64,000 bases of DNA from Paeniglutamicibacter sp. Y32M11 (GTDB taxonomy: Bacteria; Actinomycetota; Actinomycetes; Actinomycetales; Micrococcaceae), in contig NZ_CP079107.1 of assembly GCF_019285735.1 (NCBI RefSeq), forward strand, positions 3,100,001-3,164,000, written 5' to 3'. The notes under the pieces were generated by a model. The model did not search any database, was not told where the DNA came from, and saw only the letters and a program-made list of their open reading frames with translations. Shown here one piece after another: positions 1 to 64,000 of the stretch; the first letter of the stretch is position 1, and each line of letters starts with the position of its first letter. The position numbers and the translations under genes were made by a program.

Positions 1-216
1 GACCCCTTCGGCTGCATGGTTTTCACGACGTTTTATGACGACTTGTCTCGTGGCATTGCGCTAGGTCACCTTGCACGTCGTGGGCGCTTTCGGCCATCCC
101 CACAGCATGCCTAGGCTGGCTGAACACGGTGCGGATCGACGGTTCACGAAACCACCCTTGGTCCGGGAAGCGTCCAAAACTTTTCACCGCAGCAGACGTA
201 GAACAGGAGCATCACC

Positions 217-2226
217 ATGGTTCAGCAGGACAACCGCGGCACACGTCGGCGGGAGGATGGAAACGATCCGGCGCGCCTGTTGCTGGTGGGCGGTGGGCCT
301 CGTGCTGCGATGCTGCTGGAACGACTTACCGCCAACCACCGTGAGGTTGCTACGGGTCCGCTACATGTGGACATTGTTGATCCGTTCCCGGCGGGCGCCG
401 GGCGAATCTGGCGGGATGAGCAGTCGGGACTGCTGAAACTGAATTCCATGGCCATGGACGTGAGCATGTTTACCGATGATTCGGTCTCCTGCCAGGGCCC
501 GGCAGTGCCCGGTCCCTCCCTCTGGGAATGGGTTTGCCTGCTACGTAACGGGGAATATCCCGCGGACGCGGCGGCCATCACCGCCGGTGGCAATAAGCTC
601 GCTCACGAACTTGGTTCGCTCAATGCCGATGACTTTCCCACGCGGCGGCTGCAAAGCGCCTATTTGGATTGGTTCCTGCGGCACACCATCAATTCGTTGC
701 CCCCGGGGGTGAGCGTCCAGATCCACCGGGACACCGTGGTGGAGATTCGTCCCGCGAGTTACCGCGGTGGCCACAGCGTGGTGCTGGCTTCCTCAAGGGT
801 GTTGCTCACCGATGCGGTAGTCCTGGCGGTGGGCCACACGGAGTCGCATCCCGCGGCTTCGTCCCGACGCTTCGCCCAATTCGCAGCCCGGATCGGCTCG
901 TCGGTGACCTATGTGCCGCCGGCCTACACCAATGACCTCGATCTCAGCGTGCTTCGGGCCGGGGAAGATGTCCTGGTCTCGGGCATGGGTCTGGCATTTA
1001 TTGATCTGTTTGTCCTGCTCATGGAAGGGCGCGGCGGCCGATTTACCCCTAACCCCGATTCGACCCTCGGCTACCACCCATCGGGTGACGAACCGGTGCT
1101 CCACGTGGGTTCACGCCGGGGTGTTCCCTACCTTTCCAAAATCCGCGGTGCTCTGGCAGGGGATACCGCCGCCCCGCCGGCTTTCCTGAACCGGGCGGCC
1201 ATCGATGGATTATTGGCCGACCATGGACGGCTGAATTTCAGGGAGCACCTGTGGCCACTGATTGCCAAGGACGCCGCGTACTCCTACTATCGCGAATTGT
1301 TCACCGCCCATCCGCAGCGCACCTGCGCATCTTGGGATTCCTTTGCCCTGGCCTTTGCCGTCGTGCCCTGGTACTCCACGGAGCGCACGATGCTGGTCGA
1401 GGACTCCGTCCCACAGGCAGCGGACCGGCTGGACTTCGAGGCGCTGGATCGGCCGCTCGCCTCCACGACCTTCGACTCCCCCGAACAGGTACATCGCGCC
1501 GTGCGGCAAGTGATTCTCAGGGATCTGCAGTTGCGTGACGGAGGGGGTAATTCCGAAACACTGGGCCTGTTCCTCGGCTTGTTGGGCGCCTACATGGGAC
1601 TGGGTCAAGTCGTTTCCCTCGATGAGCTTGATGACCTGAGCCGCCGCGAGGTATCGGGATGGTGGCACGGATTTTTCAGTTACGTGGATTCCGGGCCACC
1701 GGCTCACCGCCTGCAAGAACTCCTGGCCCTGGAAGATGCAGGTCTCATCCATTTCCTCGGTCCCAACGTCAGGTTTTCAACGGACGAGGACTCCGGGAGC
1801 TTTAGCGCCGACGGCGTCGTGGACGGACACCGCCTCACGGCGCGGACATTGATCGAAGCCAGGCTTCCGGAGACCGCGCTTCAGGATACGACCAACGAGC
1901 TGTTGTCCTCGCTGTACTTGCGCGGGGTTGTCACCGCCGAGTCCACCGGCACCGGAAAAATGCTTGTTGACGAGCATTGCCGTGTGGTGGGTAGAAAGGG
2001 AGAGAAATCCTCGTGGCTCTACGCGGTCGGTGCGGGAGTATCGGGTTGGAATGCCGGGGCTTTCTCGCGCCCCCATTCAAATTCTGCTCCCTTCCGCACC
2101 ACCGATGCATTGGCCAGGACGATACTGCTGTCTACTGCCGTGGCCCAAGATACTGACACTGCACCACCCATGAGCGAAACCGCATTTGCAGCGAGCCTCG
2201 ATGCGATGCACCGATACGTAGGATAG
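217..2226 (+). CDS. FAD/NAD(P)-binding protein (NAD_binding_9 type)
   Basis: The 669-residue protein has an N-terminal dinucleotide-binding loop at about residues 25-35 (LLLVGGGPRAAML, a GxGxxA variant). This is the hallmark of the FAD/NAD(P)-binding family with the NAD_binding_9 domain, whose members are mostly uncharacterised flavoproteins. The C-terminal part (GVSGWNAGAFSRP) looks like the second flavin-contact segment. The ATG is preceded by AGGAG at a good distance, which fixes the start. The GNAT gene begins 5 bases after the stop, so the two are probably co-transcribed. The substrate is unknown; a monooxygenase or hydroxylase-like role is only a guess. Confidence 0.85.
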   Translation: MVQQDNRGTRRREDGNDPARLLLVGGGPRAAMLLERLTANHREVATGPLHVDIVDPFPAGAGRIWRDEQSGLLKLNSMAMDVSMFTDDSVSCQGPAVPGPSLWEWVCLLRNGEYPADAAAITAGGNKLAHELGSLNADDFPTRRLQSAYLDWFLRHTINSLPPGVSVQIHRDTVVEIRPASYRGGHSVVLASSRVLLTDAVVLAVGHTESHPAASSRRFAQFAARIGSSVTYVPPAYTNDLDLSVLRAGEDVLVSGMGLAFIDLFVLLMEGRGGRFTPNPDSTLGYHPSGDEPVLHVGSRRGVPYLSKIRGALAGDTAAPPAFLNRAAIDGLLADHGRLNFREHLWPLIAKDAAYSYYRELFTAHPQRTCASWDSFALAFAVVPWYSTERTMLVEDSVPQAADRLDFEALDRPLASTTFDSPEQVHRAVRQVILRDLQLRDGGGNSETLGLFLGLLGAYMGLGQVVSLDELDDLSRREVSGWWHGFFSYVDSGPPAHRLQELLALEDAGLIHFLGPNVRFSTDEDSGSFSADGVVDGHRLTARTLIEARLPETALQDTTNELLSSLYLRGVVTAESTGTGKMLVDEHCRVVGRKGEKSSWLYAVGAGVSGWNAGAFSRPHSNSAPFRTTDALARTILLSTAVAQDTDTAPPMSETAFAASLDAMHRYVG

Positions 2227-2231
2227 GAAAA

Positions 2232-2741
2232 ATGAGCGCATCACCCACCGAGACCCACCTCGAACACACCATCCTCAGCGCCCAGCTCCATGATCCCCGG
2301 GCGCAGCCGTTGTTGGCTGCCCTTTCCGTGGAGTACACCGAGCGTTATGGGGACCATTTCGGCGGCACCGAGAAGGAAATGCTGCGATATCCCGCCGCGG
2401 AGTTCATGGCTCCCACCGGCAGTTTGCTGTTGCTGCTGCACGAAAACCTGACCATTGCCGGGGGCGCCTTGCGCCAATATTCCTCGGACACCGCGGAGTT
2501 CAAGCGGATCTGGACGCATCGGGATTTTCGACGCCGTGGTCTGGCTAGCGCGGTCCTGACCGCGTTGGAGGATCAGGCGCGCAAGCTCGGCTACAGCAAG
2601 GTGTACCTCACCACCGGTCCCCGGCAGCCAGAAGCCGTCGGGTTGTACCTCCGTACGGGTTACTCGCCGCAATTTGATCTTGAGGTCGATCCGGAGGCCA
2701 TTGGCCATCTTCCGTTTACCAAGGATCTGGCCGCGAGCTGA
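2232..2741 (+). CDS. GNAT family N-acetyltransferase
   Basis: The 169-residue protein has the acetyl-CoA-binding motif A of GNAT enzymes (RDFRRRGLASAVLTALE, about residues 96-112), followed by the typical beta-strand and bulge YSKVYLTTG and the late segment AVGLYLRTGY. Such enzymes transfer an acetyl group from acetyl-CoA to an amine; the acceptor cannot be read from the sequence. It follows the flavoprotein gene after 5 bases, with AGGA as ribosome binding site, so the two probably form a two-gene operon and may act on the same metabolite. Confidence 0.88.
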   Translation: MSASPTETHLEHTILSAQLHDPRAQPLLAALSVEYTERYGDHFGGTEKEMLRYPAAEFMAPTGSLLLLLHENLTIAGGALRQYSSDTAEFKRIWTHRDFRRRGLASAVLTALEDQARKLGYSKVYLTTGPRQPEAVGLYLRTGYSPQFDLEVDPEAIGHLPFTKDLAAS

Positions 2742-2808
2742 GACCAGAACTCCGATTGAAAATCAATTGGCGTGCCCACCACCGCTAAAACCGTCAAGAC
2801 CGTAGGCT

Positions 2809-4518
2809 ATGGATATGGCCAAGATGAATACAGACGAGCATGCCGCATCCATTCAAGCCGGCTATTCCTTCGAGGGACCAGCCGTAAACCTGGGCGCGGC
2901 ACTTGTCGATGACCAAGTCTTCCCCGCGGCGCAGGTTCGCCTGCCGCTGCGCATGATGAACCGCCACGGGCTCGTGGCTGGAGCCACCGGCACCGGCAAG
3001 ACGATCACCCTGCAATTGATGGCCGAACAGCTGTCCAACCAAGGCGTCCCGGTCTTCGTATCGGACGTCAAGGGCGACCTCACCGGACTTTCCACCGCGG
3101 GTACACCGTCGGAAAAACTCACCGCGCGCACCGCATCGGTGGGTATGGAGTGGTCGGCCAAGTCGTTCCCCGTCGAGTACTACTCACTTGGCGGAGAAGG
3201 CACCGGCATTCCGATTCGCGCCACCATTTCCTCCTTTGGCCCGCTCTTGCTCTCACGCATCATGGAGCTGAATGAGACTCAGGAATCGTGCCTGCAGCTG
3301 ATCTTCCACTATGCGGATACCAAAGATCTGGAACTTTTTGATCTGAAGGACCTGCGTGCGGTCATTCAGCACCTCACCAGCGATGAGGGCAAAGCCGAGC
3401 TCGAGGAACTGGGCGGCGTCTCCAAGGCGACCGCGGGCGTGATCCTGCGCGAGCTGGTCACCCTGCAGGCCCAAGGCATGGATGCCTTCTTTGGGGAACC
3501 AGAATTTGATACCGTCGAGCTGCTTCGTCAGTCACCCGATGGACGCGGCGTCATCAGTGCCCTGGAGCTTCCCACGCTGATGCAGAAGCCGCTGCTGTTC
3601 TCCACGTTCATGATCTGGCTGTTGGCCGACCTCTTCTCCGAGTTGCCCGAGGTGGGCGACGCCGAAAAGCCCAAGCTGGTATTTTTCCTGGACGAGGCCC
3701 ACCTGCTCTTTAACGGAGCCTCCAAGGCGTTCCTGACCTCGATCACCACCACCGTGCGTCTGATCCGTTCCAAGGGTGTTGGCGTCTTTTTCGTGACACA
3801 AACACCGAAGGATGTTCCGGCCGATGTGCTTGGTCAGTTGGCCAACCGCATTCAGCATGCGCTGCGCGCTTTCACCCCGGATGATGCCAAGGCCCTCAAG
3901 GCGACCATTTCCACGTTCCCGACCAGTCAGTACGACCTCGAACATGCGCTGACTCAGGCCGGCACCGGCGAAGCCGTGGTGACGGTGATGAATGAGAAGG
4001 GCGCACCAACACCGGTGGCCTGGACCCGGATGTGGAGCCCGGAATCGACCATGGGTCCCTCCAATGAAAAAATCATTTCGGAGATTGTCGCAGCATCCGC
4101 GCTGATGCAGGTCTACGGAACGAGCGTTGATCGCGAGTCGGCCTTTGAGAAGCTCTCCGGGGCTGGTGGGCCGACCGCGGGGACCGCAACGGTTTCAACC
4201 GGTGGTTCCGTGGCTGCGCGTGTGCCGGCGGCGGGTCAGACTCAGGCAGAGATTGATGCCGCGGCGCGCGCCATTGAGGAATCGATTTTGGGCAGGCCCT
4301 CCTCGATCCCCAATTCGGCGCCGGCACCGGGCGCCGATGACTACGCCATGCCCGAGGCGCCGGAGGCCACCAAGAGTGCTCCGAGACGTCAGACACGTCC
4401 ACCGGCCGCACCCCAAAAAGCCGACAATCCCCTCATGGACATGGCCTTGCAGGCAGCCAATCTTTTTGGGCGAGAAATGCTTCGCGGCATGTTCGGCACC
4501 AAGAGGCGCCGTCGCTAA
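2809..4518 (+). CDS. HerA-like DUF853 family ATPase
   Basis: The 569-residue protein has a Walker A loop GATGTGKT at residues 58-65 and a Walker B strand LVFFLDEAH near residue 290. This matches the DUF853 branch of HerA/FtsK-like NTPases, often annotated as helicase HerA-like. The motor core ends near residue 430. The rest is a low-complexity Ala/Pro/Arg-rich tail ending in a basic KRRRR stretch that could bind nucleic acid. The physiological role of DUF853 proteins is not settled. The start is uncertain: there is no clear ribosome binding site, the first ATG may be leaderless, and a second in-frame ATG lies five codons on. Confidence 0.85.
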   Translation: MDMAKMNTDEHAASIQAGYSFEGPAVNLGAALVDDQVFPAAQVRLPLRMMNRHGLVAGATGTGKTITLQLMAEQLSNQGVPVFVSDVKGDLTGLSTAGTPSEKLTARTASVGMEWSAKSFPVEYYSLGGEGTGIPIRATISSFGPLLLSRIMELNETQESCLQLIFHYADTKDLELFDLKDLRAVIQHLTSDEGKAELEELGGVSKATAGVILRELVTLQAQGMDAFFGEPEFDTVELLRQSPDGRGVISALELPTLMQKPLLFSTFMIWLLADLFSELPEVGDAEKPKLVFFLDEAHLLFNGASKAFLTSITTTVRLIRSKGVGVFFVTQTPKDVPADVLGQLANRIQHALRAFTPDDAKALKATISTFPTSQYDLEHALTQAGTGEAVVTVMNEKGAPTPVAWTRMWSPESTMGPSNEKIISEIVAASALMQVYGTSVDRESAFEKLSGAGGPTAGTATVSTGGSVAARVPAAGQTQAEIDAAARAIEESILGRPSSIPNSAPAPGADDYAMPEAPEATKSAPRRQTRPPAAPQKADNPLMDMALQAANLFGREMLRGMFGTKRRRR

Positions 4519-4567
4519 GCGGGCGTTTTGTGCGAACGATGTAGCTTTCCCGGTAGCCTAGGAATCA

Positions 4568-5563
4568 ATGAGTAAACGTTTATCCCCCACTCGGGTCGCT
4601 GCCACATGGGCAGCGGCCCTTGTGGTGTTGGTCGTCATCGCCTTCGCTTCGGTGGTTCTGGTGAACCAGAAGGTCTTTGGACCCGCCCAAAAGGTACTGC
4701 AGCTTCAGGATCACTTGGTCAAGGGCGAGGGAGCCAAGGCGCTGGGTCTGCTTCATGCCACCGTCCCGAGCGGCAACGCGCTCTTGCTGGATGGTGCCGG
4801 GTTGAAGGCCGCCAGTGCGGACATCAAGGACTTCACCGTGGCTAAACCCGAGGATGAACCGGGCGACAACAACACGGTTAACATACTCGCCACCTACTCC
4901 ATCCATGGTGTTGAGCAGCAGACCAAGTACCAGCTCAAGCGCACCGGCCGCAGCTGGTTGTTCTTTGATACCTGGGATTTTGTCCCCACCACGCTTCCCA
5001 CCGTGGCCATCAGCGCGAACACCACCAACGAAGTGGTCGTGAATTCGCGGCCCGCCCCCCTGGTCAAGGGGCAGATGACGGTTCCGGTGTTTGTTCCAGC
5101 CGTCATTGACACCGGATTCACAACCACCAACTTCATGGCCGACTCCCGTGGCCTGGCCATCACCGACTTCAAGAAGAAGGGCACCGCGGTCAAGCTGCAG
5201 ACGCAGCCAACCCAGGCGCTCAAGAAAGAGGTCAATAAGCAGATCGCCGCGTACCTCGACGGTTGTGCCAAGCATCAGGTGCTGATGCCTTCTGCGTGCC
5301 CCATGAGCTATTCGACTATTGCTCGGGTGCAATCCGACTCCATTCACTGGAGCATCGTGGACTATCCGGCCGCGGAGATCGTGTCCTTTGACGGTCGCTG
5401 GGTCATCCGTCCCCTGACCGTCAAGTCACGGCTGGAACTCACCGAGCAGAATCTGCGCACCGGGATCTACACCGAGCAGACCATTGAAGATAGCTTCGGA
5501 TTCACCGCAAAGTTGGATGTTAGTACCACCGAAGTCAAGGTCACCCCGGTTTCCAGCGAATAA
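4568..5563 (+). CDS. hypothetical membrane-anchored protein
   Basis: The 331-residue protein starts with a short basic segment and one hydrophobic helix (about residues 12-35, AAALVVLVVIAFASVVLV), then a long soluble region that should face outside. No domain is recognised with confidence. The region resembles the all-beta extracellular parts of actinobacterial hypothetical proteins. AGGA lies just upstream of the ATG. It follows the HerA-like gene by 49 bases and could be its operon partner. The function is unknown. Confidence 0.75.
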   Translation: MSKRLSPTRVAATWAAALVVLVVIAFASVVLVNQKVFGPAQKVLQLQDHLVKGEGAKALGLLHATVPSGNALLLDGAGLKAASADIKDFTVAKPEDEPGDNNTVNILATYSIHGVEQQTKYQLKRTGRSWLFFDTWDFVPTTLPTVAISANTTNEVVVNSRPAPLVKGQMTVPVFVPAVIDTGFTTTNFMADSRGLAITDFKKKGTAVKLQTQPTQALKKEVNKQIAAYLDGCAKHQVLMPSACPMSYSTIARVQSDSIHWSIVDYPAAEIVSFDGRWVIRPLTVKSRLELTEQNLRTGIYTEQTIEDSFGFTAKLDVSTTEVKVTPVSSE

Positions 5564-5591
5564 ATCGCCCGCCGTGCCGGCCGGGTCGTGA

Positions 5592-6869
5592 TTAGTGACC
5601 CAGCGCCGGCTTCAGCGTGATCGTCGCGGTCTGCGGTGCCTGCTCGATGCTTCTCTTCTTCGGGGTCTTGCGTCGTTTACGCAGCACCAAGATCACGGCG
5701 ATCAGACCCGCAATCAGCGAGATGATGGCGCCTCCGGCAACCGACCAGCGGGCTCCGAACATGGTTCCAAGCCATCCCACCAGCGGAGCTCCGATCGGTG
5801 TTCCGCCCTGGATGACCATCATGTACAGGGCCATCACGCGGCCGCGGTATGCCGGTTCGACGGAGAGTTGAATCATGGTGTTGGAGCTGGTGAGGTAGGT
5901 CAGTGACGCCAATCCGACGGGCACCATCATGACCGCGTACCAGAAGAATGTTGGCATCAGGCTGGCCACCAGGGCAAGCACCCCGAAGCCGACGGCGCCG
6001 CCGAGCAGATAGCGCCACTGGGGACGGTTACGCCGTGCCGCGAGCAGTGCTCCACCGAGGGTACCGACGGCCATCACACTGCCAAGCAAACCAAATTCAC
6101 CGGCCCCCACCTCAAAGACGTCGGTGGCCATCAATGCGTTGGTGAGCTGGAAGTTCAGCCCGAAGGTTGCCACCACAAAGGCCAGGGCAAAGATCAGCAG
6201 GAGATCCGGTCTGGTGCCCAGGTAGGCGATGCCCTCGCGAATCTGCCCCTTACTCCGCTTGACCAGGATGGTGGGTTGGAGTTCTTGGGTGCGCATCTTG
6301 AACAGGGAGAAGAGCACCGCGCCGAAGCTTGCGGCGTTGATCAGGAACGCGGGACCGGTACCAAACCAGGCGATTAGCAATCCGGCGACACCGGGGCCCG
6401 CCAGCCGGGCCATGTTAAATGATGCACTGTTCAGCGCCACGGCGTTGGCCAGGTGGGTAGAGGGAACCAGCTCGGAGACAAATGACTGACGTGCCGGAGC
6501 GTCAAAGGCACTGGCGATACCCAGCCCCAGGGCCAGCACATACACGTGCCACAGTTCCGCGGTTCCGGTGATCACCAGGACACCCAAGACGGTGGCGCAG
6601 ATGCCCATGGCACTCTGGGTGATCAGCAGCAGTTTGCGGATGTTCATGCGGTCGGCCAGCACCCCGGCAAACGGGCCGAGGAAGAGGATCGGCAAAAATT
6701 GCAGGCCGGTGGTGATGCCGGCCGCGGTTCCGTCGTTATTGGTGAGAATGGTGAGTACCAGCCAGTCCTGGGCCACGCGCTGCATCCAGGTACCGATGTT
6801 TGAGACCAGGGCGCCGGCGGTCCAGAGCCGGTAGTTCGGGAATTTGAGGGCACTGAACATCTTGCTCAT
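5592..6869 (-). CDS. MFS transporter (EntS/MFS_3-like exporter)
   Basis: The 425-residue protein has about twelve hydrophobic helices, with the MFS loop 2-3 motif GPFAGVLADRMNIRK near residue 75. The start FSALKFPNYRLWTAGALVSNIGTW is typical of the MFS_3 (enterobactin exporter-like) group of drug/proton antiporters. Its ATG overlaps the stop of the upstream MarR gene by four bases (ATGA), so the two are translationally coupled. This is the usual layout of a drug exporter with its own repressor. The substrate is unknown. Confidence 0.9.
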   Translation of the reverse strand: MSKMFSALKFPNYRLWTAGALVSNIGTWMQRVAQDWLVLTILTNNDGTAAGITTGLQFLPILFLGPFAGVLADRMNIRKLLLITQSAMGICATVLGVLVITGTAELWHVYVLALGLGIASAFDAPARQSFVSELVPSTHLANAVALNSASFNMARLAGPGVAGLLIAWFGTGPAFLINAASFGAVLFSLFKMRTQELQPTILVKRSKGQIREGIAYLGTRPDLLLIFALAFVVATFGLNFQLTNALMATDVFEVGAGEFGLLGSVMAVGTLGGALLAARRNRPQWRYLLGGAVGFGVLALVASLMPTFFWYAVMMVPVGLASLTYLTSSNTMIQLSVEPAYRGRVMALYMMVIQGGTPIGAPLVGWLGTMFGARWSVAGGAIISLIAGLIAVILVLRKRRKTPKKRSIEQAPQTATITLKPALGH

Positions 6870-7363
6870 TTGGCGCTCATCCCCTGTAACAGCACCGCGG
6901 CGCGGGCCAGGGTGGCACGATCGGCCGCATCAAGTGCTTCAACCCGCTGTGCCATCCAGGCCGTCCGCTGGTTTCGTGCCGCGTTGAAGGCTGCGGCGCC
7001 AGCGGGGGTTAGTGCCACCAGCGCGCGTCGCGCGTCCTGTGCACTGACGGTGCGAGTGATCAAACCGGCTTCCAGCAAACCCTTGACGATTCGAGTCATG
7101 GACGGTGCGCTGACGCGTTCGATCGCGGCCAGCTCACCAATGGTGCGTTCCTCGCTGCGTAGTCCGGCGAGTACCGAGTATTGTCCGGGGCTCACGGCGT
7201 CGGAGCTGGATTCAATGCGCATCCGTCGTGCCGCCCGCATGACGGCGAGGCGTAATTCGGCGGCCAGATCGCCGGTGGTGTTTGCCTCGGGAGTATCCGA
7301 TGCTGGGTCTTGGATGGGTTTTGGGGCAGGTGTCGTTTCGTTCACATGATCCGGGCGAGCCAC
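6866..7363 (-). CDS. MarR family transcriptional regulator
   Basis: The protein is about 165 residues from a GTG start, chosen because AAGGAGG lies directly upstream; the longer open frame to 7552 has no such signal. The winged-helix core runs from SPGQYSVLAGL through the recognition helix region SAPSMTRIVKGLLEAGLI to the wing DARRALVALT. MarR repressors typically release DNA on binding a phenolic ligand or drug. The downstream exporter overlaps it by four bases, and a perfect palindrome lies 60-72 bases upstream, so autoregulation of the pair is likely. Confidence 0.9.
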   Translation of the reverse strand: MARPDHVNETTPAPKPIQDPASDTPEANTTGDLAAELRLAVMRAARRMRIESSSDAVSPGQYSVLAGLRSEERTIGELAAIERVSAPSMTRIVKGLLEAGLITRTVSAQDARRALVALTPAGAAAFNAARNQRTAWMAQRVEALDAADRATLARAAVLLQGMSAK

Positions 7364-7422
7364 GGATCCTCCTTCGTGTCGCCGATGTCTTTCACGGCTT
7401 TGGTTTTGACCTCGATAGTTAC

Positions 7423-7435
7423 TTAGCAATGCTAA
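7423..7435. promoter_or_regulatory. palindromic operator for the MarR-MFS pair
   Basis: TTAGCA-A-TGCTAA is a perfect 13-base inverted repeat, 60-72 bases upstream of the MarR GTG. AT-rich palindromes of this size and position are typical MarR binding sites. Binding is inferred from position and symmetry. Confidence 0.65.
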
Positions 7436-7540
7436 CAATACGCTGAGCGGTAATTCTCTGCCATGAGCTGTCTCACGAAGTTGATCCCCACCACCGGTGA
7501 CATCGCTTACGCAGGCAGGTTGCCCGGCCCACAATCGCGT

Positions 7541-7588
7541 ACAAAAAAGCAAGGCAAATCCCCCACCGGGGAGTTACCTTGCCTTTTG
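7541..7588 (-). terminator. rho-independent terminator after the thioredoxin-NHL gene
   Basis: Read on the minus strand, AGGCAAGG and CCTTGCCT-type arms with an inner CCCC/GGGG stem form a hairpin followed by a run of six T. It lies directly after the stop of the thioredoxin-NHL gene. Confidence 0.8.
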
Positions 7589-7604
7589 TACTGCTAAGTG
7601 GTGC

Positions 7605-9560
7605 CTAGTTATCCAGACCGCGCAAATCCAGAATCAGCTCGGATTCACCCTCGGCATCTAAGATCACCGGGATGCCCCAGTCCTGCTGGTACAGGTGGCA
7701 GGCTGCATGCATCGGGATCTCGCCACCCGGCTCACCATCGCAGGAGGCGGCGCGGGCGGTAATGTGCAGGACGCCCTCGCTGACATCCGGGTTTAGTTCC
7801 AAGGTGCGGGTCAGGCCCGGGGAGGTGCCAAAGCCGGAGAGCAGCAAATTCTCCGGTGAGGAGGAGATTTTCAACTGGGTCGGATCTCCCCAACGATCAT
7901 CTAGCTTCTGGCCCTTGGGGGCGGAGAAACGCACGGTGAGCGCATGAGCTCCCGCGGTGACCTTGGTCTTGGGACGCTGGGTCTGGCTCGCTCCCTCGTC
8001 AACCACCAGGGCCTCGGCCGGAAGCGGCAGACGGACCAGCTGGTGGTTGTTGGTCTCCACGACCAGCAATACCGGCTCCCCGTCCACCGAATCATCAAGC
8101 TGCACATCGGCCGGCTCATTCAGACCGCGCGCCAGCGTGCTGACGGTTGCGGTCGCAGGGTCATAACGACGCACGGCGCCGTTGTAGGTATCGGCGATGG
8201 CCACCGAGCCATCGGGCAGCACGGTGACACCCAGCGGGTGCTGCAGGCGAGCCTCGGCGGCGGCACCATCGCGGAAGCCAAAATCGAAGAGTCCGGCACC
8301 GATGGCCGTCTCTACCGCCGCCACCGTTCCTTCCTCGTTGAGGACCAGACGGCGCAGCGCGGAGGTCTCCGAGTCGGCAACCCAGATATTCCCCTCCTTG
8401 TCACTGGCCAGACCGGAGGACTGCGCAAACCAGCTCTCCCCCGGTGCTCCGTCGGCAAGACCCTCAAGGCCGGTACCGGCGAAGACCGATAGAACCGCGG
8501 TGACCGGGTTGAAGGAGAAGATCTGGTGGGTGCCGGCCATCGCGATGATGACGGCCTGGGCCTTCTGACTCCACAAAACATCCCACGGGGAAGACAACGA
8601 GGTCTCCAGCGGAGCACTGCCCAGATCGCTGATCCAGACCTCTGCATCGTTTTCGTCAACCGCCGCACGGGCCTGATCAACGTCGAGCAGGCGCTGGATA
8701 CCGTTGCCGGCTAGGGTCCCCACCGCTCCGGTTTCTAGGTTGAGCGACCGCAGACGGTGGTTCACCGTATCGGCGATGACCGCGTGGTAGCCCAGCTGTG
8801 TGGCCACATCGGCCGGCAGCAGGGTCAGGCCCTGTGGCTCATTAAACTGAGCGGTGTCGGCGTCGCCATCGGCATAGCCCTTGATGCCGGAGCCGAAGCT
8901 GCGCACCACGGTGCCCAGATCCTGGCTGAGCTCCACGATGCGGTGGTGCCCCGAATCGCCGACCAGGAAGTTTCCGTTCTCCAACGCCACGGCCTTGCCC
9001 GGGAAACGCAGGTTACCCTCGCGCGCCGGCGGCGCCACATACGGGCCGGTGCCGCGGTGCAAGGTGCCCTTGGCATCGTGCTCGGTTATCAATTCTTCCA
9101 CCAGGGATTCCAGACCGCTGGCGTGGCCCTCCCCGGAGAGGTGAGCGACGATGTAGCCCTCGGGATCAACAACCACCAGGGTCGGCCAGGCACGAGCGCC
9201 ATAGGCCTGCCAGGTCACGAGCTCGGGATCATCAAGCACCGGGTGCGCAATCTCGTAGCGTTCCACCGCGGCGGCCAGCGCGACGGGGTCTGCCTCGTAC
9301 TCAAACTTTGGGGAGTGCACACCGACGGTCACCACCACGTCGGAGTACTTGGCCTCCAGCGGGCGCAGCTCGTCCAGGACGTGCAGGCAGTTGATGCAGC
9401 AGAAGGTCCAGAAGTCCAGGATCGTGATCTTGCCACGGAAGTCCTGCAACGAAAGTTGTTTCCCGCCGGTGTTCAGCCAATTGCGGCCCACTAATTCCGA
9501 GGCACGGACCTTATAGGAGGTGCGCACGGATTCGGTTCCGGTACTGGGGGTCACTGTCAT
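7605..9560 (-). CDS. thioredoxin-like/NHL repeat protein (NHLRC2-like)
   Basis: The 651-residue protein starts with a TlpA/AhpC-like thioredoxin fold carrying the redox motif FCCINC (CxxC at residues 55-58), inside the strand DFWTFCCINCLHVLDEL. It continues with repeated NHL blades (for example GNFLVGDSGHHRIVEL, GNIWVADSETSALRRL and GSVAIADTYNGAVRRY), expected to form a beta-propeller. This is the architecture of human NHLRC2 and its bacterial homologues. No signal peptide is visible at the chosen start, so the protein is probably cytoplasmic. The ATG was chosen because AGGAG lies seven bases upstream; the frame stays open for 27 more codons without such a signal. The substrate is unknown. 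Confidence 0.9.
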   Translation of the reverse strand: MTVTPSTGTESVRTSYKVRASELVGRNWLNTGGKQLSLQDFRGKITILDFWTFCCINCLHVLDELRPLEAKYSDVVVTVGVHSPKFEYEADPVALAAAVERYEIAHPVLDDPELVTWQAYGARAWPTLVVVDPEGYIVAHLSGEGHASGLESLVEELITEHDAKGTLHRGTGPYVAPPAREGNLRFPGKAVALENGNFLVGDSGHHRIVELSQDLGTVVRSFGSGIKGYADGDADTAQFNEPQGLTLLPADVATQLGYHAVIADTVNHRLRSLNLETGAVGTLAGNGIQRLLDVDQARAAVDENDAEVWISDLGSAPLETSLSSPWDVLWSQKAQAVIIAMAGTHQIFSFNPVTAVLSVFAGTGLEGLADGAPGESWFAQSSGLASDKEGNIWVADSETSALRRLVLNEEGTVAAVETAIGAGLFDFGFRDGAAAEARLQHPLGVTVLPDGSVAIADTYNGAVRRYDPATATVSTLARGLNEPADVQLDDSVDGEPVLLVVETNNHQLVRLPLPAEALVVDEGASQTQRPKTKVTAGAHALTVRFSAPKGQKLDDRWGDPTQLKISSSPENLLLSGFGTSPGLTRTLELNPDVSEGVLHITARAASCDGEPGGEIPMHAACHLYQQDWGIPVILDAEGESELILDLRGLDN

Positions 9561-9709
9561 GGGGGTACTCCTAGAGCTTGTCGGCTGACACGATGCTGTA
9601 CTGCAATTATCCCGTGAGTGGTCTGCGGGAGGGGAGAACATGACGCGATGTAACGAATCCTTAAATCACCGCACGTAGTGGCCGATGACCGCGGAACTAA
9701 AACACCGAG

Positions 9710-10516
9710 CTAGTTGACCTGGGCCAGCGCCGCATTCAGGATCTGGGCCGCCAATTCGCTAAATTCGGTAGCTTCCAGACCATCTTGGGCGATGAAGGAC
9801 ACCATGGCCACATAATCTCCCTTGGCTTTGATCAACACCAAAGCCTGCTGGCGCATTCCCTGCCCCGTGTTTCCGCGCTCCCACAGGATCGCCGAATCGG
9901 CTTGCCCGGCGGAAACCTGCGGCTTTTTCGCGATGAACGGGCCGGTCTCGGTGCCCTGATTCATATTGGCGGCTCGACACTCGGAGAGTACCGCCAGGGC
10001 CGTGGCGTAATGCTCATCAAGAACCGAGCGGTCCGAGATTTTGGCGACCTCCACGGATCCGGTGGCCGAAACGGTGGTGTTGAGGAAATCGCTGCGAGCA
10101 CCCTCGTCGCCCATCTGCACCGGTGACCAGTTCAGCGACTCGATGACCTCGCCACATTGTGTGGGAAGCACCGCCACACCGCCGAGAGTGTCTTGCGGTG
10201 CCTTGCGCAGCGCCTCCAACTCGTCCCCGGTAATCACTCGGGCCTGATCAAAGCCCAGCAGCGCGGCCATGGAGATACCCGAGGCCACCGCCAGCTCGGC
10301 GGTGGACATGTTTGCCGCCGTGCTGGCGGCAGCCGGAGTGCTGGCCGAAGCGTTGGCGACGGCCGGTGCGCTGGCCGGGGCATCGGTGTTCACCGGGGCG
10401 TGTCCCTTGGGCAGCTCGAGGCTTGAGTCCCCAGAAGAACAGGCGGAGAGCGCGAGCAGCAGTGCCGCGCCCAGCGAGATGGTGCGCAAAGCGCCGATTT
10501 TAGTCCTAGCGGCCAC
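9710..10516 (-). CDS. putative lipoprotein behind the copper operon
   Basis: The 268-residue protein from a GTG start has a signal peptide ending in the lipobox LSAC (about residues 24-27), then a Ser/Pro/Ala-rich linker and a soluble domain with no recognised fold. The GTG is preferred because AGGAG lies ten bases upstream and the signal peptide then has normal length; an ATG 24 codons upstream would bury it. The start overlaps the end of the CopD-CtaG gene by 11 bases, so the gene is probably the last one of the copper/oxidase operon. It resembles sensor-domain-type lipoproteins of actinobacteria; the function is unknown. Confidence 0.75.
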   Translation of the reverse strand: MAARTKIGALRTISLGAALLLALSACSSGDSSLELPKGHAPVNTDAPASAPAVANASASTPAAASTAANMSTAELAVASGISMAALLGFDQARVITGDELEALRKAPQDTLGGVAVLPTQCGEVIESLNWSPVQMGDEGARSDFLNTTVSATGSVEVAKISDRSVLDEHYATALAVLSECRAANMNQGTETGPFIAKKPQVSAGQADSAILWERGNTGQGMRQQALVLIKAKGDYVAMVSFIAQDGLEATEFSELAAQILNAALAQVN

Positions 10517-12614
10517 GTTGCTGCAGCTCCTGATCCTGTTGCTTGAGTTTGGCAAACATATCGTTGTAGGCGTGTAGCTCCGCGTCATTGTCGCGGTCGG
10601 CCTGCCGGTCCTTGCGTTTGGTTTCCTTGGTGTCGTCGCGGTTCCACGACACCATCACGCCCAGGGCCAGCAGCAGCGTCGGGATTTCACCAATCCCCCA
10701 CATGGCCCCGGCGCCCAGGCGTTGGTCCGCCAGTGCGTCCACGCCCCAGGTCCGTCCCATATTGCCAAACCAGTCGGCCTGCATCAGAGAGGTGGAGCTC
10801 ATGATGGAGACACCATAGAAGGCATGGAAGCTCATGGTGGCCAGCAGGATCACCAGGCGCAGTGGGTAAGGGGCCCGGCGGGGCACCGGGTCGGTGCCGA
10901 TCATCGAGAGCGCAAAGAGGTAACCGGTGATCAGGAAGTGCACGTTCATCAGTTCGTGGCCCACGTGGTTGCGCAGGGCGAAGCCGAAGATGTCGGTTCC
11001 GTAGAAAATGATGATGGATCCGGCGAAGTTGGCGGCGGCGAAGATCGGATTGGTGATCAGCGCCGAGTACTTGGAGTGCACCAACACCAGGATCCACTCG
11101 CGCGGTCCCCGGGTCCCATCGGTGCGTGAGCTCAGCGCCTTGAGCATCAGGGTCACGGGCGAGCCGATGACCATCAGCAGCGGCGCCACCATGGTCATGG
11201 CCATGTGGTCAACCATGTGCACCGAGAAGAGGATCTTGCCGTAGACGGCCAGGGCTCCGGAGGTGAAGTAGAAGAGGCAGCCAAGACCCAGAAGCCAGGA
11301 AATGGTCAGCAGGATCGACCATTTGTCCCCGCGACGGCGCACCGTCACCACGGCCCAGAGATACACGACGGCCAGGAAGAGGGCAATGGCGATCCACAGC
11401 CAGTCCATCCGCCAGACCTGGGTCCAGCTGTCCGTGGTGAGTTCCGGCGGCAGCTCGTAGCCGGTGAGCAGTCGGGCCGGTGTGGGAAGGACCGGTGCGG
11501 TATCCGGGGTGGGAGGCGCGGTGCGGGCCAGCACGGTGGCCAGCGACATGGCGATGGCCATGATGATCGTTTCGGCGCCCACGACCAACCAGGCGGCGCG
11601 GGTCGCTGCGATTTTCCCCGCCTCGAGGGCGGGGATGACGCGGCGGCGGTGGGCCAGGCCCAGCGCGCCAAGGGCCAGTGTTGCTACGGCTTTGGCGATG
11701 ACGAGCAGGCCATAGGGGGTGAGCCATTGGTCCCACCCGGTGATGCGAATGGTGGCGTTCACCACGCCGGAGCCGGCGACCAGCACGATGGCGATGGTGG
11801 CCAGCGCGGAGAAGCGGCGCAGCACCGTGCCGGCCAGGATGGGGCGGGGGCCGGAGAAACGGCCGGGACTCTTGCCCACCAGCAGCGGTGCCAGCGCGGC
11901 GAGCACCACGATGCCACCGAACCAGAGGCATACCCCGGCCAGGTGCAGCATGATCGAGTTGACGGCGCCCCAGTGGTCATCTCCGCCGGCGGCATGGCCG
12001 ATCAAGGACAGCGGCAGAATTCCTGCCAGCGAGAAGGCCGCCGTGGCACCGACCCAGGCCGGGGAGCGGACACCGAAGGCCAGTGAGGAGGTAATCGCAG
12101 CGATCACGATCATCCAGGCCCAGGCCCGTCCGACGGAAATGTTCAGGACGTAATCCAGCATCGCGGAGGTATAGCTGGGGTCTGCGCTCATGGGCTTACC
12201 CACGAGGTCCCAGAAGTTGAACACCAGTACCGCTGCGGCCGAGACGGTCCAGACCATTCCGGCGGCCGCGGCAAGGTTCATCACGCGGGCGAAGGCCGGA
12301 TGGGTTTGACCACCGTCGGTGCTGCTCTCGCCGGGCACCGGGCGTTTGGGTTTGGTCGAACGCGGCAGGATGCAGGCCGCGAAGACCAGCGAGGCGATGG
12401 TGATGGCCATGCTTGAGTGATGAATGGCCTTGGCCGCGGGCAATGCCCAACGGATCAGCGGACCGGGATCCCCCAGCTCGCTAGCCTGTGCCGTGCCGGC
12501 AAAGTAGCTGGCGGTGATGAGCACCAGGATGCCCACCACCAGTGCCGGTAGGGTCAGCAGGGGCCACAAACGCCCCGTTGAGGCGTCGGCCTTAGTGTTC
12601 AGTGACGTGTTCAC
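10506..12614 (-). CDS. CopD-CtaG fusion membrane protein
   Basis: The 702-residue polytopic protein is a fusion. The N-terminal half (about residues 1-370) has the helices of a CopD copper-import domain (HSSMAITIASLVFAACIL, HLAGVCLWFGGIVVL). The C-terminal half (about 390-670) is a CtaG/caa3-type cytochrome c oxidase assembly domain (SVHMVDHMAMTMVAPLLMVIGSPVTL, GHELMNVHFLITGYLFAL), rich in membrane His and Met residues that could bind copper. This fusion is common in actinobacteria. It sits downstream of copC, which fits periplasmic copper capture followed by delivery to the oxidase. The C-terminal tail is charged and cytoplasmic. Confidence 0.92.
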   Translation of the reverse strand: MNTSLNTKADASTGRLWPLLTLPALVVGILVLITASYFAGTAQASELGDPGPLIRWALPAAKAIHHSSMAITIASLVFAACILPRSTKPKRPVPGESSTDGGQTHPAFARVMNLAAAAGMVWTVSAAAVLVFNFWDLVGKPMSADPSYTSAMLDYVLNISVGRAWAWMIVIAAITSSLAFGVRSPAWVGATAAFSLAGILPLSLIGHAAGGDDHWGAVNSIMLHLAGVCLWFGGIVVLAALAPLLVGKSPGRFSGPRPILAGTVLRRFSALATIAIVLVAGSGVVNATIRITGWDQWLTPYGLLVIAKAVATLALGALGLAHRRRVIPALEAGKIAATRAAWLVVGAETIIMAIAMSLATVLARTAPPTPDTAPVLPTPARLLTGYELPPELTTDSWTQVWRMDWLWIAIALFLAVVYLWAVVTVRRRGDKWSILLTISWLLGLGCLFYFTSGALAVYGKILFSVHMVDHMAMTMVAPLLMVIGSPVTLMLKALSSRTDGTRGPREWILVLVHSKYSALITNPIFAAANFAGSIIIFYGTDIFGFALRNHVGHELMNVHFLITGYLFALSMIGTDPVPRRAPYPLRLVILLATMSFHAFYGVSIMSSTSLMQADWFGNMGRTWGVDALADQRLGAGAMWGIGEIPTLLLALGVMVSWNRDDTKETKRKDRQADRDNDAELHAYNDMFAKLKQQDQELQQRGR

Positions 12615-12684
12615 GTTGTCCTTTCAACTTCCTGCCCGACCATTCTCCCACCGTTCAACCGGGGAGCGGGCCAAAGTGGCAGGT

Positions 12685-12741
12685 GCCACGTTGGCCCGGG
12701 AAGCAGCACGTACGGCTTTTCCCGGGTGCACCAACGGTGGC
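12685..12741. other. long imperfect hairpin between copC and copD-ctaG
   Basis: GCCACGTTGG (12685) pairs with CCAACGGTGGC (ending 12741), and the inner CCCGGGAA pairs with TTCCCGGG. No T-run follows, so it is more likely an mRNA-stability or processing element that sets the copC/copD ratio than a terminator. Its function is inferred. Confidence 0.5.
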
Positions 12742-12759
12742 GGCCCCGGGTGTTGCTGC

Positions 12760-13365
12760 TTACTTGTTTTGGCCGCGGACCTTGAGCAGCACCAGCAGCA
12801 CCATCCCGATGACGGCAACGCCGGCGATCGTCCAGATCAGACCCGCCGGCATACCCGCGAAGGGCTCAGTAGCGGCGGAGTCTTCGGTGGCTTCCGGGGC
12901 TGGTGCTGCGGGGGCCTGCTCGGCCGCCGGTGCCGAAGCGGTGGCTGGTGCGGAGCTGGCCGCCGCAGCGGGGTCCTTGACCTCGAAGGCGATCTCCTTG
13001 TTGATCGGGTGACCATCGGAGGAAACCACACGAGCGTCGAGCACGTAGCTGCCATTAATCAACGTCGTGGTGGGAGTGACAGTGACCTCGCGCCCCGCGA
13101 CGGCAAAGGTCGAGTCAAAGCTTTTTCCCGCGTCATCGGTCAATTCCAGAATCGTGCCGATCTTCTTGATGTCTCCACTGAAGGTGAGCACCAGCGACTT
13201 CGGAGCGGCCTTCAGCACGTCTCCCGAGGCCGGTGTGGAGGATATCAATTCGTCGTGGGCTTGGGCGCTGGAAACGCCGAATACCGTCATCAGGCACAGC
13301 AAGGCCGCTGCGAAGAGCAGGCCGAGGCGGGTGAGGGTGCGTGGGGTGTGGATTACATGAGTCAT
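12760..13365 (-). CDS. copC: copper resistance protein CopC
   Basis: The 201-residue exported protein has a signal peptide ending in SSAQA just before H-D-E-L, which would leave the N-terminal copper-binding His of CopC proteins on the mature chain. The conserved beta-sandwich follows (STPASGDVLKAAPKSLVLTFSG), with the second binding motif SSDGHP. A Pro/Ala-rich linker and one C-terminal membrane helix (GLIWTIAGVAVIGMVLLVLL) anchor it to the membrane. The ATG was chosen for the signal peptide; AAAGGA lies upstream. It is followed on the same strand by the CopD-CtaG gene. Confidence 0.92.
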   Translation of the reverse strand: MTHVIHTPRTLTRLGLLFAAALLCLMTVFGVSSAQAHDELISSTPASGDVLKAAPKSLVLTFSGDIKKIGTILELTDDAGKSFDSTFAVAGREVTVTPTTTLINGSYVLDARVVSSDGHPINKEIAFEVKDPAAAASSAPATASAPAAEQAPAAPAPEATEDSAATEPFAGMPAGLIWTIAGVAVIGMVLLVLLKVRGQNK

Positions 13366-13423
13366 GGCTTGAGTGGTCCTTTGCACCGCGGGAGCATCGT
13401 GCCGCGGACGGTTGGGAGTGCTT

Positions 13424-14059
13424 TTACAAGATGGCGAAAGCAGGACCCCGTGGCGGACCACGGCGATAAAGACTGGGACGCAGCACGTCGCGCAGGACCA
13501 ATGACGGGCGGTAGCTGCCCAGCAGCGGCTGGCTGCCGCGTGGTAGCTGCGTGGTGCGGGCAAAGAGGATCAGGCACGGCACCCAAAGGAGAATGGCTTC
13601 CGCGAATGCGCGGGCGGCGATCTCACCGCGGCGTATGGCCAGCACCGTCAGGGCGCCGGCAAGGAGGTGGGCCAACGGCATCAGCAGCCCGGTGGTGGGT
13701 TCAACGGAGGCGGCAACGGTAACGGAGTTGTTGATGCTCAGGTGTGTGAGTTGCTGCCCATGCCCGGCATGCTCCGTGGTGGCATTCAGTGTTCCGAACA
13801 CCTGGTGTTGGTGGCCGAACAATAAGAAGGCTCCGTGGTAGATGCCCTGGCTCAAAACCACCGCGCAGGTGGTGCGGAGCAGCGAAATCTTATGGGAGGC
13901 CACCGCCGTGCAGATCGCTGCGCTGATGCAGAACAGCAGGCCAAGAATCGCCAGGGGTGGTCTGGCACCGTCTACGAGGGTGTGGGATGCAGCGGCAAGG
14001 CTTGTGCAAACGAACGCACCAATCCAGCCACGCATGATGCGCAGGCCGTGATCGTTCAT
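13424..14059 (-). CDS. membrane protein, first gene of the copper operon
   Basis: The roughly 211-residue protein has about five hydrophobic helices (WIGAFVCTSLAAASHTLV, LAILGLLFCISAAICTAV and others) and a Cys/His pattern, including GHQHQ and EHAGHGQQLTH, that could bind a metal. The ATG at 14059 has GGAGG eight bases upstream. It lies 58 bases before copC on the same strand and downstream of a perfect palindrome, so it is probably the first gene of the copper operon. No family is recognised beyond similarity to small actinobacterial copper-cluster membrane proteins. Confidence 0.8.
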   Translation of the reverse strand: MNDHGLRIMRGWIGAFVCTSLAAASHTLVDGARPPLAILGLLFCISAAICTAVASHKISLLRTTCAVVLSQGIYHGAFLLFGHQHQVFGTLNATTEHAGHGQQLTHLSINNSVTVAASVEPTTGLLMPLAHLLAGALTVLAIRRGEIAARAFAEAILLWVPCLILFARTTQLPRGSQPLLGSYRPSLVLRDVLRPSLYRRGPPRGPAFAIL

Positions 14060-14125
14060 GCCGCATTCCTCCACCCGCTGCTAGGACTGGTATTGCCGAT
14101 CGGTTCCAGCAAATTAGTCTACTAG

Positions 14126-14144
14126 ATTCTACGATTCGTAGAAT
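14126..14144. promoter_or_regulatory. 19-bp perfect palindrome upstream of the copper operon
   Basis: ATTCTACGA-T-TCGTAGAAT is a perfect inverted repeat 67-85 bases upstream of the first gene's ATG. The CTAC-N5-GTAG core recalls the operators of BlaI/MecI/CopY-type copper repressors, but ArsR-type binding cannot be excluded. No regulator gene lies beside it. Confidence 0.65.
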
Positions 14145-14173
14145 GATCGTGCGGGTGACAGCTCGTTAACGCG

Positions 14174-14223
14174 GAAACCGCCCCCTGCCACCCGGTCATA
14201 GGACCAGTGCAGGGAGCGGTTTC
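14174..14223 (-). terminator. terminator after hupB
   Basis: GAAACCGCcCCCTGC and GCAGGGaGCGGTTTC form a long stem directly downstream of the HU stop on the minus strand. Confidence 0.7.
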
Positions 14224-14246
14224 GAAGCTGTTGCGACGAGCGCAGA

Positions 14247-14531
14247 CTACTTACCGGAAACGGCAGCCTTCAGCTTGGAGCCAGCGGTCAACTTGACCGA
14301 GTGGCCAGCCGGAATCTGAATGGCTTCGCCGGTCTGCGGGTTACGGCCGGTGCGAGCTGCACGGTCGGTGCGCTCAACTGCGAGCCATCCCGGGATCGAA
14401 ACCTTTTCGCCCTTGGAAATCTGGGAAACGAAGACGTCGAACACTGCGTCCAAAACGCCGTTGACGGCTACCTGGGAGTTGCCGGTCTTCTCGGCGACAG
14501 CTGCAACAAGTTCACTACGGTTCATAGCCAA
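14247..14531 (-). CDS. hupB: nucleoid protein HU, short form, TTG start
   Basis: The 94-residue protein is a complete HU: helical dimer half (NRSELVAAVAEKTG), central VSIPGWLAVERTDRAARTGRNP beta-arm with the DNA-contacting Arg/Pro tip, and C-terminal VKLTAGSKLKAAVSGK. It bends and compacts DNA as a dimer. It lacks the long Lys/Ala tail of mycobacterial HupB. The start is a TTG: AGGAGG lies seven bases before it, and the product then begins MAMNRSEL, matching the usual MAKNRSEL start of Arthrobacter HU. The nearby ATG would have a 13-base spacer and drop two residues. Confidence 0.93.
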   Translation of the reverse strand: MAMNRSELVAAVAEKTGNSQVAVNGVLDAVFDVFVSQISKGEKVSIPGWLAVERTDRAARTGRNPQTGEAIQIPAGHSVKLTAGSKLKAAVSGK

Positions 14532-14556
14532 AGTATGTCCTCCTGGACTTAATCTT

Positions 14557-14577
14557 CCCGCCCTTTTACGGGGCGGG
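14557..14577. other. small GC-rich hairpin in the hupB leader
   Basis: CCCGCCC and GGGCGGG flank TTTTACG just upstream of the hupB ribosome binding site. The rest of the 320-base gap to the SDR gene has T-runs on the plus strand and no gene I can recognise. Confidence 0.4.
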
Positions 14578-14851
14578 CCGCCTCGCGTTCGCGGGGACTT
14601 CTGTGTGAGAACTTACCAAATGATCCTGCGCGAAACGCCCGAATTGGGCCGAATTCCGGGGTTTTTTTTGAAGTTTTGCTGCTTTTTCGCTCTTAGCAGT
14701 ATTTTTTGAGGCCAAAGAGAGACGAACGGCACTTCGCGGCGGCGTGACTCGACGATTCGGCTTGGGGTCTTTTTCTGCCAAATACTGCGCTCCCCCGTGC
14801 TCAATGTTGGCGCCTGGAATGTCCGGTCAGACTCCTGGCCGAAGGGGAAAA

Positions 14852-15832
14852 TTAGCCAAACAGGCGGATGCCGGTGGCCGTTTCGGCCGCCTTCCAAATC
14901 AGTTCCGCCTTGGCGCGATCGGTGGTGATCGAGGCAGGTCGAGTTCTAGCGGGGCCTCCACGTACCAAGCCCCTCGGCCCATAAAATGCCGGCCCACTAT
15001 CGTTGAAAGCCTGCGCGTCCAACGCCGCGCGCACCACGGGCCAGGCGCCATGATTTTTTCCTTGAGTGAACGCACCTTGGGTCAAGGCCAGGGCACGTTT
15101 CCCGATACGTGGTTCATTAATACCCTCGATCACCTGAGTGCGACCGGAAATAGAGTATCCGGGGTGTGCCACCAGCGAGCGGATCCTGCTTTTATCCAGC
15201 TGTAAACGCCGGTCAAGTTCGAAGCCGAAGGATTGAGTCATCACCTTGGATTGGGCATAGGCCCGCCATGCTGAATAGTTGCGGTCCAGTTGGGCATCCT
15301 CCAGCCGTGGGCGGCCAACCAACAGGGTAGCAAGTGATCCGAGCATCACCACACGGGCGGCGGCAGCTCGCTCCAGTGCGGGAAGCAACCCGCTGATCAA
15401 CGCGAAGTGACCGAAGTAGTTCGTGGCGGACACCAGTTCCAAGCCATCGACGCTGAGCTGGCGCGTGCGTGGCGCGTGCACCATCCCGGCATTGGCAATC
15501 AGAACGTCCAGGCGCTCACGAGTTCCCAGTTCTTCCACGGCGTCGGCTACCGAGGCCAGGCTGGAAACATCCAGTCTCACGTGTCGGAGGGTGGCTTTCG
15601 GTACTCTCGCCAAGATCGCGCTGGCCGCGGCTTGTGCCTTCGCCTCGTTGCGACAGGCCATAATGACCTCGGCTCCGCGCTGCGCCAGCTGGAGACTGGT
15701 CCAGAATCCGATGCCTGCATTCGCTCCGGTGACCAGTATTCGCAAGCCCGTGGCATCACCCGGAGCCCGGTACGGTGCATCGTGCTCGACGGGTGCCCTG
15801 CGGAGTGTCTGTGTGCTGAAAGGCTTGCTCAT
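14852..15832 (-). CDS. short-chain dehydrogenase/reductase
   Basis: The 326-residue protein has the cofactor loop TGANAGIG near residues 35-42 and the catalytic pair YxxxK (Y192-AQS-K196). It belongs to the SDR superfamily in the retinol-dehydrogenase-like (light-dependent protochlorophyllide reductase-like) branch by general layout. The loop IACRNE at the end of strand 2 (MACRNEAKAQAA) suggests NADP(H) preference. The substrate cannot be predicted. It stands alone on the minus strand and its start has only a weak ribosome binding site. Confidence 0.9.
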   Translation of the reverse strand: MSKPFSTQTLRRAPVEHDAPYRAPGDATGLRILVTGANAGIGFWTSLQLAQRGAEVIMACRNEAKAQAAASAILARVPKATLRHVRLDVSSLASVADAVEELGTRERLDVLIANAGMVHAPRTRQLSVDGLELVSATNYFGHFALISGLLPALERAAAARVVMLGSLATLLVGRPRLEDAQLDRNYSAWRAYAQSKVMTQSFGFELDRRLQLDKSRIRSLVAHPGYSISGRTQVIEGINEPRIGKRALALTQGAFTQGKNHGAWPVVRAALDAQAFNDSGPAFYGPRGLVRGGPARTRPASITTDRAKAELIWKAAETATGIRLFG

Positions 15833-16027
15833 GATGTCTAAAACTACCGTCTATGCTCCGATTCGGCGCGTGCTGGCAGCTGCTCTGCGTCGTGGCGGGG
15901 CTACTCGCCGCAATGATCATCGGGGATGATCGCCCGCCCGAGCATCCGGCCCGTTGCCTTGATTGCCCAGGGGTCCACACCTCGTTAAGCTGAAGGTTAT
16001 TGGCCTAGCGAAAGGTGTGAAGGGCAC

Positions 16028-16675
16028 ATGTCGAGAGAAAATCTTGAAGAAAACAGTGAAGCAGCCCTGCGTTCGGCCCGCTATCGGTTAGCCCGCGACT
16101 CGGAGGCAGAACCGGTTCCCGTTGACGAATACGCTCAACAGACTGGCAGGAGCTTCGGCTCCGATCAAGCTCCCCCACAGGCTCCTCGGTTTAATGCCGA
16201 TGATGAGGTCTGGGAGGTCGCCAACAGCGCCCTCGATGCTGCCTTTGCCCGCGGGGATTTTGATAATCTCGCCTACGCTGGCAAACCCATTCCCGGTTTG
16301 GGAACCACCAACGATCCCGATTGGTGGGTGAAGGGGCTCATGGAACGGGAGAACGTCAGCGGCCTCGGTCCCCCGGCGTTGATGCTGCGCAAGGAAGATG
16401 CAGAGTTGGAAGCTACCTTGGACCAGCTGCCGAACAAGACAGCCGTCCGTGAGGCGCTTGCTGACTTTAATTCCCGCATCATTGAGGCACGCCGGCAATT
16501 GCTGGGCGGGCCTCCGGTGGTGACCGCACTCCGGGATATCGATGCGGAGCTGAACGCTTGGGAGAAACGACGATCCGCCAGCCATGCGGCGCCCGTCACC
16601 GAAAGAATCGACTCGGTAGCTACAGGTCGTGGCGGATGGTTGCGTCGGCTTTTTACCTCACACCCCGAACACTGA
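16028..16675 (+). CDS. DUF1992 domain protein (DnaJ C-28 conserved domain)
   Basis: The 215-residue protein holds the DUF1992 core: AFARGDFDNLAYAGKPIPGL, DPDWWVKGLMERENV and PPALMLRKED (about residues 70-125). The domain is found in human DNAJC28 and in many actinobacterial single-domain proteins; its function is unknown. The N-terminus is acidic and probably disordered, and the C-terminus is short and basic. The start has GAAGG four bases upstream. Confidence 0.88.
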   Translation: MSRENLEENSEAALRSARYRLARDSEAEPVPVDEYAQQTGRSFGSDQAPPQAPRFNADDEVWEVANSALDAAFARGDFDNLAYAGKPIPGLGTTNDPDWWVKGLMERENVSGLGPPALMLRKEDAELEATLDQLPNKTAVREALADFNSRIIEARRQLLGGPPVVTALRDIDAELNAWEKRRSASHAAPVTERIDSVATGRGGWLRRLFTSHPEH

Positions 16676-16697
16676 TTTCGGATTCGACAAATTTACT

Positions 16698-16744
16698 GGC
16701 CGTTAAACGGCCGAAGGCCCCAACCACGAATGGTTGAGGCCTTC
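16698..16744 (-). terminator. tandem hairpin terminator after rpsN
   Basis: On the minus strand GAAGGCC-type arms with CAACCA/TGGTTG pair around a TTCG tetraloop (16713-16744), followed by a second hairpin GGCCGTT-A-AACGGCC and a T-rich stretch. It lies right after the rpsN stop. Confidence 0.75.
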
Positions 16745-16759
16745 GACATCTTCTGGAAT

Positions 16760-17065
16760 TTACCAGGAAGACTTGGTGATGCCCGGAAGCTCGCCACGGT
16801 GTGCCATGTCGCGGAAGCGAACACGGGAGATACCGAACTTCTGGAGGGTACCGCGGGGACGGCCGTCAATGGCGTCGCGGTTACGAACACGTACCGGCGA
16901 TGCATTGCGGGGCAGCTTCTGCAGACCCAAGCGGGCCTCTTCGCGTGCCTCGTCGGTTGCGTTCGGGTCAACAAGGGTCTTCTTGAGGGTTGCACGCTTT
17001 TCGGCGTAGCGCTCAACGATGACCTTACGCTGGTCGTTCTTAGCGATCATAGACTTCTTGGCCAT
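16760..17065 (-). CDS. rpsN: 30S ribosomal protein S14, zinc-free form
   Basis: The 101-residue protein is the long bacterial S14 form ([45 protein letters not shown]) and contains no cysteine, so it has no zinc ribbon. It is the last gene of rpmB-rpmG-rpsN; its ribosome binding site lies in the end of rpmG. Zinc-free paralogues clustered this way are Zur-regulated replacements in several actinobacteria, but in Arthrobacter relatives they may be the only copies. Confidence 0.96.
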
Positions 17066-17067
17066 GT

Positions 17068-17235
17068 TTAGCGCTCCTCTCGGAATTCGACGTGCTTGCG
17101 GACTACCGGGTCGTACTTCTTCAGTACGAGACGGTCCGGGTCATTGCGGCGGTTCTTGCGAGTCACGTAAGTGAACCCGGTACCGGCGGTCGACTTGAGC
17201 TTGATGATGGGACGTACGTCCTTATCCTTAGCCAC
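17068..17235 (-). CDS. rpmG: 50S ribosomal protein L33, zinc-free form
   Basis: A 55-residue ORF with a GTG start, too short for usual ORF lists, encodes L33: [41 protein letters not shown]. It has no cysteine, so it is the zinc-free type. Its GTG overlaps the rpmB stop by one base (TAGTG) and rpsN starts two bases after its stop, so the three genes are tightly coupled. Confidence 0.95.
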
Positions 17236-17471
17236 TAGATCTTCACACCCTTTGCAATGAGTCCGGTTACAACGGCGTCGATGCCACGAACGTCAATGAG
17301 CTTGATGCCCTTTGCCGACAGGGTCAACGTAACGTTGCGGCGCAGGGACGGAACCCAGTAGCGCTTCTTCTGGATATTCGGGTCGAACCGACGCTTGTTG
17401 CGGCGGTGCGAGTGGGAGATGCTGTGTCCGAAGTTCGGAACTGCACCAGTCACCTGGCATACTGCTGCCAT
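17235..17471 (-). CDS. rpmB: 50S ribosomal protein L28, zinc-free form
   Basis: The 78-residue L28 ([30 protein letters not shown]) has a single cysteine as in the zinc-independent E. coli form, not the CxxC pairs of the zinc form. The ATG with GAGGAG five bases upstream was chosen over an ATG two codons earlier. It is the first gene of the rpmB-rpmG-rpsN operon. Confidence 0.96.
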
Positions 17472-17656
17472 GATCACTCCTCAGTTGTAGTAAATATTGG
17501 CGGTACTCGTTTTACAGATACAGCGGAAACTGCTGCCTCTGAATCTGCGTATAAGAGTCCCGCCACCAGTTGTGACACCGTTATTACTGCAGAAGGTAAC
17601 CAGGCTGGGTGAGAACCAACCGAAGAGCCTTTTTTAGCGTGAAAGACGGTGAACCT

Positions 17657-17694
17657 CATGGTCAATGAGTACTTTTCCCTACTCGGCGACCATG
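17657..17694. other. symmetrical hairpin upstream of rpmB
   Basis: CATGGTC-aat-GAGTA-(8-base loop)-TACTC-ggc-GACCATG folds into two perfect stems separated by a symmetrical three-base internal loop. It lies about 190 bases upstream of the rpmB start. A protein-binding site or a leader structure are both possible; no classical Zur box was seen in this gap. The rest of the 370-base gap has no recognisable gene. Confidence 0.45.
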
Positions 17695-17737
17695 ATATTC
17701 GGTTTTACGGGTAACCGCACACACCCGATTGGGCATG

Positions 17738-17772
17738 CACGACTTAACGCCTAATCATTCTAGGCGATTAAC
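17738..17772 (-). terminator. hairpin after the pot operon and MarR gene
   Basis: CGCCTA (17748) and TAGGCG (17761) form a stem flanked by TTAA on both sides, about 80 bases after the MarR stop on the minus strand. There is no T-run, so it is a weak terminator candidate. Confidence 0.4.
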
Positions 17773-17844
17773 ACATCCGGGGCCAAATCGACAACCTGTC
17801 TTTTTGGCTTCCCGGCATGCGATCTGTCTCACGCCAGCTTTTGG

Positions 17845-18318
17845 CTAACGCAGGATCCAGTGTTCGGGCTCCAATTGGACAACGACCTTTCGGCCGATAC
17901 GTGCCAGTTCGGCAACATCGTGTTCATCCAGGCCCTGGAAGATCAGTCGACGTACCGAAGCCACGTGCTCGGGCGCCAGTGATACCAAGGTGTCCCACCC
18001 CTGCCCGGTGAGTTGGGCGATGGTGACCCGGGCATCCTGTTCGGATCGGCTGCGTTCCACCCAGCCGCGAGACTCCAACTTTTTGACAACGTGTGAGAGA
18101 CGCGAGAGTGAGGCGCTGGTACGCGAGGCCAACTCGCTCATGGGCAACACGCGGTCCGGCGCCTCGGACAACATCGCCAGGACGTTGTAGTCGAAGAGGG
18201 TGATCTTCGACTGGACCTGTAACTCGCTGTCGAGTGCTGCGGGCAACAATGTCGCCACCGAGACGAGGGCCAGCCACGCCTCTCTTTCCACGGGAGACAG
18301 CCACTTTTGTTCACTCAT
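17845..18318 (-). CDS. MarR family transcriptional regulator
   Basis: The 157-residue protein has the winged-helix core FDYNVLAMLSEAPDRVLPMSEL, TSASLSRLSHVVKKLESRGWVER and wing EQDARVTIAQLT. It ends right after the leftward pot operon and could be its last gene (99 bases from potC). That suggests a role in polyamine homeostasis, but MarR genes are often unrelated to neighbours. Confidence 0.88.
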   Translation of the reverse strand: MSEQKWLSPVEREAWLALVSVATLLPAALDSELQVQSKITLFDYNVLAMLSEAPDRVLPMSELASRTSASLSRLSHVVKKLESRGWVERSRSEQDARVTIAQLTGQGWDTLVSLAPEHVASVRRLIFQGLDEHDVAELARIGRKVVVQLEPEHWILR

Positions 18319-18417
18319 GCCAACTATCTTTGCATAGCAGCCGCCGGCATATGATCATGGAGCCTCCTCACCCCAGCGCTCACTTCCCGAATGTGCCGCA
18401 CTCGACACTTCCTCCGT

Positions 18418-19215
18418 CTACCGTGCGGCGAGCACCTTGCGACGGCGGTAGGCGATGACCTGTGAGGTGATGACGACCGCTAGGGCCAGCAGGAACATTG
18501 CCGATCCAATGACGTTGGCCTGGGCTGGAATGCCGCGGGTGGCCGAGACGTAAATGAACTTGGGGAAGGTGGAGAAGTTTCCCGAGTTGAAGTTGGTGAT
18601 GATGAAGTCGTCAAAACTCATCGCAAAGGAGAGCAAGGCCGCTGCCACAACACCCGGGAGCAGCAGCGGGAAGGTCACCTTCCAGAACGTCGCCAAGGGG
18701 CTGGCATAAAGATCAGATGCCGCCTCCTCAAGTCGTGGATCCAAGGACGAGACGCGGGCCCTGACGGTGACCACCACAAATGACATACAGAAGATGACGT
18801 GAGAAATCACGATGGTGGTGAATCCCAGTTCCCACCCGAGGTTCAGGAATTGGGCCAGCAGTGAAGCGCCCAGGACCACTTCGGGGGTTGCCAGCGGAAG
18901 AATGATCAAGAGATCGGCGGTGTTGCGGAACTTGAACTTGTAACGCACCAACCCCAAGGCAATGCAGGTACCCAACACCGTGGCGATCACCGTGGCCACC
19001 ACACCGACCTGCAGTGAGTTGACCAGCGATTCACACACGTTGGGTGCTCCGCAGGGGTTTTGCCAGTTATTGAGGGTGAAGCCCCGCCATTCCAGGTTGG
19101 TCCGCCCCGCGTCATTAAAGGAGAAGACAAAGATATAGGCGATCGGCACCAACAGGTACACAAAGGCCAGACCTCCGGCGACCGGAATCAACCAACGTCC
19201 AATTACGCGTTTCAT
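18418..19215 (-). CDS. potC: polyamine ABC transporter permease PotC
   Basis: The 265-residue protein has six predicted helices and the binding-protein-dependent permease EAA motif (EAASDLYASPLATFWKVTFPLLLPGV), which contacts the ATPase. The sequence fits PotC of the spermidine/putrescine importer. It starts 11 bases after potB with GGGAGG upstream. Confidence 0.92.
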   Translation of the reverse strand: MKRVIGRWLIPVAGGLAFVYLLVPIAYIFVFSFNDAGRTNLEWRGFTLNNWQNPCGAPNVCESLVNSLQVGVVATVIATVLGTCIALGLVRYKFKFRNTADLLIILPLATPEVVLGASLLAQFLNLGWELGFTTIVISHVIFCMSFVVVTVRARVSSLDPRLEEAASDLYASPLATFWKVTFPLLLPGVVAAALLSFAMSFDDFIITNFNSGNFSTFPKFIYVSATRGIPAQANVIGSAMFLLALAVVITSQVIAYRRRKVLAAR

Positions 19216-19226
19216 GCCAAACCTCC

Positions 19227-20171
19227 CTAGAACAGTTCCTTGGTGCCAAAGCGTTTGATGTAGATCAGGACCAAGGCAAGGATCAAGATCATCAGGATGA
19301 AGCTCAAGGCCGAGGCACCGGGGTAATCGACGATCTTGAAGAAGCGAGAATCAATGACCTGCCCGATCATCGCGGTGTCCCTGTTATTGCCCAACAACGC
19401 CGCATTTACGTAGTCGCCCGCGGCCGGGATGAAGGTCAGCAGGGTGCCGGCGAAGATGCCGGGCGCCGAGAGCGGCAGCGTCACCTTGAAAAAGGTCGTC
19501 AGTGGGCTGGCATACAAGTCTCCCGAGGCTTCCAAAAGGTTGGTGTCCAGTCGGTCAAGGTTCGCGTAAATCGGCAGGGTCATGAACGGTAGGAAGTTAT
19601 AGGTCAAGCCGCAAACCACGGCAAAGGCCGTGGCGGTGAGGTGTCCGTCGGCGGGCAGAATGGCAATGGCCCGCAGAACGGTGACCACCGGACCCTCATC
19701 CGAAAGGATCTGTTTCCAGGCCTGGGTGCGCAAGATGAAACTGGAGAAGAAGGGTGCAATGAGTAGCACCAACAGGATGCCTTGCAATAGCTGACGACCG
19801 CGCAGCCGTACCGCCACTAGGTAGGCCATGGGGAATCCGATGACCAGCGCCGCGGCGGTGGCGATCAGCGCAAAGATGAAGGAGCGCAGGAAGACATCCC
19901 AATAGGCGCTGACGACTGTGACATAGTTGCCGAATTCTAGGGCGGGGACAAACTCGCCGATTTCGCCGCCCGGCGGCTTGGCGTTGAGCGACATGCTCAG
20001 CAGCACCAGAACCGGGGCGGCAAAGAAGAGGGCAAGCACGATCATCCCCGGCAGGATGAGGTAGAGCCCCATTCTGCCCTTACGACGTTCCGCTGAGATT
20101 TCCTCGGTGCTGCGTGGGTCTTCGAGCTTTTGCTTTTTCTTGTCGCCACGACGCGTGGCGGTGGCGGTCAT
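19227..20171 (-). CDS. potB: polyamine ABC transporter permease PotB
   Basis: The 314-residue protein has a long basic cytoplasmic N-terminus, six helices and the EAA motif (EASGDLYASPLTTFFKVTLPLSAPGI). It is the second half of the permease pair with PotC. Its start overlaps the potA stop by four bases, so translation is coupled. Confidence 0.92.
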   Translation of the reverse strand: MTATATRRGDKKKQKLEDPRSTEEISAERRKGRMGLYLILPGMIVLALFFAAPVLVLLSMSLNAKPPGGEIGEFVPALEFGNYVTVVSAYWDVFLRSFIFALIATAAALVIGFPMAYLVAVRLRGRQLLQGILLVLLIAPFFSSFILRTQAWKQILSDEGPVVTVLRAIAILPADGHLTATAFAVVCGLTYNFLPFMTLPIYANLDRLDTNLLEASGDLYASPLTTFFKVTLPLSAPGIFAGTLLTFIPAAGDYVNAALLGNNRDTAMIGQVIDSRFFKIVDYPGASALSFILMILILALVLIYIKRFGTKELF

Positions 20172-21322
20172 AGCGCATCCTTCCCTTCGGTGGCCTTTTC
20201 ATTCCCATCAAGGCCGAAAGAGAATTCCGGCTCCCACGTCATGCGCACCGTTTCGCCGCGTTGCGCAGGAGCCTGGCCCATGTTCTGCGAGAAGGTTGCT
20301 AGGGTTCCGATCCCGGGGACATCAACAAGGTATTCGGTGCTGACCCCGGTAAAGGATGCGTCAAGGACGGTTCCGGTCAGCATGTTGGCGCTGGGCGAAT
20401 ACTCGGCCTCTAGGGTCATGACCCGCATCTTTTCGGGGCGGACCCCCACCACCGCAGCACCGTTGTGGGCCACTGCCCGATTTTTGGGCATGACGAGTCG
20501 GTGGCCCGAAGCGTCCACCGCCACGGCGTCACCCAGATCTTCAAGTACCGTCCCGTACATCAGGTTGGACTTGCCAAGGAAGTTGGCAACAAAGGCGGTC
20601 TTGGGCAATTCGTAGAGGTCGCGCGGGGCCCCCATCTGCTCGATTTTGCCCTTATTCATTACCGCGACGGTGTCGGCCATGGTCATGGCTTCTTCCTGGT
20701 CGTGGGTGACGTGGATAAAGGTCAACCCCACTTCTGTCTGGATCGATTTGAGCTCGACCTGCATTTGCCTGCGCAGCTTCATATCCAAAGCCCCGAGCGG
20801 TTCATCAAGCAGAAGCACCGCCGGACGGTTAACCAGGGCCCGTGCCAGTGCCACGCGCTGCTGCTGTCCGCCGGAGAGTTGGGTGGGTTTTCGGGACGCC
20901 ATATGTTCAAGTTCCACCATGGCCAGGGCTGCCTTGGCGCGTTGCAGGGTGTCCTTAACTCGCTTGCGCTTGAGACCGAAGGCTACGTTATCCAACACGC
21001 TCATGTGTGGGAACAGTGCGTAGGACTGGAAGACGGTATTTACCTGCCGTTGGAAGGAGGGCAGCTTCGTGACGTCGTGCCCACCGATACTGATACTGCC
21101 GCTGGTGGGTTGTTCCAGCCCGGCGATCATGCGCAAGGTGGTGGTCTTGCCGCAGCCCGATGGTCCCAGCAGAGCGAAGAAGGTACCGCTGGGTACCGTG
21201 AGGGTCAGATCATCCACGGCGGTGAAATCCACAAATCGTTTCGAAATGTTCTGTAGGTGTAGATCTGCGCCCGAGGACGTGGTCGTGCCAGGCTCACTCT
21301 TGCTAGTGGTCACGGTGGTCAT
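20168..21322 (-). CDS. potA: polyamine ABC transporter ATPase PotA
   Basis: The 384-residue ATPase has Walker [11 protein letters not shown], signature [15 protein letters not shown], Walker [13 protein letters not shown] and the switch His [10 protein letters not shown], followed by a C-terminal TOBE domain of about 120 residues. It powers uptake by PotB/PotC. A 22-codon ORF ends three bases upstream of its ATG (see separate entry). Confidence 0.95.
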
Positions 21323-21324
21323 AA

Positions 21325-21393
21325 TCAGGCGCCAATCATTGGTTGGAACATGTTCTGGAATTGATTTTTGACTTCAAGACTCATCTCAGGCAT
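21325..21393 (-). CDS. 22-codon ORF just upstream of potA
   Basis: The ORF starts MPEMSLEVKN and ends MFQPMIGA, and stops three bases before potA. A weak GTGAGAG lies before its ATG. Its last residues (QFQ...IGA) resemble the end of PotD (SQFQTAIGA) encoded upstream, so it may be a leftover of a duplicated potD tail or a short leader. The 344-base gap it sits in has no other gene I can recognise. Confidence 0.35.
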   Translation of the reverse strand: MPEMSLEVKNQFQNMFQPMIGA

Positions 21394-21666
21394 CTCTCAC
21401 GCATCAGGCACTGGTAGATCGGTTCGATCGGGGTCATGTAGTCCTGACCGATCCCCCGGCCCGCTGGAACCGGACTTTCTGCGGTGGCTGGCTCTGCTGC
21501 AGCTTCCGTTCAGCCGATGCTGGCTCGACTCTTCCACGCGCTTGAACCACACCCGCAAGGGCCACTCCACCCGATCCGGTAACGACTGCGCGACGGGATC
21601 TCCGGACGCTCTTGCTCCCCCCAAGGACGAGCCGGAGCGCCGGTTTTTGGTGAGTGGCCCGCAACA

Positions 21667-22902
21667 TTAGGCGCCGATCGCGGTCTGGAACTGGGAACCG
21701 TAGTTTGTTTCTTCCTCGGCGCTCAATGATCTAAAGACGTGGGCGTTGGCCAGATCTTCGTCGGAGGGGAAGATCAGCGGATTGTCCGTCAGCGACGGAT
21801 CAATCTTTTCCATGGCTTCCTTTGCGCCAGCCACGGGCGAAATGAAGTTGACGTAGGCTGCTACCTGGGCCGCGATCTCCGGGTCATAGTAGAAGTCCAT
21901 GAGTTTCTCGGCGTTGGTCTTGTGTGGCGAAGCCACCGGGACCATCATGTTGTCGCTCCACAAGGTGCAACCGGCCTCCGGGATAACAAACTCCCATTGG
22001 TCGTTGTTCTCGAAGTTCATTTGGGTCAAATCCCCACTCCACACGATGCCGGCGATGGCGTCCCCGGAAATGAAGTCCTCCTTATAGGAGTTGCCCTTCA
22101 CCTGACGAATTTGACCGTTGTCGATCTGTGCCTTGAGGGTGTCTGTGGCCTTGGCGAATTCGGTGTCGCCCCACGTTCCGGCGATGTCCACACCATCTTG
22201 AAGCATGAGCAGGCCGATGGTGTCCCGCATTTCGTCCAAGACCGTGATTCGCCCCTTAAGCTCAGGGGCCCACAGGTCGGCCACGCTACGCAGTCCCTTC
22301 GGGAACTTCGCCTTATTCCACGCAATGCCCGCGTAGCCACTTTGCCAGGTCAACGAGTTTTTGCGTCCCGGATCAAAGTCAACGTTTTGGAGCGTGGGCA
22401 GCAGGTTTTTGAAGTTGGGAATGTTTGCATGGTTCAGTTCTTGGGTGAATCCCTGGCGAATAACGCGGTCGGTCATCCAGTCGGTGAGGACGATGATGTC
22501 TTGTCCGATGTCTTGGCCGGCCGACAGCTGAGCCTGAACCTTCCCGTAGTAGGTGTCGTTACCGTCGATGTCCTCCGAGTAGCTCACGTCGATCCCCGTG
22601 AGCTTGGTGAATTCCTGGAGCGAGGGGTACTTCTTGGTCTTCTCGTCGTAGTCCAGATACAACGTCCAGTTGGCGAAGGCGAGTTTCTTCTCGCTCTCGG
22701 ACAGGTCGGTGACCGCTACCTTCGCAGATTCAGAACTTGCTGACTTACCGCCGGTACCGCAGGCGGCCAAGAACGCTGCTAGCCCCAAGCCTCCGGCACC
22801 CGCGAGCATCTTGCGACGGGAGAGTTGCATGCGTTGCATCTGACCAATCAGTGCTCGAACGGCTGGATCCCGAGGCATTTCACGCTGATTCTGCTCTGAC
22901 AT
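21667..22902 (-). CDS. potD: polyamine-binding lipoprotein PotD
   Basis: The 411-residue protein has an N-terminal SRRKMLAGAGGLGLAAFLAACG segment: twin Arg, hydrophobic core and lipobox LAAC, so it is likely a Tat- or Sec-exported lipoprotein. The body is a periplasmic-binding-protein fold of the spermidine/putrescine type (LAFANWTLYLDYDEKTKKYP, DIIVLTDWMTDRVIRQGFTQEL). The ATG has GGGGAG eight bases upstream. It is the first gene of potD-potA-potB-potC and divergent from the Lrp gene. Confidence 0.92.
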   Translation of the reverse strand: MSEQNQREMPRDPAVRALIGQMQRMQLSRRKMLAGAGGLGLAAFLAACGTGGKSASSESAKVAVTDLSESEKKLAFANWTLYLDYDEKTKKYPSLQEFTKLTGIDVSYSEDIDGNDTYYGKVQAQLSAGQDIGQDIIVLTDWMTDRVIRQGFTQELNHANIPNFKNLLPTLQNVDFDPGRKNSLTWQSGYAGIAWNKAKFPKGLRSVADLWAPELKGRITVLDEMRDTIGLLMLQDGVDIAGTWGDTEFAKATDTLKAQIDNGQIRQVKGNSYKEDFISGDAIAGIVWSGDLTQMNFENNDQWEFVIPEAGCTLWSDNMMVPVASPHKTNAEKLMDFYYDPEIAAQVAAYVNFISPVAGAKEAMEKIDPSLTDNPLIFPSDEDLANAHVFRSLSAEEETNYGSQFQTAIGA

Positions 22903-23176
22903 TTTGAAGCTCCCCTTCAGCTGGCCCTGCATCTTCTGGTGGGTAACGCTGGATCAGCGTGACACCAGTCACCGCGTCTCTTGAAAAGGATCATGTCAGG
23001 AATACCGTGCCCTGACAATAGTTTTCGTTGATTAACATTTCTGAAACAAATGAAACCCGTTGCGAAAAGACTCTTCCACAACTGATTCCTTCGGGCTATG
23101 CTCTTTTTCAGCGGCATGGTGGTGCCACACCGCTGAGTAAGGCCACCCATTCGTTCGATCAGGAGGTCGATAGGAC

Positions 23177-23656
23177 GTGACCCAATCCGCGCCCCACAGC
23201 TCTTCCAATGGCTTTGTCATGGATGAAACGTCAAAAGCAATCATTGAGCAATTACAACAAGACGGGCGCCGCTCTTACGCAGCCATCGGCAAGGCCGTGG
23301 GTCTGAGCGAAGCCGCCGTGCGGCAACGGGTCCAAAAACTCGTCGACAGTAAGGTCATGCAAATTGTCGCGGTCACCGATCCGCTGCAGCTTGGCTTTAA
23401 ACGACAGGCCCTACTGGGCATTAAATCCACCGGCGACATCATTGCCACAGCCGATCGGATCTCTGCCCTACCCGAGGTCGACTACTGCGTTGTGGTGGCC
23501 GGCCCATCGGACATCATTGCGGAAGTTATCTGCGCCAATGATGAGGACCTCCTTCGTATCATCACCGAAATTCGATCCGTGGAAGGGGTACGTGAAACCG
23601 AAACGTTCATGTATCTCTCGCTACGTAAACAGGAATACAACTGGGGTACACGATGA
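23177..23656 (+). CDS. Lrp/AsnC family regulator of amine catabolism
   Basis: The 159-residue protein from a GTG (AGGAGG ten bases upstream) has an N-terminal helix-turn-helix (LQQDGRRSYAAIGKAVGLSEAAVRQRVQKL) and a C-terminal RAM ligand-binding domain (VDYCVVVAGPSDIIAEVI). It overlaps the aminotransferase gene by four bases and faces potD across a 274-base divergent promoter region, so it probably senses an amine or amino acid and controls both units. Confidence 0.92.
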   Translation: MTQSAPHSSSNGFVMDETSKAIIEQLQQDGRRSYAAIGKAVGLSEAAVRQRVQKLVDSKVMQIVAVTDPLQLGFKRQALLGIKSTGDIIATADRISALPEVDYCVVVAGPSDIIAEVICANDEDLLRIITEIRSVEGVRETETFMYLSLRKQEYNWGTR

Positions 23657-25059
23657 GCATTTCCAGCAAATCAGCAACCAGCACCACTCCTTTGGGCACC
23701 GATCGTCAGGACGCGGCCCGGGATCACCTGTGGATGCACATGGCCCGCCATTCTCCTTCGCAGGGTGGTGCCCACATCCCGATCATCACCCGAGGTGAGG
23801 GTCATATGCTCTACGACGATGCCGGCAAGAGCTACATCGATGGCCTGGCAGGCCTCTTTGTGGTTAACGCCGGTCACGGCCGAGTGGAGCTGGCCGAGGC
23901 CGCAGCCAAGCAGGCCCAGAAACTTTCCTTCATGCCGCTGTGGTCCTACGCCCATGAACCGGCCATTGATCTGGCCGAGCGACTGGCCAACTACGCTCCG
24001 GGCGATTTGAACCGCGTCTTCTTCACCACCGGCGGCGGTGAGGCGGTTGAATCGGCCTTCAAGTTGGCCAAGCAGTACTTCAAGTTGAAGGGAAAGCCCG
24101 GTAAACACAAGGTCATTTCCCGGGCGCTGGCCTATCACGGCACGCCGCAGGGCGCCCTAGCGATCACCTCGCTGCCGGATATGAAGACTCCGTTCGAGCC
24201 ATTGGTCCCCGGAACTTTCCGAGTACCAAACACCAACTTCTACCGTGCCCCGGAGCAATTTGCCGATAATGAGAAGGACTTCGGTCTCTGGGCCGCGGAG
24301 CGTATCCGTGAGGCCATCGAATTTGAGGGTGCAGATTCCGTGGCGGCGGTCTTCCTAGAACCAGTCCAGAACTCCGGCGGATGTTTCCCACCTCCCCCGG
24401 GCTACTTCCAACGCGTGCGCGAGATCTGCGACGAGAACGACGTACTGCTGGTCTCGGACGAAGTCATCTGCGCCTTTGGGCGCATTGGCTCGATGTTCGC
24501 GTGTGATGACTTCGGCTACGTTCCCGACATCATCACCTGCGCTAAGGGCCTGACCAGTGGATACTCACCACTTGGCGCCATGATCGCTTCGGAAAAACTC
24601 TTCGAGCCGTTTAAGCACGGGGACACCACCTTCTATCACGGCTACACCTTCGGCGGGCACCCGGTCTCCACCGCTGTGGCCATGGCGAACCTGGACATCT
24701 TCGAGCGCGAGGGCCTGAACCAGCGGGTGAAGGACAACGCCCCGATCTTCAAGTCCACCCTGGAGAAGCTCAAGGACCTGCCGATTGTCGGTGACGTCCG
24801 GGGTGCCGGCTACTTCTACGGCATTGAGCTGGTCAAGGACAGGAAGACCAAGGAGACGTTTAACGACGAGGAGTCCGAGCGCCTGCTGCGCGGCTTCCTG
24901 TCCACCGCCCTCTTCGATGCGGGGCTGTATTGCCGCGCCGATGACCGTGGAGACCCCGTCATCCAGCTTGCCCCGCCACTGACGGTGGGCCCGCCGGAGT
25001 TCGACCAGATGGAGTCGATCCTGCGTTCGGTGCTTACCGAGGCGGAAAACCACTTCTAG
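23653..25059 (+). CDS. class III aminotransferase, putrescine/GABA type
   Basis: The 468-residue PLP enzyme has FFTTGGGEAVESAFKLAKQYF, the aromatic-contact YHGTPQGA, SDEVICAFGR and the Schiff-base lysine at K298 (CAKGLTSGYSPLGAM). It belongs to the SpuC/putrescine-pyruvate and GABA aminotransferase group of class III enzymes, which turn a terminal amine into an aldehyde with pyruvate or 2-oxoglutarate as acceptor. The overlap with the Lrp gene and the divergent potABCD make putrescine a likely substrate; the exact amine is inferred. Confidence 0.9.
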   Translation: MSISSKSATSTTPLGTDRQDAARDHLWMHMARHSPSQGGAHIPIITRGEGHMLYDDAGKSYIDGLAGLFVVNAGHGRVELAEAAAKQAQKLSFMPLWSYAHEPAIDLAERLANYAPGDLNRVFFTTGGGEAVESAFKLAKQYFKLKGKPGKHKVISRALAYHGTPQGALAITSLPDMKTPFEPLVPGTFRVPNTNFYRAPEQFADNEKDFGLWAAERIREAIEFEGADSVAAVFLEPVQNSGGCFPPPPGYFQRVREICDENDVLLVSDEVICAFGRIGSMFACDDFGYVPDIITCAKGLTSGYSPLGAMIASEKLFEPFKHGDTTFYHGYTFGGHPVSTAVAMANLDIFEREGLNQRVKDNAPIFKSTLEKLKDLPIVGDVRGAGYFYGIELVKDRKTKETFNDEESERLLRGFLSTALFDAGLYCRADDRGDPVIQLAPPLTVGPPEFDQMESILRSVLTEAENHF

Positions 25060-25075
25060 GAAACGATGAGCCAGC

Positions 25076-25116
25076 AGTAGGGGCGGGACGCAATTGACAT
25101 GCGTCCCGCCCCTACT
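25076..25116 (+). terminator. strong bidirectional hairpin terminator
   Basis: Perfect 17-base arms (AGTAGGGGCGGGACGCA at 25076) around a seven-base loop, between the convergent aminotransferase and cupin genes. Confidence 0.85.
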
Positions 25117-25165
25117 TCATTCTCGGAGTCCGCATCTTCAGGCCACTGGCGCTGCTAAAAGTTGA

Positions 25166-25456
25166 CTACTTCAGCTCGATCTCCACAAACACAAACTCGG
25201 AATCCGCATCGTTGAAGACGTTGTGCTCGCTGCCGGCAACCCGGGTATAGGAGACACCCGCCCGCAGGGAATTGACCGACACGCCGTCCGTGGTCTCCAG
25301 GCCGAGCTCGCCGGTGGTCATCGGGACCACCACATAGTCGGTGGGATGGACGTGCCATCCGGTTTCGGTTCCAGGGGCGAAACGCCATTCGGTGACTCGA
25401 ACGCGTTCATTGTCGATCTGGATGGTGGCGATTGCAGCCACTCGAATCTCGGGCAT
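25166..25456 (-). CDS. small cupin-domain protein
   Basis: The 96-residue single-domain cupin has the metal-site motif GWHVHPTDYVVVPMTTGEL (His pair plus the Asp/Tyr position) and the second motif GSEHNVFN. The ATG was chosen for the AAAGG upstream. Such proteins are sensors, isomerases or dioxygenases; nothing here tells which. It lies between the amine aminotransferase and a DoxX-like gene. Confidence 0.82.
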   Translation of the reverse strand: MPEIRVAAIATIQIDNERVRVTEWRFAPGTETGWHVHPTDYVVVPMTTGELGLETTDGVSVNSLRAGVSYTRVAGSEHNVFNDADSEFVFVEIELK

Positions 25457-25657
25457 GTCTGACCTTTTCTTGGGCGATGGATGAAGAGCTGATATTGCCC
25501 GGTTCATCCTGCCATCTTGGGCCGAGACCGACAAGCGATGGCATCGATGCGTGGTCGGCCATTGTACGCAGGGTACTCGGTGCCGCGGATGAAAGAAAAC
25601 CACCCGCGGCACCGACCGCTTGCTTCGGCCGCCACCCCAAGTCGAGCTCGGACGGCA

Positions 25658-26065
25658 CTACGCCCCGCGTGCCGTTGCGAGCCGGTTCAGTGCTAGAGCT
25701 CCGACCAACAACCCGAAGTCCCGCAGGGCAACATCAAAGTAGTTGGGGATCATCAGCAAGTTCACGATGATCCCCAACAGCCAGAGGACCACAACCAACG
25801 AGCCAATCTTGGGGCGCAGAGCCACTAGAATGCCTGCAGCAATCTCCATGACGCCCACCGCAAACATAAACACCTGCGGAGTGACAGGAATGATGTCGGT
25901 GGCCAGCGGAGCCAGATAATGCGTCCAGTCGGTGAGCAGGTTAGTGAATTTGTCGAGGCCGAAAACTATCGGCGCGACGGTGAAGATGGTTCGCAATAGG
26001 ACGAACGCTTGGTGATTAAGCTTGGCGCTGCTGTCGGTTGCGGCGCTCACGGTGCGGGTGGCCAT
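25658..26065 (-). CDS. DoxX-like membrane protein
   Basis: The 135-residue protein has four predicted helices (LLRTIFTVAPIVFGLDKF, VFMFAVGVMEIAAGILVAL, LVVVLWLLGIIVNLL, FGLLVGALALNRL), the layout of the DoxX family of small membrane proteins. The ATG has AAAGGG upstream. It is divergent from the next regulator, which may control it. Confidence 0.8.
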   Translation of the reverse strand: MATRTVSAATDSSAKLNHQAFVLLRTIFTVAPIVFGLDKFTNLLTDWTHYLAPLATDIIPVTPQVFMFAVGVMEIAAGILVALRPKIGSLVVVLWLLGIIVNLLMIPNYFDVALRDFGLLVGALALNRLATARGA

Positions 26066-26160
26066 CTCTCGGCCCTTCTTTCTAAAGTAGGTATACGTCA
26101 TTTTAGAATCTCGAGAATCTCTAAGTCAACAGTTGCTAGCTTTAGATTTACACTTGAGCC

Positions 26161-26832
26161 ATGACGCCCTCCCATCAACAGCAACGGCTGACCGCCGTGG
26201 CGGCCCTGGCCGATCCCGTTCGCCAGGCCGTGTACGAATTTGTACGCACAGCCGATAGCGCAGTGGGTCGAGAGGACTGCGCGAGCGCCCTCGGGCTCCC
26301 CCGCAATGCCGTCGCCTTTCAACTGGACAAGCTGGCAGATCAGGGTCTACTAGCGGTGGAATTCAGACGCCTCAACGGTAAGGAAGGACCCGGTTCCGGC
26401 CGCCCCTCCAAGCTCTACACCGCGACTCATCACGAGGTCGCCGCCAGCGTGCCACACCGCGAATACACTCTGGCGGCAAATCTCATGGCTCAGGCCATTG
26501 AGCGTGCCGGAGCTGAAAACCGCCCCGTCACCGAAGTCCTCGCCGAGGTGGCTCGCGAAGCCGGTGAATCGATCGGCGCCCAGTCCGGTCCCCTAGCCCA
26601 GGTGCTCAGCGATCATGGATACCGGCCCCAAGCCCGTCCCGATGGTGCGCTCGAACTCCTCGATTGCCCCTTCCATCAGCTCTCCCTCAATCATCGAGAC
26701 ACCGTCTGCGCCATGAACCTAGCGCTACTGACCGCGGTCGTTGAAGAATCGGAGGCACCCTACCGCGCATGTTTCGATCCTCCGACCAACGCGCATCATT
26801 GCTGCGTGCGCATGGATCCAAAGATCCGCTAG
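26161..26832 (+). CDS. HTH regulator with cysteine-rich C-terminus (COG2345/SufR-like)
   Basis: The 223-residue protein has an N-terminal winged helix (ALADPVRQAVYEFV, GLPRNAVAFQLDKLADQGLL, GRPSKLYTA) and a C-terminal domain with cysteines in DCPFHQ...VCAMN...RACFD...HHCCVRM, the pattern of COG2345 regulators that may bind an Fe-S cluster. It reads divergently from the DoxX-like gene, so it probably regulates that gene and itself. Its start lacks a clear ribosome binding site. Confidence 0.85.
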   Translation: MTPSHQQQRLTAVAALADPVRQAVYEFVRTADSAVGREDCASALGLPRNAVAFQLDKLADQGLLAVEFRRLNGKEGPGSGRPSKLYTATHHEVAASVPHREYTLAANLMAQAIERAGAENRPVTEVLAEVAREAGESIGAQSGPLAQVLSDHGYRPQARPDGALELLDCPFHQLSLNHRDTVCAMNLALLTAVVEESEAPYRACFDPPTNAHHCCVRMDPKIR

Positions 26833-26961
26833 CCGCAACGGATCAGCACCCTTGAGGACTCCCCTATCGGCGATCGTCATCCACGGCTAGGCTGGGCGCA
26901 ACACGTCGGGGCTTGTCAGTCCGCAGGGCAGGTCCTTGGTTTTCAACCAGGGGGAAATTCC

Positions 26962-28911
26962 ATGAGCATTGATGAGACTCATTTTGGTCACCGCGTTGAT
27001 GAGAAGGTGGCGCGCCAGGTGGCGGAGGCTGCCCGCGAGCAACAGTGGGATCGGCCAAGTTTCGCCAAGGGCCTGTACATGGGGACCTTTGACTGGGAGC
27101 TGATTCACCCGCACCCTACCCCCGACCCCGAGGCGGCAGCACGCGGGGCAGCCTTCATGATTCGATTGCGTGCGACCATCAAGGGCTTTGACCCGACCAT
27201 CATCGAGCGCGAAGCCAGGATACCGGACGAGTACATCAAAGCCCTGCGCGAGGTCGGAGCCTTCGGCATGAAAATTCCGGTTCAATACGGCGGCCTTGGC
27301 TTGAACCTGGCCGACTATGGACGAGCCTTGATGCTGCTGGGCACCCTTAGCCCGAGCCTGGGGGCCCTGCTCTCAGCCCACCAATCCATCGGTGTTCCGG
27401 AGCCCGTCAAGATGTTTGGCACCGATGCGCAGAAGCAGGCGTTCCTCCCCCGTTGCGCCGAGGGTGCCATCTCGGCCTTCCTGCTGACCGAAAATGACGT
27501 CGGCTCCGACCCCGCCCGGTTGGGCACCACCGCCACGCTTTCGGCGGACGGCAGCAGCTACATCATCAACGGCGCCAAGCTCTGGACGACTAACGGGGTG
27601 GTGGCCGAGCTGCTGGTGGTCATGGCGGCGGTGCCCGCCCACCAACTAGCGGATGGAACCACCGCCCGCGGCGGCGTCAGCGCCTTTGTGGTGGAAGCCG
27701 ACTCAGACGGCATCCTTGTGGAGAATCGCAACGTCTTTATGGGCCTACGCGGCATAGAAAACGGCGTCACCCGCTTCCGTGATGTGGTGGTGCCGGCCCA
27801 GAACCGTCTGGGCAAGGAAGGCTCGGGCCTCAAAATTGCCCTGAGCACGCTGAACACCGGTCGACTTTCGATACCTGCGATGTGTGCCGGTGCGGGAAAA
27901 TGGTCCCTGAAGATTGCCCGAGAATGGTCCAACGCCCGGATCCAATGGGGCAAGCCCGTGGGCAAACATGAGGCAGTGGGTCAGAAGATCGCCTACATTG
28001 CCGCGAGTACCTTCGCGCTTGAAGCGGTCTTCGAGCTTTCCGCTTCGCTGGCCGACGCCGGAATGAAGGACGTACGGATCGAGGCGGCACTGGCAAAACT
28101 TTTCTCCTCGGAAGTTTCCTACAAGATCGCCGACGAGCTACTGCAGATCCGCGGCGGACGTGGTTATGAGACGGCCGCCTCGCAGCGGGCTCGCGGTGAA
28201 CGAGCTGTCCCGGTGGAGCAACTCTTACGAGATTTACGCATCAACCGCATCTTCGAGGGTTCCACCGAGATCATGCACCTGCTGATCGCCCGTGAGGCGG
28301 TGGATGCCCACCTGAAGGCGGCGGGCGCACTGGCAGAGAAGGACTCCGATATGGCGGCCAAGGCCAAGGCGGCGGTGGGTGCCTCCGGCTTCTACGCCAG
28401 ATGGCTACCCAAACTGGCCGTGGGCTCGGGGCTGCTGCCCAATTCCTATGCGCAGCACGGTCGGCTGGCCAAGCACCTGCGCTTTATTGAGCGAGCCTCG
28501 CGCCGGTTGGCCAGGCATACCTTCGCCGGAATGGCCACCTGGCAGGCCGCCATGGAAAACCACCAGGTGTTCCTGGGCCGGGTGGTTGATCTGGGTGCCG
28601 AGCTCTTTGCCATGGCCGCCTGCATCTCCCGCGTGGAACTCATGCGCACGAGCGACCCGGCCAACGCGAACTCGGCCGAGCTGCTGGCCCTGGCCTTCTG
28701 CGAACAGTCCGAGCACCGCTGCGAAACCCTCTTCCGGGACCTGTGGGCGAACAGCGACACAACCGATCGGAAGTTGTCCAAAAAGGTTCTCGCCGGGGAC
28801 TTCACCTGGCTAGAAGCTGGCGTCGTGGATACCTCGGAAGGCACCGGCGAATGGATCGCGCAGTGGTCCACCGAGCGCATGCCCGATATGCGGCGCCCCT
28901 ACGGCGACTAG
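26962..28911 (+). CDS. long acyl-CoA dehydrogenase
   Basis: The 649-residue protein is longer than the usual 380-residue acyl-CoA dehydrogenase. It has the middle-domain motifs AFLLTENDVGSD and KLWTTNG, the C-terminal catalytic Glu in IFEGSTEIMHLL, and an extra C-terminal helical region of about 180 residues as in very-long-chain or FadE-type enzymes. It oxidises an acyl-CoA alpha-beta with FAD and passes electrons to ETF. It is flanked by amine genes but has no ETF or hydratase gene beside it; GGGGGA lies before the ATG. Confidence 0.92.
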   Translation: MSIDETHFGHRVDEKVARQVAEAAREQQWDRPSFAKGLYMGTFDWELIHPHPTPDPEAAARGAAFMIRLRATIKGFDPTIIEREARIPDEYIKALREVGAFGMKIPVQYGGLGLNLADYGRALMLLGTLSPSLGALLSAHQSIGVPEPVKMFGTDAQKQAFLPRCAEGAISAFLLTENDVGSDPARLGTTATLSADGSSYIINGAKLWTTNGVVAELLVVMAAVPAHQLADGTTARGGVSAFVVEADSDGILVENRNVFMGLRGIENGVTRFRDVVVPAQNRLGKEGSGLKIALSTLNTGRLSIPAMCAGAGKWSLKIAREWSNARIQWGKPVGKHEAVGQKIAYIAASTFALEAVFELSASLADAGMKDVRIEAALAKLFSSEVSYKIADELLQIRGGRGYETAASQRARGERAVPVEQLLRDLRINRIFEGSTEIMHLLIAREAVDAHLKAAGALAEKDSDMAAKAKAAVGASGFYARWLPKLAVGSGLLPNSYAQHGRLAKHLRFIERASRRLARHTFAGMATWQAAMENHQVFLGRVVDLGAELFAMAACISRVELMRTSDPANANSAELLALAFCEQSEHRCETLFRDLWANSDTTDRKLSKKVLAGDFTWLEAGVVDTSEGTGEWIAQWSTERMPDMRRPYGD

Positions 28912-28933
28912 CCGTCAGGACAATACCGCCCAG

Positions 28934-30583
28934 CTAGGCCCCGGCCAAGGAGCGCCACAGTAACGCAACATGCAGGGAGGTCCGCGACTCGGCGTCATCG
29001 AGGGAGACCCCGAGCTTGTCCTGAAGTTTTTCCAGCCGAGCATAAAGTGCGGGCCGACTGAGGAACCCGGTGCGGGCCAGCGCCGACTTGTTGCCGCCAT
29101 GCTTCAGGTAGAGGCCGAGCAAGTCGAGGGCGGGTTCATCGAGCGGGTCCAGGATGCCGGCCAGCTCTGCCTCGGCAAAGGACTTCAGGCGCGGATCCTC
29201 GTGCATCAGCGCCAGCAGTCCGCGCAGTCGCACGTCGGCAAAGCGGTAGAAGGGCCGGGCCCGGGTGTCGAAGGTTGCCACGGTCTCGGCCACCTGGGCC
29301 GCCTGGGCCAGCGAGTGAGCAGCCTCCGAAAGGTTCTTGTGCCCGCGCCCCACACCGACCGACCAGTCCACGACGTCCTGCTCCCGTGCCAGCTGTCGGC
29401 AGATCCGCTCCAGCAGCGGCTCCTCCAGTTGTTTGGCACCTACACCCAGCAGCATGCCAATCTGGCCGCTTTGCAAACTAGCGGCCAGGGCGGTGGTCCT
29501 GGCCGAATTCATCACGGCGTTCAGGGCGTCCAAGAGAGCGCGCTCGCGCAGCTGCACACCCGTGGGCGTTTGATCAGGCCGTTCATCCAGCCGGAATACC
29601 ATCGGAACGTAGTGCGCAGACTCGGCCAGCCCGAGGGCGCCGGCGCGGATCAGCACCTCGTTCTCCCCGAGGGCGTGCTGCTGGCGAAGTTCGTGCAGCA
29701 GTCCCGCCCTGGCCTGGTGCAGCAATTCCTTTTGATCGCGTCCGGCCAGTCGGGCGATGGACAGCGTCTGCCCGGCGCGTTCGAGCACCATGGCCGCATC
29801 CTCGTCCGTCTCCAGTTCGCCGGGAACCACGAGTCGGCCCCAGCGTTGTCCCTGGATGCCGACCGGGGTCTGGAGCCAGCTTTCCTCCCCGGCGCCGCGG
29901 CCGGTGCTATCCAGGTACCCGACCCGGCGCGAACGTTCGGGCCAGTGGAAAAGCAACGCAGCATCGAGACTCGGGCCCGACGCAAAACTCAAGACCAGGT
30001 GGGCCACGTCTTCAAGGACCACCGGTGCCCCAATAAGTTCGGCGGCCCGTGCCACGATCCCGTCCTCTGTCGCGTTCTGCAGACTCAGTGCGGTGAAGAC
30101 CTCGTGGATCATCCGCGATCGTTCCAGCGCCGCAAATTGGTCCGCGACCAACATCCGGTGCACCACCTCGGTGATCTCAACAAAGCGCACGCGTCGCCTT
30201 AACAAGATGACGGGAAAATCGCTGTGCCGCGCAAGCTGCCGCAACGCGGCGACGGAGGCATCACGATCGTTGGCCGCCCCCGTTACCAATTCGACGATGA
30301 GCCCGGCCGCACCCGCTGCCCGCACCTGAGCCAGGAATCCAGCAACCCCGGCCCCGGCCTCGCCGAAGGCCATGCCCGTGGTCAATACCAGCTCCCCACC
30401 GGAGAGCAGTTCGGCGAGATCGGGCGTCTCGGCCACGTGCACCCAACGCACGGCGGTTCCCAATAGGTCTTCGCCGCCCAGCACCTCGGGTTCCCCCGCG
30501 GCAACAGCGGGCAGGTCAAGGACCCGGGTTATGCTCACGGTCCCGGAAATCGCGGGCTTCAGCTGGCTGGCGGCGGTAGTCAT
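28934..30583 (-). CDS. PucR family transcriptional regulator
   Basis: The 549-residue protein has an N-terminal PucR domain (ITRVLDLPAVAAGEPEVLGGEDLLG), a GAF-like middle region and the C-terminal PucR helix-turn-helix (LDLLGLYLKHGGNKSALARTGFLSRPALYARLEKLQDKLG). PucR activators usually sense metabolites of purine or amine breakdown. It is divergent from mmsA with a 117-base spacer that contains ATTGA-C-TCAAT, and its ATG sits six bases inside the longer open frame. It probably controls the mmsA-aminotransferase unit. Confidence 0.9.
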   Translation of the reverse strand: MTTAASQLKPAISGTVSITRVLDLPAVAAGEPEVLGGEDLLGTAVRWVHVAETPDLAELLSGGELVLTTGMAFGEAGAGVAGFLAQVRAAGAAGLIVELVTGAANDRDASVAALRQLARHSDFPVILLRRRVRFVEITEVVHRMLVADQFAALERSRMIHEVFTALSLQNATEDGIVARAAELIGAPVVLEDVAHLVLSFASGPSLDAALLFHWPERSRRVGYLDSTGRGAGEESWLQTPVGIQGQRWGRLVVPGELETDEDAAMVLERAGQTLSIARLAGRDQKELLHQARAGLLHELRQQHALGENEVLIRAGALGLAESAHYVPMVFRLDERPDQTPTGVQLRERALLDALNAVMNSARTTALAASLQSGQIGMLLGVGAKQLEEPLLERICRQLAREQDVVDWSVGVGRGHKNLSEAAHSLAQAAQVAETVATFDTRARPFYRFADVRLRGLLALMHEDPRLKSFAEAELAGILDPLDEPALDLLGLYLKHGGNKSALARTGFLSRPALYARLEKLQDKLGVSLDDAESRTSLHVALLWRSLAGA

Positions 30584-30700
30584 AGACAAAGTGTATTTCT
30601 TTGACCATAAGACGTTACAGGTTGACGGTGTTGTGGGGGTGTTCCGGGCGACACAATTGACTCAATACCGATTTTCCCCGCTTTGAAAGGCTCACACGCC

Positions 30701-32194
30701 ATGCAGACCCTCTCCCACTGGATCAACGGAACCATGCTGGACGTCCCTGCCGATTCCCGTTTTGCCGACGTGATGAATCCAGCTACCGGCAAGGTCTCTT
30801 CACGCGTGGCTCTGGCCTCCCCGGCGACCACCGGGGAAGCCATCGCCGCGGCCCACGCCGCGTTCCCCGCCTGGCGCGACACCTCACTGACCCGTCGCTC
30901 GCAGATCCTGTTCAACTACCGCGAGCTGCTGAACCAGCGCAAGGGTGAACTCGCTGCCATCATCACCGCCGAACACGGCAAGGTCCTTGATGACGCCATG
31001 GGCGAGATTGCCCGCGGGCTGGAAGTAGTGGAGTACGCCTGCGGCATCCCGCACCTGATCAAGGGCGGCTACACGGAAAATGCCTCCACCAAGATCGACG
31101 TGCACTCCATCCGTCAACCCCTGGGCGTTGCCGCAATCATCTCCCCCTTCAACTTCCCGGCCATGGTCCCGATGTGGTTCTTCCCCATCGCCATCGCCGC
31201 CGGCAACACCGTCATCCTCAAGCCCAGCGAAAAGGACCCGACGGCAGCGCAGTGGATGGCCGAGCTCTGGAAGGAAGCGGGGCTTCCCGACGGCGTCTTC
31301 AATGTGGTCCACGGGGACAAGGAATCCGTCGATACCCTGCTGACCGATTCGCGCGTCGCCTCGGTCTCGTTCGTGGGTTCCACCCCGATCGCCCAGTACG
31401 TCTATGTCACCGGCACCGCGCACGGCAAGCGGGTCCAGGCCCTGGGCGGGGCGAAGAACCACATGCTGGTATTGCCCGACGCGGACCTGGATCTGGCCGC
31501 CGATGCCGCGGTGAACGCGGGCTTCGGTGCCGCCGGCGAGCGCTGCATGGCCATCTCCGCGATCGTGGCCATCGATTCGATCGCCGATGAACTGGTGGCC
31601 AAGATTGCCGAGCGTGCAGCCACGCTGCGTGTGGGTGATGGGATGCGCGGCTGCGATATGGGCCCGTTGGTGACCGCGGCCCACCGGGACAAGGTTGCCG
31701 GCTACATCGACGCCGGCGAGGAAGCCGGCGCCACCATGGTGTTGGATGGTCGGACGGTGGATCCGGATGCCGAGGGTGATGGATTCTTCCTGAATCCGAC
31801 GCTCTTTGATCACGTCAGCACCGACATGTCGATCTATACCGATGAGATCTTCGGCCCGGTTCTCTCGGTGGTGCGTGTGGATTCCTTCGATGAGGGCATT
31901 GAGACCATTAATGCCAACCCGTATGGCAACGGCACGGCGATCTTCACCAACGACGGTGGGGCTGCCCGCCGCTTCGAGAATGAGATTCAGGTCGGCATGG
32001 TCGGCATTAACGTGCCCATCCCGGTTCCGATGGCCTACTACTCCTTTGGCGGATGGAAGAACTCGCTCTTTGGTGACGCCCACGCCTATGGCTCCGAGGG
32101 CGTGAACTTCTTCACCCGCGGTAAGGTCGTCACCTCCCGCTGGCTGGATCCCAGCCATGGCGGGCTGAACCTCGGCTTCCCGCAGAACGTCTAA
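30701..32194 (+). CDS. mmsA: CoA-acylating (methyl)malonate-semialdehyde dehydrogenase
   Basis: The 497-residue aldehyde dehydrogenase has the usual length of MmsA, the start HWINGTMLDV and the catalytic Cys282 in GERCMAIS. The MmsA class converts methylmalonate or malonate semialdehyde plus CoA and NAD to propionyl- or acetyl-CoA, releasing CO2. The partner aminotransferase immediately downstream suggests that the substrate here is malonate semialdehyde from beta-alanine, the end of spermidine breakdown. GAAAGG lies ten bases before the ATG. Confidence 0.93.
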   Translation: MQTLSHWINGTMLDVPADSRFADVMNPATGKVSSRVALASPATTGEAIAAAHAAFPAWRDTSLTRRSQILFNYRELLNQRKGELAAIITAEHGKVLDDAMGEIARGLEVVEYACGIPHLIKGGYTENASTKIDVHSIRQPLGVAAIISPFNFPAMVPMWFFPIAIAAGNTVILKPSEKDPTAAQWMAELWKEAGLPDGVFNVVHGDKESVDTLLTDSRVASVSFVGSTPIAQYVYVTGTAHGKRVQALGGAKNHMLVLPDADLDLAADAAVNAGFGAAGERCMAISAIVAIDSIADELVAKIAERAATLRVGDGMRGCDMGPLVTAAHRDKVAGYIDAGEEAGATMVLDGRTVDPDAEGDGFFLNPTLFDHVSTDMSIYTDEIFGPVLSVVRVDSFDEGIETINANPYGNGTAIFTNDGGAARRFENEIQVGMVGINVPIPVPMAYYSFGGWKNSLFGDAHAYGSEGVNFFTRGKVVTSRWLDPSHGGLNLGFPQNV

Positions 32195-32219
32195 CCCCAC
32201 CCTTGTGGAAGGATCCATC

Positions 32220-33593
32220 ATGAGCACAGCTGCAGCCACCGATTCCATCACCGCGGAACAGATCGCCGCCGGGAAACGCGCCCACGAGCTGGACCGCCAG
32301 CACGTCTTTCATTCCTGGCAGGCCCAGGGACCGTTTAACCCCATGACCATCCTGAAGGCCGAAGGCTCCTGGGTCTGGGACGGGGAGGGCAACAAACTGT
32401 TGGATTTCTCTTCCCAACTGGTGAACACCAACATTGGCCATCAACATCCCCAGGTCGTTGCCGCCATCCAGGAGCAGGCGGGTAAGTTGTGCACCATTGC
32501 TCCGCAGCATGTGAACGATGCCCGTTCGGAGGCAGCCCGGCTGATCGCAGAGCTGACACCCGGGGATTTGAATCATGTGTTCTTCACCAATGGTGGGGCC
32601 GATGCGGTGGAGCATGCCATTCGCATGGCCCGTCTACACACCGGTAAGCACAAGGTGCTGGCCGCCTACCGTAGTTATCACGGAGGTACCCAATTAGCGA
32701 TCAACGCGACCGGGGATCCCCGCCGCTTCCCCAATGACCGGGGAGATTCCGGGGTGGTGCACTTCATGCCTCCTTACCCCTATCGTTCGTACTTTGCCGC
32801 CACCACGGAGGCCGAGGAAACCGAGCGCGCGCTGCGCCATCTCGAGGATCTGATTACCCTCGAGGGAGCGGCAAATATTGGGGCACTGATCTTAGAATCC
32901 ATCCCCGGTACCGCCGGCATTTATGTCCCGCCGGCCGGCTACATGGAGGGCGTGCGGACGCTGACCCGCAAGTACGGCATCATCTTCATCGCCGATGAGG
33001 TCATGGCCGGCTTCGGCCGCTCCGGCAAGTGGTTCGCCATCAACCACTGGGATATCACCCCTGATTTGATCACCTTCGCCAAGGGAGTGAACTCCGGCTA
33101 CGTTCCTTTGGGTGGTGTGGCGATTTCCGACGCGATCTTTGAAACATTCCGTGAGCGTCCCTACCCCGGTGGGCTGACCTATTCGGGGCACCCGCTGGCC
33201 TGCGCCGCGGCGGTGGCCACCATCAATGCCATGAAGGACGAATCCATGGTGGAAAATGCTGCGCGCCTCGGTGAGCGGATCATCGGCCCGGTCCTCGCCG
33301 AGCTCATGGCCAAGCACCCGTCCGTGGGGGACGTGCGCGGGACCGGCTGTTTTTGGGCGGTGGAACTAGTCACCAATCGTGAGACCCGCGAGCCCATGGC
33401 ACCCTACGGAGGATCATCGCCGGCCATGTCCGCCGTGACAGCTGCGCTGAAGAAGGCAGGCATCTTGCCGTTTGTGAACTTCAACCGCATCCATGTGGTC
33501 CCACCACTGAACATCAGCGACGCGGATCTGCGTACCGGTCTAGCGATGTTGGATGAGGCTCTGGATGTTGCCGACACGTTTGTGACCGACTAA
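32220..33593 (+). CDS. omega-amino acid (beta-alanine type) aminotransferase
   Basis: The 457-residue class III PLP enzyme has VFFTNGGADAVEHAIRMAR, IADEVMAGFGRSGKWF and the PLP lysine K288 (TFAKGVNSGYVPLGG). It follows mmsA by 25 bases with GGAAGG before the ATG. This pair (MmsA plus omega-amino-acid aminotransferase) is the classical route from beta-alanine or similar omega-amino acids to acetyl-CoA through malonate semialdehyde. The acceptor is presumably pyruvate. Confidence 0.9.
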   Translation: MSTAAATDSITAEQIAAGKRAHELDRQHVFHSWQAQGPFNPMTILKAEGSWVWDGEGNKLLDFSSQLVNTNIGHQHPQVVAAIQEQAGKLCTIAPQHVNDARSEAARLIAELTPGDLNHVFFTNGGADAVEHAIRMARLHTGKHKVLAAYRSYHGGTQLAINATGDPRRFPNDRGDSGVVHFMPPYPYRSYFAATTEAEETERALRHLEDLITLEGAANIGALILESIPGTAGIYVPPAGYMEGVRTLTRKYGIIFIADEVMAGFGRSGKWFAINHWDITPDLITFAKGVNSGYVPLGGVAISDAIFETFRERPYPGGLTYSGHPLACAAAVATINAMKDESMVENAARLGERIIGPVLAELMAKHPSVGDVRGTGCFWAVELVTNRETREPMAPYGGSSPAMSAVTAALKKAGILPFVNFNRIHVVPPLNISDADLRTGLAMLDEALDVADTFVTD

Positions 33594-33619
33594 CAGCTCA
33601 CTTCTCCTCACAACCGATA

Positions 33620-33657
33620 GTGTCCGCATCCGGAAATGGACTTCCGGATGCGGCCAC
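33620..33657 (+). terminator. terminator after the mmsA operon
   Basis: CCGCATCCGGAA and TTCCGGATGCGG are perfect 12-base arms around ATGGAC, lengthened by GTG/CAC outside a one-base mismatch. It lies between convergent genes. Confidence 0.8.
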
Positions 33658-33673
33658 TCGTCTGCGTGCCACG

Positions 33674-34186
33674 CTAGCCCTTGGCTTCCTCCTGGGTCAC
33701 CAGCACGTGCCACCTCGCCCGGGGATCGGCTGTAACTTCCACCTCGAACTCCCCCTCGTCGTGATTCACGAAGCTACTCATATGTATTTGACCGACGTCA
33801 CTGTCGCTGCACTCGGCGTCGGTCCGTGCGCCGTCACTCGTGCCGATGGAGATCGGACCGGTTCCCGAGCAGGTCCACATCACGAAGGTTTCACCCTGCG
33901 GCATCGAATCCGTGGCGGAACTTGCGTCGCCCGAACCCATGGTCTCGAGAACAGCCTGATGCCCGGCTAATGGTTTGAGGACGGCAGCACCGGTCGTGAT
34001 ATCCACGAACTGCGTAGATTTCCATTCGGGGGCTGCTTCGATTGTGGGCGCCGGTGGTGTCGTGACTGGCGCGGACACCGTTGGCTCCGGCGCTTCATCG
34101 GTCAACGTGGTGCAGCCGGCCAGCAGAGTCCCAAGACCAAGCACCAGTATGGGTGCCAACGCCTGTTTTGTCCCGAACTTTTTCAT
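33674..34186 (-). CDS. hypothetical lipoprotein
   Basis: The 170-residue protein has a signal peptide ending in the lipobox LAGC (MKKFGTKQALAPILVLGLGTLLAGC), a Thr/Pro/Glu-rich linker and a small domain with Cys pairs (MWTCSGTGPISIG...AECSD). No family is recognised. The ATG was chosen for the signal peptide; GGAG lies upstream. Confidence 0.75.
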   Translation of the reverse strand: MKKFGTKQALAPILVLGLGTLLAGCTTLTDEAPEPTVSAPVTTPPAPTIEAAPEWKSTQFVDITTGAAVLKPLAGHQAVLETMGSGDASSATDSMPQGETFVMWTCSGTGPISIGTSDGARTDAECSDSDVGQIHMSSFVNHDEGEFEVEVTADPRARWHVLVTQEEAKG

Positions 34187-34359
34187 CAGGGGTTTCTCCG
34201 CCCTCGTGGTAAACGTATGAGGTGGCAAGGGGTTTTTACCTCGCACCTTCACGACTCTTTTAATGAGCCTAAGGCACAGCAAGACACATTTCATCGAACC
34301 GCCAGAAATACGTCTTAAGGTCGATGCCACGAAAACCATACAGTTGTTAGCATGGTGAA

Positions 34360-34830
34360 ATGTACCAACCCATCGACTTCGTAACACCGCAGATTCTTCT
34401 TGCCGTGGCCGTCATCCTGACGGTTTTTGCCGTCCCGCTGGGGATGCATGCGCTATATCGGCTCAGAAAATACCGTAAGGACACCGAGAACTCTCGAACC
34501 TACGTGCGTCGTCGCGATATCGGCATCGAGTCCGGTCTCGCCGGATTCGGACTTCTGCTGGTGCTGCTCTGCGTTGTGATTGCCGCCGTGGGGTGGAAGA
34601 GTTCTGCTGCCAACCTTGTGGCAAACGTCCAAATGCGTTACGTGGTCAGCGATGTGTCGATGACGTTATGGAATGGCTCAACGGCGAAGGTTGACCTCAC
34701 GGATGCAAACGGTATTCGGGGATACGGCGTTGACGTCTCCTTTGACGCTCTAGGAATCCCAGTACTCGGGGATCTTGCCGCCAGCGAAGATGGGCACCAT
34801 GCCGTGAAACTGACGCTGACTCAGCGTTGA
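34360..34830 (+). CDS. small membrane protein of unknown function
   Basis: The 156-residue protein has two hydrophobic helices (LLAVAVILTVFAVPLGMHAL and GFGLLLVLLCVVIAAVGW) separated by a basic loop, then an external C-terminal part of about 75 residues. No family is recognised. The start has GGTG four bases upstream. Confidence 0.65.
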   Translation: MYQPIDFVTPQILLAVAVILTVFAVPLGMHALYRLRKYRKDTENSRTYVRRRDIGIESGLAGFGLLLVLLCVVIAAVGWKSSAANLVANVQMRYVVSDVSMTLWNGSTAKVDLTDANGIRGYGVDVSFDALGIPVLGDLAASEDGHHAVKLTLTQR

Positions 34831-34963
34831 TTCAATTCCTCGCTGCTGGTACTCCAGACCGGTCCCCCGGAGTTCTTTTCTCCACCCTAGGTCCCATTTT
34901 TCTTCGCAGATGTGCACCCCTCCTCCGATGCGGCGCGCACCCGTCCCTACATAGGCTGAAATT

Positions 34964-35554
34964 ATGAAAACGACGTCCACCACTTTCACCTCGATTCCCG
35001 GCACCCCCAAGACCCTTGCCTTGGGGATCACGGCCATCGTTGCAGCACTTGCCCTGAGCGGCTGCAGCGCCCTGGGAATCGAGTCAAAGTACGACAAACG
35101 CACCAGCCACGATTTCACCACCGGCGCCGAGGGCAAAGAAAAGGGCACCCTCCCCTTGTGGGTCCCGGACGAGGCCTCGGATATCAAGGAAATGGTGCGA
35201 ACCACGGGCAACGAACGAATCCTGCGCCTGAACTACAGCGGAGCGTTGCCCGAGACCTGCACGAAGATCACCGTTGCTGGCAAGCCATCGGTCAATGAGC
35301 TCACCGCAGGTCTTAATCATGAAGAACCCAGAGATGCCAAGGGCCTAGCTGCCGTGGTGCAGCAGCAGTATCAAATTCCCTTGCTCGCCGCGGACTGGTG
35401 GCCCACCGGACAAGAGTCTCGTGCCACGCATTTATGCGGCAAGTGGTGGGTGTCCACCGTTGCGCAGAAGGTTTATGCTTTCGCCCCCGAGGAGAAGAGC
35501 ATCGCCGAACACGTACTCACCGAACAGGCCAATATCCAGCGGGCCGAAAAGTAA
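34964..35554 (+). CDS. hypothetical lipoprotein
   Basis: The 196-residue protein has a signal sequence ending in LSGC (about residue 35) and a soluble domain with Cys-Thr-Lys (PETCTKIT) and HLCGKWWVST. No domain is recognised. The start lacks a clear ribosome binding site and may be leaderless. Confidence 0.65.
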   Translation: MKTTSTTFTSIPGTPKTLALGITAIVAALALSGCSALGIESKYDKRTSHDFTTGAEGKEKGTLPLWVPDEASDIKEMVRTTGNERILRLNYSGALPETCTKITVAGKPSVNELTAGLNHEEPRDAKGLAAVVQQQYQIPLLAADWWPTGQESRATHLCGKWWVSTVAQKVYAFAPEEKSIAEHVLTEQANIQRAEK

Positions 35555-35588
35555 ACCTCGTCGTGGTGCGGCTCGGACCACGCAGCAC

Positions 35589-35620
35589 AACCGGTGCGCA
35601 GCGGCTGCTGCGCACCGGTT
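35589..35620. terminator. perfect 14-base hairpin between convergent genes
   Basis: AACCGGTGCGCAGC and GCTGCGCACCGGTT flank GGCT, between the lipoprotein gene and the leftward permease gene. Confidence 0.75.
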
Positions 35621-35658
35621 TCGTTTAACCCCCACTCTTCGCTAAGCGCTAGTTGGTA

Positions 35659-37125
35659 TTAGAGATCACCGCCGCGGCCCACTCGTGCGTAGACCTCTGG
35701 GCGGCGCTTGCGGAGCCGCAGGGCCCAGAACACCCCCAAGATCCCGGGCAGCACCACGATTACCGGCAGTAACCAGCCGAGGATGCTGGCTTCCTGCAGC
35801 CCGATCAGCACATCGAAGTTCATCAGGATGGCGACAAAGAGCACGCTGAGCAGCACTCCGGCAATCAGCGGTGCCACCTGCGCGGCCCAGGGACCCAGAC
35901 CGTGCGGCTCACTGCGGAAGTAGCCGATCACGGCGAAGGACGTTAGTGCCATGAGCATGACCAGACCAAAGGCCCCCATGTTGGTGAGCCAGGTAAAGAG
36001 CGTCACCACCGGGAACATCACATCTTTTCCGGCTCCAATGAGCGCAAAGATCGCCAGGACGATCAGCGCCAAGGCGCTTTGGGTCAAGGACCCGGCCATC
36101 GGTGCATGGGTGCGAGGGTTGGTGTGGGCCAAGACCCGCGGCATCACGCCCTCGCGACCCAGTGAAAACAGGTAACGGGCCACCACGTTGTGGAATGCGA
36201 TCAGTGCTGCCAACAGGCTGGTGATGAACAGGACGTTACCCAGGTCCACGAACCACGTTGGAACATGGTCGGACAGGAAGACGAAGACCAGATCCGGGCC
36301 AAATTCAGCCGACCTACCCACCACGGCAGAATCGCCTTCGCCCACGGCCATGGCCCAAGCGGACACCGCATAGAAGACCGCGATGATTCCCACAGCGATC
36401 AGGGTGGCGCGGCGCGGAGTGTTTTTGGGGTCCTTGACCTCTTCGCCATAGATGGCTCCCGATTCAAAGCCCATGAAGGCAGCAATGCTGAAGGACAGCG
36501 CGGCGCCGATTCCGGCGGTGAACAAGCTGGCAGGTTCCAGCGACGCGGTGCTCACCCCTTCGGGTGCGACCTTTACTGCGAGTACGTCGTAGACAACAAC
36601 CACCAGGAATTCGCAGGCCACCACGATGCCCAGCAGCTTGGCCGAGAGATCGACCTTATTTACACCCAACGCTCCGACAATCGCCCACCCGATGAGGGCG
36701 CAGGCCCACCAGGGGAGGTTCAGGGCGAAGGTTCCGGCGAGAAAGGATGAAAGAGCGAATCCGAAGAGGCCATAAATGCCGATTTGCATGGCGTTGTAAC
36801 TGATCAAGGCGACCCAGGCGGCACCGATTCCCGCCGCCTTGCCAAGGCCCCTGGCTACGTAGGCGTAAAAGGCACCGGCATTACGCACATGTTGGCTCAT
36901 GGCGGTGTATCCGACGGCGAAAATCAGCAGGACAAGCCCGAGCACGACGAAGGAGAGCGGGATGCCCAGCACCCCGGTGACGGCGTAGTTGCTGGTGATG
37001 CCACCTGCCACCACCGTTAGTGGTGCCGAGGCCGCGATGATCATGAAGACCAGCGACGGCACCCCGAGTGTTCTCTTACCGAGGCTCGGAGCCTCGGTGT
37101 TGGGTGGTGCGGTGAATGCTGCCAT
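35659..37125 (-). CDS. APC family amine/amino acid permease
   Basis: The 488-residue protein has about twelve helices, with the APC core starting GVPSLVFMIIAASAPLTVVAGGITSNY and the FMGFESGAIYGEE segment typical of the amino acid/polyamine/organocation superfamily. The ATG has AGGAGG eight bases upstream. A FeaR-like regulator lies next to it and a copper amine oxidase is close, so the natural substrate is probably a primary amine such as phenylethylamine or tyramine; this is inferred from context only. Confidence 0.88.
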   Translation of the reverse strand: MAAFTAPPNTEAPSLGKRTLGVPSLVFMIIAASAPLTVVAGGITSNYAVTGVLGIPLSFVVLGLVLLIFAVGYTAMSQHVRNAGAFYAYVARGLGKAAGIGAAWVALISYNAMQIGIYGLFGFALSSFLAGTFALNLPWWACALIGWAIVGALGVNKVDLSAKLLGIVVACEFLVVVVYDVLAVKVAPEGVSTASLEPASLFTAGIGAALSFSIAAFMGFESGAIYGEEVKDPKNTPRRATLIAVGIIAVFYAVSAWAMAVGEGDSAVVGRSAEFGPDLVFVFLSDHVPTWFVDLGNVLFITSLLAALIAFHNVVARYLFSLGREGVMPRVLAHTNPRTHAPMAGSLTQSALALIVLAIFALIGAGKDVMFPVVTLFTWLTNMGAFGLVMLMALTSFAVIGYFRSEPHGLGPWAAQVAPLIAGVLLSVLFVAILMNFDVLIGLQEASILGWLLPVIVVLPGILGVFWALRLRKRRPEVYARVGRGGDL

Positions 37126-37258
37126 GGGAATTTCCTCCTTGAAGCGTCTTTGTACCAGCGTGCGCTTCGTGGGGTGCCTAGCGCTTGTCTTTGCGCGAGC
37201 AGCTATAGGCGAATCGTGCAGCATTGCGCCGTTCCCCGGCTCAGCACCCACACCGTAG

Positions 37259-38188
37259 TCAGGATTGGGCTCGGAATGCCGAAGGAGAGCTACCGTAGGT
37301 GGCTCGGAAAACCTTGCTGAAGTGGGCAGCATCGGGTAATCCCCAGCGCGCACCCACCGCTCCCACCGGCACGTGGTGCTGGAAGGGATCACTCAAGTCG
37401 CGTCGGCAGTGTTCAAGACGTCGAGTTCGGATCCATTCGGAGACGGTGTGCCCAGATTCGGCAAAGATCTTGTGAAGGCTACGCAGGGAAATGAAGTGAG
37501 CGTCGGCGATTGACCCGGGACACAACTGAGAATCGGCAAGATGGGTATCAATGTACCCCTGGATGATCCGAAACTGGCGCTGAGACGCGTCACTCACGAG
37601 GTCATCGCGCTCGTGAAGTTCGGCAGCGAGCAACGTGCTGAGTAGGTCCACTGCGTTGGCGGCCAGTCGCTGTCCCACAGGGTCCTGCAGCTGAGGCAAC
37701 AAACTAGCCAGCTGTCCCAAAAAGGGAGCAATGGCACGACCTAAGGGATGCTCGGCACCGATGGAGGTGGCAGTCATCTCGCGGATTTGTGCCACGGGAA
37801 GTCCCAGCTGTTGCTGGGGAAACATAAGCACCAGGGTTTTGATGTTCTCTTCGAAGACCAAGGTGTAGGGGCGCTGTGTATCGTAAATCGCCAATTGTCC
37901 GGGGCGGAGCACGGTTTCGCGTCCGTCCTGCAGCAGGATTCCATGCCCGCTGAGCTGAAGGTTCAATTTGAATTGGGGCGCTCCCCCGGTGGCCAACAGT
38001 TCCTCTGTGCGCCTCACCGTATGCGCGGTGGCTTCAACTTCCATCACTCCAACGGAACCGAATTGGTTGCCAGCGATGCTGCCGGCAAAGGCGCCTGCTC
38101 GCACCGGTTCACTGGTCAGCGGAACGAAGGCGCGCGAGACCAACGACTTCCAGTCACCAAAGGATTCAACGTGTTGCATCTGATACAT
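37259..38188 (-). CDS. AraC family regulator, FeaR-like
   Basis: The 309-residue protein has an N-terminal AraC_binding_2-type domain (LSGHGILLQDGRETVLRPGQLAIYDTQRPYTLVFEE) and a C-terminal double helix-turn-helix (LRSLHKIFAESGHTVSEWIRTRRLEHCRRDL ... AAHFSKVFRATYGSSPSAF). This is the layout of FeaR, the phenylethylamine-pathway activator. The ATG is preceded by GAAAGG. The permease gene lies directly downstream and the amine oxidase gene is less than 1 kb upstream, so it is a candidate activator of both. Confidence 0.88.
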   Translation of the reverse strand: MYQMQHVESFGDWKSLVSRAFVPLTSEPVRAGAFAGSIAGNQFGSVGVMEVEATAHTVRRTEELLATGGAPQFKLNLQLSGHGILLQDGRETVLRPGQLAIYDTQRPYTLVFEENIKTLVLMFPQQQLGLPVAQIREMTATSIGAEHPLGRAIAPFLGQLASLLPQLQDPVGQRLAANAVDLLSTLLAAELHERDDLVSDASQRQFRIIQGYIDTHLADSQLCPGSIADAHFISLRSLHKIFAESGHTVSEWIRTRRLEHCRRDLSDPFQHHVPVGAVGARWGLPDAAHFSKVFRATYGSSPSAFRAQS

Positions 38189-38340
38189 GAGCGAGAGACC
38201 TTTCCCCAATATCGCTCACATCCCTCAACGGGTTCCAACACAAGGGAGGTGAACGGCATCACATTTGAGTCAATGTACGCGCAAAAACACCCAAAGTCAC
38301 GTTTTTTCTCTCGTTGTAGGTTTTAAATTTGTCTTGGCAC

Positions 38341-38934
38341 TCAGTTCGCGCGTAGCAGTGAAAGCTGATGTCCCAACTGAGCGCGCAATTGCACGGGGTC
38401 ATTGAAGCGCGCGTCCAGAACCGCCACCACCTGGGAACCCAGCAGGAAGGTCAGCAGCGATTCGGCAGCGGAATCCGGAACCACCTCCGCGCGCAGGACC
38501 CCCGAAGCGCTCGCCTGCGCGATCCATCCCTTAATCCAAGTTCGCCACTGTGCCATGGCTTCGTCATTGAGCGCGGCAAAATCCGGTTCGTGGATGGCAC
38601 TCTGCCAAAACGGGATGACCACCCGGGCCTCGTCAAGTCGATCCTCATCCAGGGGCAAAACCTCCGTGGCGAATGCGGCAAGCGCCTCGAGGCCCATGAG
38701 ACCCTCCGTTGAGGCCCGAACTCTGGCATTGGTGCGCCCGAAGACGTGGGTAAAGGTTGCGCGCATCAAACTCGCGCGGGTTGGGAAGTACGGCTTCAGC
38801 GCCCCATTGGCAAAGCCTGCCTCGGCGGCGACGTCTCGTAAAGTCACCCCGTCAAAACCACGGTGGGCGATGACTCGCCAGGTGACCTCAACGAGTTCAA
38901 GTCGGCGGGCGTCATGATCAACAATCTTGGGCAT
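38341..38934 (-). CDS. TetR family regulator (BetI-like) next to the amine oxidase
   Basis: The 197-residue protein starts with the TetR DNA-binding domain ([43 protein letters not shown]), in the group that includes BetI and RutR. The start [11 protein letters not shown] was chosen for its similarity to the group; an ATG three codons upstream also exists. The gene faces the amine oxidase across 174 bases holding an inverted repeat, so it is a likely repressor of the oxidase. Confidence 0.88.
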
Positions 38935-39019
38935 ATCTCCCATCCTACGGACGACGTCGGCCCCCTCGGAACATCACGCCGCGAAACCCGGACCCCTTGC
39001 CACGGAGGCCAATCATGGT

Positions 39020-39041
39020 TATTCTCTACAAGCAGAGAATA
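39020..39041. promoter_or_regulatory. inverted repeat in the TetR/amine oxidase divergent promoter
   Basis: TATTCTCT-ACAAGC-AGAGAATA has perfect eight-base arms and lies between the TetR gene and the amine oxidase, 68 bases before the oxidase ATG. It is the natural operator candidate for the neighbouring TetR protein. Confidence 0.6.
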
Positions 39042-39108
39042 TAAAAGTGGCTTAGGTCACGGAATCTGCGATTCAATACCCCCGGGCACCCTTCCGAAAG
39101 GCACCACG

Positions 39109-41025
39109 ATGACCCTCGAAAACGTCACGGCCCCGCGCACCACAATGGGTGCCTACATGCTGGCCACCGAAGAGGAAATCTCAACCGTCAGGGAGATCCT
39201 GGCCGCTGCCGGACACTTCCCCGATTCGGCCCGAATCGCCTATCTTGGTCTGGAAGATCCGCAACGTGATAGTTCGACGATCGACCGCCGTTTCCGCGTC
39301 TTCCTCCTAGATGTCGCCGGTGCCCAGCCCAAGGACGTCGTCATCTCGGTGACCACCGGCGCCATCGAATCCGTGATCGAGTTGGATACTGCCACCAGTG
39401 GCGAACTGCCGGTGCTGGAAGAGGAATTCGAGGTCGTGGAGCAGCTGCTGGCCAAAGACCCGCGCTGGCTCGAGGCGCTGGCCAAACGCAACCTCGATGT
39501 GACGACGGTTCGTGTGGCACCGCTCTCCGCCGGCGTTTTTGAGTACCCGGAGGAATCCGGTCGGCGGATTCTGCGCGGTCTGGCCTTCATGCAGGAGCAC
39601 CCGCAGGATTCTGCCTGGGCGCATCCGGTGGACGGGTTGGTCGGCTACGTGGATGTTACCAACCGCACCGTGGATCAGGTCATTGATCTCGGCGTCGTGC
39701 CAATTCCCACCGAGCACGGCAACTACACCGACCCGGAATTGACCGGTGAACTGAGGACCACCCAAAAACCCATCTCCATCACCCAGCCCGAGGGTCCCAG
39801 CTTCAGCGTCACCGACGGCAATCACGTCGAATGGGAAAAATGGAGCCTTGATGTGGGCTTCGATGTACGCGAAGGCCTGGTGCTGCACAACATTTCCTTC
39901 GAAGACAAGGGCGCCCCACGCCGCATTCTAAATCGCGCCTCCATCGCCGAGATGGTTGTCCCGTATGGGGATCCATCCCCGGTGCGCAGCTGGCAGAACT
40001 ACTTCGACACCGGCGAGTACCTGGTGGGCCAGTTCGCCAATTCTCTGGAATTGGGCTGTGACTGCCTGGGCGAAATCCACTACATCTCCCCCGTGGTCTC
40101 CAACGCCCGCGGTGAGGCCCGCAGCATCCGCAACGGCATTTGCATGCACGAGGAGGACTACTCGATCCTGGCCAAGCACTCGGATCTGTGGACCGGAATC
40201 AACTACACCCGACGCAACCGCCGCTTGGTCATCTCCTTCTTCACCACCATCGGCAACTACGATTACGGTTTCTACTGGTACCTCTACCTTGATGGCACCA
40301 TCGAATTTGAGGCCAAGGCTACCGGCATCGTCTTCACCAGCGCACTGCCCGAGGGCCAAACTCCCTATGCCTCCGAAATTGCACCCGGGCTCGGCGCCCC
40401 CTACCACCAGCATCTTTTTGGTGCCCGGCTCGACTTTGCCCTCGATTCCGGTCCCGGACGTGTTGAGGAGGAAGACGTGGTGCGCCTTGCCACCGGCCCG
40501 GACAATCTGCGGGGCAATGCCTTCTCCCGCCAGCGCACCCTTTTGGCGCGTGAGTCCGAGGCGATCCGTGATGCCGATGGCTCCAAGGGACGCACCTGGG
40601 TCATCACCAACCCGGAATCCACTAACCGGCTGGGACATCCGGTGGGCTACAAGCTGCACCCGGCGGGTAACCCCACACTGCTGGCCGATGAGGGGTCATC
40701 GATCCACCGCCGCGCCACCTTTGCCTCCAAGGCCCTGTGGGTGACCCCGGCAACGGCGGACCAACGTTACCCGACCGGCGACTTCGTGAACCAGCATGCC
40801 GGTGGGGGCGGGTTGCCCGAATGGGTCAAGGCCGATCGCAACATCGATGGTGAGGACGTGGTCCTCTGGCACACCTTCGGGCTCACTCACTTCCCACGCC
40901 CCGAGGACTGGCCCATCATGCCGGTGGACACCGTGGGCTTCAAGCTGCGTCCCGAGGGATTCTTCGACCGGTCCCCGGTGCTTGACGTTCCGGCACCGGC
41001 AACCACCAAGTCCTGCCACAGCTAG
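39109..41025 (+). CDS. copper (topaquinone) amine oxidase
   Basis: The 638-residue protein is a complete copper amine oxidase. The cofactor motif GNYDYGF places the topaquinone Tyr at residue 384, the catalytic base Asp at 300 (YFDTGEY), and the copper ligands at His433, His435 and His594. This is the same spacing as Y382/D298/H431/H433/H592 of the Arthrobacter globiformis phenylethylamine oxidase, with a constant offset of two. It turns a primary amine plus O2 and water into aldehyde, ammonia and H2O2. No signal peptide is visible, so it is probably cytoplasmic. GAAAGG lies before the ATG. The nearby FeaR-like regulator favours an aromatic or biogenic amine. Confidence 0.96.
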
Positions 41026-41035
41026 TAGCGGTGTC

Positions 41036-41506
41036 GTGAGTACGCACGTTACCGCCGCGACGTGGTCCACAGCGCGGATCGTTTCCACAACCCGGGTCAC
41101 CCGGCTGCCGCGCGCGATGGTGTTCGTGCGTCTGCTCGCGGTATTTGCCGCGCTCATGTCCGTTCTGCACCTCTGGCTTCTGCTGCTCTTTCCTCACGGT
41201 CTCTGGGTCGGAACACTATTGGGCATCATGGTGCTGATCTGCCTGAAGTGCGCGCATCGAGCCTGGAACCATCCCGTGGCACTGACTCAGCTACTGGTGA
41301 TGTCGGCGCTCATGGCCATCACGCACACCTTTATGGCACTGGGTGTTCACGAACATCACCACGGTGCCGGTGACGTGGCGGCGGGATCCGGTGCCGCCGC
41401 GATGTTGGGTGTGGCGGCAGCCGAATTGGTACTGGTCATGCTCTGCTCCTTGGGGCTGCGAATCTCCCGAGCGAGCAACGGCCGCACCTACCGCTCACCG
41501 AGGTAA
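41036..41506 (+). CDS. small membrane protein following the amine oxidase
   Basis: The roughly 156-residue protein (GTG start, weak evidence; an internal ATG at MVFVRLL is possible) has about four helices and a periplasm-facing GVHEHHHGAGD motif. The His cluster could bind copper or another metal. It starts 10 bases after the amine oxidase stop, so it is probably co-transcribed; a role in copper supply to the oxidase is tempting but unproven. Confidence 0.6.
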   Translation: MSTHVTAATWSTARIVSTTRVTRLPRAMVFVRLLAVFAALMSVLHLWLLLLFPHGLWVGTLLGIMVLICLKCAHRAWNHPVALTQLLVMSALMAITHTFMALGVHEHHHGAGDVAAGSGAAAMLGVAAAELVLVMLCSLGLRISRASNGRTYRSPR

Positions 41507-41518
41507 CAGCGCACCTTG

Positions 41519-41558
41519 GGTGGGGAGAACCGGATGTCATTTTCCGGTTCTCCCCACC
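41519..41558. terminator. bidirectional terminator between convergent genes
   Basis: GGTGGGGAGAACCGGA and TCCGGTTCTCCCCACC form perfect 16-base arms around an eight-base loop, between the small membrane protein gene and the leftward TetR gene. Confidence 0.85.
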
Positions 41559-41559
41559 G

Positions 41560-42240
41560 TCAGTGTTGCAACCGGGCGGCGATCCCTCCCAGCAGAAGGT
41601 CGAGTGCGAATCGATAGTTCTCTTCGTCCTGCACCGCGGCCATTTCCCGCACGGACGCGACGGCCAGGGGGAAATCGTGTTCGGCCACCCGGTCATAGCT
41701 GCTCACCCAAGCCGCATCGTCCTGCTCTGATTTTTGTCCCAGAAGCATCAGACCCGCACTAAAACCGGTCCAGGCCAGCATGAAGTCACCACAGGCGCGG
41801 AACACCGGTGCCGCTTCGTGCCGTGAAAAACCAGCTCGCGTCAGCGCGCTGAGCATGGCTTCGACAAATTGAAGTTCACCGCTTTGCCCCGTCACGCGTA
41901 AGGCAGCCAGCGTCGCGACCTGAGGGTATTGCAGGAAGCTGGCCCGGATGCGCTCCATCAAATCCCGCAGTGATTCTTTCCAGTCGGGTGACGGGACGTA
42001 CCCGATCATGCCCATGGTGATCACCTTGTCGGCGAGCGCGAGCAGCAGTTCGTCCTTATTGGCGAAGTGGCGATAGAGCGCCGTGGGATCGGCACCGAGT
42101 TCCTTGCCGATTTTGCGGAAAGACAGAGCATCGGGAGTTGTTCCGGTGGCCAGGAACAGGCATGCTTCGAGGATCCTTTCGCGGCCGAGGCCCTGGGCGC
42201 GGCGGCGCGGTACCGTCGGCACACCTTCTTTTTGATCCAT
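41560..42240 (-). CDS. TetR family regulator of the FAD amine oxidase operon
   Basis: The 226-residue protein has the TetR helix-turn-helix (ILEACLFLATGTTPDALSFRKIGKELGADPTALYRHFANKDELLLALADKV), followed by a C-terminal ligand-binding domain. The ATG has AAGGAAA nine bases upstream. It is divergent from the FAD oxidase operon, with a 37-base perfect inverted repeat between them, so it is almost certainly the operon's repressor. Confidence 0.9.
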   Translation of the reverse strand: MDQKEGVPTVPRRRAQGLGRERILEACLFLATGTTPDALSFRKIGKELGADPTALYRHFANKDELLLALADKVITMGMIGYVPSPDWKESLRDLMERIRASFLQYPQVATLAALRVTGQSGELQFVEAMLSALTRAGFSRHEAAPVFRACGDFMLAWTGFSAGLMLLGQKSEQDDAAWVSSYDRVAEHDFPLAVASVREMAAVQDEENYRFALDLLLGGIAARLQH

Positions 42241-42259
42241 GCTGTTAGGTTTCCTTGAC

Positions 42260-42296
42260 CCGATCGTAAAGTCAACACCGTTGACTTTACGATCGG
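42260..42296. promoter_or_regulatory. 37-bp perfect inverted repeat (TetR operator candidate)
   Basis: CCGATCGTAAAGTCAAC and GTTGACTTTACGATCGG are perfect 17-base arms separated by ACC, 20-56 bases upstream of the TetR ATG and about 160 bases before the FAD oxidase. It is the size and placement of a dimer-of-dimers TetR operator. Confidence 0.8.
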
Positions 42297-42452
42297 ACTG
42301 CGATTTTATGAACAGGAACACACCAGAGGCATTAGAGGTGCTAGCCGGATGATCCTTCGTTGGGCTGATCACCATCCTGCCGCAAAGATCGACGCTGCTC
42401 CCGCACCCCAGAACCATTGCTCGAATCCTCGGAATGGAACTCCCGTTACCTC

Positions 42453-43919
42453 ATGAAACTCACCACCTCCGCAGCTGGCACCACCCCCGTCTCCTACGAG
42501 CGCTTCGAATCCACGGTGAGCAGTTCAACCGTCGACGCTGCACTGCAATCAACTCACTACTCCCCCTATTGGTTGGAGCATTCACAACGCCCCGAGGCAT
42601 TAGCAGCCCTCGAGGGCTTCATCACCACCGACCTGTTGGTGATTGGTGGCGGCTACACCGGATTGTGGACGGCACTGCTGGCCAAGGAGGCACAACCCGA
42701 CCGCGAGGTGGTGCTCATCGAGGCCCAACGCATCGGTTGGGCTGCCTCGGGACGCAACGGCGGCTTCTGCGAGGCCTCCTTGGTACACGGAGAATCCAAC
42801 GGGGAAAAACACCTCCCGGCGGAAAATGCCAGACTGACCGAGCTTGGCACCGAAAATCTTGCCGACCTCATCAACACCATCAGACGCTATGACATCGACT
42901 GCGATCTAAGACTCGGCGGAGTGCTCAATGTGGCCACCGAGGAGCACCAGGTCCCCTGGCTGCACGAGGAAGCAGATACCCAAGGGGCAGATCGGGTCTT
43001 GGATGCCGCAGCCACCCGGGAACTGATCAATTCCCCGCTCTTTAAGGCCGGCTTGTGGGAGAAGGACGGCACGGTGCTGGTGCATCCTGCCAAGCTCGCC
43101 TGGGGTTTGCGCCGGGTCGCACTGGAACTGGGCGTCAAAATCTTTGAACACACCAGCGGCGAGGACCTCACCTCCACCGCCGATTTTATTCAGGTCCACA
43201 CCAGGGCCGGACGTATCCGAGCCCAACGCGTGGCACTGGCCACCAACGCCTTCCCATCCCTACACAAACGGCACCGCCTACACACCATCCCGGTCTACGA
43301 CTACGCGTTGATGACCGAACCACTGACGGCTGCCCAACGTGAGTCCATCGGGTGGAGCCAGGACATCGGCCTGGCAGATTTGAGCAATCGTTTCCATTAC
43401 TCTCGGCCCACCGTTGATGAGAACGGCGGCTGGCGACTCCTTTATGGGGGCTACGACGCCGTGTACCACTACGGGCGTGAGGTGAACCCCGAGCATGACC
43501 GGCACGATGAAACCTTCCGGAAGCTGGCCGCCCACTTCATCGGCACCTTCCCACAACTTGAAGGCATCTCCTTCTCCCACGCATGGGGCGGGGCCATCGA
43601 CACCTGCAGCCGTTTCTTCGCCTTCTTTGATACCTCCCATGACGGGCGGGTTGCCTACTGCGCCGGATTCACCGGTCTGGGTGTTGGCGCTACCCGATTT
43701 GGTGCCCGCGTCATGTTGGATCTGCTCTCCGGGGACACCACCGAACTGATCCAGCTGGCGATGGTGAGGAAAAAACCCTTGCCGTTCCCACCGGAACCAG
43801 CTGCCTGGCTGGGCGTGAAACTCATGACTCATGCCCTGGCCAAGGCCGATCGACAGCAAGGCAAACGTGGCCCGTTCTTGAAGGTCATGGACGCGGTGGG
43901 CATGGGGTTCGACTCATGA
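42453..43919 (+). CDS. FAD-dependent amine oxidase (DAO family)
   Basis: The 488-residue flavoprotein has the FAD-binding fingerprint DLLVIGGGYTGLWTALLAKE near residue 60 and the C-terminal YCAGFTGLGVGATRFGARVMLDLL of the DAO family, close to gamma-glutamylputrescine oxidase and related amine or N-methyl amino acid oxidases. The ATG at 42453 is a weak choice: no clear ribosome binding site is seen, and the frame extends 12 codons to a TTG. It overlaps the cupin gene by four bases, so oxidase, cupin and dehydrogenase form one operon. Confidence 0.88.
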   Translation: MKLTTSAAGTTPVSYERFESTVSSSTVDAALQSTHYSPYWLEHSQRPEALAALEGFITTDLLVIGGGYTGLWTALLAKEAQPDREVVLIEAQRIGWAASGRNGGFCEASLVHGESNGEKHLPAENARLTELGTENLADLINTIRRYDIDCDLRLGGVLNVATEEHQVPWLHEEADTQGADRVLDAAATRELINSPLFKAGLWEKDGTVLVHPAKLAWGLRRVALELGVKIFEHTSGEDLTSTADFIQVHTRAGRIRAQRVALATNAFPSLHKRHRLHTIPVYDYALMTEPLTAAQRESIGWSQDIGLADLSNRFHYSRPTVDENGGWRLLYGGYDAVYHYGREVNPEHDRHDETFRKLAAHFIGTFPQLEGISFSHAWGGAIDTCSRFFAFFDTSHDGRVAYCAGFTGLGVGATRFGARVMLDLLSGDTTELIQLAMVRKKPLPFPPEPAAWLGVKLMTHALAKADRQQGKRGPFLKVMDAVGMGFDS

Positions 43920-44311
43920 TCCCCGAACCCTTCCCACCCCTGCTCGGCGGCCAAGCGCTGCTCATCAACAAGGTACCCATGGAGCACCAAAAGCCCACCG
44001 ATGATGTCCTAACCGCCGGAACCACCACCGCCACGGTGGAATTGGGATCCCTGGCAGGTTGCGAATTTGGGATCTGGGAAATGTCGCTCGGGTCCATGCA
44101 AGACGTGGAGGCTGATGAGATCTTTGTGGTCATCGCCGGCCACGGCAGGGTACTTATTGAGCCCTTCAATGGACACCCGGCACGCACCGCCGAGCTTCTC
44201 CCGGGAACCATCATGCGCCTGGAGGCCGGGATGCGAACCACCTGGACCATCACCGAACCGCTGCGCAAGGCCTATTTCACGCCCCGCCTGACCCCGGAAG
44301 ATACCCCATGA
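43916..44311 (+). CDS. cupin-domain protein (DUF861-like)
   Basis: The 131-residue protein has a single cupin fold with LGSMQDVEADEIFVVIAGHGRVLIEP and TIMRLEAGMRTTWTITEPLRKAYF, matching the small DUF861-type cupins often linked to amine and ureidoglycine genes. It overlaps the oxidase and the dehydrogenase by four bases each, so it is translated with both. The role is unknown, perhaps aldehyde or product handling. Confidence 0.82.
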   Translation: MIPEPFPPLLGGQALLINKVPMEHQKPTDDVLTAGTTTATVELGSLAGCEFGIWEMSLGSMQDVEADEIFVVIAGHGRVLIEPFNGHPARTAELLPGTIMRLEAGMRTTWTITEPLRKAYFTPRLTPEDTP

Positions 44312-45792
44312 GCACCAGCACCCCCGGCCACCAATTCATCGATGGTTCCTACCGCGTCGGCGGCGGAAAAACCGTCAAACGCATCAACCCTGCCACCGGG
44401 GACGGTGATGGAAGCATCGACTATGCCAGTCTTGCTGACCTGAACGACGCGGTGAACGCGGCGGCAGCTGCCTTCCCCGGCTGGTCGAAGCTGACTCCGG
44501 GAGCCCGAGCGGATCACCTGCTGAATTTTGCCCGGGAGCTCGGTGCCCGTAGCCAGGAACTGGCGGAACTTGAAACCCGGCAAAGCGGGAAAACAATCCG
44601 GATGTCCACCGAGTTTGATGTGCCGGGAACCTTGGATAACATCACCTTCTTCGCCGGTGCCGCCCGCCAACTCACCGGCCTGGCTGCCGGGGACTATGCC
44701 GGAAATTCCACCTCGATGATCCGTCGCGAGGCGATCGGGGTCATCGGCTCCATCTCCCCCTGGAATTACCCGCTACAGATGGCCGCCTGGAAGATCCTCC
44801 CGGCCATCGCCGCCGGCAATACCATTGTGCTCAAGCCCAGCGAGCTGACCCCCGGGACCTCGCTGATCTTTGCCGAGGCCGCGCATGCCGCCGGCATCCC
44901 GGCGGGGGTCATCAACATTGTGGTGGGTGAGGGAGCAGATATCGGTGAGGCATTGGTTCGTCACCCGCTGGTGGTCATGAGCTCCTTCACCGGATCCACC
45001 GCGGTGGGGCGGCACATCATGGCCATGGCCGCAGAAACCGGCAAACGGGTGCATCTGGAGCTCGGCGGCAAGGCACCCCTGGTGGTCTTCAAGGACGCCG
45101 ATGTGGAAGCAGCCGCCCACGGCGCCGTGGCAGGATCCACCATCAATGCCGGTCAGGATTGCACCGCTGCCACCCGCGCCTACGTGCACGTTTCACTCTT
45201 TGATACCTTCACCACTCGGGTCGCCGAGCTCATGAATTCAATGATCCTTGGGGATCCCACCGACCCCGACACCGACATGGGATCACTCATCTCGTACCCC
45301 CATCGGGAGAAGGTCACCGCCATGGTGGATCGGGCCCGCGCCGCGGGAGCCACGGTCCTGGCCGGCGGCCGGGCACCGGATCACCCCGGTGCGTTCTACC
45401 GTCCCACACTGATCACTTCTGCGGCTCAGGACAGCGAAATTGTCCAGGCCGAGGTCTTCGGACCGGTCCTGGTGGCGCTACCCTTTGAGACCGAGGACGA
45501 AGCCATCGCCCTGGCCAACGACACTCCCTTTGGTTTGGCGGCCTCGGCGTGGACACGCGACGTGAATCTGGCCATGCGTGCGGCGGCCGAGATCCAGGCC
45601 GGCTGCGTATGGATTAATGAGCACATCCCGATCGTCTCGGACATGCCCCACGGTGGATACAAGGCCTCCGGATTTGGAAAAGATATGAGCGCCTATTCCT
45701 TCGAGGAGTACACGAACATCAAGCACGTGCTCATTTCGCACGATACCGACGCGCACAAACAATGGCAAAATACCGTTTTTCGCCAGCGTTAG
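44308..45792 (+). CDS. aldehyde dehydrogenase (gamma-aminobutyraldehyde type)
   Basis: The 494-residue NAD-dependent aldehyde dehydrogenase has the catalytic Cys285 in NAGQDCTAATR, the Glu in HLELGGKAPLVVF and the substrate-loop motif QAGCVWINEHIPIVSDMPHGGYK typical of the gamma-aminobutyraldehyde dehydrogenase group (PatD/PuuC-like). It overlaps the cupin gene by four bases. It would oxidise the aldehyde made by the FAD oxidase, for example 4-aminobutanal to GABA. Confidence 0.9.
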   Translation: MSTSTPGHQFIDGSYRVGGGKTVKRINPATGDGDGSIDYASLADLNDAVNAAAAAFPGWSKLTPGARADHLLNFARELGARSQELAELETRQSGKTIRMSTEFDVPGTLDNITFFAGAARQLTGLAAGDYAGNSTSMIRREAIGVIGSISPWNYPLQMAAWKILPAIAAGNTIVLKPSELTPGTSLIFAEAAHAAGIPAGVINIVVGEGADIGEALVRHPLVVMSSFTGSTAVGRHIMAMAAETGKRVHLELGGKAPLVVFKDADVEAAAHGAVAGSTINAGQDCTAATRAYVHVSLFDTFTTRVAELMNSMILGDPTDPDTDMGSLISYPHREKVTAMVDRARAAGATVLAGGRAPDHPGAFYRPTLITSAAQDSEIVQAEVFGPVLVALPFETEDEAIALANDTPFGLAASAWTRDVNLAMRAAAEIQAGCVWINEHIPIVSDMPHGGYKASGFGKDMSAYSFEEYTNIKHVLISHDTDAHKQWQNTVFRQR

Positions 45793-45973
45793 GCCAACCT
45801 CCGCGAGTGTGGAGACACAAAACCACGCACCGCACCGGTACACGTTGTCGGAAGAAACTTCGGATCTCCCGGGGATTGATCTCCCGCGGGCGGTTCGCGC
45901 ACCGTTGGCAGTTCGGGGCTGTTAGCCTCGGACCAAAGCTGGCTTCCACGTTGCGACCCGGAGGAAATGTAAT

Positions 45974-46675
45974 ATGTCCCAGAACACTGATTACGACACC
46001 TTTGCCGAGGACTACTCGAAAGAAAACGAGTCAAGTCTGATGAATCAATACTATGAACGACCGGCGATGTTAAAACTCGCGGGAAACGTCCGGCACCGTA
46101 AAATTCTTGATGCGGGATGTGGGTCAGGTCCCTTGACCGAAGCGCTGCTTGAACGCGGTGCTCACGTGAGTGGTTTTGATTCGAGCCAGGGCATGATCAA
46201 CCTGGCCACGAAGCGAGTCGGCGATGCCGCAGAACTATTGGTCGCCGATCTGGGGCAACCGCTTCCGTTTGCCGACGATACATTTGATGATGTCCTCGCC
46301 TCGTTGGTCTTCCACTATTTGCCCGACTGGTCTAACGCCCTACAGGAGATTAGGCGTGTCCTGCGTCCCGGCGGCAGACTCATCATGTCGGTAAATCATC
46401 CGATCCTCTATCCCTGGACAAACCCCGGCCAAGACTATTTTAAGCTCACGAAGTACTCGGATGATCACTCGTTTAATGGCCAACCGGCCGTCCTCACCTA
46501 TTGGCACCGTCCCTTGCACGCCATGTCCGATGCCTTTGCCAAGGCGGGGTTCGGGATCGAAGTCATCAGCGAGCCACCATATTCAACCGAGGCCCCCGCG
46601 GAGCTGGTCCCCGATCGTCTCAAGGAAAGAGATGCGTTCATCAGCTTCATTTTCTTTGTGCTGCGCGCACCCTGA
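45974..46675 (+). CDS. class I SAM-dependent methyltransferase
   Basis: The 233-residue protein has motif I ILDAGCGSGPLTEALLERG and the following strand HVSGFDSSQGMINLA, with LADDTFDDVLASLVFHYLPDW as motif IV region. It is a Methyltransf_11-type enzyme; the substrate is not predictable. GGAGG lies before the ATG. Confidence 0.88.
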   Translation: MSQNTDYDTFAEDYSKENESSLMNQYYERPAMLKLAGNVRHRKILDAGCGSGPLTEALLERGAHVSGFDSSQGMINLATKRVGDAAELLVADLGQPLPFADDTFDDVLASLVFHYLPDWSNALQEIRRVLRPGGRLIMSVNHPILYPWTNPGQDYFKLTKYSDDHSFNGQPAVLTYWHRPLHAMSDAFAKAGFGIEVISEPPYSTEAPAELVPDRLKERDAFISFIFFVLRAP

Positions 46676-46900
46676 GGTTTTCACGTCGCCGGAACTGACC
46701 GGCAACGACTCGGAGAAATATGACGAGCGACGGTTCTTCACTGACCGCCGCGGAACGACGTTGAGAACGGGCACCCGAGCCAGTGGAAAACCAGCCGCAG
46801 ACACGTGGTGCCCCCCGGTTCTTGTTGAATCGCTACACTGTTCTCTTGGGCCTCTCGTGGGGAAAATCCGGCCCGCAATCGATCTGGAGCTGAACCGTTT

Positions 46901-48181
46901 ATGGGTGGACACCACCATGGAGATGTACTTGTTGACCCGGTGCGGCGCCGCCGCGCCAACCTGATCCTCTGGATCCTGCTGGCCCCCATCGGCATATTGG
47001 CGTTCGTGGCCACCCTGATGCTGTGGCCCCAGGGCAATGTCGCGGCCGGGATTCTTGATAACCCCTATGGCACGGCCGAGGGGGTTGAACTGTCCATCGG
47101 GACGGTGACCCGCACCGTGAATGAACCATGTCTCTCCAGCGCCGGATTAGAAGACGTCGGAGGCACCGAGCTGCTCTGCGATATCTCCTACATTTCCCCG
47201 GATGCCGGCGGCGCATCGTTCCCCATGGAGGTGCCGCCGGAGACCACGCAGTCCCGTCCCCTGGAGCAGGGTGACCGGATCAAATACCTCGATCTGTCCC
47301 AGACCGCTTCCAATACCGGAGCCCCCTACGTCTTTGTTGACTTTGTGCGGTCCACGCCGTTAGCACTGCTGGGAATCCTCTACGCGGTGGTGGTGTGCTT
47401 GGTCGCACGCTGGCGCGGATTACGCGCTCTGGCCGGACTGATCGGTGGCTTGACCTTCATTGTCACCTTCATGGTTCCGGCCCTGTTGGAGGGCAAATCC
47501 CCCATGTTGGTGGGCCTCACTACCTCGACCGTCGTGATGTTTGCCGCCTTGTATTTTGCGCACGGTTTTTCGGCCAGAACCTCCACCGCACTGTTGGGGA
47601 CGCTCTTCGGTTTGGGTGTCACCGCCGCCATTGCGGTGTGGGCAACGGATGCCGCGGCCCTCACCGGGGCCACCGACGAATCGGCCATGACGCTCAGTAC
47701 CGTGGTGCCGAATCTCAGCCTCTCGGGACTATTACTCTGTGGTCTGCTCATTGCCGGAATGGGTGTGCTTAACGATGTGACCATCACCCAATCATCGGCC
47801 GTGTGGGAACTGGCGGAGATCGCTCCGCATTCCACGGCCCGGGAACTTTTCACCTCGGGCATGCGCATTGGCCGCGACCATATCGCCTCGACCGTTTACA
47901 CCATCGCCTTCGCCTATGCGGGGGCCGCCCTACCGATTTTGGTCTTGGTTAGCCTGTACAACAGGCCGCTGATTGACACCCTCACCACCGGACAGATGGC
48001 CGAGGAGGTCATCCGCATTCTGGTCGGCTCCATCGGTCTGGTGCTGGCCATCCCCGTCACCACGGCGATCGCCGTGGCCGCGGTCAAGGCCACCGGAACC
48101 GGCGGAAGCAAGCCGACGGCGGAGCTTCCCAAGCCATCGGGGCGCCGTGCACTACAGGTTGAGAGCAGCGACCTGCATTAG
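46901..48181 (+). CDS. YibE/F-like membrane protein
   Basis: The 426-residue protein has one N-terminal helix, an external domain of about 100 residues and seven or eight C-terminal helices (LALLGILYAVVVCLVARWRGLRALAGLIGGLTFIVTF ... DTLTTGQMAEEVIRILVGSIGLVLAIPVTTAIAVAA). This is the YibE/F architecture, a family found in many Gram-positive bacteria with no settled function. The start has GGAG upstream. Confidence 0.85.
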   Translation: MGGHHHGDVLVDPVRRRRANLILWILLAPIGILAFVATLMLWPQGNVAAGILDNPYGTAEGVELSIGTVTRTVNEPCLSSAGLEDVGGTELLCDISYISPDAGGASFPMEVPPETTQSRPLEQGDRIKYLDLSQTASNTGAPYVFVDFVRSTPLALLGILYAVVVCLVARWRGLRALAGLIGGLTFIVTFMVPALLEGKSPMLVGLTTSTVVMFAALYFAHGFSARTSTALLGTLFGLGVTAAIAVWATDAAALTGATDESAMTLSTVVPNLSLSGLLLCGLLIAGMGVLNDVTITQSSAVWELAEIAPHSTARELFTSGMRIGRDHIASTVYTIAFAYAGAALPILVLVSLYNRPLIDTLTTGQMAEEVIRILVGSIGLVLAIPVTTAIAVAAVKATGTGGSKPTAELPKPSGRRALQVESSDLH

Positions 48182-48230
48182 TCTCGGTGCGGGTCGCGGT
48201 GGTCTCGTGATCCAGACCCACCGGACCGAT

Positions 48231-48250
48231 AATGCAAATGATTCTTGTTT
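48231..48250 (+). promoter_or_regulatory. Zur/Fur-like box upstream of the zinc-binding protein gene
   Basis: TGCAAATGATTCTTG (48233-48247) has the AAATGATT core of actinobacterial Zur boxes but lacks good symmetry outside it. It lies about 60-75 bases before the znuA-like start. The assignment is tentative. Confidence 0.4.
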
Positions 48251-48305
48251 AAGTTAGTCTGGTAAGCAGATAGTCCACGACTCGCTCCAAAGGAATAGCT
48301 CGCCC

Positions 48306-49319
48306 ATGAACCGCCAGACACTTCGCCTGCTCCCCCTCGCCATCGCCGGCACCCTTGCCCTGGCCGCCTGCGGAAACACCAGTACCGCGGAAGCTCCCGC
48401 CGCGGCAGCCGGAGAACTCCAGGTAGTCACCAGCACCACCGTGTACGCGGATCTGGTCCAGCAGATTGGCGGCGATCAGGTCAAGGTCACCCCCATCATC
48501 GATTCGGCGGCGAAGGATCCTCACTCCTACGAGGCGACGTCCCGCGACAAGCTCACCATGTCCAAGGCCCAGCTGGTGGTCGCCAATGGCGGCGGATACG
48601 ACGAATTCATGAACGTTTTGGCCACGGATCTGAAAATTGATGACTCAACGCTCATCAACGCCGTCGATACTTCGCCCGTCGCCCTGGTGGAAGAAGAAGA
48701 GGAGGAGGAGGGTCACGACCACGCCGAGGACAGCGCGGCCAGCGAATCCGCGGAAACCGGCGGGGAGGCAGATCCTCATGTCGGCCACAATCACGCAGCC
48801 TACAACGAGCATGTTTGGTACGACGTCGAGTCAATGCAATTGCTCAGCAATGAGATCACCAAGCATCTCTCCGAGCTGAAGCCGGAGGCAGCAGCCACCT
48901 TCGAGGCCAATGCTGCGGAACTCACTCAGAAGCTGAAGGGTTTGAGCACCGAGCTCACCAGTCTGGGGAAGAAGCTGGATGGCAAGCACTTCGCCATGAC
49001 CGAGCCCGTCCCCTTCCACCTGCTCGAAGATCTGGGCATGAGCGATGCAACCCCGGAGGGGCTGAGCGAATCCATCGAGGGTGACGGTGAAATTTCGCCC
49101 CAGGCCTTCAACCAGATGGGTACGCTGCTGACCGGCGGAGACATCGATGTGCTGGCCTACAACACGCAGACGCAAAGCCCGCAGACCGAGCGCATTCGCG
49201 AGCAGGCCACCAGCGCCAAGGTGCCGGTCGTTGACTTCACCGAAACCCTACCGGACAACACGGATTACGTGACCTGGATGGAATCGAACATTCACGCCCT
49301 TGAGGTCCTGGCCAAGTAG
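48306..49319 (+). CDS. zinc-binding lipoprotein, ZnuA-like, orphan
   Basis: The 337-residue protein has a lipobox LAAC (about residue 22), the metal-binding cluster A1 fold (VVTSTTVYADLVQQIGG) and a His/Asp/Glu-rich loop between about residues 125 and 170 (EEEEEEEGHDHAED ... DPHVGHNHAAYNEHVW) characteristic of zinc ABC transporter binding proteins. No ATPase or permease gene lies beside it, so it must use a transporter encoded elsewhere. AAAGGA lies before the ATG. Confidence 0.9.
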   Translation: MNRQTLRLLPLAIAGTLALAACGNTSTAEAPAAAAGELQVVTSTTVYADLVQQIGGDQVKVTPIIDSAAKDPHSYEATSRDKLTMSKAQLVVANGGGYDEFMNVLATDLKIDDSTLINAVDTSPVALVEEEEEEEGHDHAEDSAASESAETGGEADPHVGHNHAAYNEHVWYDVESMQLLSNEITKHLSELKPEAAATFEANAAELTQKLKGLSTELTSLGKKLDGKHFAMTEPVPFHLLEDLGMSDATPEGLSESIEGDGEISPQAFNQMGTLLTGGDIDVLAYNTQTQSPQTERIREQATSAKVPVVDFTETLPDNTDYVTWMESNIHALEVLAK

Positions 49320-49327
49320 CCAGCGTG

Positions 49328-49403
49328 CGCATCACTTCACGTGATGCGACAAAGGTCCGTAGGTCTTTCGAACCATGTGGTTCGAAAGACCTACGGACCT
49401 TTG
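49328..49403. terminator. tandem hairpins, the second with 26-base perfect arms
   Basis: CGCATCAC-ttcac-GTGATGCG (49328-49348) is followed by 26-base perfect arms around TG (49350-49403). It lies between convergent genes and would stop transcription in both directions. Confidence 0.85.
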
Positions 49404-49426
49404 CTAGTTGATGCGTTGCGCGGTTC

Positions 49427-50572
49427 CTAGGCGCTGGCCTGAGCGGTCTGCGGCCAGCGCAGCAACGCCGCGATGCCCACACCACCGGGCAGCACCCCGG
49501 CCGGAACATAACGGATGCTGGCGTCGGTGAGCGCCGTCGCACGCAACAGCACCTCCGGAGCCGGCCAGGAACCAATGACCAATTCGGCGTGGTCCTCCGC
49601 TTCTTCGCTGAGCAGCCACGGATCGGCCTTGAGCGCGATCAGCGTCTGATCATCCTGGTATTCGCTGACCAACACCGTTTCCACCTGCGCCTGTTGTAGC
49701 GCCGCGACAACGCTCTCAAAGCCCAGGGCAAGGTCGGTCCGCCCATTGCCACTGCGGTTTGATACTCGGGCGGAGAGTTCCTGGAGGTCTCGGCCCAGCA
49801 CCTCATCCACCTTTTCCTGCACGGCTTGGGCAAAGGCCCGCTGATCGGCGCCGCCGGTGCGGGTATGTTGCTCAAGAATGCTGGTGATCGGCTTGTTTGC
49901 TGCCCCGAGTTTGCTGGCGACTAATTCGCGGGCCTTAATATCTCCGGCGAGCACAATCAGTCGAACCTGATGATCTCGGGCCAACTCATCAATCTGCTGA
50001 GCCAGATCCTCGGCATTTCGCCGCCAGATTTCTTCGGTGCTGGATTGGTTTTTCGGTTCATCGTAGCGTCCCGGAACCTTGCGGGCGTGGTGTGCTTCCT
50101 CGGGATCGCCGGTGACCCCGCGACTTTCCTCGGCTCCCTTCACCGAGGAGTGGTAGAGCCGCACCTCTCCGCCGTCCTTGCTGGCTTCGGCCACCAGATA
50201 GGGGAACTGTCCACCGCGGGCCCGCGCGAGGGCCACCAGATTCGGGAAGGGTCCACAATTAATATCGGGGGTTTGCACATTCAAGCCGCTGATCACTTCA
50301 TCCAGCACCACTTCGCCGTTGTTTACCGCCACAAATCGTGCCACCGGCGAAGCATGTCCGGCGGCCGGAACCAAAACTTCGGTGAGTGCAAGAATGTCGG
50401 CCTCGGTTGCCTGCTGCGAACCGAGGATTTTTCTCACCTTCTCAGGGAGGGCGTCAACCGCTTCCTGAGCCGCGGTTGTTCCGAGTGAAACGTCTACCAG
50501 GGCCGTGCACCATTGGCCCTCTCGACGGTAAAGCGTGGCGTCGATTCCTGTGGAACCTGCGCGTGATGTCAT
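49427..50572 (-). CDS. Rv2629/Balon-type ribosome hibernation factor (eRF1-like)
   Basis: The 381-residue protein matches the Rv2629 family: a central eRF1-like domain (QVRLIVLAGDIKARELVASKLG) and a C-terminal domain (ALIALKADPWLLS ... VPAGVLPGGVGIAALLRW). Proteins of this family, including Balon of Psychrobacter, sit in the ribosomal A site during stress or cold. Assignment rests on recognisable sequence features, not on a search. GGAAGGAG lies before the ATG. The next gene on the strand is mgtE, separated by a terminator hairpin. Confidence 0.8.
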   Translation of the reverse strand: MTSRAGSTGIDATLYRREGQWCTALVDVSLGTTAAQEAVDALPEKVRKILGSQQATEADILALTEVLVPAAGHASPVARFVAVNNGEVVLDEVISGLNVQTPDINCGPFPNLVALARARGGQFPYLVAEASKDGGEVRLYHSSVKGAEESRGVTGDPEEAHHARKVPGRYDEPKNQSSTEEIWRRNAEDLAQQIDELARDHQVRLIVLAGDIKARELVASKLGAANKPITSILEQHTRTGGADQRAFAQAVQEKVDEVLGRDLQELSARVSNRSGNGRTDLALGFESVVAALQQAQVETVLVSEYQDDQTLIALKADPWLLSEEAEDHAELVIGSWPAPEVLLRATALTDASIRYVPAGVLPGGVGIAALLRWPQTAQASA

Positions 50573-50709
50573 GAGGGAACTCCTTCCAACGCGGGGAAGC
50601 CCGCGTGACCAATCGATCCTTCTGCTCACCGTAGCACCGCTTGATGCCTTGCCGAAAGGGGCTGTTGAAAAGGGTTTTTAGTCGGTACGCTTTACTCCTC
50701 AGGGCACCG

Positions 50710-50766
50710 CGAGCGGTCCCCAAAACGCCGTTATCAACCTCAATTTTCGGGTTTTGGGGCCGCTCG
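50710..50766 (-). terminator. terminator hairpin after mgtE
   Basis: CGAGCGG and CCGCTCG arms with inner CCCCAAAAC/GTTTTGGGG and one mismatch lie directly after the mgtE stop on the minus strand. Confidence 0.7.
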
Positions 50767-50769
50767 TGA

Positions 50770-52128
50770 CTACAGTCCCAGAATGGTGCTGGCGACCAGG
50801 AAGTAGATGATCAGGCCGGTGGCATCCACGAAGGTGGAGATGAACGGATTGGAGAATACCGCCGGATCCGCGCGCACCGCCTTGCCCAGCAGCGGCATCA
50901 ACCCGCCCAGGCTCGCCGCCATGGTGCAGACTCCCAGGAGCGTCAACCCGATAACCAGGCCCAAGGGCACGGTGAAGGCCAGGGCGGCAATCACAAAGCC
51001 CAGGGATCCGAGCAACAATCCCAGCAGCGCACCAACCCGGACCTCGCGGGTGAAGACCTTAAAGACATCTCGGGGACGGACATCGCCCAGCGCGAGCGCC
51101 CGGGTAATGGTGGTCGCCGCCTGATTCCCGGTGTTGCCACCGGTGCCAATCAGCAGCGGGATGAACAAGGAGAGCACCACCTGCGCCTCGAGTGTTGCCT
51201 CGAAGGCACCGATGACCTTCACCGTGAGCGTCGCGCCAAGTGCCAGAACCAACAGCCAGACGACGCGGGCCTTGACGATCGAACGCACCGGGGTAGCCAG
51301 GTAGGGCCGACGCAACGGCTCACTGCCGCCGGAGCGTGCAGCGTCCTCGCTCTCCGCATCCTCCAGAATCCGCAGCGCATCATCCACCGTCAGGATGCCG
51401 ACCAGGCGATCGCCCTCGTCAATGACCGGGAGCACCAACACCTTCGTTTCGGCGCAGTACCGTGCCGCATCCTCAACGTTCATCGATGCCACCACGCTCA
51501 GTGGCTTCTTCATGATCGAGCTGATGCTTGTGCTCGGATCGGCCCGCAGGACATCGCGCAGGGAGATGACCCCGATCAGCCGTGCCTGCGCATCGATGAC
51601 CGGGATGGTGTAAATGCTCTCCGCGTCATCGAGCCTGGCGCGCACCCGTTCCAGGGTGGCGCCCGCGTCGAGTGTCGGATCGGTGGTGACAAATTCCGGG
51701 CTCATAAAGCGTCCCACGGCCCGGTGCGGGTAGCTGCGCACGGCCGTGGTCAGTGTCCGTGAACGCTCATCCAGTCCGTGCATCAGCGCGGCCACCATGG
51801 ATTCGGGAAGTTCATCGGCAAGTGCCACGCGGTCATCCGGGCGCATCAAGGCAAACACCGTTGCGGCTTCGGTCTCGCTGAGCTGCTCAACGATCTCCAC
51901 CTGCAGTGAGGTGTCGAGGCGGTCAAAAACGTGCTGGGCCACCTCGGGGCGAAGCGCCGCATAAACTAGTCCGCGCTCGGCGGCGTTCAGCCGCTCATAC
52001 TGTTCGATGACTTCGGTGGTATCCAACGGTGCCAGGGCGGAGACGATCCCTCGATCATCGTGAGCCGTCAGCGCGTGAGCGAGCTGATCGGTGGTGATAT
52101 CAAAGGATGTGCTGGGAGATTTGATCAT
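50770..52128 (-). CDS. mgtE: magnesium channel MgtE
   Basis: The 452-residue protein has the N-domain (RLNAAERGLVYAALRPEVAQHVFDRLD), a pair of CBS domains (MSPEFVTTDPTLDAGATLERVR; MKKPLSVVASMNVEDAARY) and five helices with the pore signature GTGGNTGNQAATT. The cytoplasmic domains close the channel when magnesium is high. The ATG has GGAGG ten bases upstream; the frame runs 22 codons further up without a signal. A 300-base leader with a short ORF precedes it. Confidence 0.95.
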   Translation of the reverse strand: MIKSPSTSFDITTDQLAHALTAHDDRGIVSALAPLDTTEVIEQYERLNAAERGLVYAALRPEVAQHVFDRLDTSLQVEIVEQLSETEAATVFALMRPDDRVALADELPESMVAALMHGLDERSRTLTTAVRSYPHRAVGRFMSPEFVTTDPTLDAGATLERVRARLDDAESIYTIPVIDAQARLIGVISLRDVLRADPSTSISSIMKKPLSVVASMNVEDAARYCAETKVLVLPVIDEGDRLVGILTVDDALRILEDAESEDAARSGGSEPLRRPYLATPVRSIVKARVVWLLVLALGATLTVKVIGAFEATLEAQVVLSLFIPLLIGTGGNTGNQAATTITRALALGDVRPRDVFKVFTREVRVGALLGLLLGSLGFVIAALAFTVPLGLVIGLTLLGVCTMAASLGGLMPLLGKAVRADPAVFSNPFISTFVDATGLIIYFLVASTILGL

Positions 52129-52602
52129 GATCCGGGTCCCTCCGGTGGGGGCATACGCAGTCAAACGCGTTAAGACGCGGCGCATGCCAGTCATGGGTGG
52201 TGTGGGGGTATATCTTCACCGCAACCGCGAGGCACCCACGCACCAAAACCAGACATCATTTCCCGGATGATCCACGGCCCACCTCTGCCACCTCAAACGT
52301 AGCGGCGCCACATGGACGCAACACCCATGGCTGGGCGAAAGGAGTTAGAACCGAACCTCGGAGAGGATGACGCTGGCACGGCGGTGAGACACACGCGGTG
52401 CGATAGATCGACTTGGAACGTCGTCCATGCGTGCTCTCACCTCCTTCGGGCGCTTCGGCTAACTTCTGGGGATCCTCGGGTGAACTGCGTCCCCCGAGGG
52501 GCAGGCAGATACCCGGATCATTAAGGGGTACGCCCCCATCCTAGGCACAGTGCTCGGCACTAAGCCAACGGCTGTGTCCGAGCTCTCAGCGCGAGTGCGC
52601 TC
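52129..52602 (-). promoter_or_regulatory. long leader of mgtE with hairpins and a short ORF
   Basis: The stretch between mgtE and the GNAT gene has no other gene. Read leftward it has CCTCGGG/CCCGAGG arms, then a 27-codon ORF with perfect Shine-Dalgarno, then a hairpin at 52150-52188 (GGCATGCGC with GCGTATGCC, inner CGCGT/ACGCG) that ends about ten bases before the mgtE ribosome binding site. I could not match it to the M-box magnesium riboswitch. A leader-based control of mgtE is the natural inference. Confidence 0.5.
52345..52428 (-). CDS. 27-codon leader ORF of mgtE
   Basis: An ORF reading MDDVPSRS to SEVRF, with five Arg and five Ser, is preceded eight bases upstream by AAGGAGGTGA, which pairs over ten bases with the 16S 3' end. 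A ribosome would bind here far better than at mgtE itself. It lies about 215 bases upstream of the mgtE ATG. It could be a leader peptide whose translation switches the downstream structure, or a stand-alone small protein; no homologue is known to me. Confidence 0.55.
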   Translation of the reverse strand: MDDVPSRSIAPRVSHRRASVILSEVRF

Positions 52603-53109
52603 CTAGTGGGTGGGAACCCAGTAGCGATTGGTCATCCCGTCGCTGGCCTCAACGACGTTTTCCAACACTCCCCCATTGGCTTCGATGGTGCCGGCGGAGG
52701 CAATATTGTCCACCCGGCAGGTCACCAGCGCGCTCTCGATGCCCCGCTGAGCCAAGACGTGCAGCGACTGGCGCAGGATTTGGGTCGCATAACCTCGGCG
52801 GCGATGTTGTGGCCGCACCGCATAACCAACATGACCACCAACGGATCGCAGGTGATCGTTGAGTTCAAATCTGATGCAGGTGCGCCCCACCAGTTCACCG
52901 TCAACAAAGGCGCCCCAGAGTGCGGACTTCACCCATCCCGGTGGCAAGCCCAGGCCTTGTTCGTGGGCGGCGAGCTGCTCCAGATACTCAGCAAAACCGC
53001 GCCGGCTCGAGTATCCCAGGAGGAAGTCAAAGTCATCGGCATCCAGCTCGGTGCGCGCAGCGAGCGCAGCGTCGCTGTCCTGGAGGGTGAAAGGTCTAAT
53101 CAGAAGCAT
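52603..53109 (-). CDS. GNAT family N-acetyltransferase (RimJ/RimL-like)
   Basis: The 168-residue protein has the start MLLIRPFTLQDSDAALAAR and motif A YAVRPQHRRRGYATQILRQSL, followed by VTCRVDNIASAGTIEANGGVLENV, where Asn and Glu contact CoA as in RimJ/RimL enzymes. The substrate is unknown. Confidence 0.85.
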   Translation of the reverse strand: MLLIRPFTLQDSDAALAARTELDADDFDFLLGYSSRRGFAEYLEQLAAHEQGLGLPPGWVKSALWGAFVDGELVGRTCIRFELNDHLRSVGGHVGYAVRPQHRRRGYATQILRQSLHVLAQRGIESALVTCRVDNIASAGTIEANGGVLENVVEASDGMTNRYWVPTH

Positions 53110-53125
53110 GTTGTGAAGAGTATCA

Positions 53126-53154
53126 GGCGGGTGTCCCGCGATGGGACACCCGCC
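53126..53154 (-). terminator. terminator after sdaA
   Basis: GGCGGGTGTCCC and GGGACACCCGCC are perfect 12-base arms around a five-base loop just past the sdaA stop. Confidence 0.75.
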
Positions 53155-53176
53155 CGGTAATCGTGCGGCTAGAGAA

Positions 53177-54586
53177 CTAGCACTCGATGACGTTCACGGC
53201 CAGACCGCCCAGGGCGGTTTCCTTGTACTTCGAGCTCATGTCCTTGCCGGTTTCGCGCATGGTGATGATGACCTCGTCGAGCGTGACGTGGTGCTGTCCG
53301 TCGCCCATCAGCGCCATCTTGGCGGCGTTGATGGCCTTGGAGGCGGCAATGGCGTTGCGTTCGATGCAGGGAATCTGCACCAGCCCGCCAATCGGATCGC
53401 AGGTCAGGCCAAGGTTGTGTTCCATGGCGATTTCCGCGGCGTTCTCCACCTGGTCCACGGTGCCGCCCAAAATCTCGGCGAGTCCGCCGGCGGCCATCGA
53501 GGAGGCCGAACCGACCTCACCCTGGCAGCCGACCTCGGCGCCGGAGATGGAGGCCTGCTCCTTGTAGAGCACACCGATGGCGGCTGCGGTGAGCAGGAAG
53601 CGCACGATCACGTCATCGCGTTCCTCCTGGTTCCAGTACTTGGCCCCGGGTGCGTAGTGGGTCGCGTAGAACATCACCGCGGGGATGATGCCCGCTGCCC
53701 CATTGGTCGGGGCCGTGACCACACGACCGCCGGAGGCATTTTCCTCGTTGACGGCAAGGGCCACCAGGTTCACCCATTCCTGCCAGAACACCGGATCGCG
53801 GTCCTTGTCTTCCTTGGCCAGGCGTCGGTGCCATTCCGGAGCGCGGCGACGGACCTTCAACCCACCGGGCAGCACACCCTCACGTTCCAGGGAGGCATCC
53901 TTGCAATCCTCCATGACCTGCCAAATGTGCAACAGCCCGGCGCGGATCTCTTCCTTGGAGCGGTAGACCTCTTCGTTGGCGGCCATCACCCCGGCGATGG
54001 ACAGGCCCGAGGTGGCGCAGTGTTCCAGCAGCTTGGCCGCGGTGGTGAAGGGGTAGGGCTGCGCGTTGAGTGCGTCCTCGAGGTTGGCAGCAAGCTTTTC
54101 TTCGGCGCCCTCGCGCACGATGAAGCCACCGCCCACCGAGAAGTAGGTATCTTCGGCCAAAACGTTGCCGTCGGCATCCAATGCCGCCATCTTCATGCCG
54201 TTGGTGTGCCGTGCCAGCACGGTCAGCGGGTGCTGGATCATGTCCTCAACCTTGTAGTCGAGTTCCTTCACCGCGCCCAGTGCCTTGCAGAGCTGAAGTT
54301 TGCCCGTGGCGGCCATGGCGTCCAGGCGCTCATCCACCTCGGAGGGCAGGATGGCTTCGGGTTCATAGCCTTCCAAGCCCAGCATGATGGCGGTGAAGGT
54401 TCCATGGCCTCGGCCCGTCGCCGCGAGGGATCCGTAGACATCAACGCGTAGCGATACGGTATGCGCGAGGTGCTCTTCGCGGACAAGTTTTGAAGCAAAG
54501 GCGTAGGCGGCCCGCATCGGTCCCACGGTGTGCGACGACGATGGCCCGATACCTACGGTGAAAAGGTCAAAAACGCTGATAGCCAT
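53177..54586 (-). CDS. sdaA: L-serine ammonia-lyase
   Basis: The 469-residue protein is a fused-type L-serine dehydratase with the beta-domain start [24 protein letters not shown] and the Fe-S-site Cys segments ([42 protein letters not shown]). It turns serine into pyruvate and ammonia. The ATG was chosen for AAGGA upstream. It is the last gene of the glycine operon, which suggests that serine made from glycine is burned. Confidence 0.94.
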
Positions 54587-54666
54587 GGAACATGCTTCCT
54601 TCAGGAGTGTTACTGGTTGGTGTCGATAGCTGGTGGTGCGGGGAAAGACTAAGGTGCTGCGCATAA

Positions 54667-54707
54667 ACCGCAAGCCCGGGCTCCATGCGGATTCCCGGGC
54701 TCGCGGT
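54667..54707 (-). terminator. hairpin between glyA and sdaA
   Basis: ACCGCAAGCCCGGG and CCCGGGCTCGCGGT form a long stem with one mismatch, directly after the glyA stop. It may lower sdaA expression but lacks a strong T-run. Confidence 0.55.
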
Positions 54708-54728
54708 CACATGATGTGCGGTACCGAG

Positions 54729-56048
54729 TTAGGCCAGTTTGGCCAGTTCCGGGTACAGCGGGTGGGCGTTCGCCAGGGCATGCACACGGTCCTTCAGGGC
54801 CGCGAGGGTAGCCTCGTTGTTCTCCTGCGTGCCAGCGATGAGGGTCTCGGCAATGATGTCCGCGACCTCCACAAACGCTGCCTCGGAGAAACCACGCGTC
54901 GCCAGTGCCGGGGTGCCAATACGCAACCCCGAGGTGACCATCGGCGGACGCGGATCAAAGGGAACCGCATTACGGTTCACCGTGATCTCCACCTTCGCCA
55001 ACAGATCTTCACCCTGCTGCCCATCCAGCTCCGAATGACGCAAATCCACCAGGACCAGGTGCACATCGGTGCCACCGGTGAGCACCGAAATGCCTACCGC
55101 AGCAACATCCGGAGCACCCAAACGCTCGGCCAGAATGTGAGCACCGGCCAGCGTACGGACCTGACGATCCTTGAACTCCTCGGACGCGGCGATCTTAAAC
55201 GCCACGGCCTTACCGGCAATCACATGCTCCAACGGGCCACCCTGCTGACCGGGGAACACCGCAGAATTAATCTTCTTGGCGATATCCGCATCGTTGGTCA
55301 GGATGATCCCGCCACGCGGACCGGCCAGCGTCTTATGCGTCGTGGAGGACACCACGTGAGCGTGCGGCACCGGTGAGGGGTGCAACCCGGCGGCAACCAA
55401 CCCGGCGAAGTGCGCCATGTCCACAAACAGGTACGCACCGACCTTGTCGGCAATCGCACGGAAGCGTTCGAAGTCCAACTGCCGCGGGTAGGCGGACCAG
55501 CCGGCAACAATCATCTTCGGGGAGTGCTCAATGGCCAGGGCTTCAACCTTGTCCATGTCCACCACCAGGGTGTCCTCTTCCACGCCGTACGGGACGATGT
55601 TGTAGAGGCGGCCGGAGAAGTTGATCTTCATGCCGTGGGTCAGGTGACCACCGTGCGCCAGGTTCAGGCCCATGATGGTGTCACCCGGACGGATCAGCGC
55701 GTGCATCACCGAGGCGTTCGCCTGGGCGCCGGAGTGCGGCTGCACGTTCGCGTATTCGGCACCGAAGAGGGCCTTGACCCGCTCGAGGGCCAGAGTTTCC
55801 ACCACGTCGACCTCTTCGCAGCCACCGTAGTAGCGGCGTCCCGGGTATCCCTCGGCGTACTTGTTGGTCAGCACCGAACCCTGCGCCTGCATCACGGCTA
55901 AGGCCGTGTGGTTCTCCGAGGCGATCATTTCCAGGCCACGCTGCTGGCGAGCCAGCTCGGCGTCGATCCGCTCCGCAATCTCCGGATCCAACGTCCCAAT
56001 GTCCTGCGTCAGCGACGCAGGAGCAAGGGATTCGAACACTGCGGTCAC
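54729..56048 (-). CDS. glyA: serine hydroxymethyltransferase
   Basis: The 439-residue PLP enzyme has K239 in [24 protein letters not shown] and [18 protein letters not shown]. It interconverts glycine and serine with a one-carbon unit on folate. It starts with a GTG that overlaps the gcvH stop (GTGA), so it is translated together with the glycine cleavage genes. In this setting it makes serine from glycine plus the methylene group released by the cleavage system. Confidence 0.95.
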
Positions 56049-56425
56049 GCTACGTCGCCGCCGTTTGCCGAAGCGTAGTCGGCTGCCGAGAGCAGCGGGC
56101 CTTCTTCGGTGACCTCAACGGTGAAGAGCCAGCCGGCACCGTACGGGTCTTCGTTCAGGATAGCCGGGTTGTCGATGGCTTCCTGGTTGACCTCAACGAT
56201 GGTGCCGGTGACCGGAGCGAACAAATCGGAGACCGACTTGGTCGATTCGACCTCACCACAGGTTTCGCCGGCGGTGACGGTGTCGCCAACCTCGGGAAGG
56301 TCAACGTACACAACGTCGCCCAGTGCATCTGCCGCAACGGCGGTGATGCCGACCTTGGTCGGGGTCGAGGCATCGACCCATTCGTGCTCGGCCGAGTAAC
56401 GAAGGGAGGCAAGAACCTTGCTCAT
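56045..56425 (-). CDS. gcvH: glycine cleavage system H protein
   Basis: The 126-residue protein has the lipoyl lysine K63 in [15 protein letters not shown] and the typical H-protein start [11 protein letters not shown]. It carries the aminomethyl group between P, T and L proteins. The ATG has AGAGGA upstream. Confidence 0.96.
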
Positions 56426-56473
56426 GGGGGTATTTCCTCTCAAAGAATGTGGGTAAAGAAGTTAGCCGGTAAC

Positions 56474-56507
56474 CGGTGGCGGAAGACGATTAGCGTCCCC
56501 GCCACCG
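56474..56507 (-). terminator. hairpin between gcvT and gcvH
   Basis: CGGTGGCGG and CCGCCACCG form a nine-base stem just after the gcvT stop. It could be a processing site or partial terminator within the operon. Confidence 0.5.
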
Positions 56508-56513
56508 ACAACG

Positions 56514-57626
56514 TTACTTGGCTCGGGTGTAGAACGGCAGTGAAACGACTTCAAAGGCCTCGGGCTTGCCACGAAGGTCAACATCGACCTTCGTACCAAC
56601 CTCGGCAAAGGCGGGTTCCACGTAGGCCATGGCCACGGGGAATCCAAGGGTCGGCGACGGCTGGCCGGAGGTGATGGCGCCAATCTGCGCCCCATCTACG
56701 GACACCGCGTAACCGCCGCGACCCGCGCGCCGGCCCAGACCCTTCAGGCCCACCAACACACGCTTGGGACCTTCGGCCTTGATGGCTTCCAATGCCGCGC
56801 GGCCCACAAAGTTCTCTTCCTTCTTGAAGGAGACGATGGGGCCAAGGTTGGCCTCGAAGGGGTTACCTTCAAGGGACAATTCGTTGCCGTACAGCGGCAT
56901 GCCGGCCTCAAGGCGCAGCGAGTCGCGGCAGGCCAAACCGGCGGGGATCAGTCCGTGGGCGGTGCCCGCGTTCATGACTGCGTCCCAGAGTTCGGCGGCC
57001 TGCTCGTTCGGCACATACAGCTCGAAGCCGTCCTCGCCGGTGTAACCGGTGCGTGCCAACAGCACGTTGATACCGGCAACGGTGAGTTCATCCGCGGCGT
57101 AGTAGTTCATCTCGGTCACCACGGCCTTGCCGGCCTCGTCAACCAGTTCGTGCAAGATGGCCACGGCGTTCGGGCCCTGCACGGCGATCAACGAGGTTTC
57201 GGCGGAGGCATCGGTGACGGTGACGTCGAAGCCTGCCGCGCGTTCGGCCAATGCCGCGGCAACCACCGGGGCGTTGCCCGCGTTGGGTACCACGAGGAAC
57301 TTTTCTTCCCCGCGGCGGTAGGTGATCAGGTCATCGATGATGCCGCCGGCTTCGTTGCAGATCACCGAGTACTTGGCCTTACCGACCTTCATCACTGCCA
57401 TGTTCCCGGCCAGCGCGGTATTCAGGAAGGTTGCTGCTGCAGGTCCTTCGACCCAGACTTCGCCCATGTGGGAGAGGTCAAAGAGGCCGGCGGTGGCGCG
57501 CACTGCATTGTGCTCAGCCAATTCCGAACCGTACTTCAGCGGCATGTCCCAGCCACCGAAGTCGGTGAAGGACGCGTTGAGTTCCGCATGCTTGGCATGC
57601 AGTGAGGTTTTTTTCGGGTCGCTCAT
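56514..57626 (-). CDS. gcvT: glycine cleavage system aminomethyltransferase T
   Basis: The 370-residue protein has the start KKTSLHAKHAELNASFTDFGGWDMPLKY, the SHMGEVWVEGPAA segment and the DSLRLEAGMPLYGNEL motif of GcvT. It moves the methylene group to tetrahydrofolate. The ATG has AAAGG seven bases upstream. Confidence 0.95.
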   Translation of the reverse strand: MSDPKKTSLHAKHAELNASFTDFGGWDMPLKYGSELAEHNAVRATAGLFDLSHMGEVWVEGPAAATFLNTALAGNMAVMKVGKAKYSVICNEAGGIIDDLITYRRGEEKFLVVPNAGNAPVVAAALAERAAGFDVTVTDASAETSLIAVQGPNAVAILHELVDEAGKAVVTEMNYYAADELTVAGINVLLARTGYTGEDGFELYVPNEQAAELWDAVMNAGTAHGLIPAGLACRDSLRLEAGMPLYGNELSLEGNPFEANLGPIVSFKKEENFVGRAALEAIKAEGPKRVLVGLKGLGRRAGRGGYAVSVDGAQIGAITSGQPSPTLGFPVAMAYVEPAFAEVGTKVDVDLRGKPEAFEVVSLPFYTRAK

Positions 57627-57665
57627 CAAGCTACCTTTCGTGGGGCTAAATAATGAGTGGCGGTT

Positions 57666-60503
<2,838 letters not shown>

Positions 60504-60553
60504 GGGGAACTCCATTGGGTCATCGGCGTGCGTGCACACCGAACGAGCTGCAA

Positions 60554-60780
60554 GTTCCTCCCCGACCCTGTTGCTGTGACCTGAGAGTTTCCGCGATGTT
60601 CCGCATCCTAGTGGGGATCCGGCACACGCTTGCACCTTCGGTGAGCAGCACCGCCGCGAGGCGATGTTACTTCTTTCCAGAGTTGCCTCTTCGCGGCGGT
60701 ACGGGGGCCTGAGAGTTTCCCGGGGAGGAATTGCTCCTACGGCGCCCGACCAACTTTCGCTGAACGGGACTCTCCCGCCG
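60554..60780 (-). promoter_or_regulatory. tandem glycine riboswitch
   Basis: Two copies of CCTGAGAGTTTCC (plus strand, 60580-60592 and 60708-60720) are the conserved GGAAACTCTCAGG segment of two glycine aptamers. The first aptamer starts with GGGAGAGTCCC near 60780 and has GCGCCGTAGGAGCAA; the second has CACCGAAGGTGCAAGC near 60629-60645. The pair lies upstream of gcvP, so glycine would switch on the whole gcvP-gcvT-gcvH-glyA-sdaA operon. Confidence 0.93.
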
Positions 60781-60982
60781 CATGTCAGTGGCTGTGCCTC
60801 GTGAGAGGCACGGCTCTTATCCTACCGGCGAAGCGTGAGCTAAACAACATGGATTACTTCGTCCCAAGCCAGCATCGAGGTTTGCGGATGAAGCGGAGAA
60901 CTTTCGGCTCCCGGCCGACACTTTCTCGCCCTGCGACGTGGCGAATTGTCCTTGAGCTCTGCCCGTTGTCATCGTTCTCGAG

Positions 60983-61291
60983 TTAGCAGTTGGGCTTGGC
61001 CTCGACGCGCGGTCCGACGTCGATGGAATACGGAAGTCCCCACGCGTTGCTGTAGCGCAGGCGCACGGCGCACAGCGAGGACTCGTGGTTTAGCTCGACG
61101 GGTTCAAGGGCCATGAGGATCGAAGCACCGGGCCCGTCACCGAGGGTGGCCGGCAGCTCGGTGAGGGAAAGCCAAGCGGTCCGCAGATCCGGGTCATTCT
61201 CCCCCACCGGGTACTCCCCTGACCCGAGCCACGCACCGTCGTGCAGGATGCCGGATCCGGCCAGTACGAGCAAGATGGTTCCAAAGCCCAC
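60983..61291 (-). CDS. small hypothetical protein
   Basis: The 102-residue ORF from a GTG has a short hydrophobic start (VGFGTILLVLAGSGILHDG) and a polar remainder ending VGPRVEAKPNC. An in-frame stop nine codons upstream excludes longer starts. No family is recognised and the ribosome binding site is weak, so it may not be a gene. Confidence 0.4.
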   Translation of the reverse strand: MGFGTILLVLAGSGILHDGAWLGSGEYPVGENDPDLRTAWLSLTELPATLGDGPGASILMALEPVELNHESSLCAVRLRYSNAWGLPYSIDVGPRVEAKPNC

Positions 61292-61443
61292 TTCGCCCGG
61301 CCCTGCTCGAACCTAGCTTCAATTTTCTATATCCCTCGGCAATACTGCCAACCTTTGCTGACGTCACCGGCGCAATTCTTGCTGCAGGCCATCATTCCCG
61401 CCCGCGCGCCAGAAATGGATGCCTCGTGATCAACAGAAACTAC

Positions 61444-61472
61444 TTGACACATCAACCTTTTGGTTCTATCGT
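61444..61472 (+). promoter_or_regulatory. promoter of the F420-reductase-like gene
   Basis: TTGACA (61444-61449) and TATCGT (61467-61472), 17 bases apart, form a clear sigma70-type promoter. The spacer holds AACC-TTTT-GGTT, and GGTTC/GAACC arms lie around the -10, so repressor binding is possible. Confidence 0.6.
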
Positions 61473-61509
61473 TTTTATTGAACCTTCAACTAAACGGATT
61501 GAGGATCTG

Positions 61510-62187
61510 ATGAAGAACTTCCTCGCTCAACTCTTCGGAAAGAAGCACATCATGAACATCGACGTCACCATCATCGGTACCGGCAGCATGGGCCGCGCAC
61601 TCGCCACCCGCACCATCGCTGCGGGCAAGAATCTTCAGGTCCTAGCCCGCTCCACCGAGACCGCTGCAACCTTCGCCGCAGAACTCGGCTCGGGTATCAC
61701 CAGCGGCAATACCACCGAGGCTCCGGCCGGCCAGATCGTCATTCTGGCCCTACCCTTCGACGCGGCCAAGGAATACGTCACGGCCCAGGGTGCGGCACTG
61801 GATTCCAAGATCGTCATCGACATCTCCAACCCCGTGGACTTCTCCACCTTCGATTCGCTGACCACTGCCGCGGGCAGCTCCGCCGCCGAGGACATCTCCG
61901 CACTCACCTCCGCCACCGTGGTGAAGGCCTTCAACACCACCTTCGCCGGACCGCTGACCACAGGCTCCGCCGAGGGAACTCCGCTCGACGTTTTTGTTGC
62001 CGGTGAGGAATCAGCCCGCAACACTGTCGCTTCCTTCATCACCGCCGCTGGCATGCGTCCGATCGAGGTGGGCGGCCTGCACCACGCCCGTGAGCTCGAG
62101 GGCTTCCAGCTGTTGGTCATGGCCATGCAGGTCAACCCGGCACTGCCCGACTTCAACTGGGGCACCGCGCTGAAGATTGTTGGCTAA
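61510..62187 (+). CDS. NADP-binding protein, F420-reductase-like
   Basis: The 225-residue protein has an N-terminal extension MKNFLAQLFGKKHI, then the Rossmann motif VTIIGTGSMGRALATRTIAAG and VKAFNTTFAGPL, typical of the F420-dependent NADP reductase-like family (NAD_binding F420-oxidoreductase). True F420 use in these proteins is unproven. The start was chosen because a promoter lies inside the longer frame; an ATG 14 codons later is an alternative. Confidence 0.85.
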   Translation: MKNFLAQLFGKKHIMNIDVTIIGTGSMGRALATRTIAAGKNLQVLARSTETAATFAAELGSGITSGNTTEAPAGQIVILALPFDAAKEYVTAQGAALDSKIVIDISNPVDFSTFDSLTTAAGSSAAEDISALTSATVVKAFNTTFAGPLTTGSAEGTPLDVFVAGEESARNTVASFITAAGMRPIEVGGLHHARELEGFQLLVMAMQVNPALPDFNWGTALKIVG

Positions 62188-62219
62188 TTTCCCCCTCCAC
62201 GGAGCGAGTTAGCTCCGCC

Positions 62220-62268
62220 AGATGGGAGCCGGAAGACCAATATGGTCTACCGGCTCTCATCTTTTTTT
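62220..62268 (+). terminator. rho-independent terminator
   Basis: GAGCCGGaAGACCA and TGGTCTaCCGGCTC arms, lengthened by AGATG/CATCT, are followed by seven T. This is a textbook terminator for the upstream gene. Confidence 0.92.
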
Positions 62269-62286
62269 AATCCCGAGAAAAACGAG

Positions 62287-63009
62287 CTAAATCAGCCCGG
62301 AGGTACCCAGCCAGGTGCCAAGAGCAAAGGTGACGGCCAGTGCGGCCGCCCCACCGATCAGCACCCGCAGCGTCGGGCGCAGTATCGGCGCCCCGCCCAG
62401 CTTGGCACCGAGCCCACCGGTAATACCCAAGGCCAATAGCACGGCAACAATGGTGATCGGGATCCGTAGGTCCACGGGCAGGAAGACCGCCGTGGCAAAA
62501 GGTAATATCGCACCCACGGTAAAGGCCAGCGCCGAGGCCAGGGCGGCATGCCACGGGTTCAGCACCTCGTCCTCATCCAATTGAAGCTCGGCATCCAGAT
62601 GAGCCTTCAGCGCATCGTGCGCCGTCAGCTCCTGGGCTACGAGACTCGCGGTGGCCGGGCTGAGTCCCTTGGCCTCGTAGAGTCCGGTGAGTTCGGCCAG
62701 CTCTTCGGCCGGCATTTCCGCTAACTCACGACGTTCCTTTTCGATGAGGGCCTTTTGTGAATCCGAGGCACTGGAGACCGAGACGTACTCCCCCAGAGCC
62801 ATCGAGATGGCACCGCCAATGGCTGCCGCCGCGCCCGCGGTGAGCACCGGGCCGATTGCCGGGGTGGCACTGGCAACACCAACCACCACCGCCGCGACCG
62901 AGACGATGCCATCGTTGGCACCGAGGACTCCGGCCCGCAGCCAGTTCAGCCGTTCGGCCACTCCCTGGCCATGTGGTTCATCCTCGTGCGCACTTTCTAG
63001 CTCATTCAT
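62287..63009 (-). CDS. VIT1/CCC1 family metal transporter
   Basis: The roughly 240-residue protein has LNWLRAGVLGANDGIVSVAAVVVGVASAT and SMALGEYVSVSSASDSQKALIEKERREL, both signatures of the vacuolar iron transporter family, with five predicted helices. It would move ferrous iron or manganese. The ATG gives the usual 20-residue lead before LNWLRAG; a GTG 24 codons upstream, 11 bases after the neighbouring stop, is also possible. It follows the SGNH hydrolase gene directly. Confidence 0.88.
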   Translation of the reverse strand: MNELESAHEDEPHGQGVAERLNWLRAGVLGANDGIVSVAAVVVGVASATPAIGPVLTAGAAAAIGGAISMALGEYVSVSSASDSQKALIEKERRELAEMPAEELAELTGLYEAKGLSPATASLVAQELTAHDALKAHLDAELQLDEDEVLNPWHAALASALAFTVGAILPFATAVFLPVDLRIPITIVAVLLALGITGGLGAKLGGAPILRPTLRVLIGGAAALAVTFALGTWLGTSGLI

Positions 63010-63091
63010 GGTCCCCAGCAAATCATCTTGTTGCTCCTCTGACCAGTACGTGCGCCTCGGTTGCGCCAGCGCGGCGGCCACCTACCGGGCC

Positions 63092-63868
63092 TCAGACCCC
63101 GGACGGCACCTGGAGCGAGGTGAAGTGCGGGTATTTGGGACTCAGGGCATCACCCGATGAGGTTCCGGTCAGTCGACGCTTCACCCAGGGCACCAGGTGT
63201 TCCTTGGCCCAGGCGGCATCCTCACGCAGCTTATTTAGGCGCGTGAGCGCGGCAGCGTCGGTGAGTACCGGCAGCGGAATTCGCGACTGGTTGCCGAGGA
63301 GCTCAAGCACTTTTGCGGCCATGAGGGTATGCCCGGCGGTGTTCATGTGCAGTCGATCGGTGGCCCAATAGCGGAGGTCAGAAAATTCACGCCAGCGCCA
63401 GTAGTCGGCGATCAGCGCGCCGGTGTCCTCGGCGATCTCACGCACCGCTTCGTTGTAGATGGCGGTACGTCCGCGGGTGGTACCGAAGATGGCCGAGTCC
63501 CCGGAGTCGAAACCGGTAAAAAGCACCAGGGTGGCCCCGCTGTCGGCCAGCTTGATGATCATCTGCCGATACCTGAGCATCAATGCGTCGATGTCCACAG
63601 CTGGGCGCAAAATGTCGTTTCCACCCACATACAGCGTGATCAGTGTCGGCTTCAGGGCCAGCGCCGCCGGTAGTTGCTCGATGATCACCTGGTTAATTTT
63701 TTTGCCGCGGATGGCCAGATTGGCGTAACCCCAGCTCGGATCCGCACACAACACCTCGGCGACCCGATCGGCCCAACCGCGCACCTGGTTCGGACGTTGC
63801 GGTTCCACGTCACCCATGCCCTCGGTGAAGGAGTCGCCCAATGCCAAATATCGATTCGTAAATTCCAC
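63092..63868 (-). CDS. SGNH/GDSL hydrolase
   Basis: The 258-residue protein from a GTG has the catalytic GDSFTEG (Ser13), the oxyanion GGND segment (YVGGNDIL) and DRLHMNTAGH with the catalytic Asp and His. It belongs to the SGNH hydrolase (esterase) superfamily; no signal peptide is visible. The substrate is unknown. It is followed by the VIT gene on the same strand. Confidence 0.9.
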   Translation of the reverse strand: MEFTNRYLALGDSFTEGMGDVEPQRPNQVRGWADRVAEVLCADPSWGYANLAIRGKKINQVIIEQLPAALALKPTLITLYVGGNDILRPAVDIDALMLRYRQMIIKLADSGATLVLFTGFDSGDSAIFGTTRGRTAIYNEAVREIAEDTGALIADYWRWREFSDLRYWATDRLHMNTAGHTLMAAKVLELLGNQSRIPLPVLTDAAALTRLNKLREDAAWAKEHLVPWVKRRLTGTSSGDALSPKYPHFTSLQVPSGV

Positions 63869-63947
63869 GGCTCTAGCCTAGCCCCGCAGTCCGCCGCGAT
63901 CGGAAACGGCCGCCCGGGTGGGAGGACTCCCGCGCACCCTCAGCCGG

Positions 63948-63987
63948 GTCTTGGCCGAGTTGTTGACGATGTGTTGTTAGCCAAGAC
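63948..63987. other. inverted repeat at the window end
   Basis: GTCTTGGC and GCCAAGAC are eight-base arms around 24 bases, upstream of the SGNH gene. Function unknown. Confidence 0.3.
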
Positions 63988-64000
63988 TTGGGCGGATGGC

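Follow-up and report, generated by a model that had tools for sequence, protein, structure and literature searches.

A conserved upstream ORF in the mgtE leader of Paeniglutamicibacter resembles small ORFs that follow M-box riboswitches

Results

The mgtE leader contains a short ORF with a strong Shine-Dalgarno sequence

The window analyzed here is a 64,000-nucleotide stretch of Paeniglutamicibacter sp. Y32M11 (contig NZ_CP079107.1, positions 3,100,001 to 3,164,000), and all coordinates below refer to it. A sequence-only reading of this DNA had proposed that a small ORF lies in the leader of a magnesium transporter gene. The downstream gene is indeed an ordinary transporter of the MgtE_N-CBS-MgtE architecture, as judged by Pfam, and the gene upstream of the leader encodes a GNAT acetyltransferase. 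The coding features of the locus are as follows.

50770-52128, minus strand: mgtE, MgtE-type Mg2+ transporter, 452 aa (Pfam MgtE_N, CBS, MgtE), ATG at 52128
52143-52138, minus strand: Shine-Dalgarno sequence (SD) of mgtE, GGAGGG
52428-52345, minus strand: upstream ORF (uORF), 27 sense codons and TAA, ATG at 52428, encoding MDDVPSRSIAPRVSHRRASVILSEVRF
52446-52437, minus strand: uORF SD AAGGAGGTGA, 10 bases, located 8 bases 5′ of the ATG
52405-52428, minus strand: conserved codons 1-8 of the uORF (MDDVPSRS), putative sensor (codon counts, 40 unique leaders)
52408-52413, minus strand: codons 6-7, AGT CGA (codon counts over unique leaders)
52538-52543, minus strand: candidate −10 hexamer TAGGAT

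The 27-codon ORF and its 10-base SD, eight bases before the ATG, agree in coordinates and letters with the earlier description, and the gap between the uORF stop and the mgtE start, given there as about 215 bases, counts to 216 nt. The uORF itself sits 300 nt upstream of mgtE. A strict consensus scan found no promoter; TAGGAT, picked out by eye and seen in several leaders, is a possible −10 element.

The encoded peptide begins MDDVPSR and thus has acidic residues near its N-terminus. The window and its nearest relative have Val at position 4, where the rest of the genus has Gly. Position 6 is a Ser encoded by AGT, as in the uORFs of M-box loci described below (for example MSPGDSP). Position 7 is Arg, not the Pro of Rv1805A-type uORFs, and Pro7 does occur in two related leaders (L017, L021). 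Codons 5-8 (CCA AGT CGA TCT) form a run of rare codons, since each is infrequent in the codon usage of the window (CCA, 8.6% of Pro; AGT, 6.5%, and TCT, 3.1% of Ser; CGA, 7.6% of Arg).

The uORF is conserved upstream of mgtE

The sequence-only reading had named a lack of the ORF in related mgtE leaders as one ground for refutation, and this outcome did not arise. We found the uORF before mgtE in all 15 Paeniglutamicibacter genomes searched, the genome of the window counted. Of 59 genomes searched, 26 had a strong mgtE orthologue (E below 1e-100), and the uORF was present in 18 of these. Three of the uORF-bearing genomes chosen by orthology belong to other genera (L017, L021, L024). The uORF was not found within 800 nt of mgtE in the remaining 8 of 26 (L018-L020, L022, L023, L025-L027). 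A pattern search across 395 genomes of the family matched 22, every one of them before mgtE; this count is a lower bound because the pattern misses the Val4 form of the window itself as well as His5 and Asn5 forms.

A scan of a species collection returned 45 stretches, of which 33 had mgtE downstream by tblastn, including a Butyrivibrio MAG (L071) with a distant MgtE at 25% identity that was confirmed by Pfam. In L079 an MgtE-like start lies downstream by eye. Three matches fell in Eremiobacterota MAGs, two of them before Nramp genes. By sequence comparison, therefore, the uORF is a real leader ORF of mgtE that is conserved beyond chance.

Other matches were set aside. Eight stretches of the species collection (L058, L061, L066, L075, L081, L086, L090, L098) had no mgtE by tblastn and look unrelated, as do the extra matches (2 in the phylum of L074, 6 in the order of L071) that looser patterns yielded beyond the known loci. 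The search for plasmid copies of the motif gave three partial matches only, at E of about 6. One contig filed under Sporosarcina (L064) carries a high-GC leader and an mgtE start like those of Arthrobacter, and is probably assembly contamination.

Conservation is concentrated in the first eight codons

Codon counts were made on 77 leaders merged by identical starts into 40 unique ones. Many of these had been found with patterns favouring AGT and CGA, and the SD core common to the set, GAGGTG, was imposed by leader selection. The consensus of codons 1-8 is MDDG-x-SRS, in which position 5 varies freely (P, H, S, N, R or Q) and positions 2 and 3 are D or E in 40/40 leaders (MDD, MED or MDE). In this pattern-biased set, codon 6 is AGT in 37/40, codon 7 is CGA in 38/40, and codon 8 is TCT in 29/40. 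Among leaders chosen by mgtE orthology, 16 of 18 have AGT at codon 6, a codon that makes up 5.4% of Ser codons in Micrococcaceae loci. Such synonymous constraint favors a role in cis, at the level of translation, and disfavors a trans-acting peptide.

Codons 9-13 are likewise conserved inside the Paeniglutamicibacter/Arthrobacter clade. Across lineages, the remainder of the uORF and its length differ, with 18-36 codons in Micrococcaceae alone. The earlier reading, which invoked translation of the Arg/Ser-rich peptide, must therefore be narrowed: the body of the peptide is not common to the lineages, and what endures is a stretch of some eight codons from the start, the sixth being AGT.

Related uORFs follow M-box riboswitches in other lineages

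Rfam returned nothing at gathering score in the leader, and the known Mg2+ leader families went unmatched, among them the enterobacterial mgtA leader family (Rfam Mg_sensor). No M-box (RF00380) was found in the mgtE leader, and none in the whole genome, where search filters can lose weak matches; the failure of the sequence-only reading to match the M-box consensus is thus borne out. The single match up to E 5 was to a ribosomal-protein leader on the opposite strand (E 2.1), weak and unrelated. That reading had gone on to suggest a new type of leader. The comparisons below point instead to an M-box-less relative of uORFs that lie behind M-boxes in several phyla.

In the actinobacterial class, M-boxes occur in 5/148 genomes, at 9 loci. 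All nine have a uORF 60-105 nt downstream with the SD GGAGGTG and AGT as codon 6, and their starts include MSPGDSP, MSSSDSP, MSPDDSP, MSPGHSP, MSSGSSP and MPEGNSQ. When the class was searched by pattern with no M-box criterion, 21/394 genomes matched and 17 of the 21 had an M-box upstream (15/19, together with L154 and L157, whose loci are identical to ones from the class M-box search). Two of the matches, L167 and L168, keep the uORF with no M-box in the stretch examined, and by eye they share promoter-side sequence with their relatives L166, L169 and L170. This looks like a natural loss of the riboswitch in which the uORF was retained. The other two matches, L156 and L172, also had no M-box and look unrelated.

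Two Eremiobacterota loci have an M-box directly 5′ of the uORF. M-boxes were present in 95/147 genomes of Eremiobacterota, the phylum of L074, and in 22/116 Clostridia genomes, from the order of L071. We read 69 Eremiobacterota loci, namely the 30 best and 39 further ones among the matches listed, the fortieth of these being too short, as well as each of the 22 Clostridia loci. L190 was dropped, as its contig ends after the M-box. A motif start was defined as an SD-preceded small-ORF start of the form [MV]-x-x-[GS]-x-S within 320 nt, a rule framed with some of the loci already in view. Such starts made up 19/75 starts in Eremiobacterota (19/69 M-box loci), 6/27 in Clostridia (6/22 loci) and 8/20 in Actinobacteria (8/9 loci), compared with 4/324 in background stretches of the M-box loci.

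The motif rule requires Ser at position 6 and leaves its codon free. Nevertheless, codon 6 is AGT in 32/33 motif starts (Eremiobacterota 18/19, Clostridia 6/6, Actinobacteria 8/8), whereas AGT accounts for 5.6%, 15.6% and 3.4% of Ser codons in the M-box loci of these groups (binomial p = 1e-5 to 1e-22, with related sequences treated as independent). Asp is found at position 2 in 19/19 Eremiobacterota and 5/6 Clostridia motif ORFs. The motif start is not universal: it was missing at 1/9 M-box loci in Actinobacteria, and at 50/69 in Eremiobacterota and 16/22 in Clostridia, in the latter two groups often because a long ORF follows immediately.

The genome of L074 and L147 has two consecutive Nramp-like genes, each with its own copy of the uORF (L074 1494-1592). 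One copy, VDDGPSRL, stands behind the M-box; the other, MDDGPSRI, stands between the Nramp-like genes, and its stop codon overlaps the SD that follows. In several Eremiobacterota loci (L128, L137, L143, L149, L151 and others), a second small ORF of the form MKK...DDSLRANQF...PWL, which looks conserved, was seen behind the uORF.

Taken together, the uORF of the window resembles the M-box-following uORFs in its SD, its position and its start. Its retention where there is no M-box suggests that Mg2+ may be sensed partly by the ribosome itself.

RNA structure of the mgtE leader

RNA structure was analyzed in 31 chosen Paeniglutamicibacter/Arthrobacter leaders, 30 of them unique; the alignment did not include additional same-species copies that other searches had returned, nor L088, for want of a settled mgtE start. 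Structures were scored on the alignments that yielded them, and the shuffle tests ignore relatedness. The elements considered are listed here in the order in which they would be transcribed.

52391-52404, minus strand: segment 1 (codons 9-13), 5′ strand of a predicted long-range helix (RNAalifold and pair counts)
52383-52389, minus strand: putative anti-SD TCTCACC, seven bases inside the uORF, complementary to the uORF's own SD region at 52441-52435
52218-52229, minus strand: segment 2 CGCGGTTGCGGT, 3′ strand of the predicted long-range helix (RNAalifold and pair counts)
52188-52150, minus strand: mgtE-proximal hairpin, 12 pairs, ending 6 bases before the mgtE SD
52132-52145, minus strand: predicted mini-hairpin CCGG-AGGGAC-CCGG presenting the mgtE SD

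The mgtE-proximal hairpin was counted in 28 leaders, with L012 and L016 dropped from the tail alignment. Its strands could pair in 85.7% of cells, against 79.1% when shuffled, and 25 cells had two-sided changes, against 12.9 in shuffles; neither value was reached in any of 1000 shuffles. Pairs with a two-sided change were not exceptionally numerous (88/1000 shuffles). These counts mark the hairpin as a conserved RNA element. The sequence-only reading had its position right and its distance wrong, placing it about 10 bases before the mgtE ribosome binding site where we measure 6 to the SD.

The long-range helix consists of 13 pairs with a mean probability of 0.95 (RNAalifold, 30 unique leaders), and the 3′ end of the site that pairs with codons 9-13 lies 86-130 nt before mgtE. 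It is paired in 86.7% of cells versus 83.1% when shuffled, with 22 two-sided cells versus 10.7 (0/1000 shuffles reach either value); the numbers of two-sided pairs and of pair types were not exceptional (53/1000 and 167/1000 shuffles). The anti-SD was assessed in uORF nt 34-64 of 36 leaders, a region picked after inspection, where the mean complementary run was 4.97 compared with 4.00 in shuffles (0/500), and a control region was not enriched (183/500). The CCGG mini-hairpin had 7 two-sided cells versus 1.1 when shuffled (0/1000), with a change from G-C to U-G in 5/30 leaders. Separately, in the Glutamicibacter-type leaders L033, L037 and L038, codons 13-14 contain CCTCC, which is complementary to the uORF's own SD and falls near the position of segment 1 in the main clade.

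As a whole, the naked leader was not unusual in stability (z −0.93). An intrinsic terminator scan of 50500-53200 returned 4 sites, against 1.7 in shuffles; the one weak candidate in the leader (5 pairs, 52266-52249) was rejected, its sequence being present only in L002 and L003 of the alignment.

The sequence-only reading had suggested that translation of the peptide may switch the hairpin and control mgtE. We also folded the 31 leaders under a ribosome-sized mask and followed the accessibility of the mgtE SD. Mean accessibility was 0.31 for the naked leader and 0.23 when a ribosome was held at codons 6-7; it was 0.26 both for a ribosome at the stop and for a masked segment 1. Comparing the held ribosome with the one at the stop, accessibility rose by more than 0.05 in 7/31 leaders and fell by as much in 11/31 (Wilcoxon p 0.27). 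The predicted switching of the mgtE SD thus showed no consistent effect in this folding, and the mean moved slightly opposite to the model considered below.

Discussion

The closest counterpart of the window leader is the second uORF behind mycobacterial M-boxes (Rv1805A, with relatives Rv1535A and Rv0115A), which the available text of its report calls mycobacteria-specific (PMC12810186). According to that text, both have a strong SD, a short uORF, a conserved N-terminus and a Mg2+ gene context, and a homologue without an M-box is reported there, like the window leader. The window leader differs in having no M-box, in Arg7 in place of Pro7, in its position directly before mgtE and in lying outside mycobacteria. 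The actinobacterial M-box uORFs read here match uORF2/Rv1805A, as described in that text, by place, SD and Pro7, with the peptide letters of Rv1805A outside the comparison, and at this same place they have M-x-x-G-x-S with AGT at codon 6. We therefore regard the window leader as a probable M-box-less form of a kind of leader ORF known from mycobacteria, with a range that appears far wider than reported. Our literature search, which took in few subscription papers and could not search peptide letters in figures, recognised no paper reporting the uORF outside mycobacteria. The likely relatives in Micrococcaceae, Eremiobacterota and Clostridia bear on the role of the mycobacterial M-box uORF, as far as the accessible part of its report describes it (PMC12810186).

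Among other Mg2+ leaders, the M-box belongs to the same regulon and often lies directly upstream of such uORFs, and was not found in the leader or the genome here. Early codons of the mgtL leader peptide control the E. coli mgtA transporter gene through ribosome loss (PMC11282234); like the uORF here, mgtL is a brief ORF that precedes the gene of a Mg2+ transporter and has special codons near its start. It is unlike the uORF in its peptide, EPDP, and, on the portions of the report consulted, a Rho-dependent output is demonstrated for mgtL alone (PMC11282234). Early-codon control has also been described for mgtQ of the Salmonella mgtC-mgtB operon, in a report whose consulted part infers the ribosome loss itself (PMC8092293). 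This ORF resembles the uORF in its shortness and its acidic early residues, and its translation picks between alternative stems; it is unlike it in having 8 codons, sitting between two genes and relying, in the published model, on a stem that sequesters the ribosome binding site, while no SD switching is predicted for the leader studied here. The mgtE motif of Thioalkalivibrio is likewise a structured mgtE leader, yet it is a riboswitch candidate reported only from that genus, and the part of the report available to us does not mention a uORF (PMC11109978). Shin et al. placed M-boxes before Nramp-related Mg2+ transporters, where the small ORF described in the available text is an MgtE-like fragment (PMC4072509).

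The shared start, the near-fixed synonymous codon and the M-box-free retention point to a cis-acting signal in early elongation. An ORF start held at a fixed distance from the start codon, together with synonymous constraint, is likewise best read as a signal in cis for the elongating ribosome. We think it somewhat probable that the uORF acts as a cis-acting leader peptide in which early translation, at codons 4-8, is the Mg2+-linked signal and the RNA outputs are lineage-specific. Codons 1-8 would serve as a signal to the ribosome during elongation. Under Mg2+ shortage, a ribosome whose nascent chain is M-x-x-G-x would slow or drop off at codons 6-7, which in the clade of the window are the rare AGT and then the rare CGA, and its stopping point would set the choice of mRNA helices. 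A held ribosome would mask segment 1, leaving segment 2 free and mgtE expressed. Were the uORF finished, segment 1 could pair with segment 2 and the anti-SD could close the uORF's own SD, and this would lower mgtE expression, through translation or Rho. In other lineages the same start would serve other outputs, frequently alongside an M-box. Downstream parts such as the hairpins, the anti-SD and the overlap of stop and SD in L074 vary by lineage and may in this respect be likened to a riboswitch expression platform.

We count in favor of a cis-acting leader peptide the conservation before mgtE, the M-box linkage in three phyla, AGT at codon 6, the varying uORF length, the M-box-free L167 and L168, the long-range helix, the anti-SD and the precedent of mgtL and mgtQ. 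Against it we count the 8 of 26 genomes with no uORF and the M-box loci with no motif start. The lack of early acidic residues in some relatives and the unexceptional counts of two-sided pairs and pair types in the long-range helix also speak against it. The mechanism is further weakened because folding under the ribosome mask departed from what the model calls for. The link to Mg2+ appears to follow from gene context and the M-box.

A related explanation is that the peptide destabilises the ribosome as in E. coli mgtL, an acidic N-terminus (MDD, MED) driving drop-off at low Mg2+ and codons mattering little. The D or E at positions 2 and 3 of every unique leader and the frequent Asp2 of Eremiobacterota and Clostridia motif ORFs fit this, and it has precedents in the accessible descriptions of mgtL (EPDP) and mgtQ (Asp2, Glu5). 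However, the actinobacterial M-box forms start with MSP, VSP, MSS, MTS or MPE, some relatives having no acidic residues there (MSSGSSP, MSPGHSP), and amino acids leave AGT at codon 6 unexplained. No AGT rule is known for mgtL. We consider this explanation unlikely. Alternatively, the uORF start could be an RNA element whose coding is incidental. A hairpin around the start codon (GACGAC/GUCG-A-UCUA) has a mean pairing probability of 0.985 in Paeniglutamicibacter/Arthrobacter leaders (RNAalifold), and since AGTCGATCTA can pair with codons 1-3, the nucleotide constraint there could partly be RNA structure. But neither that pairing nor the hairpin, conserved as it is, has a single two-sided change, so we rejected the hairpin as an RNA element. 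Eremiobacterota, moreover, keep Ser-Arg by way of AGT AGA and AGT AGG, which by eye breaks the pairing, and AGT stays at a constant distance from the start codon. An incidental coding role is thus decidedly improbable.

The uORF product might instead be a small trans-acting protein of the sort suggested for Rv1805A, with the transporter as one conceivable target. Its mycobacterial form is conserved and well expressed in reporter assays, and a mycobacterial homologue is located away from any M-box, according to the text available (PMC12810186). Across lineages, however, only the first 6-8 residues are common while the length and the rest differ, and a trans-acting protein sits poorly with the synonymous constraint at codon 6; we give it very little chance. 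An equally poor prospect, to our minds, is plain translation coupling, in which the uORF would only block Rho or feed ribosomes to mgtE and carry no Mg2+ signal. Such coupling would fit the excess of C over G seen in 29/30 leaders (nt 45-145 from the start of the uORF), which is slight in the window (0.32 vs 0.30), and the L074 stop that overlaps the next SD, but it leaves the fixed N-terminus and the M-box linkage unexplained.

A broader form of the cis-acting reading, which we put forward tentatively and with more doubt than belief, is that codons 1-8 of the uORF, the sixth being AGU, make up a widespread, portable and codon-positioned Mg2+ sensor. It would be comparable to an aptamer in which the ribosome does the sensing as it elongates; one conceivable route is a wobble decoding of AGU that is sensitive to Mg2+ while the nascent chain is short. 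Such a sensor would be common to three or more phyla, in most cases backing up an M-box as a second checkpoint, and could stand M-box-free, as before mgtE in Micrococcaceae. Were this so, a considerable share of the Mg2+ genes under riboswitch control would have a second, ribosome-based sensor.

Other features of the window

A glycine riboswitch aptamer (RF00504, 64.9 bits) was found at 60687-60787 on the minus strand, within a few kb of ORFs that by eye resemble serine dehydratase and serine hydroxymethyltransferase. At 48306-49319 on the plus strand, an ORF resembles by eye a metal-binding lipoprotein whose acidic loop contains His (EEEEEEEGHDHAED), and is perhaps a zinc or manganese substrate-binding protein.
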